From an uncultured Synergistales bacterium (lineage in GTDB: Bacteria > Synergistota > Synergistia > Synergistales > Aminobacteriaceae), in NCBI GenBank assembly GCA_905233565.1, contig CAJOCL010000012.1:1-61530 (forward strand): a DNA stretch of 61,530 bases, read 5' to 3'. Made by a program: the position numbers and the translations under genes. Below the pieces are notes generated by a model. That model searched no databases, had not been told where the DNA came from, and saw only the letters and a list, made by a program, of their open reading frames with translations. This document shows positions 1 through 61,530 of the stretch, piece by piece (positions within the stretch are counted from its first letter, which is position 1; every line of letters starts with the position of its first letter).

Positions 1-99
1 GTTTTACAGGATAGAGGCTGTGTAAACCAGCCCCAGCGAATAAGGCTCTACAGAGCAAACTTCTCTGAAAGCTCTCGACTTTAGTCGAGAGTTGTTTAC
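1..99 (+). mobile_element. Right end of an IS200/IS605-type TnpB element (partial)
   Basis: Only the 3' part of the element is in the window; its tnpB, if any, lies to the left. Positions 72-91 form a perfect 8-bp stem with a TTTA loop, preceded by GAAAGC (68-72) and followed by GTTGTTTAC, ending at 99. This matches the right ends of the two full elements in this window (GGAAGC, hairpin, then a segment ending GTTCAC). The upstream part (15-60) contains further short stems, as expected for the 3' half of a TnpB-associated omega/re RNA. The end at 99 is inferred by alignment with the other copies. Confidence 0.75.
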
Positions 100-129
100 A
101 ACACGTTATTTTTTGCCGCGTTTTCGATT

Positions 130-138
130 TGATACAAT
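130..138 (+). promoter_or_regulatory. Putative extended -10 promoter for dnaX
   Basis: TG-A-TACAAT is an extended -10 match (TG at 130-131, TACAAT at 133-138). No good -35 box lies at 17 bp. It falls between the IS right end at 99 and the dnaX ribosome binding site (GAAGGA, 161-166), so it could restore expression downstream of the insertion. Pattern match only. Confidence 0.4.
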
Positions 139-175
139 ATTTTTATATCGTTATATTTTAGAAGGAATATTTCTA

Positions 176-1888
176 ATGGGCATATCGCTTTACAGAAAAT
201 ACAGGCCGCAGGATTTTGGGAGCGTAGTCGGACAGAGGGCAGCAATTGACGTTCTGACGAACTCAATCGCAAGATCACGTGTCGGACACGCTTATTTATT
301 CTCAGGTTCAAGGGGCTGCGGGAAGACATCAGTTGCGAGAATTTTTGCAAAGGCTTTGAATTGTCTTGACCGTCAGGGCTTTGAACCATGCGGGAAATGC
401 CGTAACTGTATTGATATTACGGCAGGTGATTCGCTTGACGTTATAGAGATTGACGGGGCGTCAAACAACGGCGTTGAGAATATCAGGGGGCTTAAAGAAA
501 ATGTAACGCTTGCCCCGTTCAGCTCAAAATATAAAATCTACATCATTGATGAAGTTCATATGCTGTCAGCAGGTGCATTCAACGCCCTTTTGAAGACGCT
601 TGAGGAACCGCCTGAACACGTAATATTTATCATGGCGACGACTGAACCGCACAAAGTCCCCGTAACGATTCGTTCAAGATGTCAGCATATACCTTTTCAC
701 AGCATAACGCCCGATGATATATATTCGCGCCTTAAATACGTATGCGGTGAGGAGAATATAACGGCTGAAGATGAGGCACTGCGTGAAATTTCGAGGCAGT
801 CTGACGGGGCATTGAGGGATTCACTTTCTTTGCTTGAACAGGTCATGGCCGCAGGAGATGTTACGCTTGAAAATGTTGAATCTCTTTTCGGAGCGGGCAG
901 CAGACATTCTTTTGAACGCTGGATCGTTTCTCTGCGTGAAAATACTGAAGATGCTTTTACGGCATTGAAGACGATGTTTGATTCTGGGGCTTCAGCTGTA
1001 AGAGTTTTTGAGGAAATGTTTTCGCTTGTCCGTGATCTGTGGCTTGTCTCGAAATGGAAGAATATTTCTGACAGTTTAGGGCTTTCAGAGAGTGAAAAGA
1101 AATTCATAAATGAAGAGGCCGTAAACTGGGAGAGTGAAAAACTTCATTCACTGTTGAATAATATCCTGAAAGCTCTAACCGATGCGCGTTTGGGAATGAG
1201 GAATAATATTCTTTTGGGATCGTTTATCCTGAATCTTTATGCTTCCCCTGACGTTAAGGCCGTAAATCTTCCGCGCCCCCCAGTATTCAGGCAAAAAATT
1301 AATGTTCAGGAAGTTTTGAACGCTGACGCTGATACTGACATTGATACTGATATTGAATCTGAAATAAAAGAAGATACAGTGCTTAAAGAAGAACTGATTA
1401 ACACCGCATATTCTAAGAATTTCATGATATATTGCGCTCTTTTTGACTCAAGGCCGTACCTGCGTGATAATGATTTAATAATTAACACGGCTCATAGATA
1501 CTGCTATGAAGTTCTGAAAATTGACAGGACGGCAGCAGAACTTTCAAACATTTTCGGCAATTACGACAGAATTATATTGACATACGGCAGGAATAAAACG
1601 GAATGCCCTAAATTCACTGCTGAAGAGACGGGGAAAGTTAAACCGTCAGCAAGAAAAATTAAACGTGAAATCCCTGAAGACAAAGAAAAAAATGAAAAAG
1701 TTATTGAAGTTCAGGAAACGCAGACGGCAAAGCAGGAACCTTCAGTTTTCGGCGATTTCCTGCGCAGATTGTCATCTCTGGGAATGAAGCCCGAAGTTAT
1801 ACTGCTGAAACATAACGAAAATCAGGAAAATCAGGAAAATCAGGACGATGATATATCATCTGAAGATACGGAAGGAGAGAACGAGTAA
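176..1888 (+). CDS. dnaX: DNA polymerase III subunit gamma/tau
   Basis: Clamp-loader ATPase that loads the sliding clamp and tethers the replicative polymerase. The 570-residue product has a Walker A motif at residues 44-52 (GSRGCGKTS), four zinc-binding Cys (63, 72, 75, 78), a Walker B box (IIDEVH) and the SRC sensor motif. The tail is acidic and repetitive (ENQ and DT/DI repeats), then a short conserved C-terminal piece. The frame stays open upstream to about 92, but that extension lies partly in the IS end. The ATG at 176 has GAAGGA nine bases upstream and begins with the family's usual ...LYRKYRP sequence. dnaE follows after 3 bases, so the two are probably co-transcribed. Confidence 0.96.
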   Translation: MGISLYRKYRPQDFGSVVGQRAAIDVLTNSIARSRVGHAYLFSGSRGCGKTSVARIFAKALNCLDRQGFEPCGKCRNCIDITAGDSLDVIEIDGASNNGVENIRGLKENVTLAPFSSKYKIYIIDEVHMLSAGAFNALLKTLEEPPEHVIFIMATTEPHKVPVTIRSRCQHIPFHSITPDDIYSRLKYVCGEENITAEDEALREISRQSDGALRDSLSLLEQVMAAGDVTLENVESLFGAGSRHSFERWIVSLRENTEDAFTALKTMFDSGASAVRVFEEMFSLVRDLWLVSKWKNISDSLGLSESEKKFINEEAVNWESEKLHSLLNNILKALTDARLGMRNNILLGSFILNLYASPDVKAVNLPRPPVFRQKINVQEVLNADADTDIDTDIESEIKEDTVLKEELINTAYSKNFMIYCALFDSRPYLRDNDLIINTAHRYCYEVLKIDRTAAELSNIFGNYDRIILTYGRNKTECPKFTAEETGKVKPSARKIKREIPEDKEKNEKVIEVQETQTAKQEPSVFGDFLRRLSSLGMKPEVILLKHNENQENQENQDDDISSEDTEGENE

Positions 1889-1891
1889 ATA

Positions 1892-4800
1892 ATGGGCAAA
1901 GAATTTGTACATCTTCATGTTCACACGGAATACAGCCTATTGGACGGTGCAATACGTACTAAGGATTTAGCTAAAAAAGTGGCGGGCTGGGAAAGAAAGG
2001 CCGTTGCAATGACGGATCACGGAGTTATGTACGGTGCCGTTGAATTTTACGAGAACTGCAAGGCTCAGAACGTAAAGGCGATTTTAGGGTGTGAGGCTTA
2101 TGTTTCGCCGTCGGGCATAAATTCGCGTGAAAATAAACGTTTTAATCACCTTCTTCTATTGGCTGAAAATGAAAAGGGCTGGCACAATCTCATAAAGCTA
2201 ATATCAATTGCCAACACAAAGGGATATTATTACAAGCCTAGAATAGATCATGTACTGCTTGCGGAATACCACGAGGGTTTAATAGCCTCGTCAGCGTGTT
2301 TAGCCGGTGAAATTCCGCAGTTCATTCTTTCGGGAAATATTGATAAAGCCGTTGAATGTGCCGTTAATTATGAGAGCATAATGGGAAAGGGAAATTTCTT
2401 TCTTGAAGTCATGCCAAATTCATTGACGGAACAAAAGAAAGTTAATACTGCAATCGTTGAAATTTCAAAACGCACGGGAATCCCCATAATTGCAACGGGG
2501 GACGCTCATTATCTGAACCCGGAGGATTACGACTGGCACAAAATTTTACTGAAGATTAATACACATGCAGATGTAAATGATGACGCTTTCGGTTTCACGA
2601 CGAATGATTTTTATCTCATGACGCCTGAAGAGATGTATTCACATTTTGAAAATGAAATTCCCGAAGCACTGACCAATACTCTCATGATTGCCGACCGCTG
2701 CAATGTTGAAATCAAATTAAAGACGGGTAATTATCTTCTGCCTAACTTGAATCTTAAAGATGGAATGACAGCCGAAGATGATTTAAGGGTTAAAGCTCAT
2801 GAAGGGTTAAAGATGAGATTTGAGGCGAGGGGCTGTGAAATTCCCGACGAATATATGAAGCGTCTTGAATATGAATTGGGCGTTATAACTCAGATGGGAT
2901 TTTCTGCGTATTTCCTGATTGTTTCGGGAATAATTCAGGCCGCTAAAAGCAGACATATTCCCATAGGACCGGGAAGAGGCTCTGCAGCAGGTTCACTTGT
3001 TGCATGGAGTTTGAAAATAACTGAGCTTGACCCGCTGCGCTATAACCTTCTTTTTGAACGTTTCCTTAACCCTGAAAGAATTTCAATGCCTGATATTGAC
3101 ACTGACGTTTCGGACAAGGGACGCGATGAACTTTTGAAGTATATTTCAGATTTTTACGGCAGCGATCACGTTGCACAGATTATAACTTTCGGACGGATGA
3201 AGGGCAGACAGTCGGTTAAGGATGTCGGGAGAGTTCTCGGTGTTGATTATTCGTTAATGGACAAGACCGCTAAACTAATTCCGGCCATGTGCAAAAGTCT
3301 TACAGAGGCTTTGGAGAATACGCCCGAACTTAAAGCAGAATACGAGTCCGACCCGTCAAAACGAAATATCATCGACAAGGCGCGGAACATTGAGGGGCTT
3401 GCGAGACACACTTCACAACATGCGGCAGGAGTTGTCATTACGCCCGTCCCGATTACTGATATTGTCCCGGTCAAAAGACTGAGTACGGGAAGCCGTGAAC
3501 CAGAAGAGACCGAACAGGTAGTAACCCAGTTCACAATGGAACCTGTAGAAAAACTGGGACTTGTAAAAATGGATTTCTTAGGGTTAAGCACACTTTCAAT
3601 AATTGAGGAGGCTCTCGAAAATATCAGGAACAACGGGAAAACAGTACCCGACATGAATAAAGTAAATGACGATATGAACGACCCGGCAACGTTCAGGATA
3701 CTTCAGGAAGCCGACACAATGGGAGTATTTCAGCTTGAATCTGACGGAATACGCTCAATGTTGAGGAAGCTCAAAATTGACAGGTTTGAGGATTTAGTCG
3801 CTGCCCTCGCAATGTACAGGCCCGGCCCGTTGGATTCGGGAATGGTCGACCAGTATATAAACTGCAAGCACGGAAAGTCAAAGCCCGTCTACCCTCATCC
3901 CCTTCTTGAAGATGCGTTAAAAGAAACTTACGGCGTTATTCTTTATCAAGAGCAGGTCATGCAATGCGCCTCAAAACTTGCGGGCTATACGCTGGGCGAG
4001 GCTGATATTCTGCGGCGCGCAATGGGGAAAAAGAAAGTCGAAGTAATGCAGGAACAGCGCGCGAAATTCCTTGCAGGTGCTGAAAAAAATAACATTGACT
4101 CAAAGAAAGCGGGCGATATTTTCGACATCATCGAAAAATTTGCGGGCTACGGCTTCAACAAGTCCCATAGTGCCGCATATGCTTTGATTTCGTACGATAC
4201 TGCATGGCTGAAGGCTAATTACAAGGCTGAATTTATGGCTGCATATCTCTCAAGCCAGATGAAAGCAAAACGCGATGTACTCGGACATTACGTCCTTGAA
4301 GTCCGCAGGAGCGGCATTCAGGTACTTCCGCCGGATATTAACACGTCAATGGAAAATTTTACGGCTGTCGGCAATGTAATACGTTTCGGGCTGGGTGCAG
4401 TTTCGAGAATGGGACATAACACGGTCGATATGATAGTCAATGAACGCAGGGAGAACGGGAATTTTGTATCACTCTGGGATTTTATGAAGCGTGTTGACAT
4501 GAATTTGATGAACAAGACTGTTTTTGAGAATTTAATAAAGGCCGGAGCTTTTGACGAGATAATGAAAAACCGTGCAAGGCTGTTAAATGCCCTGCCTAAA
4601 TTCCTCGAGGCAATACAGAACGTTAATTCAGTCAAAAAAACTAATCAGCTTTCACTTTTCGATATTGACGGAGGAACGAATGACGATGCCGTAAACGCTG
4701 AGCCTGAAATGCCTGAAGTTAATGAATATGACGAACATACGAGGCTTGAATACGAGAAGGAAGTTACGGGATTGTATATTTCAGGACACCCGTATGAATC

Positions 4801-5380
4801 ATATCAGGAAAATTTATCAGCGTTCACAAACTGCAGCATTTCAGATTTAAGGAATTGGAAGGGCAGCAACATAAAGCCCTGCACGGGAGGGATAATAGCC
4901 TCAATGAATCAAAAGAACACAAAGAAGGGCGATACCATGTGCATAATGCAGCTTGAAGACTCGGAAAGCAGTATCGATGTTGTCTTGTTCCCTTCAATGT
5001 GGAATGACTTCAAGGATTTATTAACCATAGGCACGGCCTGCATAATTGAGGGGAGAATTGACGACAGGGGGCAGTTAATCCCAGACAAGATAATAACGTC
5101 AGATGATCTTGATGATAACGCCGGCGCACAGAGATATATAAAATTAAGATTGTCATTGAACGGCGGTGAACTGCCTAACGTTAAAGATTTCGTCTGTGCT
5201 TTGAACAGTTCAAAGGGCAAAGAAAAAGTAATCCTTGAGCTTAACGGCGAAGATGAGACCTGCAGCGTTTTCTTGGGTTACTGCAGCGTTTCGGCGGAAA
5301 AACTGAACGGGGCATTATCTGAAATAATCCCTTCAGGAAGTTTTGAAATTCTTTCGGGCGGTGCGGTTACTGCAGCATAG
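1892..5380 (+). CDS. dnaE: DNA polymerase III subunit alpha
   Basis: Replicative DNA polymerase, 1162 residues, normal for DnaE. It opens with the PHP domain (HLHVHTEYSLLDGA near residue 7). The polymerase catalytic acidic triad sits in PDIDTD at residues 400-405. Thumb/fingers sequences (GPGRGSAAGS, MYRPGPLDSG, GKKKVEVM) follow, then a helix-hairpin-helix region and an OB fold near residue 980. No proofreading exonuclease insertion is present, so it is DnaE rather than PolC. The start follows an AAGGAGA site inside the end of dnaX. Confidence 0.97.
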   Translation: MGKEFVHLHVHTEYSLLDGAIRTKDLAKKVAGWERKAVAMTDHGVMYGAVEFYENCKAQNVKAILGCEAYVSPSGINSRENKRFNHLLLLAENEKGWHNLIKLISIANTKGYYYKPRIDHVLLAEYHEGLIASSACLAGEIPQFILSGNIDKAVECAVNYESIMGKGNFFLEVMPNSLTEQKKVNTAIVEISKRTGIPIIATGDAHYLNPEDYDWHKILLKINTHADVNDDAFGFTTNDFYLMTPEEMYSHFENEIPEALTNTLMIADRCNVEIKLKTGNYLLPNLNLKDGMTAEDDLRVKAHEGLKMRFEARGCEIPDEYMKRLEYELGVITQMGFSAYFLIVSGIIQAAKSRHIPIGPGRGSAAGSLVAWSLKITELDPLRYNLLFERFLNPERISMPDIDTDVSDKGRDELLKYISDFYGSDHVAQIITFGRMKGRQSVKDVGRVLGVDYSLMDKTAKLIPAMCKSLTEALENTPELKAEYESDPSKRNIIDKARNIEGLARHTSQHAAGVVITPVPITDIVPVKRLSTGSREPEETEQVVTQFTMEPVEKLGLVKMDFLGLSTLSIIEEALENIRNNGKTVPDMNKVNDDMNDPATFRILQEADTMGVFQLESDGIRSMLRKLKIDRFEDLVAALAMYRPGPLDSGMVDQYINCKHGKSKPVYPHPLLEDALKETYGVILYQEQVMQCASKLAGYTLGEADILRRAMGKKKVEVMQEQRAKFLAGAEKNNIDSKKAGDIFDIIEKFAGYGFNKSHSAAYALISYDTAWLKANYKAEFMAAYLSSQMKAKRDVLGHYVLEVRRSGIQVLPPDINTSMENFTAVGNVIRFGLGAVSRMGHNTVDMIVNERRENGNFVSLWDFMKRVDMNLMNKTVFENLIKAGAFDEIMKNRARLLNALPKFLEAIQNVNSVKKTNQLSLFDIDGGTNDDAVNAEPEMPEVNEYDEHTRLEYEKEVTGLYISGHPYESYQENLSAFTNCSISDLRNWKGSNIKPCTGGIIASMNQKNTKKGDTMCIMQLEDSESSIDVVLFPSMWNDFKDLLTIGTACIIEGRIDDRGQLIPDKIITSDDLDDNAGAQRYIKLRLSLNGGELPNVKDFVCALNSSKGKEKVILELNGEDETCSVFLGYCSVSAEKLNGALSEIIPSGSFEILSGGAVTAA

Positions 5381-5398
5381 CAGATTTATCGTTAAAAA

Positions 5399-5407
5399 TG
5401 CTATATA
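5399..5407 (+). promoter_or_regulatory. Putative promoter -10 region for fba-kdsA
   Basis: The 72-bp gap after dnaE holds TGCTATATAAT, readable as an extended -10, and a strong ribosome binding site (AGGAGGG, about 5436-5442) before the fba ATG. The -35 region is poor. A separate transcript start for the aldolase/Kdo operon is an inference. Confidence 0.35.
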
Positions 5408-5452
5408 ATAATTGTATTCTATTGAACATCTATTCAGGAGGGTAAATAATAA

Positions 5453-6316
5453 ATGTTAGTAAACGCAAAAGAAATGCTCACAGCCGCAAAGGCAGGACAT
5501 TACGCGGTAGGACAGTTCAACATCAATAATCTTGAGTGGACAAAAGCAGTCCTTCAGGTTGCCGAAGAATTAAAATCACCCGTCATTCTCGGAGTTTCAG
5601 AGGGCGCAGGAAAATACATGGGCGGATTCAGAACCGTACAGGCAATGGTCGAGGCAATGGACAAAGAGTTCAAAATCTCCGTACCCGTCTGCACTCACCT
5701 GGATCACGGAACTTACGAGGGCGCGTACAAGTGCATAAAGGCCGGATTCACTTCAATCATGTTTGACGGCTCACATTTCCCAATTGATGAGAACGTAGCG
5801 AAGACAGTTGAACTTACTCACGCTGCACACATGTTAGGGCTTACGATTGAAGCCGAAGTCGGCGCAATCGGCGGAGAAGAAGACGGCGTTGTCGGAATGG
5901 GCGAATGCGCTGATCCCGACGAGTGCAAGAGAATAGCGGATCTCGGCGTTGACATGCTCGCGGCAGGTATCGGCAACATTCACGGCAAATATCCGGCTAA
6001 CTGGAAGGGTCTTTCATTCGAGACGCTCGCAAAGGTTCAGGAAAAGACCGGAATTATGCCCCTCGTACTTCACGGCGGTTCAGGAATCCCCGATGAAATG
6101 GTGAAGAAGGCTATCACTCTCGGCGTTTCAAAAGTCAACGTAAATACTGAGTGCCAGTTATCATTTGCTGCAGCAACAAGAAAGTACATCGAGGCCGGCA
6201 AAGACAACGAGGGCAAAGGCTACGACCCCAGAAAATTACTTGCTCCGGGATTTGAGGCAATCAAAGAGACAGTGCGTGAAAAAATCAGGCTCTTCGGATC
6301 AGACGGGAAAGCATAA
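5453..6316 (+). CDS. fba: Class II fructose-bisphosphate aldolase
   Basis: Zn-dependent cleavage and synthesis of fructose-1,6-bisphosphate in glycolysis and gluconeogenesis. The 287-residue product carries the class II signature THLDHG (Asp84 catalytic, His85 metal ligand), an EAEVG segment and later His ligands in NIHGKYP and VLHGGSG, plus NVNTE near the substrate site. The class I enzyme is encoded separately at 16069-17145, so both aldolase types are present. kdsA starts 4 bases after its stop codon, which suggests co-transcription with the Kdo genes. Confidence 0.95.
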   Translation: MLVNAKEMLTAAKAGHYAVGQFNINNLEWTKAVLQVAEELKSPVILGVSEGAGKYMGGFRTVQAMVEAMDKEFKISVPVCTHLDHGTYEGAYKCIKAGFTSIMFDGSHFPIDENVAKTVELTHAAHMLGLTIEAEVGAIGGEEDGVVGMGECADPDECKRIADLGVDMLAAGIGNIHGKYPANWKGLSFETLAKVQEKTGIMPLVLHGGSGIPDEMVKKAITLGVSKVNVNTECQLSFAAATRKYIEAGKDNEGKGYDPRKLLAPGFEAIKETVREKIRLFGSDGKA

Positions 6317-6319
6317 AAA

Positions 6320-7144
6320 TTGGACGTAAAGAAATATTATATTGACGGAAGATTTATCGGAGACGGGAGCCTCGCTGTAATTGCGGGGCCCTGTTCGCTT
6401 GAAAGCCCTGAACTCGGCCTCAGAATCGCTAAGTACATGAAGAGATTATGTGACGAGCGGGGACTGCTGTATATCTTCAAGGCCTCTTTTGACAAGGCTA
6501 ACCGTACATCAGTACACGCTTGGAGGGGGCCGGGTCTTGAAAAAGGCCTCGAACAGTTAGCAGAAATTAAAAGCATGGCCGGTGTTCCGATTCTTACGGA
6601 TATACATGAAAGTTTTCAGGCTGCCCCAGCAGGTGAAGTTGTTGATGTTATACAAATTCCGGCATTTTTGTGCCGTCAGACTGATTTACTCGTTGCCGCA
6701 GCAAAGACGGGGCGTATTCTGAACATCAAAAAAGCTCAGTTCTTGGCACCTGAAGACATGATTTACGCTGCCGCCAAATGCCGCGAAGCAGGGAACGACA
6801 ATATCATGTTGTGTGAAAGAGGCTCAATGATGGGCTATCACAGGCTTGTTGTTGACATGACGGGCTTAGTTACGATGCGCGGATTCGGTTACCCCGTTGT
6901 CTTTGACGCAACGCACAGCGTACAGAGGCCGGGAGGTCTGGGGGGCGCAAGCGGAGGAGATTACACGCTCGCACTGCCTCTGGCAAGAGCTGCAGCCGGT
7001 GTCGGTATTGATGCAGTTTTCGCTGAAACTCACCCTAACCCTAAAGAAGCGTTGAGCGACGGGCCTAACATGATTCCTTTGGACAAAATGGGAAATTTTA
7101 TTGATGAAGTTCTTGCAATTCATAAAGTACGGCAAAGCGCATAA
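6320..7144 (+). CDS. kdsA: 3-deoxy-8-phosphooctulonate synthase (Kdo-8-P synthase)
   Basis: Condenses phosphoenolpyruvate with arabinose-5-phosphate to Kdo-8-phosphate, the first committed step for the LPS inner-core sugar. The 274-residue product has AGPCSLES at the start, FKASFDKANRTS near residue 55, ILTDIHE, KKAQFLAP and DATHSVQRPGG, all typical of KdsA. The start is TTG at 6320, just after the fba stop. The family normally begins about here, and no upstream alternative is compatible with the fba stop. It opens a run with kdsD and kdsB. Confidence 0.95.
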   Translation: MDVKKYYIDGRFIGDGSLAVIAGPCSLESPELGLRIAKYMKRLCDERGLLYIFKASFDKANRTSVHAWRGPGLEKGLEQLAEIKSMAGVPILTDIHESFQAAPAGEVVDVIQIPAFLCRQTDLLVAAAKTGRILNIKKAQFLAPEDMIYAAAKCREAGNDNIMLCERGSMMGYHRLVVDMTGLVTMRGFGYPVVFDATHSVQRPGGLGGASGGDYTLALPLARAAAGVGIDAVFAETHPNPKEALSDGPNMIPLDKMGNFIDEVLAIHKVRQSA

Positions 7145-7198
7145 AATTAATTTTAATGTTATTATATTAATAATATAGCTGGAAAGCTGGTGATTTAA

Positions 7199-8518
7199 GT
7201 GAGTAACCTGATTGTTTCAAGATTGGGCGGAGATGCCGCGTTAGACGCTGAAAAAGTGAAGAAAACCGCTGAGATGCTTATTTCAGACCCCTCGCGCCGT
7301 TATGTTATTGTTTCCGCTCCCGGTGCTGCTGCCGGAAATGTCGGAATGACTGACTTGTTATATTTATGTCATTCAAGTTTTAACGGAAATGAAAATTATA
7401 TCTCGATTATAAAGAAAATTTCAGACCGTTACAGCGAGATAGTTGCAGGTCTTGGAATAGATTTTAATGTTGAAGCTGAAATTTCAGCACTCAGGAAAAG
7501 CCTCGAAGCCGGAAAAGACCTCGACTATATCGGAAGTCGCGGAGAATACATAATGTCAAAGATTATCGCAAAATATCTTAACTGGGATTTTGTTGACGCC
7601 ACAGAAGTTATATTCTTTAACGATAACGGAACTATAGACAAAGAAAAGACTTTCAAAACAGGCGGCGAAAGGCTCAAAAATTTTGAACGCGTTGTAATTC
7701 CGAGTTTTTACGGTTCAATGCCCGGCGGAAAAATAAAGACGTTCAGGCGCGGTGACTGCGACAGCGCGGGGGCATTGGTCGCCTGTTCAGTAAAAGCAGA
7801 TTTATTTGAAAAATGGAGCGAGACTTCAAGAATTTATATTGCTGATCCTTCCGTAGTCCCTGAAGCTGAACTTGTCAGGAACATCACTTATTCAGAGGCA
7901 ATAGAGCTGAATTATGTAGGAATAAAAGTAGTTAATGATGATGTTCTTCTCATGCTTAACGAGGCCGGAATACCTCTTAATATCGCCAGCATTCATAAAC
8001 CTGATGACATAATAATAACAATAAGCCCTAAACTTATACCGGATATAAAACGCAATTTAACGGCCTGTATATCAGGGCGCAGGGGCTTCAATGTCGTACA
8101 CATTCATAAATACGGACTGAACAAGGTTCACGATTTCGGCGAAAAACTTTTCGGGATTTTCGCAAAGCATCATATAGCCTGCAGGCATTATCTTTCAGGC
8201 ATACATCAAATGTCAGTCATAATAAAAACTCCGATTTTTGACATCAGGCGCAACCAGATTCTCAGTGAAATTCAGGACGAAGTACAGCCGGATTCTTTAA
8301 TAACTGAAAAGGGCCTCTCAATGGTTGCAGTAATCGGCGAGGGAATGGGGACGGTTAAAGGAATATTCGGAAAGATATTCGATGCCATTGCCGATGCCGG
8401 CATAAAAGTTCAGATGATTGAGCAGGGGGCTGACAAACTTAATATAATGATAGGAGTTTTAGACGCTGATTATGATAATGCCATAAAAGCCCTGTATAAT
8501 GCCTTAATTGAAAAATAA
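7199..8518 (+). CDS. Aspartate kinase homologue with altered active-site motifs
   Basis: At 439 residues it has the layout of the clostridial-type aspartokinase: N-terminal kinase domain with VSAPG and TDLLYLC, then two ACT-like regions at the end (MVAVIGEGMG). Aspartokinase makes aspartyl phosphate for lysine, threonine and methionine synthesis. The usual KFGGSS is replaced by RLGGDA (residues 8-13), GRGGSD by RRGDCD, and WTDVSG by WSETSR, so the catalytic Lys and phosphate-binding Gly/Ser are not conserved. It sits between kdsA and kdsD, not with amino-acid genes. It could be a changed-function or regulatory homologue, or still an active but divergent enzyme. Start GTG at 7199. Confidence 0.75.
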   Translation: MSNLIVSRLGGDAALDAEKVKKTAEMLISDPSRRYVIVSAPGAAAGNVGMTDLLYLCHSSFNGNENYISIIKKISDRYSEIVAGLGIDFNVEAEISALRKSLEAGKDLDYIGSRGEYIMSKIIAKYLNWDFVDATEVIFFNDNGTIDKEKTFKTGGERLKNFERVVIPSFYGSMPGGKIKTFRRGDCDSAGALVACSVKADLFEKWSETSRIYIADPSVVPEAELVRNITYSEAIELNYVGIKVVNDDVLLMLNEAGIPLNIASIHKPDDIIITISPKLIPDIKRNLTACISGRRGFNVVHIHKYGLNKVHDFGEKLFGIFAKHHIACRHYLSGIHQMSVIIKTPIFDIRRNQILSEIQDEVQPDSLITEKGLSMVAVIGEGMGTVKGIFGKIFDAIADAGIKVQMIEQGADKLNIMIGVLDADYDNAIKALYNALIEK

Positions 8519-8550
8519 AATTAAATTAAATTAAAAGGAGAAATGTTATT

Positions 8551-9528
8551 TTGCCTCATACTGACAGGGAACTTCTTGAAACCGCAAAAAAATTAATGCT
8601 CACTGAGGCAAATGAGATACTGCGTTCAGCCGGGAATCTCGATTATTCCATCGTCAATGCTGCCCGTGAAATCTTTGCATGCAGCGGGCGCGTTGTTGTC
8701 GTCGGTCTCGGAAAATCCGGCCATGTCGGGCGCAAAATCTCAGCAACACTTGCCTCTCTCGGCACTCCGTCTTTTTTCCTTCATGCCGCAGAAGCTGCAC
8801 ACGGCGATCTGGGCATGGTCAGACCTGAAGATATAGGCTTGTTTATCTCAAACAGCGGTGCATCTTCTGAACTTGTCGCGCTGCTCCCGCATTTTGAGAG
8901 AACGGGCGCAAAAATGATAGCGGTAACCGGCTCGATGACTTCCCCTTTAGCTGAACACTCAGATATTGTCATTGATGCTCATGTAGATTCCGAAGGTGAT
9001 CCCCTGCAGCTTGCACCGATGAGCAGTACGACCCTTGAACTTGTAATCGGCGATGCAATTGCTGCAATGGTTACGATACTGAGGGGAATTAAGCGCGAGG
9101 ATTTTGCCTTGTTTCATCCGGGCGGTGCGCTTGGCCGTAAATTGCTCACGCGTGTACGCGATGTCATGGGCAGGGGTGAAAGCCTCCCGGTTGTCAAAGA
9201 GGGCGTTACGGTTAAAGACGCTCTTTTTGTTATTACGGGAAAGGGCTACGGGGCGGCCTGCATAGTTGACAATGAAGGGAAGCTGACGGGAATTTTTACG
9301 GACGGTGATTTGAGGCGCTTAATGGAAAAATCAGGGAATGACGCTTTCACAACGAAAATTCAGGACGCCATGACACGTAACCCGAAGACCATAAGCCCCG
9401 ATTCACTCGCCGCCGAAGCCGTAAGAATTATGGAACGTAAAGAAATCAGCGTTTTAATCGCCGCTGAAAATTCAAAGCCCGTAGGTATAATACATATTCA
9501 CGAATTATTGAAAGCAGGAATAGCATGA
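8551..9528 (+). CDS. kdsD: Arabinose-5-phosphate isomerase
   Basis: Interconverts ribulose-5-phosphate and arabinose-5-phosphate, the substrate of KdsA. The 325-residue protein has an N-terminal SIS domain (GLGKSGHVGRK near 50, SNSGASSE near 95, AHGDLGM with the catalytic His) and two CBS domains in the C-terminal half (about 200-325), the standard KdsD/KpsF architecture. The start is TTG at 8551, supported by AAGGAG at 8535-8540. Its stop overlaps the kdsB start by 4 bases, so translation is probably coupled. Confidence 0.94.
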   Translation: MPHTDRELLETAKKLMLTEANEILRSAGNLDYSIVNAAREIFACSGRVVVVGLGKSGHVGRKISATLASLGTPSFFLHAAEAAHGDLGMVRPEDIGLFISNSGASSELVALLPHFERTGAKMIAVTGSMTSPLAEHSDIVIDAHVDSEGDPLQLAPMSSTTLELVIGDAIAAMVTILRGIKREDFALFHPGGALGRKLLTRVRDVMGRGESLPVVKEGVTVKDALFVITGKGYGAACIVDNEGKLTGIFTDGDLRRLMEKSGNDAFTTKIQDAMTRNPKTISPDSLAAEAVRIMERKEISVLIAAENSKPVGIIHIHELLKAGIA

Positions 9529-10256
9529 AAATTTTAGGAATAATTCCGGCGCGTTACGCATCTTCAAGATTTCCGGGAAAGCCTTTAGCTGATATTTGCG
9601 GAAAGCCCATGATTTTGCGTGTCTATGAACGGGCCATGAAATCTAAATCTCTTTGTGATGTTATAGTCGCCACTGATGATGTCAGAATTTTTGAATGTGT
9701 TGAAAATTACGGAGGCCGTGCAGTCATGACCGATTCAAGCCTCCCGAACGGTACTGCAAGATGTGAACAGGCTGCAGGGATTTACGGGAAAAATATAGAT
9801 GCCGTTATTAACATTCAGGGTGATGAGCCTTTATTAGATCCGTTAATGATTGATGAGACCGCCGGATTATTGCAGTCTTGCGAATGTTCGACTTTGTGCC
9901 GCGAGCTTGATTATGATTTCAGCAATCCTAACATTGTTAAAGTCGTGATGTCCCAAGACGGCCATGCGTTATATTTTTCGCGCTCATTGATACCCTACAG
10001 GCGCAATAATACCAGTCTTCCCATATATCAGCATATAGGCATATACGGTTACAGTTTAGATTTTCTGAAAAAATATGTAACATTGAAAAGTACGCCTTTG
10101 AGCGATGCCGAATCACTCGAACAGTTAAAAATTCTTGAACACGGATATAAAATAAGCATTAAAATTACGGACAGCATTAACGAGAGTATAGGAGTAGACA
10201 CGCCCGAAGATTTGAAGAGAGTAAGTGAGATAATATGCAGAAATTCAAACGGGTAG
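9525..10256 (+). CDS. kdsB: 3-deoxy-manno-octulosonate cytidylyltransferase (CMP-Kdo synthetase)
   Basis: Activates Kdo with CTP for transfer to lipid A. The 243-residue product begins with the nucleotidyltransferase motif IIPARYASSRFPGKPL and has VATDD, INIQGDEPL and YRRN...QHIGIYGY, all diagnostic of KdsB. ATG at 9525 overlaps the kdsD stop (ATGA). Its own 3' end overlaps the next gene by 22 bases. Three Kdo steps (kdsA, kdsD, kdsB) are therefore in one run; the Kdo-8-P phosphatase is not obvious here, though the HAD protein at 13923 is a distant candidate. Confidence 0.95.
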   Translation: MKILGIIPARYASSRFPGKPLADICGKPMILRVYERAMKSKSLCDVIVATDDVRIFECVENYGGRAVMTDSSLPNGTARCEQAAGIYGKNIDAVINIQGDEPLLDPLMIDETAGLLQSCECSTLCRELDYDFSNPNIVKVVMSQDGHALYFSRSLIPYRRNNTSLPIYQHIGIYGYSLDFLKKYVTLKSTPLSDAESLEQLKILEHGYKISIKITDSINESIGVDTPEDLKRVSEIICRNSNG

Positions 10257-11308
10257 TAATAATCAGCGACAGAATAAGGGGACATTATCACCAGTCTTTA
10301 GGCATAGGGGAATGGCTTGAACGTCTTGGAAATGATATAGAATTAGACACTTCAATAGTCAGCGTCCCTGAAATATCATCTTTTGATAGGGTTATGAAGC
10401 TGAAAATTTTTGTTCGCGGCCTTGAAGTTCACGGGGGTTCTTATTCCCGCGAATGGCTGAAAGCTGCCGGAGTGCGTTTCAAGAAATACGAACAGGGAAC
10501 AACGTTATTCATTTCGGCAGGAAGCAAGGCAGCACCTTTCTGTCTTGCCCTTGCGAAAGCCACAAAAAATAAATGCGCCGTAATTATGACCCCTTCAGTC
10601 CTTCAGTTAAAATCATTCGATTATGCCGTAGTCCCCGAACATGACAAGCCCGACCCTAAATTATCAAACGTAATAACAACACTCGGCGCACCTAATCATA
10701 TTTATACGCCGTCACTGAAAGAAATAGCATCGCAGTATTTTTCAGGGAAAAATTTAGAAGGCCAGAAAGTTATAGCACTCTTAATCGGCGGAAGCGACGC
10801 GAATTATAAAATAAGTTCACGCTGGGCGAGAGACGTTTTAACGCCCCTGAGAAATATAAAAGATGCAAAGTTCCTGATTACTACGTCAAGAAGGACGGGT
10901 GAGGGCGTTGAAGATACGGTGTCTGAAATTTTTTCGGGCTGCCCATCCGTTGAGCTGATGTTCCTTTATTCAAAATCCCTTAATCAAAACTCAATCACCG
11001 CAATTTTAGGCGCGTCAACACATGTTCTTGTAACTGAAGACTCGGTCTCTATGGTATCTGAGGCTGTAACGGCAGGTTTCAAAGTCGGATTGATAAGAGT
11101 ACCGAGAACGACAGGGAAAATAAAACATATGCTCGGTTTCGGTGCAAGAAGGTTTGATGATTTATTTTCTGAAATGTCAAAGAGAGGCTTAATTGAAGAT
11201 TTCGGCTATGATCTGAACTTTCCGAAATTCATGGCTGCTGACGAACAAAAACACGGACAAGACTTCAACGAAGCTAAACGCGCTGCAAAATGGATACTGG
11301 ACAATTAA
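10235..11308 (+). CDS. ELM1-like (mitochondrial fission ELM1 family) protein
   Basis: A 357-residue protein of the family named after plant ELM1, found in many Gram-negative bacteria and often near LPS genes; the fold resembles GT-B glycosyltransferases. Visible features are SDRIRGHYHQSLG at the start, ISAGSKAAPF, LLIGGSDANY near 185 and TEDSVSMVSEA near 265, the usual conserved blocks. The bacterial function is not known. It overlaps kdsB by 22 bases upstream and the glycosyltransferase by 19 bases downstream, so a role in LPS or envelope glycan assembly is a reasonable inference. Confidence 0.8.
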   Translation: MQKFKRVVIISDRIRGHYHQSLGIGEWLERLGNDIELDTSIVSVPEISSFDRVMKLKIFVRGLEVHGGSYSREWLKAAGVRFKKYEQGTTLFISAGSKAAPFCLALAKATKNKCAVIMTPSVLQLKSFDYAVVPEHDKPDPKLSNVITTLGAPNHIYTPSLKEIASQYFSGKNLEGQKVIALLIGGSDANYKISSRWARDVLTPLRNIKDAKFLITTSRRTGEGVEDTVSEIFSGCPSVELMFLYSKSLNQNSITAILGASTHVLVTEDSVSMVSEAVTAGFKVGLIRVPRTTGKIKHMLGFGARRFDDLFSEMSKRGLIEDFGYDLNFPKFMAADEQKHGQDFNEAKRAAKWILDN

Positions 11309-12324
11309 AAATACTGTATATCATTCCGGGATTTGACGAAGGCGGAGCTGAAATTCACGTGTTAAATCTAATCCGTGAAATGAAATCTTTCGGACATGAA
11401 ATAACTCTAATATCATCGGGCGGAAGGCTTGAGAATGAATTACCTGATGACGTTAATATAATTCATATGCCCGTATACAGCAAAAACCCCGCAAGAATAA
11501 TTTCATGCGCCCTGAAAATCTCGGATCTAAGCAAAAAATTTCACTGGGATATAATTCACGCTCATTCAAGAGTGCCTGCCTGGATTGCCCGGCTTGTGTC
11601 GAAAATGACGGGCATAAAATGGCTGATGACGGCTCATGCACTGTACTCGCTGAACTTCGGTATAACACCTTTCCGACATGCTGACGGCTTAATCTGTATC
11701 TCAAAGGCCGTTGAAAATCATCTCAGTAATTATCTGCCTGATAACTCGATAATAATACCGAACGGAATAATATTGCCTAAGTTAAAGCATAAAGATTTTG
11801 AGCATGACGGAAAGACAATAAAATTTCTGACTGTCGGCAGGCTTTCAGGCCTGAAGGGTATTGACGTGGCATTGAGGGCGCTTTCAGGCCTCAAAAATTA
11901 TGATTGGACTCTTGATGTTGTCGGTGAAGGGCCTAAACGCAAAGAACTTGAAGATTTATCAAATAATCTCGGGATTTCAGGGCGCGTTAAATTTCACGGC
12001 GATAAAGAGAGGTTTGAAGTCGAAAACTTCATGGCCGTGTCATCGTGTATGCTTTTCCCGTCATTCAGCGAGGGCATGGGGCTGGCCGTTCTTGAAGCCC
12101 TGAGCGTCGGGCTGCCCGTCATTGCGTCGGACTTGGAGGCATTGCAGGAAATTTCAGAAGGTCAGCTTGTGCCTTCAGGGAATGTTGAAGCATGGAGGGA
12201 AGCAATAAAGAAATTTATTGAGAGCGGTAAATCAAGCCCGTTAAATTCAGAAAATATAATCACCGTTCATGACATGGCCGTTCAGATTGAAGGTTATTAT
12301 AAAAAGTTATTATGGAACGAATAA
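11290..12324 (+). CDS. GT4-family glycosyltransferase
   Basis: Retaining GT-B glycosyltransferase, probably adding a sugar to LPS core or another envelope glycan. The 344-residue product has the N-terminal GGAEIHVLNL loop, AHSRVPAW, a FLTVGRLSGLKGIDVALRA segment at the start of the donor-binding domain, and the E-x7-E region FPSFSEGMGLAVLEA. The donor and acceptor cannot be deduced. The gene overlaps both neighbours (ELM1-like by 19 bases, cobT by 13 bases). Confidence 0.88.
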   Translation: MDTGQLKILYIIPGFDEGGAEIHVLNLIREMKSFGHEITLISSGGRLENELPDDVNIIHMPVYSKNPARIISCALKISDLSKKFHWDIIHAHSRVPAWIARLVSKMTGIKWLMTAHALYSLNFGITPFRHADGLICISKAVENHLSNYLPDNSIIIPNGIILPKLKHKDFEHDGKTIKFLTVGRLSGLKGIDVALRALSGLKNYDWTLDVVGEGPKRKELEDLSNNLGISGRVKFHGDKERFEVENFMAVSSCMLFPSFSEGMGLAVLEALSVGLPVIASDLEALQEISEGQLVPSGNVEAWREAIKKFIESGKSSPLNSENIITVHDMAVQIEGYYKKLLWNE

Positions 12325-13346
12325 AAAATATTAAACCCCTTGACATTCAGGCCATGAAAGAAGCTGAGAATTTGCAGAACAGTTTCATAAAGCCTGTCGG
12401 AAGTCTCGGAGAACTTGAGAGGATTTCAATACGGATTGCAGGAATAACGGGCAGTCAAAAAAATAAAATTTCACGCAGAACGATCTGCCTCTTCGGAGCC
12501 GATAACGGAGTCTATGATGAGGGAATATGCTCATCTCCTCAGGATTTCACGCGCCTTTTGATGCAGGTTTACGCGGAAAATCAGAACGCAGGAATAAATA
12601 TCCTCTCACGTCAGACAAATTCAGAACTTAAAATTTTTGACTTGGGCGTTAAAGGCCTTAAACCTCACAAAAACATAATCACTCATAAATTCATGTCAGA
12701 CGGGACGGCAGATTTTCTTAAAGGCCGTGCAATGCCCCTTTCAATTGCCGAAAAAGTAATATCTTTCGGGATTGACCTAGTCAGGGACTTGAAATCAGAA
12801 GGCTTTGACTTAATCGGAACCGGCGAGGTAGGCATGGGCAACACTTCAACTTCATGTGCCTGCATAATGGCCGCGCTTAAATCCCGTGATGATTCGTTAA
12901 TAGGCAGGGGAGCAGGTTTAGACGACTCAGACTTATTACGCAAGAAAAAAGTTATCATTGAAGCTCTTAATTTTCACGCTGAAAATCTCAAAGACCCCGT
13001 TAATATTTTGTCATGTGTCGGCGGTCTTGATATTGCGGCGATTACGGGAATATTTCTCGGAGGGGCAATTTACCGCGTCCCCGTTATCATTGACGGCGTA
13101 ATATCAATTGCAGGGGCTTTAATGGCTTATATTCTTGAGCCGTTGTGCAGGGATTACATGTTTGCATCTCATGAATCTTCAGAACCTGCATATATCAAAG
13201 CAGCAGATTTCATGAACATAAAAGCCCCGTTAAAAATGTCAATGCGTTTAGGCGAGGGGACGGGCTGCGCGTTATTCATGCAGATAATCGATGATTCATT
13301 AGCTATAATTAATAACATGGGAAATTTTAACGAACTTAATACTTAA
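12312..13346 (+). CDS. cobT: Nicotinate-nucleotide-dimethylbenzimidazole phosphoribosyltransferase
   Basis: Makes alpha-ribazole phosphate from nicotinate mononucleotide and a lower-ligand base during cobalamin assembly. The 344-residue protein has KPVGSLGELE near residue 28, FGADNGV, GEVGMGNTS (substrate-binding loop), GRGAGLDDS, and a catalytic Glu in LGEGTG near the end. The start overlaps the preceding glycosyltransferase by 13 bases, an odd place for a cobalamin gene. A second cobalamin gene, cbiA, is at 46716-48041. The nicotinamidase that follows feeds nicotinate toward the nicotinate mononucleotide pool. Confidence 0.94.
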   Translation: MERIKNIKPLDIQAMKEAENLQNSFIKPVGSLGELERISIRIAGITGSQKNKISRRTICLFGADNGVYDEGICSSPQDFTRLLMQVYAENQNAGINILSRQTNSELKIFDLGVKGLKPHKNIITHKFMSDGTADFLKGRAMPLSIAEKVISFGIDLVRDLKSEGFDLIGTGEVGMGNTSTSCACIMAALKSRDDSLIGRGAGLDDSDLLRKKKVIIEALNFHAENLKDPVNILSCVGGLDIAAITGIFLGGAIYRVPVIIDGVISIAGALMAYILEPLCRDYMFASHESSEPAYIKAADFMNIKAPLKMSMRLGEGTGCALFMQIIDDSLAIINNMGNFNELNT

Positions 13347-13368
13347 ACAGGAAGGGAAAATATTTAAC

Positions 13369-13926
13369 ATGAAAGAAATTCTTGTTATTGACTGTCAATA
13401 TGATTTCATTAACGGCTCACTTGCCTGCGGACACTCAGAAGAGGCAGTAAAAAACATTATAGGCTTCATTAACGCTAACCCTGATGCTGAAGTCTATTAT
13501 TCAGCAGACAATCACAGCCTGAATCACTGCAGTTACATAAAAAACGGCGGAACATGGCCGGTTCACTGCAATGCAGGTACTCACGGCGCGGAAATTCACG
13601 AGGCATTCACAAATGACATAAAGAACCCTTCACAGCGTCCGAACGAAAAGACAATATACTTCAAGGGCGAAAACGATAACGTTGAAGAGTATTCAGCGTT
13701 TGAGGCAAAAAATGCAGCCGGTAAGAAACTCTGTGACGTCATCGGCAATGACATTATAATAACCGGGATTGCTACGGAGTTTTGCGTCCGTGAAAGCGTC
13801 CTTGCATTCCTGAAATCAGGCCGCAACATCGAAATAAAAGCAGATATGTTAGGATGGGTTGATGAGGAAGGACACAGGAAAACCCTTCAGGAACTCGGAG
13901 GCTTGAAAGGGGTTAAAATTTCTTGA
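13369..13926 (+). CDS. pncA: Nicotinamidase-like cysteine hydrolase
   Basis: Isochorismatase-fold hydrolase, most like nicotinamidase (nicotinamide to nicotinate, NAD salvage). In 185 residues the catalytic Asp is at residue 8 (VIDCQYDF), metal ligands are in the SADNHSLNHCS region and WPVHC, a Lys lies in YFKGEN, and the nucleophile Cys is in IATEFCVRESV. These match PncA order and spacing. It lies 22 bases after cobT, which uses nicotinate mononucleotide, so the pairing makes metabolic sense. The HAD gene overlaps its stop codon. Confidence 0.85.
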   Translation: MKEILVIDCQYDFINGSLACGHSEEAVKNIIGFINANPDAEVYYSADNHSLNHCSYIKNGGTWPVHCNAGTHGAEIHEAFTNDIKNPSQRPNEKTIYFKGENDNVEEYSAFEAKNAAGKKLCDVIGNDIIITGIATEFCVRESVLAFLKSGRNIEIKADMLGWVDEEGHRKTLQELGGLKGVKIS

Positions 13927-14531
13927 TTAATACTATAATATTCGATGTCGGAAATGTTCTAATCGATTTTGACTGGGACGGCTTCATGAACAGTATGTTT
14001 AACGGGAATAAAGATCTCATTCTTGAACTTGAAAAAGCATTCTGGACTGATGACGGATGGGACAGGCTCGATGCAGGAGATGAGCCGGAAGATGTTTTTT
14101 CGCGCATAATTTCCAACGCTCCCCACAGAGAGAAGGAATTACGCATGATTTTTGAAAACATAGGCGACACGCTCATTAAGAGAGAGGCTACACCGCTGTG
14201 GATAAAGGATTTGAGATCAAGAGGATATAACAGGCTGCTTTATCTCTCAAACTATTCACATTACGTAATGGAAAAAAATCCTGATGTCCTCGATTTCCTG
14301 CCTCTTCTTGACGGCGGCGTGTTCTCATGCGATGTTAAATTAATAAAGCCTGACAGGAGAATATACGAGGCAATCGCCGAAAAATATAATCTTGTTCCGT
14401 CCGAATGCGTTTTCATTGATGACCTTGAAAGAAACGTCAAGGCAGGAATAGATTTCGGTTTTCACGGTATACAGTTCAAAACGCTGGAACAGGCACAAAA
14501 TGATCTGAACAAATTATTACGGGAGGAATAA
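13923..14531 (+). CDS. HAD-family hydrolase (subfamily IA)
   Basis: A 202-residue haloacid-dehalogenase-type phosphatase. Motif I is FDVGNVLIDFD; motif II is YLSNYS; the Lys of motif III is in DVKLIKPDRRIY; motif IV is FIDDLERNV. The first Asp of motif I is kept but the usual DxD is DxG, a variant seen in related IA-subfamily members, so catalysis may be unusual. The start is TTG overlapping the pncA stop (TTGA). Substrate unknown; sugar or nucleotide phosphates are possible given the neighbours. Confidence 0.8.
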   Translation: MINTIIFDVGNVLIDFDWDGFMNSMFNGNKDLILELEKAFWTDDGWDRLDAGDEPEDVFSRIISNAPHREKELRMIFENIGDTLIKREATPLWIKDLRSRGYNRLLYLSNYSHYVMEKNPDVLDFLPLLDGGVFSCDVKLIKPDRRIYEAIAEKYNLVPSECVFIDDLERNVKAGIDFGFHGIQFKTLEQAQNDLNKLLREE

Positions 14532-14538
14532 ATTAAAC

Positions 14539-15039
14539 ATGAAAAGTTTACGGGTTAATTTCTTTGTAACAGGCGGAATTTTAATACTTCTCGGAGTACT
14601 CACAATGAGGTATCCGGTTGAGGCGATTATGTCGGCAGGAATGATAATCGGAATCGGCCTTGTCGCTTCAGGCGTTAATAACGTTGCGGGCTGGTATTTC
14701 TTCAAGCTGAAAAGATTTCTTGTTCAGGGCTTCCTTGACATAATAGCAGGCATGATAATGCTGATTCAGCCGGGTTTAACGGCGTTCCTGATTCCGTTTG
14801 TTCTGGCGGCGTGGCTTTTTTCGATCGGCATCTCAAGAACTTGCACTTCTTTCTGGCTCGGCGGTGCTGAAATTCCCGGCTGGTGGATGGTGCTGATAAG
14901 CGGAATTGCCATGATTGCATTTGCCCTTCTCGTCTGCATTTCGCCTTTGAGCAGTACTTTTTCAGTCATGTTAATACTTTCAGGAGTGTTCATAGCCTGC
15001 GGAGTTCTGGCAATAATTGAGGGTTGTATAATGGGGTAA
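14539..15039 (+). CDS. DUF308 (HdeD-like) membrane protein
   Basis: A 166-residue integral membrane protein with about six hydrophobic segments and the DUF308/HdeD pattern: a first helix containing GGILILLGVLTMRYP, a pair around the GWYFFKLK loop, then WLFSIGISR. HdeD is linked to acid resistance in Escherichia coli, but members elsewhere have no assigned function. The ribosome binding site GGGAGGA lies inside the end of the HAD gene, so it is the last gene of the run that starts near 5453. Confidence 0.78.
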   Translation: MKSLRVNFFVTGGILILLGVLTMRYPVEAIMSAGMIIGIGLVASGVNNVAGWYFFKLKRFLVQGFLDIIAGMIMLIQPGLTAFLIPFVLAAWLFSIGISRTCTSFWLGGAEIPGWWMVLISGIAMIAFALLVCISPLSSTFSVMLILSGVFIACGVLAIIEGCIMG

Positions 15040-15067
15040 ATTTTCACAGGACGTTAATATCATCATC

Positions 15068-15997
15068 ATGAAAAATCGTATGGTTGCTTCGTGTATGATA
15101 TTTATGATACTACTATCATCTGTTGCGCCTGTGCTTGCTTACATAAATCCGATGCTAGAAGGAATGGAGGAATCATACCAAGAAACGTATTATGAGCAGT
15201 GGGCTGCACAAGCTGATTTTGAGGCTGAAATTGAGCTCAGAGTAAAGGATGAATTTGAATACAGACTGCAAATAGCATCAATTACTATTCTTATGGATGC
15301 TGCAAGAGAGGGAACTTCAGCAGACATTAGAAAACTGATAAAAGACGGGGAGTATATTCATGCTAAGGATTATTATGGAAACACTGCGCTGATTTATGCA
15401 GTTGAAAAAAATACCCCTGAAGTTGTACAGGCACTTATTGATGCAGGGGCATATGTAAGCAGATTTTTTCTTTTGAATTTTTGGGATGAAGAGTATCTAA
15501 GGGACTACAGAAGCATAAAATATCCTGAAGTTATCGGTGTTATGGTAAAAGCTGGTGCAGATGTCAATGCTAGAGATGATGAAGGCAAAACAGTTTTAAT
15601 TAAAGCTGTATATGTTTCCTCACATCATATTTCTGTTGATGTTATTAGTGCACTTATTGAAGCAGGAGCGGATGTAAACGCTAAAGACAAAGACGCTAAG
15701 ACTGCGCTCATATATTGTGCAGAAAACGTGGGAAAAAGTATTGCTATTCTCAAGGCTTTAATAAAAGCAGGTGCGAGTATTAATTCCAGAGATAAGTACG
15801 GGAAAACAGCATTAATGTATGTAGCAGAGATAGGAAATGATTACGCTGTTAATGTTTTGCTCAATGCCAGTGCAGATATAAATATCGAAGACAATAGCGG
15901 TAATACTGCTCTTTATTATGCAAAATCTTCAAAGAAGCTGTCAAATTACACCCTAAAGCGTCTCGGCGCAAGCTGGTATGAGCTCCACTGGTGGTAA
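15068..15997 (+). CDS. Exported ankyrin-repeat protein
   Basis: The 309-residue protein begins with a signal peptide (about residues 1-25, ending near VLAY). From about residue 95 it has at least four ankyrin repeats, each with a TAL(I/M)YA helix and an ALI(D/E/K)AGA(D/S)(V/I)N turn. Ankyrin repeats bind proteins, so a periplasmic or surface binding role is likely but the partner is unknown. The ribosome binding site is weak. Base and codon use looks more A/T-rich than in the neighbours, which may point to a separate history. Confidence 0.8.
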   Translation: MKNRMVASCMIFMILLSSVAPVLAYINPMLEGMEESYQETYYEQWAAQADFEAEIELRVKDEFEYRLQIASITILMDAAREGTSADIRKLIKDGEYIHAKDYYGNTALIYAVEKNTPEVVQALIDAGAYVSRFFLLNFWDEEYLRDYRSIKYPEVIGVMVKAGADVNARDDEGKTVLIKAVYVSSHHISVDVISALIEAGADVNAKDKDAKTALIYCAENVGKSIAILKALIKAGASINSRDKYGKTALMYVAEIGNDYAVNVLLNASADINIEDNSGNTALYYAKSSKKLSNYTLKRLGASWYELHWW

Positions 15998-16024
15998 TCC
16001 GTCGTGAAGTCATTTATTTGGGCG

Positions 16025-16030
16025 TATAAT
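16025..16030 (+). promoter_or_regulatory. Putative -10 box for the class I aldolase gene
   Basis: A perfect TATAAT lies 39 bases before the start codon, in the short gap after the ankyrin gene, followed by a strong AAGGAGG site at 16052-16058. The -35 region (around 16002-16007) is a weak match. Confidence 0.45.
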
Positions 16031-16068
16031 ATCGCGGTGGCATCAATTTTTAAGGAGGCATTAAGAAA

Positions 16069-17145
16069 ATGCAGTATGGAAAAATAGAAGCACTCTTAGG
16101 CTCAGAGGCTGAATCACTCTTAACCCATGAATGCAGGACAATAAGCAAAGATATGCTCTCATTACCCGGCCCGGATTTTGTTGACCGCGTTATCAGCATG
16201 ACCGACAGGCCTATACCAGTTATGCGTGCAATGCAGACGCTGTTTTCACATGGCCGTCTTGCCGATACGGGTTACATTTCAATTCTCCCGGTAGATCAGG
16301 GTATCGAGCATTCAGCAGGGGCATCATTCGGGCCGAATCCGATATATTTTGATCCTGAAAACATCATCAAACTTGCTATCGAGGCCGGCTGCAACGCAGT
16401 AGCGACAACTCTCGGAGTTCTCGGCGCAACGGCAAGGAAATACGCACATAAAATCCCGTTCGTTCTCAAGCTCAATCATAATGAGCTTTTGACATATCCC
16501 AATCAGTATGACCAGGTTTTATTTGCGTCAGTAAAGCAGGCTTATGAACTCGGAGCAGTAGCAGTCGGAGCAACTATATACTTCGGAAGCCCCGAATCAA
16601 CGCGCCAGATTCAGGAAATTTCTAAGGCTTTCCATGAAGCCCACCAGATGGGAATGGCTACGATTTTATGGTGCTATCTGAGAAACTCAGCCTTCAAAGT
16701 CAAGAACGGCGACAAAGTTACGGATTACCATGCGTCTGCAGACCTGACGGGTCAGGCAAATCACTTGGGCGTAACGATTGAAGCGGACATAATCAAGCAG
16801 AAGTTACCCGAAAATAACGGCGGTTATCTTGCTATGGGCAAGGGTTACGGGAAGACTTCAAAAGAAATGTATGAAAAACTTACAACCGAGCATCCGATCG
16901 ACTTGGCGCGTTATCAGGTCGCTAACTGCTACATGGGGCGTGCAGGCCTGATCAATTCCGGCGGAGCGTCAGGCGGTGCAAGCGATTTAAGCGAGGCAGT
17001 AAGGACAGCCGTAATCAACAAGAGAGCCGGAGGAATGGGGCTGATTCTTGGCCGTAAAGCCTTCCAGCGTCCTATGAGTGAAGGTGTACAGATAATAAAC
17101 GCAGTTCAGGACGTTTATTTATGCAAGGAAATTACAGTTGCATAG
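16069..17145 (+). CDS. fbaB: Class I fructose-bisphosphate aldolase (DhnA/FbaB type)
   Basis: Schiff-base aldolase of the FbaB/DhnA family, 358 residues, close to Escherichia coli FbaB. Recognisable parts are [15 protein letters not shown] near residue 75, [26 protein letters not shown] and the late [14 protein letters not shown] phosphate-binding segment. It acts on fructose-1,6-bisphosphate and is unrelated in sequence to the class II enzyme at 5453. It appears to be its own transcription unit: promoter-like sequence before it and a hairpin terminator after it. Confidence 0.93.
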
Positions 17146-17163
17146 CCGTATATGATTAAATTA

Positions 17164-17202
17164 ATGCCTCTGGGAAAAATCTCAGGGGCATTTTCATTTT
17201 TT
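17164..17202 (+). terminator. Rho-independent terminator after fbaB
   Basis: An 11-bp stem (17164-17174 with 17181-17191, two G-T pairs, AAAAAT loop) is followed by a T-rich run (TTTTCATTTTTT). It ends the class I aldolase transcript and sits at the convergent junction with the DUF362 gene. Confidence 0.82.
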
Positions 17203-18325
17203 ATCTTACAAAAAGATTTACAAGTTTAACGAGCCTGCTTTCCTTGAATTCAATGGCTTTAACCGGGCACATCTCATGGCAGCAGTAACACCTTCCGTAA
17301 TCAAAATACAGGTGTTTATTCTCGTGTTTCAAAGCTCCCGCAGCACATACGGCGGCGCACCTTCCGCAGCCTATGCAAAGTCCGGGAATGTGAACGGGCT
17401 TTGATGTCATGAGCCTGTCAAGAAACGGTATATTAGGCAATAATCTCATTGATCGCGTCTTTGGGATTTTTACGTCAGGGAAAATGTATTCAGGTGAAAA
17501 ATCGCCGTCAATTTCAATATTATAATTTTCAAGCTCAGACTGAGGCATATTTCTTTTTTTTGCGGCCATGTAAAGGGGGTAATCTTCAAGTTTCGCCCCC
17601 AGCATTCTGCAAAGCATGAAATCCATGCTTAAAGCGTCAACACATGCCCCTATAATCCCGAAATTATACGGTTCTCCTGAAGTCGGGCCGTCACCGTGCA
17701 TTCCTATAACGCCGTCAAGAATCGTGAATGTCGGTTTTATTCCAAGATATATATCAAGCAGAAGGGAGGCAAATTTTTCGCGGTTCAATCCTACGTTGTA
17801 ATGCCAGCCCGCTTTTAACCTTCCCGGAACACAGCCGAAAAGATTTTTTACTCCCATAGTCAGATACATTTGTCCGTGCGTCTTTAATTTTGCCAGGTTT
17901 ATTATTTTGTCGGCCTCAAGAACGTATTTGCTGACCTGTATTTTATGGAAATCCGCCCCTTCACGCTGCGGAAGTTCAACGGGTTCCGTAAGTTCGCGGC
18001 ACTCGATGCCCAATTCATTTGCAACATCAAAGAAGCCCGCTTTTTCAGCCGCATTCTTGAAGCTGTCAATGCCGGGACTGTCGGCAATAAAAGGAACTGC
18101 TCCGACATCAAGAATTAATTTTGCAACAGCCCTTACGATTGAAGGATCTGTCGTTACTCTGCGTTTAATGTCATGGCCGGCAACCAGATTTACTTTTAAT
18201 AATACGCGTTCTCCCTTATTTATGAAATTTTTGACACCGCCGAAGTGATTAAAGGCACGTTTTACGGCATCATCAATTTCTGACTGATTATAATTTTCCT
18301 GTTTTATGAATAATATTCTGCTCAT
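17201..18325 (-). CDS. DUF362 protein with C-terminal 2x[4Fe-4S] ferredoxin domain
   Basis: A 374-residue protein with an N-terminal DUF362 domain (KVNLVAGH, IADSPG, INLAKLKTHGQMYLTMGVKN, all conserved in the family) and a ferredoxin domain near residues 315-360 with CIGCGRCAAVC and a second Cys group ending EMCP. Such proteins are common in anaerobes and are thought to act in electron transfer or as iron-sulfur oxidoreductases, but no reaction is established. It lies downstream of the RpiR-type regulator on the same strand, with a hairpin between them. Confidence 0.85.
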   Translation of the reverse strand: MSRILFIKQENYNQSEIDDAVKRAFNHFGGVKNFINKGERVLLKVNLVAGHDIKRRVTTDPSIVRAVAKLILDVGAVPFIADSPGIDSFKNAAEKAGFFDVANELGIECRELTEPVELPQREGADFHKIQVSKYVLEADKIINLAKLKTHGQMYLTMGVKNLFGCVPGRLKAGWHYNVGLNREKFASLLLDIYLGIKPTFTILDGVIGMHGDGPTSGEPYNFGIIGACVDALSMDFMLCRMLGAKLEDYPLYMAAKKRNMPQSELENYNIEIDGDFSPEYIFPDVKIPKTRSMRLLPNIPFLDRLMTSKPVHIPGLCIGCGRCAAVCAAGALKHENKHLYFDYGRCYCCHEMCPVKAIEFKESRLVKLVNLFVR

Positions 18326-18343
18326 TTTGAAATTTAATATTAA

Positions 18344-18370
18344 CCCCCTCAGCTTTTCAGGCCGAAGGGG
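18344..18370 (-). terminator. Possible terminator or processing hairpin
   Basis: A 10-bp stem with a 7-base loop lies in the 61-bp gap between the RpiR-type gene and the DUF362 gene. It is followed on the minus strand by an A/T-rich stretch without a clean T run, so termination may be weak. Confidence 0.4.
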
Positions 18371-18386
18371 ATTTCTGCTAATTTTG

Positions 18387-19259
18387 TTAATATCTCAGGT
18401 CGTAAGACGGGTGATATATGCGCTCATCGTTCAGGCTTTCTTTCTGTTCTTTAAGCGCGCGCCGCCCCTCACTGCCCATATCTCTTGCAAGAGCTGAAGT
18501 AAGGACATGAACCGCGAACATTGACCCGATAAGGCTGCTTCCGAACATAGGCGAATTATCGCTTACGTAGAAATTCATTGAGGCGTATTCGCACACGGGA
18601 GCTGCGGGGCTGTCGGTTATCACGGCTATTTTTGTTCCGCGTGAGGCTATATGTTCTGCCGCTTCCGTAATTTCTATAACGTAGCTTGGAAGTTCGCAGA
18701 TTATCAGCATGTCTTTTTCACCGATTCCCCTTGCCTGTTCCATCAATGAGAGAGAACCGCGCCTCATTAACACGCTTTTCAGGCCGAGTTCAGCAAAACG
18801 GGTGTAAAGCCATTCAGCCGGCATTGAAGATATGCCCCAGCCCATGCAGTAAATTGACTCAGATTTTCTTGCCGAGATGCAGAAATTTCTGACGCTGTCG
18901 TAATTCAGTGCAATATTTCTGTATGTTTCCTCGATATTTGCATGTTCAATTCTGCACAGATTCAGAGCAGTATCAGAATTTTGATTAAATGCCGCGTCTT
19001 CAGATGATGACGGTATGACCTGATTCAGTAAATTCTTTTTCAAAGTCTTTTTGAGATCCGCATAGCCGTCAAAACCCAGCATTCTCGCAACACGCACTAA
19101 CTGAGCTCTTGAGACGGATAATTTTTCAGCCGTCTCACTGATTGAGTGAAAGGCTATCTCCGGCGAATTTCCCAGAATATACTCTGCTACCCTTCTTGTT
19201 TTTGCCGGGAAAAAGCTGAGTTTTCCTCTTATCTTGTCTTCAAGCCGCGTAATGTCCAT
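18387..19259 (-). CDS. MurR/RpiR-family transcriptional regulator
   Basis: A 290-residue regulator with the RpiR N-terminal helix-turn-helix (residues 1-80; SISETAEKLSVSRAQLVRVARMLGF is the recognition region) and a SIS domain (about 120-260) expected to bind a phosphosugar. The family usually controls sugar catabolism genes. The nearest target is the DUF362 gene just downstream; no sugar operon is adjacent, so the regulon is unclear. Confidence 0.87.
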   Translation of the reverse strand: MDITRLEDKIRGKLSFFPAKTRRVAEYILGNSPEIAFHSISETAEKLSVSRAQLVRVARMLGFDGYADLKKTLKKNLLNQVIPSSSEDAAFNQNSDTALNLCRIEHANIEETYRNIALNYDSVRNFCISARKSESIYCMGWGISSMPAEWLYTRFAELGLKSVLMRRGSLSLMEQARGIGEKDMLIICELPSYVIEITEAAEHIASRGTKIAVITDSPAAPVCEYASMNFYVSDNSPMFGSSLIGSMFAVHVLTSALARDMGSEGRRALKEQKESLNDERIYHPSYDLRY

Positions 19260-19311
19260 ACTCTCATCTCTCTATCCTGTCAGTATCGTTCTTTATAGAA
19301 TCATTATACAA

Positions 19312-19881
19312 TTATTCTATTTTTACGCACCTGACATAATTTACTCCGCTTCCCCTTGAAGATCTCAAAGTGCCTTCAACTTTTACGGGGTCATTGTCGT
19401 TTTTGGTCGCCAGAACTTCGCGCATGTTCTCATTGTCTTTGTCATAGACGCGGACAACGATAAAATCGCGTCCCCTTTCCGGGTCTTCCTGACGGACTGC
19501 GAAACGCGTATATTTCCCCGTGCCGGTCTCGCCCTCATTCTGTGCCTTTATAACGTGTACATCGCCCGAAAGGGTTACGGTGTTGACAAGGCTGCCGGAA
19601 TCGTTTAAGACTTCGGCTTCAAGTACGGCGAGATAAAGTTCTCCGCTTCCTTTTGATGAACGCAGAACGCCTTTGACGAGTATCGGGGTGTTCTCGTCAA
19701 GAGATTTCAATTTTTCCTGAACGTCTTCGGGGAATGCTCTGGCATTCAGGAAATCTTTGCGCGTAGTCCCGTCAGTCCAGATATTTTCGTGACGGATTGA
19801 AAAAGGGAAGTATTTGTGTTCCTTTTTCTGGTTCAGGTGATGAATAAGGCCTGAAACTGTTACAGTGTTGACATAATTCAA
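19312..19881 (-). CDS. SSB-like protein with two tandem OB-fold modules
   Basis: The 189-residue product consists of two related halves. Each begins VNTVT(V/L)SG, has a central Arg/Phe strand (FSIRHE, FAVRQE), and ends with a strand containing LRSS(K/R)GSG, followed by a closing beta strand. This order resembles the single-strand DNA-binding protein OB fold, giving two folds in one chain. The acidic C-terminal tip of normal SSB is absent. TTG at 19881 is chosen as start because GAGGG lies 8 bases upstream; a GTG at 19890 would overlap that site. Function is inferred from fold only. Confidence 0.6.
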   Translation of the reverse strand: MNYVNTVTVSGLIHHLNQKKEHKYFPFSIRHENIWTDGTTRKDFLNARAFPEDVQEKLKSLDENTPILVKGVLRSSKGSGELYLAVLEAEVLNDSGSLVNTVTLSGDVHVIKAQNEGETGTGKYTRFAVRQEDPERGRDFIVVRVYDKDNENMREVLATKNDNDPVKVEGTLRSSRGSGVNYVRCVKIE

Positions 19882-19954
19882 TGGATTCACCCTCTAAATA
19901 AATAATATTTAATTCAACATCTGGTATTCTACAACATTACAAAAAAATAAGTTT

Positions 19955-19987
19955 TTGTTCATAATTCTGCATTTTATACATTATAAT
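19955..19987 (+). promoter_or_regulatory. Putative promoter for the fhs operon
   Basis: TATAAT at 19982-19987 with a possible TTCATA -35 box at 19958-19963 (18-bp spacing) lies in the A/T-rich gap between the divergent SSB-like and fhs genes. AAGGAGC precedes the fhs ATG. Confidence 0.45.
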
Positions 19988-20028
19988 TCATAAAAAAAAT
20001 TTATGATTTTATAAAGGAGCAATTAACA

Positions 20029-21702
20029 ATGACGTTTCCAAGTGATATAGAGATCGCACAGTCAGCAAATCCCGAGCTGATTACTGACGTTGCGGGAAAA
20101 TTAGGAATCCCCGAAAATGATTTGGAACTTTACGGGAAATACAAAGCTAAAGTGCCGACATCTCTGTTAAAAAGCCTCAAGAACAAGCCGGACGGAAAAT
20201 TAATACTCGTTACGGCAATAACACCCACGCCTGCAGGCGAAGGGAAAACGACAACGAGTGTCGGACTGACTGACGGCCTCCGGAAAATCGGGAAAAATGC
20301 CGCCGCCGCCCTCCGTGAGCCGTCATTGGGGCCGAGTTTCGGGCTTAAAGGCGGTGCAGCAGGTGGAGGATATGCGCAGGTTATCCCTATGGAAGATATT
20401 AACCTTCACTTCACGGGCGACCTTCACGCAATCACGACAGCACATAATCTCTGCGCGGCCATGCTTGACAATCACATTCAGCAGGGCAATGAGCTTAATA
20501 TTGACCCCAGACGCGTAGTCTTCAGGCGTGTAATGGATCTCAATGAACGCGCTTTGCGCAACATAATAATCGGTCTTGGCGGAAAAGCTAACGGAGTTCC
20601 CAGAGAATCAGGCTTCGATATAACGGTAGCTTCTGAAGTCATGGCCATTTTGTGCCTCTCAATGGACTTGATGGATTTGAAGGCAAGATTGGGGCGCATG
20701 GTTCTAGCTTACACTTATGACGGTAAGCCCGTAGCAGCGTCAGACATCGGAGCAGCCGGATCAATGGCCGTATTGCTGAAAGATGCAATAAAGCCTAATT
20801 TGGTACAGACTCTTGAGGGAAGTCCCGTATTCATTCACGGCGGGCCTTTTGCTAACATTGCTCACGGCTGCAACAGCATTCAGGCAACGCGCTTAGGGCT
20901 GAAATTTGCTGATTATCTCGTTACAGAGGCCGGATTCGGTGCTGATTTGGGGGCTGAAAAGTTCCTCGACATAAAATGCCGTGTTGCAGGGTTAAAGCCT
21001 GATGCCGTTGTCATCGTAGCTACGGTGAGGGCACTGAAAATGCACGGCGGGCGCAAAAAAACTGAACTTTCAGCCGAAGACCTCAAAGCACTTGAGGCAG
21101 GTATTCCAAATCTCATGAAACATATTGAGAATATACAGAAGTACGGATTGCCCGTTGTCGTTGCAATAAACAGATTCCCGCTTGACACTGAGGCGGAATT
21201 GGCACTTGTCGCAAAGAAATGCGAGGAATTGGGCGCATCGTTCGCGTTGTCCGAAGTCTGGGCAAAAGGCGGCGAGGGCGGAAAAGAATTAGCAAAGAAA
21301 GTTGTTGAAGCCTGCGAAAAACCTTCAGATTTCAGATTCATGTATGAAACTTCAATGACTCCCAAAGAAAAAATGAATGCAATAGCCCGTGAAATTTACG
21401 GTGCTGACGGCGTAGACTTCACCGCACAGGCTGAAAAAGATTTAGCGCAGATTCACGAACTCGGAAAAGATGACCTGCTCGTCTGCATGGCAAAAACTCA
21501 GTATTCACTCTCCGATGACCCGTTGAAGATAGGCCGTCCTTCAGGATTCAGGATTACGGTTCGTGAAGTCAGGCTGTCTGCAGGAGCGGGATTCCTCGTT
21601 GCCGTAACGGGCGAAATAATGACGATGCCCGGACTTCCAAAGAAGCCGGCTGCGCTGAATATTGACGTTGACGAAAACGGGAAAATTTCAGGACTGTTCT
21701 AA
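20029..21702 (+). CDS. fhs: Formate-tetrahydrofolate ligase
   Basis: Joins formate to tetrahydrofolate using ATP, giving 10-formyl-THF. The 557-residue protein has the diagnostic P-loop [16 protein letters not shown] near residue 67, [28 protein letters not shown], and [13 protein letters not shown]. It starts a tight operon with fchA (2 bases apart) and folD (3 bases apart), together interconverting formate and 5,10-methylene-THF, a one-carbon route used by many anaerobes. Confidence 0.97.
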
Positions 21703-21704
21703 AG

Positions 21705-22334
21705 ATGACTGACTTAATGAATGAAACCTGCAGGAGATTTTCGGATCTTCTCGCCGCAAAAATAACAATGCCCGGGGGCGGCTCTGCTGCTGCCCTCACG
21801 GGTTCTTTAGGTTCTGCGCTGTGTTCAATGACTGCTAACTTCACACTCGGAAAAAAGAAATATGCTGATGTCGAAAATGACGTTAAAAGGATTCTCGAAA
21901 ATTCGGAAAGATTAAGGCTTCGTCTTCTTGAACTTTCTGATGAGGACGCAAAAGCATTCCCCGAACTTTCGGAGGCTTGGAAACTCCCCACAGATTACCC
22001 GGAACGCGAAAAAATTTACGAACGTGCCGCCTTAAATGCCTGTAAAGCTCCGTCTGAAATGGTTATGTGCTGCTGTGAGGCAATAGATTTAATTCTTGAA
22101 ATTGCCGAAAAGGGCAGTATAATGCTGATTTCTGACGCGGGGTGCGGGGCTTTGCTGTGTTCGTCAGCAATGCAGTCTGCGGCCATGAACGTATTTATAA
22201 ATACATCATCGCTTAAAGACTGTCAGGAAGCGCGTGAAATCGAGGAAAAAATTGACAATGCACTTTCTGAATATGTCCCGAAAGCTCAGAAAATAGCAGA
22301 AAAAGTAATGAATATATTCAGAAAAGGAGAGTAA
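21705..22334 (+). CDS. fchA: Formimidoyl/methenyl-THF cyclodeaminase family protein
   Basis: A 209-residue, mostly helical protein of the cyclodeaminase/cyclohydrolase (FTCD C-terminal) family. It begins with PGGGSAAALTGSLGSAL near residue 24, followed by DEDAKAFP and a conserved SDAGCGALL stretch. The family releases ammonia from 5-formimino-THF or acts as methenyl-THF cyclohydrolase. Its place between fhs and folD supports a role in the same THF route, possibly taking in one-carbon units from histidine or purine breakdown. Confidence 0.88.
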   Translation: MTDLMNETCRRFSDLLAAKITMPGGGSAAALTGSLGSALCSMTANFTLGKKKYADVENDVKRILENSERLRLRLLELSDEDAKAFPELSEAWKLPTDYPEREKIYERAALNACKAPSEMVMCCCEAIDLILEIAEKGSIMLISDAGCGALLCSSAMQSAAMNVFINTSSLKDCQEAREIEEKIDNALSEYVPKAQKIAEKVMNIFRKGE

Positions 22335-22337
22335 TAT

Positions 22338-23183
22338 ATGGCAGAAATATTAAAAGGTTTACCGGCTGCCTCCGCAATAACTGAGGAATTAATAACGCGC
22401 TGTAATTCACTGAAATCAAAAGGGATTATGCCTGCGCTGGCAATGCTCAGAATCGGCGAAAATCAGAGCGATATTTCATACGAAACAGGAGCATCAAAAC
22501 GCTGTGAAAAAATCGGCATCAACGTAAAAAAATATATATTGCCGAAAGAAAGCAAGAAAGAAAAAATATTAAACGTAATAAACGAGATCAACAACGACAA
22601 AAATATACACGGCTGTTTAATGTTCAGGCCGCTTGAAGATAAAGACACGGAACTTGAAGCATGCAGATTATTATTGCCCGAAAAAGACTCAGACTGCATG
22701 ACAAGCGAATCACTTTCAGGAGTTTTCACGGGTTCAGATACGGGTTATCCGCCCTGTACCGCTCAGGCATGTATGGAACTTTTGAAGCATTATAAAATTG
22801 AATTTGCAGGGAAAAATGTTGCAGTAATCGGCAGAAGTCTGGTAATAGGCCGTCCCGTTTCAATGATGTTAATGAAAGAAAACGCAACAGTAACAATATG
22901 TCATTCAAAAACTCAGAATTTGCCGTCAATCTGCAGGAATGCCGATATAATCATAGCTGCAATAGGCAGAGCAGGATTTGTTGACAAGAATTTCATGTCG
23001 CCCGGACAGGTTATTATTGATGTTGGAATCAACGTTAATTCTGAAGGGAAACTGTGCGGAGATGTTAATTTTTCGGATGCTGAAGGAATTGTCAGGGCAG
23101 TTACGCCCGTTCCCGGAGGAGTGGGGGCTGTAACAACGGCAGTGCTTGCAAAGCACGTAATAGAATCAGCAGAGAAATTATAA
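22338..23183 (+). CDS. folD: Bifunctional methylene-THF dehydrogenase/methenyl-THF cyclohydrolase
   Basis: NAD(P)-dependent oxidation of 5,10-methylene-THF and hydrolysis of methenyl-THF, 281 residues. Active-site Tyr48 and Lys54 sit in DISYETGASKRC, the NAD(P)-binding segment is VIGRSLVIGRPVSMML, and CHSKT and GDV follow. The segment usually reading VQLPLP is MFRPLE, and CTAQACMELL replaces CTPxGxxxLL; this variant is also seen in anaerobe FolD proteins. Third gene of the fhs operon. Confidence 0.93.
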   Translation: MAEILKGLPAASAITEELITRCNSLKSKGIMPALAMLRIGENQSDISYETGASKRCEKIGINVKKYILPKESKKEKILNVINEINNDKNIHGCLMFRPLEDKDTELEACRLLLPEKDSDCMTSESLSGVFTGSDTGYPPCTAQACMELLKHYKIEFAGKNVAVIGRSLVIGRPVSMMLMKENATVTICHSKTQNLPSICRNADIIIAAIGRAGFVDKNFMSPGQVIIDVGINVNSEGKLCGDVNFSDAEGIVRAVTPVPGGVGAVTTAVLAKHVIESAEKL

Positions 23184-23185
23184 AA

Positions 23186-24418
23186 ATGAGCCGTAATATT
23201 GATGATATTCTTAGCTTCTGCGTAAACTTGAGCCGTAATTTAATTTTGAGCGGTGCCAATCTTGAGCGCGTTCAGTTAGCAGTCGAAATTATCTGCAAGG
23301 CTTACGGGTTAAGCGATGTAAGTATATTCCTTCTTAGTTCGCATATATCCGTAAGTGCTGTAGATACTGAGGGTAATTACTCATCCCGTCAGGCTTCAAT
23401 ACCTCCGTCGGGCATTCACTTGGAACGTTTGAGGAGCCTGAACAGACTTTCTTACAAAATAGCGGAGATTACCCCCAACCCTAAAATGCTTTCACAAATG
23501 CTTGAACGTTCAATGAATGTCAGTGATTACAGCGATTCAATAGTTCTCGGCGGTAAAATATGCGCTGCGTCGTGCCTTTCATTCATGTTCGGCGGAAGAT
23601 TCACGGAAGTTATACCCGTAGCATTTGTTACGGCACTGATTCACTACCTCATGCAGTATTTTGAGAGAACGGGGCTTGACCGCCTTGTGATTAACGCCTT
23701 AACTATGTTTATTGCGTCAACGGCTGCTGCGGCGTTCATGATTTCGGGACTGTGCAATAATCTGCCGGCCGTCTTAATAACCGTTTCAATGCTCGTAATT
23801 CCTGGAATCCCTCTCGTTAATGCAATGCGTAATCTTTTGTGCGGACATGAAAATAACGGCATACTGCAAATGCTGAAAATATTTGTTGAGACTATGGCAC
23901 TTGGACTGGGAGTATATGCGGCACTTGAAATTTTCAAGAGTTTCATAATACTTAATAAGGCTTTGCTTAACGTTCCTGCACTTCACCCGTCAATAATGGT
24001 ATTGTTATCGTATGCTGCTTCAGTGGGATTCGGAGTAGTTTTCAGGATACCTTTCAAAGATTTGTGGCTTGCGGGACTTGGGGGAGCATTAACGAGGATT
24101 TCGCTTATTGTCCTTACGCCCATGACATCAAGCAGGTTATTATATATGACGCTGTCGGCATCAGTTGCGGCATTGTACGCTGAATTTCTGGCCGTTAAAC
24201 GCCGTCAGCCATCGACATATTTTGTATATCCGTCAATTATTCCGTTAATTCCCGGTGATCTGTTCTTTTATGCAATTGCAGGGCTTTTTGTCAGGGATCG
24301 GGTTAATGTTGAGATTAACGGGATTAACTGCCTGCTTTCATTGGCCGGGCTGAGTATTGGCTTTGTTTTGAGTTCGGCGGTTTCGGTGCATGTTCGGCGC
24401 ATGAGATTTAAACGTTGA
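23186..24418 (+). CDS. ThrE-type threonine/serine exporter family protein
   Basis: A 410-residue membrane protein. An N-terminal DUF1212-like part (about 1-130, with LSGANLERVQ) is fused to hydrophobic segments forming about ten transmembrane helices, including VIPGIPLVNAMRNLLCGH near 210, the typical ThrE signature. In many bacteria the two halves are separate YjjP/YjjB proteins; here they are one chain. It follows folD by 2 bases. Serine export or uptake would fit beside the one-carbon genes, but the substrate is inferred. Confidence 0.82.
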   Translation: MSRNIDDILSFCVNLSRNLILSGANLERVQLAVEIICKAYGLSDVSIFLLSSHISVSAVDTEGNYSSRQASIPPSGIHLERLRSLNRLSYKIAEITPNPKMLSQMLERSMNVSDYSDSIVLGGKICAASCLSFMFGGRFTEVIPVAFVTALIHYLMQYFERTGLDRLVINALTMFIASTAAAAFMISGLCNNLPAVLITVSMLVIPGIPLVNAMRNLLCGHENNGILQMLKIFVETMALGLGVYAALEIFKSFIILNKALLNVPALHPSIMVLLSYAASVGFGVVFRIPFKDLWLAGLGGALTRISLIVLTPMTSSRLLYMTLSASVAALYAEFLAVKRRQPSTYFVYPSIIPLIPGDLFFYAIAGLFVRDRVNVEINGINCLLSLAGLSIGFVLSSAVSVHVRRMRFKR

Positions 24419-24424
24419 TTTTTT

Positions 24425-25144
24425 ATGAGTGAAATTAACCTGATGAACGGCAATTGCTTTCAGCTCATGAAAGAAATTCCTGATCACAGCATAGATCTTA
24501 TACTGACGGATCCGCCGTATAATCTGGCAAATTACAGCACGGGAAATCTTAAATTTTCGTGGCGCAGTGAAATCAATAATAACCTTGCAGAATGGGATAA
24601 AAAAATCCTCACACCCTCAATGCTGCTGCCTGACTTCAAGAGAATTTTGAAACCTGACGGAAATATTTTCATTTTCTGTTCGTATAATCTGCTCGGCGAA
24701 TATCACAAAGTCTTTGACCCTGAATACGATACTTTCCAGTTCATGGTATGGCACAAAACTAACCCTACTCCTAACGTCAGGCGGAGTTCTTTTCTTAACA
24801 GCTGTGAATTAATAATATGCTGTTGGAATAAAGGCCATGTATGGAATTTTACGCGTCAAAATGAAATGCACAACTTCATAGAATCGCCGATATGTATGGG
24901 GGCTGAACGCGTTAAAGACCCTAAGCACCCTACGCAAAAACCCGTTAAAATACTCGAACATATAATCAATATTGCTTCAAATGAAAGCGGTACCGTCTGC
25001 GATATGTTTTCCGGTGTTGGTTCAACAGGTGTTGCGGCGGTTAAGCTGAAACGTAATTTCATAGGAATTGAGATCGACAGCAGATATTTTGAGGCAGGCA
25101 GAAAAAGAATAATCAGTACACAAAAAAACGGGAGAAGTCTTTAA
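24425..25144 (+). CDS. Solitary DNA methyltransferase (N6_N4 MTase, beta-type order)
   Basis: A 239-residue site-specific DNA methyltransferase. The catalytic motif DPPYNL is near residue 32, and the S-adenosylmethionine-binding region (MFSGVGSTGVAAV near 197, then IGIEID) follows near the C terminus, the order found in beta-class adenine or cytosine-N4 enzymes. PTQKPVKILEHII is also typical. No restriction endonuclease is adjacent. It follows the ThrE-type gene by 6 bases. The last codons lie within the first of two direct repeats that flank the neighbouring antitoxin gene. Target sequence unknown. Confidence 0.87.
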   Translation: MSEINLMNGNCFQLMKEIPDHSIDLILTDPPYNLANYSTGNLKFSWRSEINNNLAEWDKKILTPSMLLPDFKRILKPDGNIFIFCSYNLLGEYHKVFDPEYDTFQFMVWHKTNPTPNVRRSSFLNSCELIICCWNKGHVWNFTRQNEMHNFIESPICMGAERVKDPKHPTQKPVKILEHIINIASNESGTVCDMFSGVGSTGVAAVKLKRNFIGIEIDSRYFEAGRKRIISTQKNGRSL

Positions 25145-25162
25145 CATCAGCTCTCCCGTCAA
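25126..25162. repeat. 37-bp direct repeat, copy 1, containing a terminator-like hairpin
   Basis: Same sequence as 25446-25482 with two differences (25139 C/T, 25150 G/A), exactly 320 bp apart. It contains the inverted repeat ACGGGAGA...TCTCCCGT. It includes the last codons and stop of the methyltransferase and the stop codon of the antitoxin gene on the other strand. Confidence 0.85.
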
Positions 25163-25419
25163 TTTAATATTAACTCATGCTCCTGCCCGTGTCCTGCTTC
25201 AAGTTCCCGTATTGATCCCATCAAATATTCCTGATTTTTTTCTGAATAAAAAGGATCATTCGCCTGTATCTTAAACGGAATTGAACGCGTTCGGACTATT
25301 GCTTTTAACAGCATTGTATAAAATGTTGATAACGTTAATCCCATATCTTCACACAAAAATTCAGCCTGTTTCACCAAATTTTCGTCTACTCTCATAGTTA
25401 CCGTATTTAATTTTGCCAT
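25159..25419 (-). CDS. Orphan RelB/DinJ-type antitoxin
   Basis: An 87-residue protein starting MAKLNTVTMRVDENLVKQAE, the ribbon-helix-helix DNA-binding segment of RelB/DinJ antitoxins, followed by LSTFYTMLLKAIVRTRSIPF, also typical. The ATG at 25419 is preferred to a longer frame because GGGGAG lies 7 bases upstream. No RelE/YafQ-like toxin is adjacent: the next gene downstream is the convergent methyltransferase. A TTGATG/TTTATT promoter-like pair (17-bp spacing) lies inside the second repeat copy. Confidence 0.82.
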   Translation of the reverse strand: MAKLNTVTMRVDENLVKQAEFLCEDMGLTLSTFYTMLLKAIVRTRSIPFKIQANDPFYSEKNQEYLMGSIRELEAGHGQEHELILN

Positions 25420-25445
25420 ATCTGATACTCCCCTAAATATAAATA

Positions 25446-25482
25446 AAACGGGAGAAGTTTTTAACATCAACTCTCCCGTCAA
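25446..25482. repeat. 37-bp direct repeat, copy 2, terminator hairpin of hppA
   Basis: Copy of 25126-25162 with 35 of 37 bases identical. The inverted repeat is slightly better here (an extra GTT/AAC pairing). It lies 20 bases after the hppA stop and would read as a terminator on the minus strand. Read in the methyltransferase frame it resembles that gene's last codons (NGRSF, stop), so it looks like a duplicated gene tail. Confidence 0.8.
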
Positions 25483-25502
25483 AATTTCACTTCACTGTTA
25501 CC

Positions 25503-27698
25503 CTAGAACAACGGGGCAAGTACCAGCGCAACAACCGTCATCAGCTTAATTAAAATATTAAGTGCAGGACCGGCCGTATCCTTGAAGGGATCTCCGACTG
25601 TATCGCCGACAACTGCCGCCGCATGATTGGGCGAACCCTTGCCGTTGAAATGCCCCTCTTCAATGTACTTCTTAGCATTGTCCCACGCTCCGCCTGAATT
25701 GGCCATGAACAGCGCCATCATTACGCCCGTAACGATTGAACCGCCGAGAAGTCCGCCCAGTGCCTCTTTACCAAGAATGAAGCCGACAAGTACAGGCACA
25801 ATAATCGCCATTACTCCCGGCACTATCATCTGAGTTAAAGCCGCATGTGTTGAAATCGCTACGCACTTCTCATATTCAGGTCTTCCCGTGCCTTCCATAA
25901 TTCCGGGAATCTCATGGAACTGTCTGCGTACTTCCTCAATCATTGAACCTGCTGCCTTGCTCACAGCGTCAATCGAAAGCGAGCAGAATATAAACGGAAG
26001 CATACCGCCGATAAGCAGTCCGACAATTACATAAGGATTCATAATGTCGATCTTGTCGATCTTTGCAGCCTGTGAATATGCCACGAAAAGCGCAAGTGCC
26101 GTCAATGCCGCTGAACCGATAGCAAGTCCCTTGCCCATTGCTGCAGTCGTGTTGCCGATTGCGTCAAGGTGGTCTGTTATCTTTCTTACACCCTCAGGCA
26201 GCTCGCTCATCTCAGCAATTCCGCCGGCATTGTCCGCTATCGGCCCGTATGCGTCAACGCTCAGTGAAATACCCGTTATTGAAAGCATTCCGACCGCCGC
26301 TACTGCAACTCCGAACATTCCTGCAAGATAATAGCTTATAAGCGTTGAAAGGCAGATTAAAAGTACAGGGATTCCCGTCGACATCATTCCCAGTGATAAG
26401 CCCGAAAGAATTACGGTTGCTGCTCCCGTATCTGATGACGCAGCCACGCTCTTTACGAACTTATAATCACCTGACGTGTAAATCTCCGTTACTATGCCGA
26501 TTATTATTCCTGCAAGTACGCCGGACGTAACTGAAAGGAAGACGTTAATTGAGTTCGAGAAGAAGAATAGAATACTCAAAATAAACGTTCCTGCAATCAT
26601 TAAACCGCCCGCAACAAATGTACCCGTTCTCAGTGCAAATGCAGCATCACCGTCTTCAATGCGCTTGACAACGCTGTTCATTCCGGGAAGTTTGCCGATT
26701 ATTGACCTGACTGTTGACGCGTAAGGGGCTTTTTGTGAAATCATCATACAGCCTACGATTGACGAGAATACACCCCATGCCGCCAGGAACAGAGGGAATC
26801 CGATTCCCCAAAGTCCGAGCTGTGAATCAGCAATTCCCGGCGTGAACGTGTAAACAGCACCGATCGCCATTGCAGCAAGTATTGAGTTCACGTATGACTC
26901 GAAAAGATCCGCGCCCATTCCTGCAATGTCGCCAACGTTGTCGCCAACGTTGTCAGCAATAACAGCAGGGTTACGCGGGTCATCTTCGGGAATACCAGCC
27001 TCAACTTTTCCGACAAGGTCAGCTCCTACGTCTGCAGCCTTCGTGTAAATTCCGCCGCCGACACGTGCGAATAATGCGATCGAGCTTGCTCCCATTCCGA
27101 ACGCCGTTAAAGCCGTTACGTCATTCAGGAACAAATACGAAACTGCAAGGCCGATTAACCCCAAGCCGACAACGACCATTCCGACAATGCTTCCGCCTGA
27201 GAACGCAACTTCAAGGGCATTTCCTGCAGCGGTTAAAAGTCCGCCTTTTGACTCAGTCTCTGCAGGTGCTTCAGGTTCTGCAGCCGCTTCTGATTTCTCA
27301 AGGTCAACCGCTGCTGACTTCTTTGCCTTTTTTGCTGACTGGGTTTCTGCCGGCATCGCTGAAAGTGCAGCATAAGTCGTACGGCCGTTTGAATTTGTCG
27401 CCACGTACATACCGATCCAGCCGGCTGTTGCACTGCAAAGCGCACCGAGAACGAAAGCAAATGCAGCACCTAAACCGAGTGCGGCAACTAAAAGAACAGC
27501 TACTACCCCGACAAACGGTGCAAGCCATGAATATTCTTTCTTTAAGAATGCCATTGCTCCGCCGTGAATAATTTCCGAGAGTTCAGCTACGCGGGGATGT
27601 CCTATCTGACTCTCTTCCAGCTTCTGATAAACCGTCCAGGCATATAAGCCCGCCAGTACACCGAAAACCAGAGTTATAAATACTAAGAAAAGCCACAT
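25503..27698 (-). CDS. hppA: Membrane-bound, K+-dependent-type ion-translocating pyrophosphatase
   Basis: Hydrolyses pyrophosphate and pumps H+ or Na+ across the inner membrane. The 731-residue, about 16-helix protein has the pyrophosphate-binding loop [20 protein letters not shown] near residue 235 and late [10 protein letters not shown] and [21 protein letters not shown] places Ala where K+-independent enzymes have Lys, marking the K+-dependent group. An Ala/Glu/Lys-rich insertion near residues 113-155 is unusual. Start ATG with GGGAGGC 10 bases upstream. Confidence 0.95.
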
Positions 27699-27740
27699 AA
27701 ATTTTTTTGCCTCCCTGATTATAGAGATTAGAATTATTAA

Positions 27741-27770
27741 ATTATAGCCTAAAAACTTTATTGTATGGAA
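27741..27770 (-). promoter_or_regulatory. Putative promoter for hppA
   Basis: On the minus strand TATAAT (27741-27746) has a TTCCAT -35-like hexamer 18 bases upstream (27765-27770). A second TATAAT occurs at 27718-27723. The gap 27699-27852 also holds the secA leader; no RNA gene was seen. Confidence 0.4.
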
Positions 27771-27852
27771 TTTTTTTTTAGCGTTGCTGTCAAGTTGTAG
27801 TCAAGCTAAATTCATGATAATCTTTTCATAATTTTATACATAAGGAGCAAAC

Positions 27853-30519
27853 ATGTTTTTTGACAGCTTAAAGAAATTATTAGGTCTTGATCCTAACGAC
27901 AGGGCTTTGCAGAAATATTCAGCCCTTGCCGATATAGTCAATTCATATTCAGACGGCTTAAAATCAAAGTCTGACGGCGAAATAAAATCACGTTTTCAGG
28001 AGCTTAAATCACAGGTTCTTGAAGGAAATTCAGAACTTGATGACATTCTCCCCGAAGTCTTCGCAATCGTCCGTGAAGTCAGTGATCGTACTATCGGTCT
28101 CAGGCATTATGACGTTCAGTTAATCGGCGGTATGGCTCTGCATGACGGCAGAATTGCAGAAATGAAAACAGGTGAAGGCAAAACACTCGTTGCACCCCTC
28201 GCAGTCGTGTTAAATGCAATGAAGGGTGAGGGTGTTCACCTCGTTACGGTCAATGATTATCTTGCTAAACGCGATGCCGAATGGATGTCCCCTGTATACG
28301 GCTTTCTCGGCCTTACTGCCGGCGTTATTTACCCGTATATGCCGCCTGATGAACGGATAAAAGCCTACATGGCCGATGTTACATACGGGACAAATTCAGA
28401 ATTTGGCTTTGATTACCTGCGCGACAACATGGTCATGAGCAGTTCTGAAATGGTTCAGAGAGGGCATAATTTCTGTATTGTTGACGAGGTTGACAGCATA
28501 TTGATTGACGAAGCAAGAACGCCTTTAATCATTTCAGGCCCCAGCGATGATGACGCAGGACTTTATGTTAAGGCAGACAGCGCAGCAAGAAATCTCAAAG
28601 AGGGAAATGATTACGAGACTGACGAAAAAGAAAAAAGCATCTCAATGACCGAAGCAGGAATACAAAAATGTGAAGACTTCCTGAAAATGCCCGGCTTATT
28701 CTCTGACGCTGCCCACTCTGATTTGGCACACAGAATCGTACAGTCTTTGAAGGCTCATAAACTCTATAAGCGCGATACTGATTACGTTGTCAAAGACGGT
28801 GAAGTAATTATCGTTGACGAGTTCACAGGGCGTTTGATGATCGGGCGGAGATATTCAGACGGCTTACATCAGGCAATCGAGGCAAAAGAACGCGTTAAGG
28901 TAGGCCGTGAATCCCAGACTTTGGCAACTATAACGCTGCAAAATTATTTCAGAATGTATCACAAGCTCGCAGGAATGACGGGAACTGCTGCAACTGAAGC
29001 TGAAGAGTTCAAAGACATTTACGGTCTTCAGGTCGTCAGCATTCCTACTCACAAGCCCATGATAAGAACTGACAACCCCGATGTCATTTACGCAACTGAA
29101 CACGAAAAATTCAGCGCGGTTGCAGATGAAGTTGAAGAACGGCACAAGAACGGTCAGCCCGTATTAGTCGGGACAACATCGATCGAAAATTCCGAACGTG
29201 TCAGCAAATTGCTCAAAGCAAGAAAAATCCCTCATCACGTCCTCAACGCAAAATATCACGAAAAAGAAGCCTACATCGTTGCTCAGGCAGGACGCGAAGG
29301 GGCTGTTACCGTTGCAACTAACATGGCCGGGCGCGGTACTGATATTATGCTGGGCGGTAATCCTGAATTTTTGGCAAAAGACAAAGCAGGCGATAATCAG
29401 TCTGAATATGAGCGCATATTGAAAGACTTCACGGAATTATGCAAATCTGAACATGACAGAGTTGTAACAGCCGGAGGACTTGCGATTATCGGCACGGAAC
29501 GCCACGAATCAAGGCGAATTGATAATCAGTTGAGGGGACGTTCAGGCCGTCAGGGAGATCCGGGAACTTCAAGATTTTATCTGTCGCTTGAAGATAATTT
29601 GCTGCGTCTTTTCGGTTCTGAAAAAATCCAGCCCCTAATGGGAAAATTAGGGCTTAAAGACGGTGAGGCTATCGAGTCCTCAATGTTAAGCAGAATAATC
29701 GAAAACTCTCAGAAAAAAGTTGAAGAGCTGCATTTTGACATAAGAAAGCAGTTACTGGCTTACGACAACGTAATGAATCAGCAGAGGGAAGCCATATATT
29801 CCGAAAGAAGTTCAATACTTTCAACCCCTGATGACGAAATGCCGCAGTACGGCTGGGAAGTCATAAGGGGCGTAATAAATGATGTTCTCGATAAATATTT
29901 CCCGGAAGGCCATGATTCAGCCCCTGATCCTGAACGCGCTGCATCAAGATTAAAAGCTCTGTTCGGTCAGGGCGCAGAAGGCAGGATTTCAAGCGTTGAT
30001 AACAGGCTCGACATGGAAGGAATGAGAGAGGAAATTATTGACGGCGTAAAATCGCGTTATGACGCGAAAATTTCAGCCCTCAACGAAAATCAGGGTCAGG
30101 AGGGCGCGAATATTGCAGGCTCAATCGTCCGTTATATACTGCTGAATACCCTTGATAATGCGTGGCGCGAACATTTAACGGGAATGGACGAACTAAGACG
30201 GGGAATAGGACTCCGCGCAATCGGCCAGAAAGATCCCCTTATAGAATATCAGTTTGAATCGTATAATTTATTTACTGAAATGATGGACAGGGTAAAGGAT
30301 ACATTCAGCGAACAGATTTTCAGGGTACGGCTTCTCAGTGAAGAGGCTAAAAAAGAACGCAAAATGACAATGGAAAAAAGAGAATTTCAGATGTCGGGTT
30401 CAGAACAGGGAAGCGGAAACCATGAGCCGCTGAAAAAAGCCGCAAAAATAGGCAGAAATGACCCCTGCCCCTGCGGTTCAGGTAAAAAATATAAATATTG
30501 TCATGGAAGGGGGCTGTAA
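27853..30519 (+). CDS. secA: Preprotein translocase ATPase SecA
   Basis: Motor ATPase that drives proteins through SecYEG. The 888-residue protein has Walker A MKTGEGKTLV near 102, the DEAD-like VDEVDSILIDEAR near 212, GRGTDIMLGGNP, RQGDPGSS-type QGDPGTS, and a C-terminal zinc tail CPCGSGKKYKYCH that binds SecB or membranes. Start ATG with AAGGAGC upstream. Export genes are relevant here because many products in the window carry signal peptides. Confidence 0.97.
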   Translation: MFFDSLKKLLGLDPNDRALQKYSALADIVNSYSDGLKSKSDGEIKSRFQELKSQVLEGNSELDDILPEVFAIVREVSDRTIGLRHYDVQLIGGMALHDGRIAEMKTGEGKTLVAPLAVVLNAMKGEGVHLVTVNDYLAKRDAEWMSPVYGFLGLTAGVIYPYMPPDERIKAYMADVTYGTNSEFGFDYLRDNMVMSSSEMVQRGHNFCIVDEVDSILIDEARTPLIISGPSDDDAGLYVKADSAARNLKEGNDYETDEKEKSISMTEAGIQKCEDFLKMPGLFSDAAHSDLAHRIVQSLKAHKLYKRDTDYVVKDGEVIIVDEFTGRLMIGRRYSDGLHQAIEAKERVKVGRESQTLATITLQNYFRMYHKLAGMTGTAATEAEEFKDIYGLQVVSIPTHKPMIRTDNPDVIYATEHEKFSAVADEVEERHKNGQPVLVGTTSIENSERVSKLLKARKIPHHVLNAKYHEKEAYIVAQAGREGAVTVATNMAGRGTDIMLGGNPEFLAKDKAGDNQSEYERILKDFTELCKSEHDRVVTAGGLAIIGTERHESRRIDNQLRGRSGRQGDPGTSRFYLSLEDNLLRLFGSEKIQPLMGKLGLKDGEAIESSMLSRIIENSQKKVEELHFDIRKQLLAYDNVMNQQREAIYSERSSILSTPDDEMPQYGWEVIRGVINDVLDKYFPEGHDSAPDPERAASRLKALFGQGAEGRISSVDNRLDMEGMREEIIDGVKSRYDAKISALNENQGQEGANIAGSIVRYILLNTLDNAWREHLTGMDELRRGIGLRAIGQKDPLIEYQFESYNLFTEMMDRVKDTFSEQIFRVRLLSEEAKKERKMTMEKREFQMSGSEQGSGNHEPLKKAAKIGRNDPCPCGSGKKYKYCHGRGL

Positions 30520-30521
30520 TC

Positions 30522-32387
30522 TTGTTACGTAAATTTTTATTAATCACTGCGCTGATAATAATCTCAGTTGTTCCCTCATATTCTGAGGATTTAATTGACA
30601 GCTCAAAACTCAACATGAGACCTATAGACGATCTCAATATGGGCAACATGCTGCCTCATTACGCAGGTACGGGATCGTTCGCAAGGAACGAAAACAACAA
30701 TTATGATTTGTCCAGAATGAAGCAGATGAACCCAGACTTCACGACTTACCCCGAAGCTCAGGGAATAATCTGGCTTAAACATGTTGAGTTTTCGCGTTCC
30801 CAAGACGGCGGAATGGAAGTTACAAGGCTTTACGTTATCTTAGGCCGTCACGGCCTCGACAGCAGGTGGCTTAACTGGAACATCCCAATCCCTGAAAATG
30901 GAAGCATTGAAGTAACCGAAGCTAATGTCTACGATTTCAACACTTTGGCAAAAATCAGCAGCATACCCGTTGAGGATGATTTAAGCGAGGGCATTAAACA
31001 GGTTAGATTTATGGGACTTCCCGAGACTTTCATTATTTCCCTTTCATGGCGCGAAGTTTTACCAGAACAGTTAAATATTGAGGGAATCATCTGGTTTCAG
31101 GAAGATTTAAGAGTTTGGGAAGCAACCGCAGAAATCCATTCACCGCAGAAATTATCATGTAAAACTTTCCCTAACCCTCAAAATCCTGAGACTGAAAATC
31201 TGGAGGCTGAGACTGTCTACTCTTGGAGGCGCATAAACATAGATCCTTACGATGACGAGGGCGCAATGGCACGGACTCAGAGAGCCGGCGCGGTCTTCAG
31301 CTCAAAACAGGGCAAAGACTACGCAAATATGAAACTCTCGGGAATGCTCAAAGAAATCGAAAACTCAGGGAACATAACAGCACCTTCCGACGCTGTATCA
31401 AATTTCAAGCGTTCTGACGAGGCGGGAACTTTGAGGCTTATACAGTGGCTCGTATCACAGCCCGAAATAATCCTAGCTGAAGGAACTCCCAGAAAAATCC
31501 CGTCTTCAGGAGCTTTGACGAAACGCGAAAAATTACTGCTTGCTAAATCATGGCTGACTTCCCGGAAAATTGACGCGTCTTTATGCTGGCGGCTTCCCTT
31601 TGAACCCGATGAAATGTCCCCCATGTGTCCGGCCATGTTTTATGCTCCTATCCTGAACGTTCAGAATATAAGGGACGTTGAATTTCATGACATGGAAGAC
31701 CCGTTACTGATTACGGGAATAAAGATATTCAGCCTGAATAATGACGGGAAATTAACCGCAAGGCGCATACCTTCATCAAAATCAGCCGAAAACAGGCTCA
31801 GTGCAATTATGGATCTTAAACTTTCAGACTTCGGCATGATGAGCGGAACTATCAGGATTATACCGCGAGGAGCTTGGGGGCCTTTCCTTTTAAGCTCGAA
31901 ACCTTCTGAAGGAAAAGCAATCGGGGCTGTGTTATCACTATTTCCCGGACTGACTAATTATAAAGACGTTAAATATAAAACGGTTAAAGGCGTCCCAGAA
32001 ATTTCTTTCAGGCTCGAAAATAAACCGGGCATCGGCGGAACAGGCAGGGGAGTTCTCGCCATACTTCCGTTTTTTGAACCCGTCTTCGTCCGCAGGCTGG
32101 GAATTTATGACCCCCCTGTTGAAATCCGGTTCCCGTTCATAATTGAACAAAATATAACTCTTGCTTTTCCTAAAAATGCAAGTGAAGCACTGGTTTCAGG
32201 AAAAACGGCTAAAAATCCTGACAAGATAAATTACAGCGATAATTACCAGAACAGGCGGCACAGACTCGAAGCTGAGGCAAGATTTGAATTAAACATGCAG
32301 AGTGTAAGCTCGGGGAACATGACACTTTTACGGAGATGTCTGGAAAATTGGCGCGTTTTCTCGTCAAGACATATCCCGGTAAGGTAA
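30522..32387 (+). CDS. Exported protein with DUF3857-like region, function unknown
   Basis: The frame opens at 30498, but TTG at 30522 fits best: GGAAGGGGG lies upstream and the protein then starts directly with a signal peptide (residues 1-22, ending SYS). The 622-residue product has a DUF3857-like beta-rich N-terminal half (YVILGRHGLD, EANVYDF) but no transglutaminase Cys-His-Asp set that usually follows. A mostly alpha middle part (about 255-345) and a beta C-terminal half follow. It starts 2 bases after the secA stop. I do not recognise a specific function. Confidence 0.65.
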   Translation: MLRKFLLITALIIISVVPSYSEDLIDSSKLNMRPIDDLNMGNMLPHYAGTGSFARNENNNYDLSRMKQMNPDFTTYPEAQGIIWLKHVEFSRSQDGGMEVTRLYVILGRHGLDSRWLNWNIPIPENGSIEVTEANVYDFNTLAKISSIPVEDDLSEGIKQVRFMGLPETFIISLSWREVLPEQLNIEGIIWFQEDLRVWEATAEIHSPQKLSCKTFPNPQNPETENLEAETVYSWRRINIDPYDDEGAMARTQRAGAVFSSKQGKDYANMKLSGMLKEIENSGNITAPSDAVSNFKRSDEAGTLRLIQWLVSQPEIILAEGTPRKIPSSGALTKREKLLLAKSWLTSRKIDASLCWRLPFEPDEMSPMCPAMFYAPILNVQNIRDVEFHDMEDPLLITGIKIFSLNNDGKLTARRIPSSKSAENRLSAIMDLKLSDFGMMSGTIRIIPRGAWGPFLLSSKPSEGKAIGAVLSLFPGLTNYKDVKYKTVKGVPEISFRLENKPGIGGTGRGVLAILPFFEPVFVRRLGIYDPPVEIRFPFIIEQNITLAFPKNASEALVSGKTAKNPDKINYSDNYQNRRHRLEAEARFELNMQSVSSGNMTLLRRCLENWRVFSSRHIPVR

Positions 32388-32413
32388 AATAAAAGAGAGA
32401 TGATGAAGTTAAA

Positions 32414-34096
32414 ATGACAGGTGAAAATATAGCAGTATTTGAACTTAATCAGGCACTTAATGACTCAGTAAAAGCTCTCGGAATTGAAAGCATTGACGCT
32501 GAATTTGAAAGGCCGAAACACGAAGGGCATGGAGACAGGGCAGCTAATGCCGCAATGAGGCTCGCTAAAACCCTGAAATCTAACCCCCGCGATATAGCTC
32601 AAAAAATTTCAGACAAACTTTTATCAATTAAACCTGATTTTATCGAAAAGACTGAAATTGCAGGACCGGGATTTATTAACGTCTTTCTTTCAGGAAAATT
32701 CTACGCTGACGTTATAACTGATATTCTCAGGCAGGGCAAAGATTACGGCGGCGTAAATCTGGGCAGAAAAAGAAAAATTCAGGTTGAATTTGTCAGCGCA
32801 AACCCTACAGGCCCCCTTCATATCGGACACGGAAGGGGTGCTGCTGTCGGTGATTCAGTCGCAAGAATTTTAGAGTTCACCGGCTGGGACGTTCAGAGAG
32901 AATATTACGTTAATGACTCGGGACTTCAGATTACGAATTTAGGGAAATCAACTCAGGCCAGATATTTTGAATTACTCGGGAAAAAGGCAGAATTACCCGA
33001 AAACGGCTACAAGGGCGCATATTTATATGACATCGCAAGGGAAATCATAAATCTTGAGGGCGATAAATTCCTGAATGTAAACCCTGATGAAAGTTTGGAT
33101 TACTTCAAGAAATACACCGCCGATAAAATCATGGCCGGAATACGCGAAGACTTGGAACTTTTCCGCGTAAAATTCGATAAGTTTTTCCCCGAAGGTTATC
33201 TGCATGAAAATAATCTCGTCAATTCCGCAATGAATGAACTGAAAGCAAAAGGCTACGCGTACGAAAATGACGGCGCATTATGGTTCAGGACTGAGGAGAC
33301 AATCGGCGACGACAAAGACAGGGTGTTAATACGTGCAAACGGAATCCCGACTTATTACGCGTCTGACATCGCATATCACAGGAACAAATTCATAACAAGG
33401 AATTTTGAGCGCGTTATTGACGTTTGGGGCGCAGATCATCACGGCTATATTGCGAGAATGAAAGCAGCAGTCAAGGCAATGGGCAGAAATCCCGATGATT
33501 TCACCGTGCTTTTAATACAGCTCGTTAATCTTTTAAGAGACGGCCAAATCGTAACGATGTCAACAAGATCCGGCGAATTTATCACCCTCCGTGAAGTCCT
33601 TGACGAAGTAGGCGTTGACGCATCACGGTTTTTCTTTTTGATGAGGCGTTCGGACAGTCAGCTCGATTTCGATTTGGATCTCGCTAAAAAAGAAGGCAGT
33701 GAAAACCCGGTCTATTACGTTCAGTACGCTCACGCAAGAATCTCAGGCATTCTGCGTGAATACGCTAACAGGGGCGGAACGTTTGACACTGAAATTTTGA
33801 ACGGCGGTATACCGTCAGCAATTTTTGACAACAAAGACGCAAGAGAACTCGCCGATTCATTGTCCCGTTATCCTGACGCAGTTAAAGAGGCTTCAAGGGA
33901 TTTAGCCCCTCAGGTCTTAACCGGCTATGTCCTGAATTTGGCAGGGATTTTCCATTCTTTTTATAATACTAACAGGATAATTAACGAGCCTGATGAAAGC
34001 ATAAAAGCCGGGCGGATCAGCATAGTCAAGGCTGCAAAAACAGTCATAGCCTCATGCCTTCAGCTTCTTGGGGTCAATGCCCCTGAGAGAATGTGA
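32414..34096 (+). CDS. argS: Arginine-tRNA ligase
   Basis: Class I aminoacyl-tRNA synthetase charging tRNA-Arg. The 560-residue protein has the N-terminal Add-1 domain (about 1-100), the ATP-site HIGH motif in PLHIGHGRGAAVGDS near 130, WGADHHGYIARM and the KMSKS-loop equivalent TMSTRSGE near 380, typical of ArgRS where KMSKS is often lost. A C-terminal DALR anticodon-binding domain ends with LLGVNAPERM. The ATG follows a GAGAGATGATG stretch 26 bases after the previous gene. Confidence 0.96.
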   Translation: MTGENIAVFELNQALNDSVKALGIESIDAEFERPKHEGHGDRAANAAMRLAKTLKSNPRDIAQKISDKLLSIKPDFIEKTEIAGPGFINVFLSGKFYADVITDILRQGKDYGGVNLGRKRKIQVEFVSANPTGPLHIGHGRGAAVGDSVARILEFTGWDVQREYYVNDSGLQITNLGKSTQARYFELLGKKAELPENGYKGAYLYDIAREIINLEGDKFLNVNPDESLDYFKKYTADKIMAGIREDLELFRVKFDKFFPEGYLHENNLVNSAMNELKAKGYAYENDGALWFRTEETIGDDKDRVLIRANGIPTYYASDIAYHRNKFITRNFERVIDVWGADHHGYIARMKAAVKAMGRNPDDFTVLLIQLVNLLRDGQIVTMSTRSGEFITLREVLDEVGVDASRFFFLMRRSDSQLDFDLDLAKKEGSENPVYYVQYAHARISGILREYANRGGTFDTEILNGGIPSAIFDNKDARELADSLSRYPDAVKEASRDLAPQVLTGYVLNLAGIFHSFYNTNRIINEPDESIKAGRISIVKAAKTVIASCLQLLGVNAPERM

Positions 34097-34097
34097 G

Positions 34098-34424
34098 ATG
34101 CCGTCATTCAAGAAGATATTATTTTTCGCTCTTGTCATTCTGGGACTTGCAATAACTTGGAGCTATTACAGATTTGAGCTTGACAGAATTGCGCAGATAC
34201 GCGAACAGATAGGCAAAAGCGAAGTTATACTTCAGCAGAAACGGGACTCAGTAAGAGATTACAAAGAAAAAGTAGAGTTCTATAAGACACAGGAAGGTGT
34301 CGAACATCTGGCACGCGAACAGTATAACCTGGTCGGTAAGGGCGAACGGGTTATACTGCTTAAAAGTCATGATGTTGATATTGATATTGATGTTAATAAT
34401 GAAAATAATGAAACAGGGGAATAA
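34098..34424 (+). CDS. FtsB/DivIC-type septum protein
   Basis: A 108-residue bitopic protein: short cytoplasmic start, one membrane helix (about 7-22), then a coiled coil (30-65) and a YNLVGKGERV-type end, matching FtsB/DivIC, which links division proteins at the septum. The ATG at 34098 is preferred over an in-frame start at 34068 because the latter lies within argS and adds no membrane or coiled-coil sequence. The tail is a run of Asp/Ile/Asn codons (DVDIDIDVNNENN) encoded by a short DNA repeat. Confidence 0.82.
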   Translation: MPSFKKILFFALVILGLAITWSYYRFELDRIAQIREQIGKSEVILQQKRDSVRDYKEKVEFYKTQEGVEHLAREQYNLVGKGERVILLKSHDVDIDIDVNNENNETGE

Positions 34425-34480
34425 TATATTATAATAAATTCGTTCATATTAAAATCATAACAGGGAAGGTGTTTATCACT

Positions 34481-36571
34481 ATGGGGGTACGTAAACCCGA
34501 AGACACACGGAGTTTTGCATTATGCGCACACGGCGGGGCAGGTAAGACATCACTTGCCGAAGCAATGCTTTTCGACAACGGAAACATTACGCGCATGGGC
34601 AGCGTTCAGAACGGAAACACGGTCAGCGATTTCCAGAGCGAGGAACAAAAGCGCAATATATCAATCAGTACATCCCTTTTGACCCTCGAAAGAAAGGGAA
34701 AGACTTTCTTTGTCCTTGACGCTCCCGGCTATGCAGATTTCACCGGCGAAATGAGCGCAGCAATAAGAGTAGCAGACACGGCCGTAATACTCGTAAGTTC
34801 AGTGGGCGGTATCGAAGTACAGACATCGAAGGCTTGGGAATATGCCGAACATCACAACGCTCCAGTTTCTTTCGTAGTCTCGAAAATGGACAGGGAAAAC
34901 GCAGACTTCTCAAAAGTCCTTGATGATATAAAGTCACAGTTCTCTCAGAACGCTCTGCCCGTCTTCCTGCCTATAGGCGCAGGCGAAAAATTCACGGGTA
35001 TTGTTGACGTTCTCGGCGGAAAGGCTTACACCTATAAGCCTGACGGTTCGGGGAAATTCACGGAGGCCGATATTCCGTCAGACATGGCCGATGATGTCGA
35101 GTCGGCAAAAGAAGCACTGATCGAAGCAGCCGTTGAAATGGATGATGCTTTAATGGAAAAATATTTGGAGGGCGAAAAAGTTTCAGAACCTGAAATCGAA
35201 CGCACCCTCAAGAAAGCCATAGCGTCAAAAAGAATTATGCCGGTCTTCGCTCTGTCGGCAACTGCAAATATCGGCGTTCATCAGTTCCTTGACTTCATAG
35301 CCGATTACTTCCCTTCACCCGTTGACATCGGCGCAGTTGAGGCACTTGACGGCGACAAGAAAATAACCGCTGAACCGAAAACTGATGCTCCGTTCTCAGC
35401 TTTGTGCTTCAAGGTTATGGCTGATGCCTTTGTCGGCAAACTCTCATTCATGCGCGTATATTCGGGCATTCTCTCATCAGAAGGCAGCAACATTTACAAC
35501 GTCAACAAGGGCGAAGATGAACGCATTTCATCATTAAAGATCATGACTGGTAAAGACGGAAAGGACGTTAAAGAAGTCATCGCCGGCGATATAGTCGCTA
35601 TCCCGAAATTACAGAGCGCGAGAGTCGGGCATACTTTGGCAACAAAGGGAGGATTTTCCGCGCAGTTCCCGGCTATTGAGTTCCCGAAACCAGTATACAG
35701 CGTTGCAGTTATAGCCAAGACAAGGGCTGACGAGGACAAACTCGGCAACGCAATATCACGTATTCTTGAAGAGGACTGCTCACTGACGTTTGAAAAGAAC
35801 GCGGAAACACGCGACAATGTTTTGTCAGGAATGGGCGACATGCACATCAACATCGTACTCGCAAAAATGAAGGAACGTTACGGCGTTGACCTCGACACTA
35901 AGACACCGCAAGTCCCATACAGGGAGACAATCCGCAAAATGTCCGAAGCTCAGGGCAAGCACAAGAAACAGTCAGGCGGTCACGGGCAGTACGGAGACGT
36001 TTATATACGTTACAGGCCGCTTGAAAGGGGAGCGGGCTTTGAGTTTATCGACAGCGTTGTCGGCGGTGCAGTCCCGAGAAACTTTATCCCGGCGGTTGAA
36101 AAGGGCTTGCGTGAATACATGAATGCAGGACCGCTCGCAGGATTCCCGGTTGTCGACTTCAGCGCAGAATTATATTACGGGTCTTATCATGATGTTGACA
36201 GTTCCGAAATGTCGTTCAAGCTGGCAACAAGATTATCATTCAAGAAGGGCATAATGGACGCTAACCCGGTACTTCTTGAACCCGTCATGGATGTTGAAGT
36301 TACAGTCCCCGATCAGTTCATGGGTGATGTTATGGGCGATTTCAATTCACGGCGCGGGCGCGTAATGGGCATGGAAGGTCACGGAAAATTACAGGTTGTC
36401 AAAGCACAGGTTCCGCTTGCCGAAATGTTCAGATATGCAACTGATTTACGCTCCATGACATCGGGCGAGGGTTCATTCTCGATGGAATATTCGCATTATG
36501 AGGAAGTCCCGAACGACATAGCCAAGAAGGTTATCGCCGCTCACAAGAAAGAAGACGAAGACGAGGAGTGA
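34481..36571 (+). CDS. Elongation factor G-like GTPase
   Basis: A 696-residue translational GTPase with EF-G domain order. G1 is HGGAGKTS rather than the usual HxDxGKTT, G3 is DAPGYADF, and G4 is SKMD instead of NKMD. These changes mark the FusA-like second EF-G found in several phyla, whose role in ribosome work is less well defined. The ATG at 34481 is chosen (GGGAAGG upstream); a GTG at 34469 has no site. The stop codon TGA at 36569-36571 is contributed by the inserted TnpB element; see findings. Confidence 0.92.
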   Translation: MGVRKPEDTRSFALCAHGGAGKTSLAEAMLFDNGNITRMGSVQNGNTVSDFQSEEQKRNISISTSLLTLERKGKTFFVLDAPGYADFTGEMSAAIRVADTAVILVSSVGGIEVQTSKAWEYAEHHNAPVSFVVSKMDRENADFSKVLDDIKSQFSQNALPVFLPIGAGEKFTGIVDVLGGKAYTYKPDGSGKFTEADIPSDMADDVESAKEALIEAAVEMDDALMEKYLEGEKVSEPEIERTLKKAIASKRIMPVFALSATANIGVHQFLDFIADYFPSPVDIGAVEALDGDKKITAEPKTDAPFSALCFKVMADAFVGKLSFMRVYSGILSSEGSNIYNVNKGEDERISSLKIMTGKDGKDVKEVIAGDIVAIPKLQSARVGHTLATKGGFSAQFPAIEFPKPVYSVAVIAKTRADEDKLGNAISRILEEDCSLTFEKNAETRDNVLSGMGDMHINIVLAKMKERYGVDLDTKTPQVPYRETIRKMSEAQGKHKKQSGGHGQYGDVYIRYRPLERGAGFEFIDSVVGGAVPRNFIPAVEKGLREYMNAGPLAGFPVVDFSAELYYGSYHDVDSSEMSFKLATRLSFKKGIMDANPVLLEPVMDVEVTVPDQFMGDVMGDFNSRRGRVMGMEGHGKLQVVKAQVPLAEMFRYATDLRSMTSGEGSFSMEYSHYEEVPNDIAKKVIAAHKKEDEDEE

Positions 36572-37848
36572 ACTACCCCCCGCTTATATAAGCGGGGGCT
36601 TCCTAATTCATCGAGATTGCAACACAAATCCTGAGACTTGTGTTGTCTTACATTCTCTCCAAAGGCGTTAATTTCCTGCGTCCCACAGGTATTTTTTGAT
36701 AACAGAATCATATTTCGTGCTGCATGTATATCCCTATCTTCTTGATATCCGCATTCACATTTATATATACGGTCTGACAGGTTTATGTCCTTTTTGAGCT
36801 TTCCGCAACATGGACAGTATTTTGTTGTCGGTATATTTGACGAAAGAACTGTTACACGCTCATTTTCCATTAACTTGCTTTTTACAAGCCCTAATATTGA
36901 GTGTTGGACTGTACGGCCAAATAAGCCCTTATGCCAGCCTCTCAAGTTTTCGTCCTGCATGTATATTTTTTCGTGTTCTAAAAGCTCATGAACGATTTTA
37001 TTTGCTTTATCCCGTTTTCTGCTGTCTAATTTCTGATATGCTTTCCTCAGTAACTTTACGGCTTTGTATCGGTTGCTTGAACCCTTTTTGCGCCGAGCTA
37101 TTAATCGCTGACACTTTTTTATTCGTTCACTTTCTTCAATCAATACTTTTATTTTTCTGCCGTCTGAGGTCGTTATTGTCGTTTTAATTCCCATATCTAT
37201 ACCGATTTCCGGCTTATAATTTTTCTGCTCACCTCCTTTATTGCAATATGTCGTTATCGCAAGATAGTAACCGTCAGGAAGGCTTAACAGTTTCGCGTTT
37301 GCAAACTCAATGCCTGGAATATTCCAGAATTGATTAGCTCCTTTTATTTTTATGTGTCCGTTAAAACCCTGAAGCCCTATGTGCTTTTCGTCATAAAATC
37401 TATATGTTACCTTGTGTTGCTTCAGATTTATCGAGTTATAATCTGACTTGTAACGCAGACTTCCAACTTTATGATTATGTTTCTTTAATGAGGCAAGAGA
37501 TTGAAGGTTGTGCTTTATGCCCTGTATTACAGACTGTTTCATTTGAGAACCTAAATATTTAAGTTCATGTGTTACGGGCTTTTTGTCTTTGTCCAAACCT
37601 TTAACTATTTGGACTTTCATATCATAGTCATTAATATCATGGTCATTCATGAAAGTTAATGCGTCATTATAGAGCCATTTAGCTTCAACAAAAATCATTT
37701 TGAGGTGAGTTTTCTGTGCTTTGTTAAGGTGAGAGATGTCAATTTTTACACGATACACACGGCAAATCTGACGCTTACGTTTTTTTCTGGTCAGCTTACC
37801 CTGTTCCCGTATTCTGATATTTTTTGCTAATCTCTCATCTTCTGTCAT
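36541..37848 (-). CDS. tnpB: TnpB-type RNA-guided nuclease (IS200/IS605 element 1)
   Basis: A 435-residue TnpB. RuvC catalytic residues are Asp218 (GIDMGI), Glu300 (MQDENL) and Asp371/373 (DRDIHAARN); the zinc ribbon is CPCC at 345-348 with CECG at 364-367. TnpB cuts DNA next to the element's target motif, guided by an RNA from its own 3' end. No stop codon lies inside the element: the last eight residues (S-rich, then FL) come from antisense of the EF-G-like gene. TATAAT sits only 6 bases before the ATG, so the message may be nearly leaderless. tnpA is absent. Confidence 0.93.
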   Translation of the reverse strand: MTEDERLAKNIRIREQGKLTRKKRKRQICRVYRVKIDISHLNKAQKTHLKMIFVEAKWLYNDALTFMNDHDINDYDMKVQIVKGLDKDKKPVTHELKYLGSQMKQSVIQGIKHNLQSLASLKKHNHKVGSLRYKSDYNSINLKQHKVTYRFYDEKHIGLQGFNGHIKIKGANQFWNIPGIEFANAKLLSLPDGYYLAITTYCNKGGEQKNYKPEIGIDMGIKTTITTSDGRKIKVLIEESERIKKCQRLIARRKKGSSNRYKAVKLLRKAYQKLDSRKRDKANKIVHELLEHEKIYMQDENLRGWHKGLFGRTVQHSILGLVKSKLMENERVTVLSSNIPTTKYCPCCGKLKKDINLSDRIYKCECGYQEDRDIHAARNMILLSKNTCGTQEINAFGENVRQHKSQDLCCNLDELGSPRLYKRGVVHSSSSSSFL

Positions 37849-37889
37849 GCTAAGATTATACTATGTGGGAGTCTTCTTGCGCAGTTTTA
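36568..37889 (-). mobile_element. IS200/IS605-type TnpB-only element 1
   Basis: On the minus strand the left end starts at 37889 right after TTTAT (37890-37894), with TAAAAC, TGCGCAAG and ACTC, and the right end stops at 36568 with GTTCAC. A perfect 22-base inverted repeat (36577-36598) forms the right-end hairpin, preceded by GGAAGC. Removing 36568-37889 rejoins the EF-G-like gene so that it would end gag gaa taa, which is how the boundaries were set. The element is 1322 bp, has no terminal inverted repeats or target duplication, and lies between the EF-G-like gene and its terminator. Confidence 0.85.
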
Positions 37890-37910
37890 ATAAAATTCCC
37901 GAAAAAAATA

Positions 37911-37958
37911 TCTGCCTCCTTTCAACCCTGTTTACGGTGAGGGAGGCAGTTTTTTTAT
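37911..37958 (+). terminator. Bidirectional terminator between EF-G-like gene and gntP
   Basis: CTGCCTCC and GGAGGCAG form a stem around a loop of about 20 bases, followed on the plus strand by TTTTTTTA and on the minus strand by ATATTTTTTTC. It ends the minus-strand gntP operon and, before the IS insertion, would have ended the EF-G-like transcript. Confidence 0.75.
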
Positions 37959-37961
37959 GAC

Positions 37962-39383
37962 TTATAAAACGTAGCTGAGGACTAAGACTTCAACAACGCC
38001 GACTGCCCACGCGATTGTTGACGTGAACGACCATACACGGAGCTGATCTTTTGCCTCGCTTACGCCCAATGTCCTGTTGACGACCCAGAAATAACTGTCG
38101 TTGAAATATCCGAAGAACAATGAGCCGACGCAGCATGCAATTACGCCGAGCAGCGGATTAACGCCCGCATTGTTGAGAATGGGAGCCGTTATGCTTGCAG
38201 CCGTTACCATTGCGACAGTGCCTGACCCCTGAACGAAGCGCATTGCCGTTGAAATTACGAGAGGAAGAACGGCTAACGGGATTGCAGTCTGTGAGAGATA
38301 ACCGGCCATGTATGAGCCGAGTCCCGAATCCTGTATTATGCGTCCCAATGCTCCGCCGCCTCCTGTAACAAGCAGGATAATGCCTGCGCTTGCCATTCCC
38401 TTTTCCATTTCGGCAAGAGCCGTCTCCCTTGAAAGTTTACGGGCAAGCGTGAAGATCGCTACGAGTAACCCAAGACCTACGGCGACTATGGGCTGACCCA
38501 AGAAGATTATCGGCTGCATGAATCCAGTTGTCATTTTGAGTGCGCTTGCAACGGTGTTGATGAGTATTAATATTATCGGGAGTATTAACGGCATGAAACT
38601 TTCCATAGTTCCCGGCACTCCTGACATGTCCATGTTGAAAGCAGCATCGTAATCGGGCTTCTGGTATTCGCTTTTAACAATCTCGTCATCATCATTCTGA
38701 AGCCAGTAATATTTTTTTGACAGGTACATTCTTGCGTACATTATGCAGCCTATAGCCATAGGAAGAGATAGAACTATGCTTGCAAGAATATACAGACCGA
38801 CATCAACGCCGAATATTCCGCATACTCCGAGCGGGCCGGGTGTCGGGGGAACCATTGAGTGGGTTATGACAAGTCCTGCTGCCAGCGCAACGCCCAGACC
38901 GATTAACGATTTCTTCGTTACCCTTGAAAGTGCCTTAGCTATCGGCGCAAGAACGACAAATCCAGAATCGCAGAAAATCGGAATTGATACTAAAAATCCC
39001 GTGAACGCAAGAGCTTCTTCCTCGCGTCCTCTTCCGAAAAGTTTCAGGAACGTATGAGCCATTCTCTTTGCTGCTCCCGTAGCCTCGAACAGCTGACCCA
39101 TCATTACGCCGAAACCGATTATTATTCCGATACTTCCCAACGTACCGCCGAAGCCGTTGGAAATTGACGAGATTATGCTTCCCGTTCTCTGCACTCCGTC
39201 AGCACCCAGATATGCCGTGTTAAGAAGCGGCATTCCGCCTATAACGCCGACTATTACCGTTGCGAGTATCAACGCCAAGAAAGCCTGAACTTTCGTTTTC
39301 AGAACGAGCCATATCAGCATTACTATGCCGATTAAAAGGCCGATTAACATTTGATTTCCGCCTACTGATATTAAATCCTGCAT
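37962..39383 (-). CDS. GntP-family permease, probable sugar acid symporter
   Basis: A 473-residue, about 12-helix permease of the gluconate:H+ symporter family, recognisable from FGVMMGQLFEATGAAKRMAHT near 92, GLVITHSMVPPTPGPLG near 170 and GGALGRIIQDSG near 340. It is the last gene of an operon with the PdxA2-like dehydrogenase and the four-carbon acid sugar kinase. In such operons the permease brings in threonate or erythronate-type acids, which is the proposed substrate here. Confidence 0.88.
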   Translation of the reverse strand: MQDLISVGGNQMLIGLLIGIVMLIWLVLKTKVQAFLALILATVIVGVIGGMPLLNTAYLGADGVQRTGSIISSISNGFGGTLGSIGIIIGFGVMMGQLFEATGAAKRMAHTFLKLFGRGREEEALAFTGFLVSIPIFCDSGFVVLAPIAKALSRVTKKSLIGLGVALAAGLVITHSMVPPTPGPLGVCGIFGVDVGLYILASIVLSLPMAIGCIMYARMYLSKKYYWLQNDDDEIVKSEYQKPDYDAAFNMDMSGVPGTMESFMPLILPIILILINTVASALKMTTGFMQPIIFLGQPIVAVGLGLLVAIFTLARKLSRETALAEMEKGMASAGIILLVTGGGGALGRIIQDSGLGSYMAGYLSQTAIPLAVLPLVISTAMRFVQGSGTVAMVTAASITAPILNNAGVNPLLGVIACCVGSLFFGYFNDSYFWVVNRTLGVSEAKDQLRVWSFTSTIAWAVGVVEVLVLSYVL

Positions 39384-39410
39384 GAAAAATTTTCCCCTTT
39401 CAACATAAAA

Positions 39411-40412
39411 TTATTTTTTCACAAAAAACGGAGCATACTTAGCGGCGAGCCTTATCGCCTCAACCATGCTTACTTCACTGACTATGTTTTTCCCGGCAAT
39501 GTCGAAAGCCGTACCGTGATCAACGCTTGTACGCAAAATCGGCATTCCGTTGGTGATTGAGATTGTCCGCTCAAAGTCAAGTGTCTTTGTCGCTATATGC
39601 CCCTGATCGTGATAGAGCGATAAAACGCTTGAATAACGCCCTATTGCTGCCTGATGGAATACCGAGTCTGCACCTATCGGGCCTGCAACCTTGTAGCCCT
39701 GAGCCTTTAACTCTTCGACTGCCGGCGTAATCTCGTTGACTTCCTCCCAGCCGAAAAGGCCGTGTTCACCGCAGTGAGGGTTAAGCCCGGCGACTGCCAT
39801 TGTCCCCTCAGTTACTCCGAGACGTTCAAGGGCAGCCATACATTCTTTGACGCACTCAATGATTTTTGACTTTCTTATCTGCCCTAACATCTGGAGCAGT
39901 GAAAGATGACGGGTCAGGAAAAACACGCGCAAGCCGTTAGTCTCAAACATCGTCAGAGGGTCTTTAGTGTTCGTCAGCGCGCCGAAAATCTCAGTATGTC
40001 CGATGAACGGGACATTTGCGGCGTGCAGAGCCTCTTTGTTGATGGGCGTTGTTGCGACCGCGTCAGCCTTTCCCGACATTGCAAGCTCAATGCTGCACTT
40101 GATGTAATCGAACGCAGCCTGACCGCACATAGCTTGAACTGTTCCGTATTTGAATTTTGACTGGTCAATATTTTTCAGGTCAATCAAATTCAGGACATCG
40201 GGCGAAAAGTCAGCGTTTGAAACGTCATTGCAGACATGAATTTTGAGGGGTGATTTTGTTAAAGCTATAGCATTTTCAATTACTCCCCTGTCGCCTATGA
40301 TGATACAGTCCGCGCAGTTCCTGACCGTATCTGATGATAGAGCTTTGACCGTTATTTCAGGCCCCACGCCTGCAGGGTCTCCGATTGGTACAGCGATAAT
40401 GGGTTTTGCCAT
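39411..40412 (-). CDS. pdxA2: PdxA2-type 4-phospho-threonate dehydrogenase
   Basis: A 333-residue PdxA-family oxidoreductase: [12 protein letters not shown] at the start, metal ligands in [13 protein letters not shown] and [13 protein letters not shown]. PdxA makes a pyridoxal precursor, but the branch found next to a four-carbon sugar acid kinase oxidises and decarboxylates 4-phospho-threonate to dihydroxyacetone phosphate, CO2 and NADH. The neighbours on both sides support that role. The product would enter glycolysis via the aldolases. Confidence 0.86.
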
Positions 40413-40428
40413 TTTTGATATTACCTCC

Positions 40429-41733
40429 CTAAATGAATAATTTAGATTTCAGGTAGTTCACGCATAAATTGATAGCGTCTGAATTTCCCTGACTTCCTCC
40501 CTTAGTTACGACATGAAGGCCGTCAAATTCACCGCCGTAAAATAATCCGTAAGCGGCTAAAGGTAAAACCTCGTCCCTCAGGTCAAGCCCTGAAGCTCCG
40601 AACTTTTCGCATAATGACTGTGTTACGTCCCCGCCGGTTGCGTAAAGCCCCTTGAAAGATTTTTCGCCTCTCAGGACACGTAAAGCAATCTCGGCAAGAC
40701 TGTCATTAATCCGTCCCGTCAAAATATCAATATGTCCTGAATATTGCTTGAAGTCGATACGTTTTTCGGGGTAAATTCCGTCTCCCGTTACGGTTAAGAC
40801 TGTATTAGTTTTTGAAAGTTCGAGAACTTCAGATGTTACGCGTGAAATTTCCTGCTCCCGTGAATCTTCGCCGTCTAAAAATTTCTTAGTCTCAGCGAAA
40901 ACGTTGGCGATCGGTCTTTGCGCGAGCCATAATTTTTCCATCTGATCCCTTGTGTTTGAATTTACGCTCCCGACAACGGCTAGGATTTTTCTTCGTTCCT
41001 TAGTGTTAAGGGGAGTGATGATCTTTCTTGCAAGTGCTGCCGTGAACTCACCGGGATCAACGGATATTATTTTCAGTTTGCTTGTTATGACTGCATCAGC
41101 AATCAAATTCAAATCTTCTGAAGTTATGCAGTCGATTATGATTATTCTGCTTCCGCCCGATGATAAGGCTTTAATTTTTTCGGCCAAAGAGTGTTTGCCG
41201 TTCATTAAATCAGAAATGTACAGCGATGATACTTTATATTTGCTCTGAGACCTGAAAATCTCCGCAATATCTGAAGTTTTGACGGGAGTTTTAGGGTCGA
41301 TTGCAATATTAGTCTTGTGAAGGGGCAGACCGTTTACAAGAAGGTAACCCCCTGCGAGCGTTCTGCCTGAAGACGGAAAACACGGGGCGCAAATGGCCGT
41401 GTAATCATCACCGAGTGCGTCAAGAAAAGCATCAGTTTCAGCTCCAAGATTACCCCTCAAAGTCGTATCAATACGCTTGCAGAATAATTTTGTGTCATCA
41501 GTCCTGAAAGTTTTAACTGCATGTTTGACGCGTGAATAGGCTTCTTTCTGCGTAATTGCCCTGCTGTCAGTCGTTATTATGAGACAGTCGCAGTTCATGA
41601 AGTCGGAATTTTCGCGGCCATGCTCATGACTTAGGACTGAATGAGACCTGTAACCTGTTTTTGCGAGTAACACCCCTGTAGCGTTCCCGCCTGTTAAATC
41701 ATCGGCTATAACCAGACATTGTGAAATCTTCAT
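40429..41733 (-). CDS. Four-carbon acid sugar kinase (D-threonate kinase type)
   Basis: A 434-residue kinase of the DUF1537/OtnK/DtnK family: [17 protein letters not shown] at the N terminus (substrate site), [14 protein letters not shown] near 87 and the C-terminal nucleotide-binding ATGGDVT and VTKGGSQG motifs. It is expected to phosphorylate the 4-OH of a C4 sugar acid such as D-threonate. It is the first gene of the operon. ATG at 41733 is listed; a GTG three bases earlier is also possible since the ribosome site GGGG is very close to both. Confidence 0.85.
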
Positions 41734-41739
41734 CACCCC

Positions 41740-41751
41740 ATTAACGTTAAT
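41740..41751. promoter_or_regulatory. 12-bp palindrome ahead of the threonate operon, possible operator
   Basis: ATTAACGTTAAT is a perfect palindrome lying 4-7 bases before the start of the kinase gene. Upstream on the minus strand are TTGTGA (-35-like) and CATAAA (-10-like) at about 16-bp spacing. The position fits an operator; no regulator gene is adjacent. Confidence 0.4.
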
Positions 41752-41780
41752 TTATGGAATGACAATAGAATATCACAAAA

Positions 41781-42725
41781 TTAAAATTTTTGTATTATTT
41801 CCGCCAGTTTTTCGGGATTTTCATTTTCGTTAAAAATTCTGCCGTTCTCAGAGAGTTTTAGAAATTCGACTGCATTTTTTGACTGGTGATTATCCATTGC
41901 GCCCGGCCATGGGATTGTTATTGTCGGCATTCCCCATTTAAGAGCCTCAGAAAGGGTTGAACCCCCAGCCCTGCATACGAGAATATCACAGACGGAGTAA
42001 AACGGGTTCATGTCCCATTGAGACGGTATGAAATGCGTATTTTCGTAATCAAGCCTTTCTTTTGATGACAGGAATATAAATTCATGTTCAGGGCATAATT
42101 TCGCGGCACTTTTCAGAATTTCGCTTAAAGGTCCGCTGCCTAACGATCCCCCTGCAGCCCCGACAATCTTTGAATTTTCGGGGACATTAACGCCCAGAAT
42201 TTTTAACGCTTCATGACGGTTAATTCTGACGGGTTCCCTTACGGGAGTGCCTGTGTAAGTGAAGTTCTTTATTCCCTCACAGGCAGGCCAGCCCGTGATA
42301 ATTTTCGCGCCGATTTTCGATGCCATACGGGTTACGCGCCCTGCAACTGCATTTTGTTCATGAAGAGTTACGGGAATGCCTTTAATTTTTGCAATTATCA
42401 GCGGTGCAAATGATATATAGCCCCCGAATAAATATATTTCGTCAGGCCTGAAATCTTTAATATATCTTGCAGTGATTAATAATGACCTGAAGACATCAAC
42501 AATTCTTGAAAAAATTTTAGTTAATGATCTTGTACCCATCGGCGAACCTGAAAGAGGCAGTATAACCGGGTTAATTCCTGAAGAGTTGTAGATTTCACTT
42601 TCAAGCTCTCTTGAACCGCACAGCCAAGACACTGAAAATCCCTGATCCTGAAGATTTTTCCCGAAGACTATTGCGGGGAAAATATGACCGCCCGTTCCGC
42701 CTGATGCAATTAATATTCTTTTCAC
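41781..42725 (-). CDS. murG: UDP-GlcNAc:lipid I transferase MurG, short C terminus
   Basis: Makes lipid II from lipid I at the inner membrane. The 314-residue protein begins with ILIASGGTGGHIFPA and has GGYISFAPL, HEQNAVAGR, GAAGGSLGS and CRAGGSTLSEAL plus the late PWPGAMDNHQ, all typical. Usual MurG length is about 355; here translation stops at EIIQKF, about 40 residues early, without the C-terminal helices that pack back on the N domain. The DNA beyond shows no continuation in another frame. It overlaps ftsW by 4 bases. Confidence 0.9.
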   Translation of the reverse strand: MKRILIASGGTGGHIFPAIVFGKNLQDQGFSVSWLCGSRELESEIYNSSGINPVILPLSGSPMGTRSLTKIFSRIVDVFRSLLITARYIKDFRPDEIYLFGGYISFAPLIIAKIKGIPVTLHEQNAVAGRVTRMASKIGAKIITGWPACEGIKNFTYTGTPVREPVRINRHEALKILGVNVPENSKIVGAAGGSLGSGPLSEILKSAAKLCPEHEFIFLSSKERLDYENTHFIPSQWDMNPFYSVCDILVCRAGGSTLSEALKWGMPTITIPWPGAMDNHQSKNAVEFLKLSENGRIFNENENPEKLAEIIQKF

Positions 42726-43807
42726 TCTGTAATCTCCGTTCCCTTATTTTCCATTTTTATTGACATTAACAGCCCTATTTTTGCCCACATGAACAGCATT
42801 GAACTTCCTCCCGCGCTCAAAAACGGCATGGGAATACCCGTTAAAGGCATTAATTTTGTTACGCCCGCGACATTAACGAACATCGGAAAAATAACTGAAG
42901 CCGTTAATCCCAGCGCAAGGGATTTAGTGAAGGGTGTTTTAGCGTTTTTGTAAATGTAATAGACCCTCCAAGTCCATAGAGCATAGAGCAGCAATAAAAA
43001 CATCGTTCCCATTAAGCCGAACTCCTCGCCTATTGCCGGGAAAATGTAATCCGTATCTGCTTCGGGCAAATATCTTTCTTCCTGAAGTCCCTTGCCTATT
43101 CCGACGCCCGTCAATGAACCGTTGGCGAACGCAACAAGACCCTGTATTATCTGAAATCCCGTATTAGTCGGATCAGACCACGGATCCCAGAAAGCGTTAA
43201 ATCTTCTCATTCTGTACGGAGCAATCATAATCAGGACAACTACGGCAGCAATTCCCAAGATTACGCCCCACACTGGATACTTCCAGCCCCTGCGCTCAAT
43301 GTGCATGACGAAACATATTGCAGTGATTATTATCGTTCCGCCTAAATTCGGCTGAAGCATTAACGGTACACCCATCATTAATATCACTAATAATGTCGGG
43401 TGGAGGAATGATTCAAAATTGCCCCTTTTATTCAAATTGTCCTCGTCCGTCAGCCTGTCAGCCATGAAAATCGGAACCGCAAGGAGCGCAAGTTCAAGAG
43501 GCTGAAAACGGATGACAAAAAAATTCAGCCACCTTCTAGCACCGCCGACCTTAATCCCGATACCCGGTATCCATGTTATGAGCAGCAGGAAGAAAGCGAG
43601 TGCGAATAATTTTCCGCTGTTTTTTTTGACCGAAGGGCTTGACCACGCGAAACAGATCATCATGAGAGTTAAGCCGAGACCGATAAACTGGAACTGCCTC
43701 AAAGGAGCTGCGTAGGGATTTCCTCCGGCCATGCTGTTGCGCAATGACAAAGACGAAATCATGACGAGGCCGCAGCCGCTGATAATTAAGGGTATTAAAA
43801 TCTCCAT
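42722..43807 (-). CDS. ftsW: Peptidoglycan polymerase FtsW (SEDS family)
   Basis: A 361-residue, ten-helix SEDS glycosyltransferase that polymerises lipid II at the septum. Matches include GGARRWL near 77, QPLELALLAVPIFMADR, LMLQPNLGG, DTDYIFPAIGEEFG and TGIPMPFLSAGGSSM near the end, the family signature. The gene lies between murD (4-bp gap) and murG (overlap), the usual dcw cluster order, which favours FtsW over RodA. Confidence 0.92.
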   Translation of the reverse strand: MEILIPLIISGCGLVMISSLSLRNSMAGGNPYAAPLRQFQFIGLGLTLMMICFAWSSPSVKKNSGKLFALAFFLLLITWIPGIGIKVGGARRWLNFFVIRFQPLELALLAVPIFMADRLTDEDNLNKRGNFESFLHPTLLVILMMGVPLMLQPNLGGTIIITAICFVMHIERRGWKYPVWGVILGIAAVVVLIMIAPYRMRRFNAFWDPWSDPTNTGFQIIQGLVAFANGSLTGVGIGKGLQEERYLPEADTDYIFPAIGEEFGLMGTMFLLLLYALWTWRVYYIYKNAKTPFTKSLALGLTASVIFPMFVNVAGVTKLMPLTGIPMPFLSAGGSSMLFMWAKIGLLMSIKMENKGTEITE

Positions 43808-43811
43808 AGGT

Positions 43812-45152
43812 TTATAACTTGCCTGACTTTTCGCGGACTATACGGCAGAAGTGTTCACCGCGAGCCTTATAACTTTTGTACATGTCCCAGCTTGTGCAGG
43901 CAGGCGATAACAGCACGATCATTCCGGGTTTTGCGAGGCTTTGTGAAATATTAACGGCTTCTTCCATATTTTCGGCTTTTCTGAAATTCTTATAGCCTGA
44001 ATTTTCCAATGCAGCCTGAATTTTTCCGGCTTCCTCGCCTATGAGAACTGCATAATCACATTCAGATTTTACGGCTTCAGCTAAAGGAGCGTAGTCCTCA
44101 CCTTTCCCCTGACCGCCGAGAATGATAATTTTTCGTCCCTTTATGCTTTTCATTGCCGTAACAGTTGCGGCTACGTTAGTTCCCTTTGAGTCGTCAATGT
44201 ATTTAACGCCATCAACCGTCCCTGCGTCCTCGCACCTGTGAGGCAGAGGCCTGAAACCGTCAAGAAGATTTTTAACGTCATCAATATCAACGCCGGTTAA
44301 TTTTGCCGAACATAAACTCATGGCGACATTTTCGAGATTATGAGAGCCGATTAACGTTGTATCAGAATAATTGAAGAGTGTTGAAGATTGGCCGTTAAGC
44401 GTCAAAATTGCCTTGTCATCAGACATGAATATATGACCTTGAGTAACGTGTTCGGGTTTTGCTCCCCATGAAAGCACGATGATTTTTCCTGTCGGCCTGA
44501 GAATTTCAAAATCTCTGTCCTGAATTATTCCCCAGCCGTCAGGGTCTCTGAGCGTCAGGACTTTTGATTTTGCTTCGACGTAAGCCTCATAACTTCCGTG
44601 CCAGTCTATATGGTCAGGAGCCAGGTTAGTTATTACTGATACTTTTGAATGAAGATTTTTAGTAGCCCTTGCAAGCTGGAAACTGCTCAATTCAAGCACG
44701 ACTGAATCGAAATCTTCACTTGTGAAAACCGATGATGCTGTGCCTAAATTTCCGCCCGTACCTGTTTTTTTGCCTGAACGGTTCAGGATATGGCCGATCA
44801 GTGAAGTAACCGTGCTTTTTCCGTTGCTTCCCGTAACGCAGATTAGATTTTCAGTGCGTATATGAGGGATTACGAAATCCAATTCACCTGTTAATTTAAC
44901 TCCGAGATTTTCAGCTTTTCTAAGAATTTCAGACTGCGGTGGGATTCCTGAACTGATTAAAATTTCGTCACAGTCAAAAACTTTATCGGTATGTCCTTCC
45001 TCAAAATCTATATTATTACGCGTAAAGATTAATTTTGCGTCATCAGAGATTGATTTTTTTTCGGAAACAAAGACTTTATAACCAAGATTGTTAGCTAATA
45101 ATGCCAATCCCTGACCGCTTACCCCTGCACCTATAACTGATACTTTGTGCAT
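43812..45152 (-). CDS. murD: UDP-N-acetylmuramoylalanine-D-glutamate ligase
   Basis: Adds D-glutamate to UDP-MurNAc-L-alanine in the cytoplasm. The 446-residue product has an N-terminal Rossmann part (VIGAGVSGQGLALL), the ATP loop TGSNGKSTVTSL near 110, ELSSFQL, NLAPDHIDWH and the C-terminal DDSKGTNVAAT. Start ATG with GGGAGGC 10 bases upstream. First gene of the murD-ftsW-murG operon; murC, murB and ftsQ are not in the window. Confidence 0.95.
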   Translation of the reverse strand: MHKVSVIGAGVSGQGLALLANNLGYKVFVSEKKSISDDAKLIFTRNNIDFEEGHTDKVFDCDEILISSGIPPQSEILRKAENLGVKLTGELDFVIPHIRTENLICVTGSNGKSTVTSLIGHILNRSGKKTGTGGNLGTASSVFTSEDFDSVVLELSSFQLARATKNLHSKVSVITNLAPDHIDWHGSYEAYVEAKSKVLTLRDPDGWGIIQDRDFEILRPTGKIIVLSWGAKPEHVTQGHIFMSDDKAILTLNGQSSTLFNYSDTTLIGSHNLENVAMSLCSAKLTGVDIDDVKNLLDGFRPLPHRCEDAGTVDGVKYIDDSKGTNVAATVTAMKSIKGRKIIILGGQGKGEDYAPLAEAVKSECDYAVLIGEEAGKIQAALENSGYKNFRKAENMEEAVNISQSLAKPGMIVLLSPACTSWDMYKSYKARGEHFCRIVREKSGKL

Positions 45153-45196
45153 ATAAATACTGCCTCCCGAATTAATTTAATTAGTAATTATAGAGC

Positions 45197-45228
45197 AAAA
45201 AAAACCCTGCCCGTTAATTTGAGCAGAG
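45197..45228 (-). terminator. Terminator after the flavodoxin gene
   Basis: On the minus strand an 8-bp stem (45221-45228 with 45205-45212) and 8-base loop are followed by eight T (45204-45197). It separates the flavodoxin gene from murD. TATAAT on the minus strand at 45187-45192 may be the murD -10 box. Confidence 0.82.
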
Positions 45229-45256
45229 CCTGAAAATTTTTGCTGATTAAATTATG

Positions 45257-45826
45257 TTATTTCAATATTTCCGAAAGCGCCCTTTCTGATGCCGAGCGGT
45301 CATTCTGAGCCGTTGAGCCTCTGACCGCAAGAGCCCTTTTAACATCAGCACCTTTCATGGCCGCTTTTAGAGTCCTGTCAGTTTTCCCGGAGCCTGAACC
45401 TTCATGAGTGCAGAAGGGAATTACCGTTTTGCCTGACCAGTCATGAGCCTCGATGAATGTGTACATGCACATTGGAATATCTCCCCACCATATGGGATAG
45501 CCGAAGTATATTGTGTCATATTCTGAAATGTCTTTGTCCTGAACGATTGCGGGGCGTGCATTTTGATTCTGTTCACGCTTTGCAACGTCGATGCAGTCAT
45601 CATATTTTGCAGGATAAGGCTTTGAGGGTTTGACCTCGAAAATTTCAGAGCCCGTCTTCTCAGCGATAATCTGTGCAAGTTTCATCGTGTTGCCGACTTC
45701 AATATGGCCAACGCCGTAATTTTCGTCAGCACGTGAAAAAACAACGATTAAACTTTTTGCCTGTGCTGCTGATGCCGTAAATGACAACGACAAAATCATT
45801 AATACTGCTATGGATATGATACGCAT
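45257..45826 (-). CDS. Exported flavodoxin-like protein
   Basis: A 189-residue flavodoxin-fold protein with a signal peptide (about residues 1-23, cut near AQA). After it come a first strand (SLIVVFSRADENY), a flavin-binding region and YFGYPIWWGDIPM near 110, and CTHEGSGSG near 140, typical of the flavodoxin_4 group, which binds FMN. The phosphate loop is SRADENYG rather than the canonical SxTGNT. Export implies an extracytoplasmic redox or quinone-reductase role, unlike cytoplasmic flavodoxins. Confidence 0.82.
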   Translation of the reverse strand: MRIISIAVLMILSLSFTASAAQAKSLIVVFSRADENYGVGHIEVGNTMKLAQIIAEKTGSEIFEVKPSKPYPAKYDDCIDVAKREQNQNARPAIVQDKDISEYDTIYFGYPIWWGDIPMCMYTFIEAHDWSGKTVIPFCTHEGSGSGKTDRTLKAAMKGADVKRALAVRGSTAQNDRSASERALSEILK

Positions 45827-45900
45827 AAAAAATTTTTCCCCTTTTCATTAAATTTCTGAATAAGTATAAAGCCTTAAACCCTGCTTGAAGTCAAGCTGTA

Positions 45901-45928
45901 TTGCTTTCAATTTTTTATAACATATAAT
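45901..45928 (+). promoter_or_regulatory. Putative promoter for the exported nucleoside phosphorylase
   Basis: TTGCTT (45901-45906) and TATAAT (45923-45928) with 16-bp spacing lie in the 134-bp gap between the divergent flavodoxin and phosphorylase genes. AAGGTGG at 45945-45951 is the ribosome binding site. Confidence 0.55.
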
Positions 45929-45960
45929 TATGTAAAATTTTTACAAGGTGGCTTTCAGCT

Positions 45961-46731
45961 ATGCGAATAATTACCGCTTTACTTATCGTTTTTGTGTGTT
46001 TCACGAGTATTAACGCAGTTCCAACACCTCATAACAGTGCGTCAGTCGGTGATTTTGCGAAAACGGTTCTCATGCCGGGCGATCCCATGAGAAGTAAATT
46101 TATCGCAGAAAAATATCTCGAAAATCCTGTCTGCGTCAACGATGTACGGGGTATACAGGGATATACGGGAACTTATAAGGGGAAGCGCATTTCAGTAATG
46201 GCATCAGGAATGGGAATCCCGTCAGCCAGCATATATTCATATGAACTTTTTAATTTTTACGGAGTTGAGAATATTATCAGGGTCGGCTCTATAGGCTCGC
46301 TATCAGACAAAATAGGGCTGAAAGATATAATAATCGCTGACAGGTTATTCAGTGACATAGATTTTTCAAGATTCTACCCTAACATTTCTGATGATGCCTA
46401 CAAATGCTCGGAATTGCTGCTTGAAAAAGCCGTTTCAATAGCTAAAGAGCAAAACTTGAAATTATTTGTCGGCCCTGTTTATACAACACTGTTTTTCTAT
46501 GATGATTCAAAATTAAGCTCAAAATATGCGTCACAAGGTGCGCTGGGTGTTGAAATGGAGGCTGCGGCTCTCTATTGCAATGCTTATCTTGCCGGGAAAA
46601 ATGCACTTGCGATTTGTACCGTTTCAGATATTCCGGGTACGGACGAAGAGCTGCCCTCTAAAGAGAGGGAGCAGGGTTTTTCAAAAATGGTTGAACTTGC
46701 CTTAGAGATTGCCTGTCAGCTTGAAGACTGA
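45961..46731 (+). CDS. deoD: Purine nucleoside phosphorylase (DeoD type) with signal peptide
   Basis: Phosphorolysis of purine nucleosides to base and ribose-1-phosphate. After a signal peptide of about 19 residues (ends INAVP), the sequence aligns from its start with DeoD: TPHNSASVGDFAKTVLMPGDP, the phosphate-site RVGSIGSL, and GVEMEAAALY with the ribose-binding Glu. The Asp of the base site is in CTVSDIPG. Export is not expected for the family. The 256-residue gene overlaps cbiA by 16 bases, tail to tail. Confidence 0.85.
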   Translation: MRIITALLIVFVCFTSINAVPTPHNSASVGDFAKTVLMPGDPMRSKFIAEKYLENPVCVNDVRGIQGYTGTYKGKRISVMASGMGIPSASIYSYELFNFYGVENIIRVGSIGSLSDKIGLKDIIIADRLFSDIDFSRFYPNISDDAYKCSELLLEKAVSIAKEQNLKLFVGPVYTTLFFYDDSKLSSKYASQGALGVEMEAAALYCNAYLAGKNALAICTVSDIPGTDEELPSKEREQGFSKMVELALEIACQLED

Positions 46732-48041
46732 AGGGACTGCAAGAATTTTTCTGAAATCTCAGCATTGCCGAAGAAGTTTACATGAAGATATGAGGCTAAT
46801 ATATTATTCTTGGAATAACCGCCGTAACGTGAAATTTCCGTGTTACGTCTTGTAAATTCAAACGCGCATGTATCACAATCCCGTGAAATTTCAGGCTCAA
46901 TTCTTGAGTAATGAAATTCATGTCCGCGAATGACGCTGCCTTTTGAGCATAATATATTGTCCCGTAACGCCCTGCCCGTCATGTAACCCGTAACGGCTTT
47001 TTCCGTCATGTAAGAATCAAACGGGATTGCTTCGGCCATGCTGAATTTCTGCCCGTCTGAGTTTTTTATGCTCCTGCAAAGGTACATCATTCCGCCGCAT
47101 TCGGATAACAAAGGCTTTCTGCAATCTCTGACGCTTTTTAACATTGAGGAGTTTGACGAAAGCTGTTCGGCGAAAATCTCAGGGAATCCGCCCCCAAAAA
47201 TATAGCCGTCAGCAGCCGGCAATTTATCATCATTAAGGGGGCTGAAATATATTATCTTTGCGCCAAGCTCCTCAAGAAATTTCAGGCTCTCAGGATAATA
47301 GAACGTAAAAGCATCATCACGCGCAACGCCGATACTGACATTATATTTTTTTTCGGGTTTTAAGGCTCTTACGCATGGCCTGAAATCCCCTGAAATTCTG
47401 AGAATCTCTTCGACATTAACGTTATTTTCAAACTCAATTCTTAGACGCTCAAAATCAAAATTCTTATTTTCATTTGCATTTATAAGCCCTAAATGTCTTT
47501 CAGAAATTGAAATATCACCGTTACGCCTCAAAGCTCCGAGAAATTTTATTCCCTTTTCGTTTAAGGCATCAGCGATAATTTTTTCATGATATTCTGAGGC
47601 GGTGCAGTTGAGAATGACCCCTGAAATTTTTATGTTTTTATCATATTCGCAAAATCCCATAGCTGTGGCTGCAACACTTTCACCGGCTGACTTGGCATTT
47701 ATTACGAGAATGACGGGAGAGTCAAGAAGCTCTGCGATTCTAGCAGTGCTGTTACATCCCCCGTCAAAAAGTCCCATTGCACCCTCAATAACGGCAACAT
47801 CACAGGAATTTGAAGTCATTGAAAACAATTCAAGCGTTGAATTTTCATTCATCAGCCATGTATCGAGATTATAGGCCCGACATTTCCCGGCGCGTCTCAA
47901 ATATTCCGTGTCGATGTAGTCAGGCCCCGTCTTGTAAGCGCATATCTTGAGCCCTCTTTTTCTGAGCGAGGCAAGAAGCGCACATGTTACCGTTGTTTTT
48001 CCTGAACGGCTCGAAGTTCCCGAAATGATTATTTTTTTCAC
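46716..48041 (-). CDS. cbiA: Cobyrinate a,c-diamide synthase
   Basis: Glutamine-dependent, ATP-driven amidation of cobyrinate side chains a and c in cobalamin synthesis. The 441-residue protein has an N-terminal dethiobiotin-synthetase-like P-loop (SGTSSRSGKTTVTCALL), EGAMGLFDG near 85, and a C-terminal glutamine amidotransferase domain with FGGGFPEIF, the nucleophile Cys in LSECGGMMYL near 315 and a late HEFHYS. It starts 3 bases after thiT, so it is under the TPP riboswitch at 48598-48682. Confidence 0.92.
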   Translation of the reverse strand: MKKIIISGTSSRSGKTTVTCALLASLRKRGLKICAYKTGPDYIDTEYLRRAGKCRAYNLDTWLMNENSTLELFSMTSNSCDVAVIEGAMGLFDGGCNSTARIAELLDSPVILVINAKSAGESVAATAMGFCEYDKNIKISGVILNCTASEYHEKIIADALNEKGIKFLGALRRNGDISISERHLGLINANENKNFDFERLRIEFENNVNVEEILRISGDFRPCVRALKPEKKYNVSIGVARDDAFTFYYPESLKFLEELGAKIIYFSPLNDDKLPAADGYIFGGGFPEIFAEQLSSNSSMLKSVRDCRKPLLSECGGMMYLCRSIKNSDGQKFSMAEAIPFDSYMTEKAVTGYMTGRALRDNILCSKGSVIRGHEFHYSRIEPEISRDCDTCAFEFTRRNTEISRYGGYSKNNILASYLHVNFFGNAEISEKFLQSLQSSS

Positions 48042-48044
48042 GGG

Positions 48045-48554
48045 TTATAACGCTAATTCACGCTCCAGGATTTTCCAAAGCAGAAGCGCCGCGATCCCTG
48101 AAATTAAGTATTTAATTCCAAGAACAGGAGCGTTGTACATGAATGAATATACCCAGACATTCTGGCCTTCAGGTGCATATTGAGCAAAGAATATAACGCC
48201 TGATAATACGCTTGAAGCCGTCATCCCTGCCCATGCAACTATAAGACCGAGCCAGAAGGGGTGAATGTCAGCAAGCCCGACAAAAGCATAAGCCAGAGGG
48301 TAATCAAGAATTACCTGAACGGGGTGAAAGAAATAGCCGCCAAGCAAAATTCTTAATACTCCGTTGAGCGCACCGATCTGTATTCCCCATTTCCAGCCCC
48401 TTCGGTAAGTGAATAAAATTAACGGTACAAGCTCAAAATCGACCGAGCCGCCCTGAGGCATGGTGAAGAGATTAATTTTTGTAAGAACGAATGAAAGCGC
48501 GAGGCACAAAGCCCCTTCGGTGAGAATAACCGTTTTTCTGTGTTGTGAAATCAT
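48045..48554 (-). CDS. thiT: Energy-coupling factor thiamine transporter S component
   Basis: A 169-residue membrane protein with about six helices that captures thiamine for an ECF-type transporter. LSFVLTKINLFTMPQGGSVDFELVPLI near residue 20 and YPLAYAFVGLAD near 90 are typical ThiT segments. The TPP riboswitch just upstream independently supports a thiamine role. Its start has AGGAGG about 9 bases upstream. The ATPase and T components are not in the window. Confidence 0.9.
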   Translation of the reverse strand: MISQHRKTVILTEGALCLALSFVLTKINLFTMPQGGSVDFELVPLILFTYRRGWKWGIQIGALNGVLRILLGGYFFHPVQVILDYPLAYAFVGLADIHPFWLGLIVAWAGMTASSVLSGVIFFAQYAPEGQNVWVYSFMYNAPVLGIKYLISGIAALLLWKILERELAL

Positions 48555-48597
48555 AATAAAAAATTCCTCCTGTCATAAAAAATTCGGGGGAAGTTCT

Positions 48598-48682
48598 CTG
48601 CTCCCTGCGCCGGAATTACCCGGATCAGGTTCAAAGGGTCGACACGTTTTTGTGTCCTCTCAGCGTAAACAAGCTCCCCTGA
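48598..48682 (-). promoter_or_regulatory. TPP riboswitch (THI element)
   Basis: Read on the minus strand, the conserved parts are GGGGAGC, GCTGAGAG, CCCTTTGAACCTGAT, GGGTAAT and the closing GGGAG, in the standard order for a thiamine pyrophosphate aptamer. It controls thiT-cbiA. A weak hairpin followed by TTTTTT lies between the aptamer and the AGGAGG ribosome site, so control could be by termination or by masking the site; I cannot tell which. Confidence 0.96.
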
Positions 48683-48790
48683 TTTGTTGATATTATATAT
48701 TATATATTTATTTTCGCTAGAGTGTTTCGTCATGAATGATAAAATATAAAAAATATGTATTGAACGAGACTGCAATAGATACGATTTCTG

Positions 48791-49006
48791 TTAAATTTTT
48801 ATTAGTAAATTATTCGCCCCGAAAATCGGCGTGTAAATAACTTCTTTAGGCATTTTCAAAATAATAGAAAGCTCAACTTTTTCTTCAAGGGTGCTAAGAA
48901 ATTTATAATACTCTTTGATATTTAATGTTTTACAGTCATCACGCATACGAATTATTAAATCTTTGTTCGTTGCTACAAGTCGAACATTAATACTTTCTTT
49001 CAGCAT
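48791..49006 (-). CDS. Small hypothetical protein
   Basis: A 71-residue open frame starting MLKESINVRLVATNKDLIIRM. It is charged at the start and has hydrophobic beta-like segments at the end. No ribosome binding site is visible, but a TATAAT sits about 10 bases before the ATG, so a nearly leaderless message is possible. It lies alone between the riboswitch leader and dcd. I do not recognise a family. Confidence 0.4.
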   Translation of the reverse strand: MLKESINVRLVATNKDLIIRMRDDCKTLNIKEYYKFLSTLEEKVELSIILKMPKEVIYTPIFGANNLLIKI

Positions 49007-49084
49007 TTTTTAATATTATATAACCTGACTGATAAGAAAATTAAAGTCCGGCGTGCAATAGCAATAAGATACGCTAAAACAAAA

Positions 49085-49093
49085 TGATATAAT
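49085..49093 (+). promoter_or_regulatory. Extended -10 promoter for dcd
   Basis: TGATATAAT is a perfect extended -10 (TG at 49085-49086, TATAAT at 49088-49093), 30 bases before the dcd ATG, followed by AAGGAGA. It probably drives dcd-nadK-recN. Confidence 0.6.
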
Positions 49094-49122
49094 TTCATGC
49101 AAAAAGGAGAGTTAAATTAAAA

Positions 49123-49644
49123 ATGATACTGTCAGGCCTTGAGATAAAAAATCATATAGGCCGTGAAATAATAATAGATCCGTTCGATGAGAAGCGTTTG
49201 AACCCTAACAGTTATAATCTCTCACTTCATAATGAGCTTTTAGTCTACACTAACGAAATACTCGACATGAAAAGCGATAACCCGTCAGAAAAAATATCAA
49301 TCCCCTCTGAAGGCCTTATGCTTAAACCCGGAAAATTATATCTTGCTAGAACTGTTGAATACACAAAAACTGAAGGTTACATCCCCATGCTGGAGGGCAG
49401 GTCTTCAATAGGCAGGCTCGGAATATGTATTCATGTTACTGCAGGTTTCGGGGATGTCGGGTTTGCGGGTTATTGGACGCTTGAATTATTCTGCGTTCAG
49501 CCCGTGAGAATATATGCAGGTGTCCAGATTGCCCAGATTTATTATCACACAATAACAAAGCCTTATGAAGCATACACTAAGGGGAAATACCAGAACAACA
49601 CGGGCATTCAGACAAGCATGTTATATAAAGACTTTGCGATATAA
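49123..49644 (+). CDS. dcd: dCTP deaminase
   Basis: Converts dCTP to dUTP for thymidylate synthesis. In 173 residues it has RLNPNSYNLSLH near 25, LEGRSSIGRLG with the conserved Arg-Ser, HVTAGFGDVGFAG and the C-terminal YQNNTGIQTS. These are family marks; whether it is mono- or bifunctional (with dUTPase) is not clear from the sequence. AAGGAGA lies 14 bases before the ATG. nadK follows after 38 bases. Confidence 0.92.
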   Translation: MILSGLEIKNHIGREIIIDPFDEKRLNPNSYNLSLHNELLVYTNEILDMKSDNPSEKISIPSEGLMLKPGKLYLARTVEYTKTEGYIPMLEGRSSIGRLGICIHVTAGFGDVGFAGYWTLELFCVQPVRIYAGVQIAQIYYHTITKPYEAYTKGKYQNNTGIQTSMLYKDFAI

Positions 49645-49682
49645 TAATCACTCATTCATATTGACAGGGAGATTTTGAAACC

Positions 49683-50543
49683 GTGAAGAATTTGGGATTA
49701 ATCGTAAATCTGCGCAAGCCTGAAGCCGTAAGCATGGCCGGCAAGTTACTGCAGTGGGGAAAAGATAATAACTGTCCCTTCCTTCTGCCTCATCATGAAG
49801 CCAGTGCATTGACAACGGCAGGGCTTGACGATGAACAATGGCTAAAAACGGTTAAACTTGCTGTCGTTATCGGCGGTGACGGTACTTTCCTACGTGCTGC
49901 GCGTTACATAATGGGAACGGATATTATACTTCACGGTATTAACATGGGGCATTTAGGCTTTTTAGCTTCAAGCAGGCCAGACGAGTACGAGCATGATTTA
50001 AGAAATATATTAGATGATAATTTTGAAATATTAGAAAGACGCGTGCTTAAATGCGTACTTTACCGGGACAATTCACCGTTACACAATATATACGCCCTTA
50101 ATGACGTTGTTTTGTCGACAAACGCAATTGCAAGGCTGCTTAACATTGAAATTCTATTCAACTATAAAAATTTCTGCGAAATGCCCGCCGACGGTGCAAT
50201 AATTTCAACTCCTACAGGTTCAACGGCTTATGCACTTTCAGCAGGAGGCCCCGTCATTCCCCCTCATATGAATGCAATGATACTCGCTCCGCTCTGCGCT
50301 CACACGTTATATTCAAGGCCGCTGATAGCCGCTGAAGATGACTGCATATCGCTTATTCCTAAGGGAACATCAAGGGATATTATGCTTACTCAGGACGGAC
50401 AATTAGCGTATGAAGTTCTGCCGGGCGACAGGCTTGACGTAAGATTATCGCAGAGCAAGAAAATAAGAACCGTAAACCTTCCCGGACACAGCTTTCTTGA
50501 TATAGTCCGCGAAAAATTGGGCTGGGGTCAGGCGTTCAGATAG
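49683..50543 (+). CDS. nadK: NAD kinase
   Basis: ATP-dependent phosphorylation of NAD to NADP. The 286-residue product has VIGGDGTFLRAAR near 61 (the GGDG catalytic motif), GINMGHLGFLA, LNDVVLS and STPTGSTAYALSAGGP, all conserved. The start is GTG at 49683, with AGGGAG upstream. Its stop shares a base with the recN GTG start (TAGTG), a common coupling. Confidence 0.94.
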   Translation: MKNLGLIVNLRKPEAVSMAGKLLQWGKDNNCPFLLPHHEASALTTAGLDDEQWLKTVKLAVVIGGDGTFLRAARYIMGTDIILHGINMGHLGFLASSRPDEYEHDLRNILDDNFEILERRVLKCVLYRDNSPLHNIYALNDVVLSTNAIARLLNIEILFNYKNFCEMPADGAIISTPTGSTAYALSAGGPVIPPHMNAMILAPLCAHTLYSRPLIAAEDDCISLIPKGTSRDIMLTQDGQLAYEVLPGDRLDVRLSQSKKIRTVNLPGHSFLDIVREKLGWGQAFR

Positions 50544-52120
50544 TGATTGAGCATTTAATCATTCATAACATCGGCGGAATTAAAAACGCTGAATTAGAGT
50601 TCACAGGCGGCCTTAACGTCATTACGGGCGAGAGCGGCGCGGGAAAATCAAGCGTTGTCCGTTCGCTCGAATTGCTGACGGGAAGCAGGGGAAGCGCGAA
50701 ATTCATACGTGCAGGCGAGGAAAAAGGAACCGTTGAAGCCGAATTTTCAGAATGTACGGTTATGAGGGAAATTCTCAGCACGGGACGTTCAAGGGCAAAA
50801 ATTGACGGGATAAGCTCAGGTCTGAACGAGTGTTCGGAACGGGTAAATTCACTGGTAAGAATACAGAGCCAGTTTGCACAGATTGAACTTCTTGAACCCC
50901 AAAGACAATTGGCAATGCTTGATTCATGTCTTCCCGAAAAGATAAAGCGCGAAACAATCCCGGAATTTCAGAAAATTTATGACAAGGCAAGCGCGAGTAC
51001 GAGAGAGTTACGGGCTATCAAAAAACGGCGCAACGAGATCGAACGGAAATATTCAAACGCCCGTGAAATTTTTGAACTTGTTAAAATTTCAAAGCCCGAA
51101 TCAGGTCTTGAGCTGAGACTTGAGACGGCACTGTCAGACGTTACGCACAGAATTTCAAAACGTGAACGAGCTAAAGAAAGCCTTGACTTATTAACGGGCG
51201 GACTGTCTGAACGCGGATTAATCGGCAGCACTGAGAACAATTTCGAGACGCTTTACGGCTTTATGAATGACGATGAGGCCGAAAAGGTAAGACAATCATT
51301 TGAAATCCTCTATAATTCCCTGAAAAATCTTCCCGACATGAACAACGACAGCGACAATATATTACATGATGAGATTGAGGCAAGGTTAGGAGCTTTAAGA
51401 CGCTTAAAAAGATTAAGCAATATTCATGACGAGGGAGAATTGTCGGCGTACTGCGATGAGATTTATAAATCCCTTGAGTGGCTCGAAAAGAGTTATCCTG
51501 AGCTTGAGGAACTGTCTAAACGTTCATTAAACGAAAAGAAACTAGCCAACGCCCTCGCTATGGAAATCCGCAGCGAAAGGCACAAAGCCGCCGAAATTTT
51601 GACACTCAGAGTTAATAAGCTGCTTTCAGAATTGGCCATGTCAGGAATAAATTTCAGCATAAATTTCACTGGACTTCAGAAATTACGGCGTGACGGTGCT
51701 GACGATGTCGAATTTTTGCTGACTGACGGAACAAGGACGGGGCGGGTTGATAAAATCGCGTCGGGCGGTGAATTGAGCCGTCTTCTTTTAGCGCTTCAGC
51801 TCTCACTGCCTGAAGAGTGGCTCCCGTCATCAATAGTCTTTGATGAAGTTGAGGCCGGTTTAGGGGGAAAAGCGGCGGTGCTTTCAGGATTACAGTTAAA
51901 GGAACTGTCAAAAAAATGTCAGGTCATCCTCGTAACTCATGAGGCCTCAATAGCGGCACTCGGAGATACTCACATACTCATTCAGAAAACTAATGACGGT
52001 GCAATTATGCATAACATTGAAGGCTCTGAAAGGGTCAGCGAGATTGCAAGGATGCTTTCAGGTTCGCCGGAAATGAATGAGGCTCTCGAACACGCTAAAA
52101 CCCTGCTCAATATGTCTTGA
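50543..52120 (+). CDS. recN: DNA repair ATPase RecN
   Basis: SMC-like protein for double-strand break repair, 525 residues. Walker A GESGAGKSSV is near residue 30; a long coiled coil fills the middle (about 140-350); the ABC signature is in ASGGELSRLLLAL near 410 and Walker B in SIVFDEVEAGLGG near 432. Somewhat shorter than usual RecN (about 550). It starts at the overlapping GTG. The 3' end overlaps the convergent cupin gene by 14 bases. Confidence 0.94.
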   Translation: MIEHLIIHNIGGIKNAELEFTGGLNVITGESGAGKSSVVRSLELLTGSRGSAKFIRAGEEKGTVEAEFSECTVMREILSTGRSRAKIDGISSGLNECSERVNSLVRIQSQFAQIELLEPQRQLAMLDSCLPEKIKRETIPEFQKIYDKASASTRELRAIKKRRNEIERKYSNAREIFELVKISKPESGLELRLETALSDVTHRISKRERAKESLDLLTGGLSERGLIGSTENNFETLYGFMNDDEAEKVRQSFEILYNSLKNLPDMNNDSDNILHDEIEARLGALRRLKRLSNIHDEGELSAYCDEIYKSLEWLEKSYPELEELSKRSLNEKKLANALAMEIRSERHKAAEILTLRVNKLLSELAMSGINFSINFTGLQKLRRDGADDVEFLLTDGTRTGRVDKIASGGELSRLLLALQLSLPEEWLPSSIVFDEVEAGLGGKAAVLSGLQLKELSKKCQVILVTHEASIAALGDTHILIQKTNDGAIMHNIEGSERVSEIARMLSGSPEMNEALEHAKTLLNMS

Positions 52121-52442
52121 AAACCGTGATCCATACACATTGCGGCACTTCGGACGTAAAATCAACCCTGTGCCTTACATGTTCAGGGATAATAACCCAG
52201 TCTCCTGCATTCATCGTTAATTTTCCGTCTTCAAACTCAAGAACCGCGCTGCCCTGAATTACTGCTGCAAACTCGCATTCATTCTGATCGTACCAGAAAT
52301 CAGACGGCGATTTATGACCCTGAGAGACAATTCTTTCAACGCGCAGAGAACTTGAAGCCCCCGACATAAGGATTTCGAGATATTCATCATCACCTTTTTT
52401 TACGGGTGAAAACAAGTTCCCTGTTTTAATAATTTCTTTCAT
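52107..52442 (-). CDS. Cupin-domain protein
   Basis: A 111-residue single-domain cupin. The segment around ECEFAAVIQGSAVLEFEDGK contains the first cupin motif with the usual His mostly replaced, and GDWVIIPEHVRHRVDF the second with PxHxRH. This small group often binds a metal and a small carboxylate or sugar ligand, but no function is assigned. The gene overlaps recN tail to tail. Confidence 0.78.
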   Translation of the reverse strand: MKEIIKTGNLFSPVKKGDDEYLEILMSGASSSLRVERIVSQGHKSPSDFWYDQNECEFAAVIQGSAVLEFEDGKLTMNAGDWVIIPEHVRHRVDFTSEVPQCVWITVFKTY

Positions 52443-52467
52443 GGTTATATTTTTTGCCCCAGTGGGT

Positions 52468-52500
52468 CGTCCCTGAGAGCATTAAATGCCGACAGGGACG
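52468..52500. other. Hairpin in the gap before the cupin gene
   Basis: CGTCCCTG (52468-52475) pairs with CAGGGACG (52493-52500). There is no T run on either side, so it does not look like a simple terminator. It lies between the surface peptidase and the cupin gene on the minus strand. The rest of the gap shows nothing clear. Confidence 0.4.
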
Positions 52501-52547
52501 TTGAGGCTGATTAGACACATTTGCGAGAAGTGATCATTAAGTTTATA

Positions 52548-54866
52548 TTACTTCTCTGCTTTTGCTGCGTTCTTTTTTGCTGAAATCATCATTAAAGCGC
52601 ACACAATCCCGAACGCTCCGAACATTCCTGAATTACAGCCGCTTGAGCTTGAGCCTACACCGATCGGCTCTGAAGGGTCAGGGTCAGTTTCAGGAGTTAC
52701 GGGAGGTACAGGATCAAGCGGATCTTTTTCGGGATCGTCTCCGCCCTCCGAGTCAGTGATCGTCATCGGTGAAAGCTGACCGACAACGGCGTAACCCTCT
52801 GCACTATCTTCTGCGGCGTAATACGGCTGATAATGTCCAACGGGAAGTCTGAGGCTGTCAGCGTCAATCTCTATATTTCCCTCAGCATCAACAACTGCAA
52901 CCGTTGCCTTGTAGGTAGGGAAGTAGAAGCCGTCAACTTCAAAATATCCCTCAGGCTTGTAACCGGCAGGATATAACGGGTCAATCTCAAAAACGGGCTG
53001 TGAATATCCCTGTTTGCTCTGCTGTTCGGGCGTATTTTCAAAGAACTCGTTTTCATAAGTCATGAAAATGTCTACGCTCATACCCTCAGCGAGTAAGTTG
53101 CCGTCATTGTCTATTACCGGGTGGGTTATTACACGGCCGACATATTTTGTCCCGTCTTCATCAATAATTTTTGCCATGATGTCTTCAGAGATTGTTATCT
53201 CAGGAAGGCTCTCGACATAAACACCGTCAATAGATTTAATGTCGTCATTCGCCGTTGAGTTCTTTGCCTCGGTAGTATCATACTTTGTCAATACTTTTAT
53301 GCAGGCATTTACAGGCTCATGAATGGTTTTGTCTTTGCTCGGGAAGGTGTTAGATGCGCCGTTAATCCAGTAGTAATCACCAGCATCAGCATCGATGACA
53401 TACAGGAAATAAGATTCGCCATCAAAGGCTACAGCGTAATCAGTATCGCCGTTGCTGCGCTCTTCAGTTGCTATTGCATACTGATAACCATCGCCGTTAT
53501 CTGCCCTTATAAGCACTCCGAAATAATCTCCGCTTTCAAAGCCCTCAAAACTGCTCGTGTCAACAGAGATCGGCAGCGTGTGATAACCTGCAAACGGGTA
53601 AGTATGCCCTTCAGAAGAATATACAAGCTCTCCGCTGACGATAGCGTTATAATCAAGGCTGACTACCCTGTCAAAACTTGTCAGATCTAACTGATTAGAT
53701 TCATCGCCGAATGCAGGGTGTTCAGGGCCGTAATTATAAATGAAGACATCAACACTGGCATTGTTAGCGGTCGTGTAAAATCCGACTTCTACGGGGATTT
53801 CGTTGTTGTTCGTGGCTTTGAAAATGTTCACAGCTGAGTCTGCACCGTTACCGCCCCATGTTCCAACCCAGCCTAAGTCATCATATCCATAGACTTTTAC
53901 GTCAGGGCTTACGTTTGTGACAGTGATTGCCGTACCGTCATAGAAAAACTGTTCGTATGACATCCAGAAGTAGCCGGTGGGCTTTCCATCGTCGCTGATA
54001 CTTCCGTCAAACTCTCCCCATGAATTACGGATGAGCCACGCGCCGGGTTTTGAGGGCTTATCTGCTGAGCTGAAGTTGTCAACGGAGTAATTATCATCCC
54101 AGCCGATAACAGTTACAACGTGATTCGTCTCGTCAGCAGGTTTGTCAGTCGGTTCATGGCTTTTTTCAGGACCTGAATAGTAATACGCTCCCGTTTCAGG
54201 ATTCATAAAGCGTTCATCATCGGCATGATAGTATGCTATCGCAACTCCGCCCTTTTCCATTATGAGGCGTTTCAGGTCGGCAGAAGCATTTTTGTACATG
54301 TAAGATTCCTGGTTATCAATTACGTGCATGAATGACGCGTCAGTAATCCTCAGTCTTGTAGTGTATTGATCATGTGATTTTATGGTCATTCCGAAGAGAT
54401 CCGCACTTGTTACGGGATAGGGGAGATCTGCAGACGTTACGGGGCCGAAATCAGTTCCGCGTGTCATTAAGGCTACTGCTTTGAGGGCATTTCCGCCTAT
54501 CAAGACATCAGAACTTTCCGGGAACTTTACTAATTTTTTATCCTTAACGGTGCTGAAAAGCTGTTTGCGTTCAAGACCCATTCTCGTAAAATAAGCGATG
54601 TACATTTCTGAAAGATTGACATCAAGGCTTGTTGTTCCGAGAACGCTTGCTATATGGTCATTGCTGACCCGCAGAAGATAATTCGTTTCCATTGCTGCAA
54701 CTACAGGGAACGTCCAGCATGTTCCCCAGCCGCCCTGATTTTTTATCGGCGGTACAATGCCGTAACTGCTTCTGAGGTCGAACGACACAGGCAGGTCATC
54801 AGCCGCATAACTCACGGCCGTGAGCGAGAGAACAAGTATCAACATCAACGCTAATTTTTGTTTCAT
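52548..54866 (-). CDS. Papain-like surface peptidase with lectin-like domain and Synergist-CTERM tail
   Basis: A 772-residue exported C1A-type cysteine peptidase. Signal peptide 1-21; mature part starts FDLRSSYG. Catalytic residues: Gln44, Cys50 (GGWGTCWTF), His249 (TNHVVTVIGW), Asn281 (WLIRNSWG). A lectin-like domain of the type found with bacterial C1A peptidases follows at about 325-480 (GWVGTWGGN). The tail has a Pro/Asp/Glu linker, then SSSSGCNSG, a hydrophobic stretch and lysines, matching the Synergist-CTERM signal. This suggests a protein held at the cell surface that may act on gut or environmental proteins. Confidence 0.9.
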   Translation of the reverse strand: MKQKLALMLILVLSLTAVSYAADDLPVSFDLRSSYGIVPPIKNQGGWGTCWTFPVVAAMETNYLLRVSNDHIASVLGTTSLDVNLSEMYIAYFTRMGLERKQLFSTVKDKKLVKFPESSDVLIGGNALKAVALMTRGTDFGPVTSADLPYPVTSADLFGMTIKSHDQYTTRLRITDASFMHVIDNQESYMYKNASADLKRLIMEKGGVAIAYYHADDERFMNPETGAYYYSGPEKSHEPTDKPADETNHVVTVIGWDDNYSVDNFSSADKPSKPGAWLIRNSWGEFDGSISDDGKPTGYFWMSYEQFFYDGTAITVTNVSPDVKVYGYDDLGWVGTWGGNGADSAVNIFKATNNNEIPVEVGFYTTANNASVDVFIYNYGPEHPAFGDESNQLDLTSFDRVVSLDYNAIVSGELVYSSEGHTYPFAGYHTLPISVDTSSFEGFESGDYFGVLIRADNGDGYQYAIATEERSNGDTDYAVAFDGESYFLYVIDADAGDYYWINGASNTFPSKDKTIHEPVNACIKVLTKYDTTEAKNSTANDDIKSIDGVYVESLPEITISEDIMAKIIDEDGTKYVGRVITHPVIDNDGNLLAEGMSVDIFMTYENEFFENTPEQQSKQGYSQPVFEIDPLYPAGYKPEGYFEVDGFYFPTYKATVAVVDAEGNIEIDADSLRLPVGHYQPYYAAEDSAEGYAVVGQLSPMTITDSEGGDDPEKDPLDPVPPVTPETDPDPSEPIGVGSSSSGCNSGMFGAFGIVCALMMISAKKNAAKAEK

Positions 54867-54896
54867 TGAAAATTCTTCCTTTCTAAAAAAATTCCT

Positions 54897-54930
54897 AAAA
54901 AAATTCCCGCAGGATAAAAACCTACGGGAG
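54897..54930 (-). terminator. Terminator after the FG-GAP Synergist-CTERM gene
   Basis: On the minus strand CCCGTAGG and CCTGCGGG form an 8-bp stem with a T/A loop, followed by TTTTTTT. It lies between the two Synergist-CTERM genes, so the peptidase gene has its own promoter or relies on readthrough. Confidence 0.85.
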
Positions 54931-54955
54931 TATATTTTATCACGGTTTAACTCAA

Positions 54956-57900
54956 TTATTTACGCTTTGAAAAAATCACGAACAGCGCAAGAGCCGTGAA
55001 AATTCCTGAAAATCCGTTACAGCCTGAATTTGCAGGGCCAACACCGTTGTAACTGCCGTCATCATCAGCGTAATCATCATCGTTATAATTCTCTGATGTG
55101 TTACTTTCCTGATTGCTGCCTGAATTATTGCTGTCAGTGCTGCCGTCATTAACCCTGTTTGAAAGAGGAATGCTGAAAAATCCGTCCTCTGTCGTTATTT
55201 CGAGCCTTAAATCATCGCCGTTCTTTATGTTCGAATCTGAAAGGGTGAAAACGGCCTCATACGTGTTATCATCAGGCATAACGTAATAAGTATCGCTGTC
55301 AATGACAACTCCTTCATCACCGCTGACATATTGGACGATCTCAAAAAGAGCGTTTGAAAACTCAAAATCACCGACTGCCTTAACTTCGAGGGTTATCTCC
55401 GTGTCGTCGCTGTCAACGCTGGCGATTGAATATACTCTGCTTGCGTCCTGATATTCGTATTCGTCAGTATCAGTGTCAGTGTCGGCAGCAGCAAAGAGGC
55501 TCGCCTTGACATTTGATTTTTTGACTTTTGCTTTTGCCTCGAAACGTTTAGGCCCCGTGTTCGCTCCCGGCTGTATGGACGGCGAAATGACGAACATTGC
55601 ACAGCCCGTGTTATTACCGCCCGGAATATTTTTACTCCATGCCTCATGGACTTCTGAAATCTCGTTGTCCGGGTCAATCTCAGCCATTAACAAATACTGA
55701 CCGTGATTTATAGTTGCAGGAATTTTGAAATTAAAGTTAGCATATGTCTTGTTTCCCTCACTGCCCTGTTTCCAGCCGTCAAGAGTAATGACAGCTTCGC
55801 CGATTTTCTTGGCCTTTGACGGCGTATTTCTGTCCTTGAAACGCAGATAAGACAATGTAACTTTTACGTTTTCGGCAGGCAGGAAACTAGCGTTATATAC
55901 GGGTATTGAAATCTGATAAGTTTTGCCGGGATTGAGAATTTCATTGTCAAGCATTTTCTTATCATCGCTATTGTCAAGCATTTTCTTATCATCGCTGAGG
56001 TAATACAGAGTTCCGCGCATTGAAGTTGCCCTGAGCTTGTCGGTATTTGCTGCCCATTTTCCGTTTGTGAACGAGAATTTATCAGGCAGGACGAAAGAAG
56101 GATCGGGCTTTTCATTGTAGACGCTTTCGCGCCATAAAATCGGGGCTATTCCGTTTCCGTTCGGCATTAAGTCAACGGCAAAACCGAGAGTTAAAATTCC
56201 CTGAGGATTGGAATAAACCTGCATTTCAGTATTAAAAGCAACGTCCTCAATTTTTCCCGCTAAAGGCTGCTTGAGCGTTGAAGGAGGAACAGAGGGATTT
56301 GAAAATTTAACGTTTATGGTGTCGCCCTTTGTGTAAGTCTTCGTCAAAACTTTCTTGTCAACCCAGTTTCCGCCCCACTGGTGAGTTGTCGTAACCCTTC
56401 CGCCCGTTGAGCCTAAGTCAGCCTTGCCGACCATTACGCTCACGCCGAAACCTCCGTCAATCGTTACATCTCTTGTCGTGCTGTCCCCTGAAGTTATGGA
56501 TTTATCAAGCTTCAGGCTGTATTCAAGACCCGTAGGGCTGAAAGCGCGCGTAATTCTTTCGGATAATATTGCGCTCTTTGCGTCCTTCATTTCCTGAATG
56601 TTATCAAGTTTTGTCGGATAAGAGAACAAATTACCTTCTTCGTGCCTTGCCCTGTAACCCTGATAATTTCCCTGAACAAATGAGGGCTGCTCGCTCATCG
56701 TTACGGTGTAAGACAGCTGGCCGGTTGCGCTTATGTCGACACTTCTGGGCTTGTACCATGAAGGAATCGGCTCAATCGGGTAACGCCATATATGCTGCCT
56801 GACCTGATGAAGCATTAAATTATCTGATTTCCCGGAAGTCATTGAAAGTGTCATCTGCTTAGTGTCAAGCGTTGTTTTCGTACTTTCCTCCAAATCTTTT
56901 CCGAGACGGTGAATATTTCCCGTAACCTGAACGCTGAAACGCGGATTAAATTTCGCGTCATTCGTAGGCAGTAAATCAACGCCCAATGACCACGCTGCAG
57001 CTATATCAGTTTTCATTTCATAAGTTGAAGTGAAGGCCGATGAGATGTCCTGCTTGTCCTGAGTTGTCGTACTCCGCGTGTAATTTACCGTTGTGTCTGG
57101 AACAAAACTTATATTGACCAGTGAAGGCTCTTTGCTTTCATTCCAAGGGACGGGGATATAATCGACATGATAGGGCGGTGAGGGGACTATAGCCGTGAAG
57201 ACTTTCTGATTATCGACGATCCAGTGAATGGGATTTTTGAGCAGGATTCCCGTTTTCGTGAAATCTCCTGCGGCAAGTCCGATCGTTATATTATTATCTC
57301 TCTTCATCTCGAAGATCAGATAATTGTTGAAACTTGATAACGTTCCCTTTTCGTTGAATTTCGGCTGTAAAATTCTGACCCATGCACCGTTTCCGGGTAC
57401 CTCGTAAGAAGCAAAACTTACGGCAATATCTTCACAGGTCTTGTTGGTTTCAGTATTTGAAACTCCCGTGAAAGTCCCTGAAATAATCTGAAATGCCTGA
57501 TCCGTGAATGTATTTTTTTTCAGCGATGATCTGTAAGTGAATATATCAGGGTTAAGATTCCTGTCTTTTACATCAGCGTGGAAAGAGCCGAATTTTGCAG
57601 CCGTTCGGACAAAAGAGGGTTTCAGTTTGTTGCTGAAGTTAAAGATTTCAACCTGTGAACTCCAATCACCGCGCTGCATTTCGTTTTTGCCGATATGCAG
57701 ACGAAAGAATTTTGAAGCCCAAGTTATTGCAAGCACTGCAAGTTCTGATTTGCCGTCTCCGTCAATATCTGCAGGGGCGATTCTCATGTCTCCGATTGAT
57801 GTTACGTCAGCGTACCCCTGTCCCACAAAATAACGCGTCTTCCATGAGCTGTAACTTTTTGTCGTAGAAGTTTTTCTGATTTTGTTTGATTTAGCTGTGC

Positions 57901-58957
57901 TGTCGTACTTGATAATCTCAACATGAAGAGCACCGATCATATTTTTCAGATCGTCATGAATATCTTTAGGCAGGCTTTCATTAAATCCCTTGTAGACTGC
58001 TGCAATCTCGTCAAGCCCGTCACCGTCAAAATCGGCCATAGCTATATCACCGGCAGCCTTATAAAACCATTCATCAAGTATTTTATAACGATTGTGCAGG
58101 CTTGCGGTGTATAATCTTTCGTCCTTGACAGTCTGAACGAAATTAAGTTTTCCTGCGGGTGTCCAATTCAGCGAATATACGTTCAAATCGTAGCCCCATT
58201 TGTTTTTATTGTTTGCAATTACAGCGATGTCGCGCCTTCCCGAACCCGTGAAATTCCCGGCGGCTATGCGCATGAGGTGCCCTGAATCTGACGTACGGTC
58301 AAGATTTATTGACGCTTCATACTTGAAATCTTTGACATCACCGCTCATGCTGAAGAGGTCGATTCTAAAATTGCCGCCGCTCAAAGGGCTATCCCAAGTC
58401 GTTGCGAATGCGAAAATTTCGCGGGGGCTGCCCGGTATGAATATGCCGCTTTTTATTGCGACGACATCAGGATAATTTAACGCGCTGAAGGGCTGTGATT
58501 TTGCGGTGAAGGCGCGTTTTGATGATGTCTTTGAGCCGTCATTCGATACGACATCGGCGTAATACTCAAAAATCCGCTCCATGTTGTTCATCGGCTTTGA
58601 GTAAACGAAAGACGGAGGAAGGGTTGAAGTCTGATAATTCGTTGAGACCGCTACGGGTAAACCGCCCCTGAACCAGCCTGCATTTGTTCCGAAATTGTCA
58701 TCATTTTTGAGCCTGAATGATGATGTCCCGCCGTCAGGACTTATGGTGTATACGTTGTAGCTTGAGACCATTGCATTTGATTCAATGCGGTTGTGAATAA
58801 TCAGCAATGAATCTTTTTTGACGGCTGCACTTTTCCCGGTTACGGCGAAAACGTCATCAACTGACTTTAACGGCCTTCCGCCCAGCTGTGAGGAATGTGC
58901 AGAGCATGAAAGAATCATCACTAATACAAACGATATTAAGTATGAAAACTTTTTCAA
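54956..58957 (-). CDS. Large exported FG-GAP/CARDB protein with Synergist-CTERM tail
   Basis: A 1333-residue surface protein. Signal peptide about 1-23. FG-GAP/VCBS-type Ca-binding loops DFDGDGLDE (near 305) and DIDGDGKSE (near 395) suggest a beta-propeller in the first half. A CARDB-like domain lies at about 1010-1115 (VPVYNASFLPAENVKVTLSY ... GGNNTG). The tail is an acidic linker, then NSGCNG, a hydrophobic segment and KRK, the Synergist-CTERM signal. TTG start with AGGAGG 8 bases upstream. A paralogous fragment lies at 60532-61430. Function unknown; adhesion or ligand binding is possible. Confidence 0.82.
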   Translation of the reverse strand: MKKFSYLISFVLVMILSCSAHSSQLGGRPLKSVDDVFAVTGKSAAVKKDSLLIIHNRIESNAMVSSYNVYTISPDGGTSSFRLKNDDNFGTNAGWFRGGLPVAVSTNYQTSTLPPSFVYSKPMNNMERIFEYYADVVSNDGSKTSSKRAFTAKSQPFSALNYPDVVAIKSGIFIPGSPREIFAFATTWDSPLSGGNFRIDLFSMSGDVKDFKYEASINLDRTSDSGHLMRIAAGNFTGSGRRDIAVIANNKNKWGYDLNVYSLNWTPAGKLNFVQTVKDERLYTASLHNRYKILDEWFYKAAGDIAMADFDGDGLDEIAAVYKGFNESLPKDIHDDLKNMIGALHVEIIKYDSTAKSNKIRKTSTTKSYSSWKTRYFVGQGYADVTSIGDMRIAPADIDGDGKSELAVLAITWASKFFRLHIGKNEMQRGDWSSQVEIFNFSNKLKPSFVRTAAKFGSFHADVKDRNLNPDIFTYRSSLKKNTFTDQAFQIISGTFTGVSNTETNKTCEDIAVSFASYEVPGNGAWVRILQPKFNEKGTLSSFNNYLIFEMKRDNNITIGLAAGDFTKTGILLKNPIHWIVDNQKVFTAIVPSPPYHVDYIPVPWNESKEPSLVNISFVPDTTVNYTRSTTTQDKQDISSAFTSTYEMKTDIAAAWSLGVDLLPTNDAKFNPRFSVQVTGNIHRLGKDLEESTKTTLDTKQMTLSMTSGKSDNLMLHQVRQHIWRYPIEPIPSWYKPRSVDISATGQLSYTVTMSEQPSFVQGNYQGYRARHEEGNLFSYPTKLDNIQEMKDAKSAILSERITRAFSPTGLEYSLKLDKSITSGDSTTRDVTIDGGFGVSVMVGKADLGSTGGRVTTTHQWGGNWVDKKVLTKTYTKGDTINVKFSNPSVPPSTLKQPLAGKIEDVAFNTEMQVYSNPQGILTLGFAVDLMPNGNGIAPILWRESVYNEKPDPSFVLPDKFSFTNGKWAANTDKLRATSMRGTLYYLSDDKKMLDNSDDKKMLDNEILNPGKTYQISIPVYNASFLPAENVKVTLSYLRFKDRNTPSKAKKIGEAVITLDGWKQGSEGNKTYANFNFKIPATINHGQYLLMAEIDPDNEISEVHEAWSKNIPGGNNTGCAMFVISPSIQPGANTGPKRFEAKAKVKKSNVKASLFAAADTDTDTDEYEYQDASRVYSIASVDSDDTEITLEVKAVGDFEFSNALFEIVQYVSGDEGVVIDSDTYYVMPDDNTYEAVFTLSDSNIKNGDDLRLEITTEDGFFSIPLSNRVNDGSTDSNNSGSNQESNTSENYNDDDYADDDGSYNGVGPANSGCNGFSGIFTALALFVIFSKRK
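55943..55996 (-). repeat. 27-bp tandem duplication inside the FG-GAP gene
   Basis: Two identical 27-base units (55943-55969 and 55970-55996) encode a repeated SDDKKMLDN. The paralogue at 60532-61430 has only one equivalent unit, so this is a recent in-frame duplication. Confidence 0.93.
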
Positions 58958-59028
58958 GGCTTAAGCCTCCTATACATTAAGTTTTTAATTATGTTAATTT
59001 TACACCGTTGTAACATCGTTGTATATGA

Positions 59029-59062
59029 AAAAAAAAAGCCCCTGCAAAAAACTGCAGGGGTA
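59029..59062 (-). terminator. Terminator just outside TnpB element 2
   Basis: On the minus strand CCCCTGCA and TGCAGGGG form an 8-bp stem with a six-base loop, followed by ten T. It begins 3 bases beyond the right end of element 2. It is presumably the terminator of the interrupted paralogue, although that gene's 3' coding part is missing between them. Confidence 0.82.
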
Positions 59063-59065
59063 AGT

Positions 59066-60531
59066 GAACCATCACACGACTAAAGTCGCGTGCTTCCAGC
59101 CGTTTTAATAAGCCGGACTGACTTTCCACTATACGGTCTAAACTCAGATTTCACAGCTTACGCCGTAAGCTCCGCATTGAGACTAATTAGCGTGGATAAG
59201 GTGCAGGTGGTTCTCTTGGCACACGAAGGAACTTTTGCCTCCATGTCCAACCTTGACGTTACCGACAAGGATTTTAGAATTTCCCGGATAAAATATCTTG
59301 CTCCTATGTTATAGGATGCCGATAAATCGCAGTGATATTTCTTTCCGCTTTTGAATTTACACAAACTGTAATTTTTCTCATCACGCTCTACTTCGCCGCT
59401 CCCGTCGTAAGCCAATTTTGACGTTCCCCATGCGCAAATCCGGCTGATTCTTTTGCCAAGTCTGTGCATTTTGTTTGCTGCTATTGCTTGAACGGAGCGT
59501 GATTTCCAAAGATGTAATCTTTGTTTCTTGCTCCCACGTTTCTTGCCGTTTAAGTCTAAATACTCAAAAATTACAACATCGGCATTATAAGAAATCACCG
59601 TGTCTATTATAAATTGCGCGGTTAAATTAGCGATGTTCGTGTTAATTCCTTTGGCTCTTGCCCATAATTTCGGAGTTCGTTTTGCTCCGTGCTGCTGCGC
59701 TTTTTTTATGCGGTTAATAGCGTGGTTCAGAGAGTCTTTTTCTCTTGATAAATCTAAAAATTTTCTACCAATGACAGTGCCGTCTGACTTCATTGCGCTG
59801 CATACACAATCGTTATTTATTCCTAAATCTACTCCGATTATTACCTGTTTTTCTATGGATTTTTCTTGAATTTTCACCTCCTCCTCAAACGCAAAATCCA
59901 AATACCAGTTTTTACCGCGTTTTCGTAATGTCGGAACACATTCTTTGCGCGTCCGGCAATGTTTTTGAATATAATTAACATCAGTATTTTTTAATTTTAT
60001 GTTAACCCAATCCCAAGTATTTTTTATGAAAACTTTTAGGCAAGCTGTGTTTGTACCTGTTCTAACAAAACAATTATCGCGGTACATTGCAGGAAAAATT
60101 TTTCCGGCTTTAGGTGTACCCGGCTCTTTCCCTTTTTGCGTTTTAAGCCAGTTCTCATAATTGCTCTTGTAAGAACTTACTTTACCTACAGCTTCAGTAA
60201 TCGCTGCTCTTCGTAAATAACTTGGGAATTTGTAAAAATCTTTCTCAAAATTATATTTAGGATTAGGATTAGAAGCTGTTTTATGAGAAAAAACTTCCAC
60301 AGTTCTTTGTTGTTCTAATGAGGATTTTATTTTTGAAATATGAGTCCATTCCGCCAACACTACTTTGATAAAAAATTTCACAGCCAGCCTATACTGCTCA
60401 ACAGTATTTTTGAAAGCTCCATGAGAAATAGAAATTTTTACTTTATATGTTGACAAAATTTTCATGTTTATAATTCTAACATAAGGCCGACTAACTCATG
60501 ACTAAAGTCACGAGTGTGCGTCGGCAATTTC
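59066..60531 (-). mobile_element. IS200/IS605-type TnpB-only element 2
   Basis: On the minus strand the left end starts at 60531 (GAAATTG...) directly after TTGAT (60532-60536), with a hairpin of 8-bp stem and TTTA loop near 60496-60515. The right end (GGAAGC, hairpin with TTTA loop near 59073-59092, then GATGGTTCAC) stops at 59066. It is 1466 bp with no target duplication or terminal inverted repeats, as usual for the family. It cuts the Synergist-CTERM paralogue. The left boundary is supported by where similarity to the paralogue at 54956-58957 stops. Confidence 0.85.
59158..60465 (-). CDS. tnpB: TnpB-type RNA-guided nuclease, degenerate zinc ribbon (element 2)
   Basis: A 435-residue TnpB with RuvC residues Asp213 (GVDLGI), Glu301 (VIFEYL) and Asp380 (CDLSASYNIGARY). 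The CPxCG zinc-ribbon pairs are missing: the region reads ICAWGTSKLAYDGSGEV then LCKFKSGKKYHCDL, a layout known in one TnpB branch. It is the same length as the TnpB of element 1 but clearly a different branch. ATG at 60465. The stop lies inside the element, about 90 bases before its right end, leaving room for the guide RNA. Confidence 0.9.
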   Translation of the reverse strand: MKILSTYKVKISISHGAFKNTVEQYRLAVKFFIKVVLAEWTHISKIKSSLEQQRTVEVFSHKTASNPNPKYNFEKDFYKFPSYLRRAAITEAVGKVSSYKSNYENWLKTQKGKEPGTPKAGKIFPAMYRDNCFVRTGTNTACLKVFIKNTWDWVNIKLKNTDVNYIQKHCRTRKECVPTLRKRGKNWYLDFAFEEEVKIQEKSIEKQVIIGVDLGINNDCVCSAMKSDGTVIGRKFLDLSREKDSLNHAINRIKKAQQHGAKRTPKLWARAKGINTNIANLTAQFIIDTVISYNADVVIFEYLDLNGKKRGSKKQRLHLWKSRSVQAIAANKMHRLGKRISRICAWGTSKLAYDGSGEVERDEKNYSLCKFKSGKKYHCDLSASYNIGARYFIREILKSLSVTSRLDMEAKVPSCAKRTTCTLSTLISLNAELTA

Positions 60532-61430
60532 ATCAAATAAGTATCGCTGTCGAGGAGATAGGCTGCTTCATCGCCGTTGTCTTTGCTGACGTACTGGACG
60601 ACATCAAATTGGGCGTTGGTGTAATCAAAGTTCCCTATTGCCGTTACTTCAAGTGTTACGCCGTAATCACCGCTTGTGTCTTTAGCTTTTCTGTAAACGT
60701 CTGCGGGCGGGTAATAATTTCCGTCAGCGTCAGCACCGGCAACAACTGCGCCTGCGTCAGCCTTCTTTGCCTTTACGTCAAAACTTGTCGGGGTTTTGGG
60801 CGTAACGTTTGCCGGCTGAACGGCTACCATTGAATAACCTGTGTTGTTTCCGCCGGGAACATCTTTGCTCCATTCCTCGTGAACTTCATCGATCTTGTTC
60901 TCCGGGTCAATACGGGCTATCAGCATGTACTGCCCTGTCTCCAAATTTGAAGGGACGTTCCATGTAAAATTAGCGTAGGTCTTGTTTGTTTCCCTTCCGC
61001 TTGTCCATGCAGTGAGGCTTATGTCAGCACTTCCGATAGGCGTTGCGCCCGAAAAATCGGCAATTTTTCCCTTTTCCCTGTAACGCTTGTAAGCAAGGCT
61101 GACTTTTACATTTGATGCAGGGAGGAAACTGGCGTTATATACGGGGACTGAAACGGTGTAACTTTTTCCCGGTGCCAGTACGTCATTGTCGAGTACCTTG
61201 TCTTTGCTCTGGTTGTCATAATATAGAGTGCCGCGCATTTCCGTTGCACTCAGCATGTCGGGATTGGGAACCCATTTTGTGTTATAGAACGAAAATTTCT
61301 TCGGCAGTACGAAAGAAGGATCGGGCTTTTCCGCGTAAATGCTGCTGCGCCAGAGAAGGGGAGCCGCGCTCATTCCGTTAGGCTGAAGGTCTACGGCAAA
61401 ACCGAGAGTCATTAAGCCCTGCGGATTCAT
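60532..61430 (-). pseudogene. Fragment of a second FG-GAP/CARDB Synergist-CTERM protein gene, cut by TnpB elements
   Basis: About 300 codons align with residues 917-1225 of the protein at 54956-58957: NPQGLMTLGFAVDLQPNG, the CARDB-like VPVYNASFLPASNVKVSLAY, HEEWSKDVPGGNNTG and LDSDTYL. The fragment begins exactly at TTCAT (61426-61430), the target of element 3, and ends exactly at TTGAT, the target of element 2. Its ATG at 61430 is part of the target site and has no ribosome site. The C-terminal part with the sorting tail is absent, and the N-terminal part should lie beyond the window. The reading frame within the fragment is intact, so the breaks look recent. Confidence 0.88.
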
Positions 61431-61530
61431 GAAATTTGCGCAAGGATACTCGCGGCTTTAGCCGTGAGAGGAATTGCGCTTACATTCTCCTTTCTTTCGC
61501 TATATTGATATTTTTTTAGCGAGATATGAT
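61431..61530 (+). mobile_element. Left end of TnpB-type element 3 (partial)
   Basis: Starts after TTCAT (61426-61430) with GAAATTTGCGCAAG and a hairpin of 8-bp stem and TTTA loop at 61449-61468, matching the left ends of elements 1 (TGCGCAAG, CTC) and 2 (GAAATT, hairpin with TTTA). Orientation is plus, so its gene should lie to the right of the window. No coding start was recognised in the 100 bases available. Confidence 0.8.

What the first reader, a model, noticed from the sequence alone, without database searches (positions are those of the whole stretch)
59029..61480. A Synergist-CTERM gene bounded exactly by two TnpB elements, with its 3' part missing
Similarity to the neighbouring paralogue begins at the TTCAT of element 3 and ends at the TTGAT of element 2, with an intact frame between. 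On the far side of element 2 there is no coding sequence, only 3 bases and then a terminator, so about 110 codons including the sorting tail are gone. Recombination between two same-type elements in direct orientation, deleting what lay between, would explain a hybrid with intact ends. The 5' part should lie just past element 3.
Basis: partly seen in the sequence, partly recalled or inferred. Interest (0 to 1): 0.6.

Follow-up and report, generated by a model that had tools for sequence, protein, structure and literature searches.

The report
Dead surface gene split by transposons
A gene for a large surface protein in a rumen-type Synergistaceae bacterium has been broken into pieces by two unrelated TnpB transposons and two smaller mutations; its front half was found on another piece of the assembly exactly where predicted, and the whole is an ordinary decaying gene.

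Summary
Window 60532-61430 (-) is an in-frame fragment of a FG-GAP/CARDB surface-protein gene. It lies between the left ends of two TnpB elements: element 2 (59064-60531, -) after TTGAT and element 3 (61431->contig end, +) after TTCAT. The main prediction is confirmed. The 5' part lies on contig C9 (C9:1153-3642, -), directly after an element-3-family right end finishing GTTTAC. Joining the flanks gives ...DMQFY|MNPQG..., in frame with the paralogue and with no base lost or duplicated. Synteny agrees: relative G040 has recN next to trxA-gpx.

The 5' part carries two more lesions (a deletion of about 90 codons and a 1-bp frameshift), so this is a multi-hit pseudogene. The missing ~105 C-terminal codons were not found elsewhere in the assembly.

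Elements 2 and 3 belong to different families (TnpBs 25% identical over 120 aa) and point in opposite directions. Any recombination must therefore have involved a second element-2 copy that no longer exists. This is possible but unproven. A simple deletion beside the element, or insertion into an already truncated gene, explains the 3' loss equally well. All these mechanisms are known, so interest is low.

The parts
60532..61430 (-). 3'-ward fragment (about 299 codons) of an interrupted FG-GAP/CARDB surface-protein gene; corresponds to paralogue residues ~917-1228
   Evidence: open frame; 57% identity to paralogue; tblastn 917-1224, E 6e-103; sub-threshold CARDB match 21.9 bits
61426..61430 (+). 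TTCAT target preceding element 3
   Evidence: TTCAT also precedes the other left ends of this family listed, except the C15 copy
61431..61530 (+). left end of element 3 (IS200/IS605-like, TnpB element), cut by the contig end; its right part is on contig C9:1-1152
   Evidence: 94-99% identical left ends on C16, C3, C31 (two), C13; hairpin z -3.3; C13 and C2 carry both this left end and the C9-type right end
60532..60536 (-). TTGAT target preceding element 2
   Evidence: TTGAT precedes the left end in other family members
59064..60531 (-). element 2, a complete TnpB-only IS200/IS605-like element, 1468 bp, left end 60531, right end ...GGTTCAC at 59064
59158..60465 (-). tnpB of element 2 (435 aa), single copy in this genome; 92% identical relative in G025
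   Evidence: NF040570 guided_TnpB 68.7 bits, below its cut-off of 100
59039..59060 (-). intrinsic terminator, presumably of the interrupted gene, starting 3 nt after the right end of element 2
   Evidence: DNA fold z -4.9
54956..58957 (-). intact tandem paralogue (1333 aa), reference for the missing parts
1..99 (+). right end of another element-3-family copy at the left end of the window
   Evidence: 100% identity to C9:1054-1152

Best explanation
This is a decaying duplicate of a surface-protein gene with at least four lesions. (1) Element 3, a TnpB element without its own TnpA, inserted 3' of TTCAT in the middle of the gene, with no target duplication, and split it; the assembly broke in that repeated element (shown). 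(2) The 5' part, on contig C9, lost about 90 codons between short repeats and also one base (shown in the assembly). (3) Element 2, an unrelated TnpB element in the opposite orientation, inserted 3' of TTGAT near the 3' end (shown by its conserved ends). (4) About 105 codons between the right end of element 2 and the terminator were deleted (loss shown, mechanism inferred). The likeliest routes for step 4 are an ordinary deletion beside the element after insertion, or a deletion that preceded insertion. Recombination between two direct copies of element 2 is a live alternative.
For: The 5' part is on C9 after GTTTAC. The two halves meet at paralogue residues 915/917 with no gap or overlap, and the joined frame reads ...NTDMQFY|MNPQGLMTLGF. 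Relative G040 has dcd-nadK-recN directly followed by trxA-gpx-queA-spoIID, and G003 has cupin-trxA-gpx. The same genes sit at the C12 right side and the C9 left side. C13 and C2 copies link the C12-type left end to the C9-type right end. Frame breaks on C9 lie at paralogue residues 500/591 and about 870; the former lies where C9 reads GTACTTTCACC, fitting both sides of the deletion. The tail was not found elsewhere.
Against: The genome is a draft with scaffold gaps (Ns on C9 and C13). The C9 frameshift and the C9-C12 join are not verified by reads, and about 160 bp of element 3 between the contigs is unread. For step 4, the deletion ends within a few bases of the right end of element 2, which a random deletion has no reason to do.
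Confidence: 0.85

Rival explanations
1. One reading: two copies of element 2, in the same orientation, had inserted at TTGAT in the gene and at TTGAT just before the terminator. Homologous recombination between them deleted the tail and left one hybrid element.
For: Both ends of element 2 are bona fide ends, yet the flanks do not continue each other. It explains the exact junction without coincidence. Same-family elements can lie close together: C31 has two left ends about 3.2 kb apart, and G032:C29 has a right-end remnant abutting a left end. Recombination between identical ISs is an established cause of such deletions (PMC11708052).
Against: No second tnpB of this family exists in the genome. 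No trace of hybridity is testable. It needs two insertions of a rare element within about 330 bp in the same orientation.
Confidence: 0.3
2. Element 2 inserted once, into a gene already shortened by a deletion that fused it to its terminator (empty site TTGAT|TTACCCC).
For: Only one insertion is needed. The empty-site reading ...DTYLIYP resembles the paralogue's DTYYVMP for a few residues. The same gene shows an element-independent repeat-mediated deletion on C9.
Against: The insertion has to fall by chance within about 8 bp of the deletion junction. The DTYLIYP similarity is too short to carry weight.
Confidence: 0.25
3. Assembly artefact at the right end of element 2: the tail exists but was dropped or misjoined because the right end resembles other copies.
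For: Right ends of this family also occur on C2 and C7. Element 3 copies demonstrably broke the assembly at several contig ends.
Against: Those right ends are only 74-84% identical to that of element 2. The window has no Ns. The tail was not found elsewhere, although about 3.5% of the genome may be missing.
Confidence: 0.07

Closest known systems
IS200/IS605 family, ISDra2 type (Deinococcus radiodurans)
   Same: TnpB; subterminal hairpins; left end directly 3' of TTGAT (element 2); no target duplication, seen as the exact join for element 3. ISDra2 properties from PMC8612924 and PMC2806898.
   Different: No TnpA in the elements seen whole and no Y1 transposase found in the genome. Element 3 uses TTCAT. 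TnpB of element 2 scores under NCBIfam's guided_TnpB cut-off.
IS-associated deletions (recombination between ISs, adjacent deletions)
   Same: An intact IS with non-matching flanks and loss of neighbouring DNA, as described for E. coli long-term lines (PMC11708052)
   Different: Those examples involve ISs of other families that make target duplications; IS200/IS605 elements make none, so that diagnostic is not available here
Synergist_CTERM surface proteins (TIGR04564)
   Same: The paralogue and relatives end in a GC motif, a hydrophobic stretch and a basic end
   Different: The fragment has lost this tail; the paralogue itself gives no TIGR04564 match and the best relative is just below cut-off

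Membership tests
IS200/IS605 (TnpB-only) elements - element 2 | TnpB protein | tested here: inconclusive
   NF040570 68.7 bits, E 5.5e-19, below the cut-off of 100; no Pfam hit
IS200/IS605 (TnpB-only) elements - element 2 | imperfect subterminal hairpins at both ends | tested here: met
   left end z -4.0; right end hairpin GCGACTTTAGTCGT weaker, z -1.7; conserved in relatives
IS200/IS605 (TnpB-only) elements - element 2 | fixed target motif left of the element | tested here: met
   TTGAT in the window and in L182, L185, L186, L178, L189; one exception, L184
IS200/IS605 (TnpB-only) elements - element 2 | no target duplication, flanks continue each other | tested here: not met
   right flank is TTA plus a terminator, not the gene's tail; the clean G025:C2 copy does restore a frame (read). 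Attributed to later or earlier deletion, so this bears on the locus rather than on the element
IS200/IS605 elements - element 3 | TnpB protein | tested here: met
   C9 part: NF040570 141 bits (cut-off 100), TIGR01766 44 bits (cut-off 32), PF01385 84 bits
IS200/IS605 elements - element 3 | insertion 3' of a fixed motif without target duplication | tested here: met
   TTCAT before all listed left ends but the C15 copy; exact in-frame join of C12 and C9 flanks
IS200/IS605, autonomous | Y1 TnpA transposase | tested here: not met
   no PF01797 match in the genome
TnpB omega/reRNA | guide RNA from the right end | tested here: inconclusive
   right end conserved over about 215 nt, but no Rfam match
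Synergist_CTERM (TIGR04564) | C-terminal sorting tail above cut-off | tested here: not met
   absent from the fragment; paralogue tail 0 hits, G025 tail 20.2 of 22.5 bits

The most novel reading that the evidence does not exclude
The loss of the 3' part was driven by the element itself: an aberrant peel-and-paste excision, or TnpB cleavage of the donor joint followed by faulty repair, left the element intact and deleted the DNA beyond its right end. That would be an adjacent-deletion mode for IS200/IS605 elements.
Probability: 0.06. Interest if true: 0.45.

Novelty: new member of a known kind. Interest (0 to 1): 0.17.

Why it matters
It gives a clean in-genome check of insertion without target duplication for an undescribed TTCAT-targeting TnpB element family, and it closes an assembly gap (C12 to C9). 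It shows how a duplicated surface-protein gene decays through several independent hits. It opens no new biological question by itself.

Tried and rejected
Recombination between elements 2 and 3: rejected, because they are different families (25% over 120 aa) in opposite orientation. Translocation or inversion of the tail to another contig: a search with the paralogue's last 132 residues found only the paralogue itself, this fragment's own end, and weak hits in other genes of the genome. C7 carries an element-2-family right end, but its flank is intergenic, a terminator, and then what reads by eye like an aminoacyl-tRNA synthetase gene on the minus strand, not the tail. Natural end at LDSDTYL: rejected by all full-length homologues. 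Other right-end contig starts as the continuation of element 3 (C14, C8, window start): their flanks do not resemble the gene. A viral-contig scan for the element 2 TnpB found none. Rfam found no RNA family. No paper in the library mentions Synergist-CTERM.

Full report
Setting. The window is the whole of contig C12 of a 34-contig draft genome, 96.5% complete. Its closest named relatives are Synergistaceae / uncultured Fretibacterium metagenome-assembled genomes, several from ruminants. Both window ends lie in copies of one repeated TnpB element: a right end at 1-99 and a left end at 61431-61530.

Observation. On the minus strand, 61430->60532 is open and aligns to the paralogue next door (54956-58957) from residue 917 to about 1228, at 57% identity. 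The similarity starts at the TTCAT next to the left end of element 3 (+ strand) and ends at the TTGAT next to the left end of element 2 (- strand). Element 2 spans 60531->59064, 1468 bp. Its right end finishes TTCAC, followed by TTA and the terminator 59060-59039. Alignment with family members from other genomes supports both ends of element 2. What it did not notice is that elements 2 and 3 are of different families (TnpBs 25% identical over 120 aa) and point away from each other.

The 5' part. A search of the genome with the paralogue found residues 16-924, apart from a gap at 501-590, on contig C9, minus strand, just inside its left end. C9 starts inside a tnpB of the element 3 family and reads through its right end...CTCTCGACTTTAGTCGAGAGTTGTTTAC at 1152. 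Copies on C13 and C2 carry this right end together with the C12-type left end, so both belong to one element family. Joining the two flanks gives ...GPIQNVTYNTDMQFY|MNPQGLMTLGF..., in frame and without loss or duplication; by tblastn the halves meet at residues 915 and 917. Synteny agrees: in G040, dcd-nadK-recN is directly followed by trxA-gpx-queA-spoIID, and in G003 cupin is directly followed by trxA-gpx. In this genome those genes lie on C12 and C9 respectively.

The gene is dead several times over. On C9 the frame changes twice: about 90 codons are missing between paralogue residues 500 and 591, and a second shift lies near residue 870. C9 there reads GTACTTTCACC, which fits both sides of the first deletion, so it probably arose between short repeats (my reading). 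The second shift fits the loss of one A in a run of A, which in a draft could also be a sequence error. Together with element 3 and the loss of the 3' part, this is an old pseudogene beside an intact tandem paralogue.

The 3' part. Homologues continue for about 90-120 residues and end in a GC motif, a hydrophobic stretch and basic residues. A search with the paralogue's last 132 residues found no stray copy of the tail. The element 2 tnpB is single-copy here, and no Y1 transposase was found in the genome. Three routes remain. (a) Deletion beside the already inserted element. (b) Insertion into an already truncated gene. Route (c) explains the exact right junction best but needs a second copy that has left no trace. 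Routes (a) and (b) need fewer insertions but a small coincidence. The sequence cannot decide between them. [quoted passage not shown] Insertion 3' of TTGAT without target duplication is the known behaviour of ISDra2 (PMC8612924, PMC2806898).

Verdict. The proposed recombination is possible but unproven. The phenomenon is ordinary transposon-driven gene decay. The confidence of 0.85 is for the multi-lesion pseudogene with the C12-C9 join; for the 3' loss alone I give about 0.3 to recombination, 0.25 to prior deletion, and most of the remainder to a later adjacent deletion.

Noticed in passing
window 1-99 and 61431-61530; ends of C3, C8, C9, C14, C15, C16, C31: Copies of the element 3 family (left or right ends) sit at or near many contig ends, so this repeat appears to be what fragments the assembly; the window is bounded by it on both sides.
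   Followed up: partly
window 59158-60465; L182: TnpB of element 2 is 92% identical to a copy in G025, whereas recN of the same two genomes is 68% identical: a sign of horizontal transfer of the element.
   Followed up: no
L184 about 1545-1570: In G032 an element 2 left end is preceded by TTGAT plus the last 16 nt of a right end (TCGTGTGAGGCTTCAC): a remnant or a right-end/left-end junction.
   Followed up: no
L025 6735-6960: A right-end-only remnant of the element 2 family, without tnpB, lies in or beside what looks by eye like a membrane O-acyltransferase (MBOAT-like) gene on contig C2.
   Followed up: no
L186 1246-1589: A short internally deleted copy of element 2 (left 59 nt and right 211 nt, no tnpB), MITE-like, in G025.
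   Followed up: no
genome G000: No Y1 TnpA was found although element 3 copies are nearly identical at their ends; the transposase is either lost, missing from the draft, or too divergent for PF01797.
   Followed up: partly
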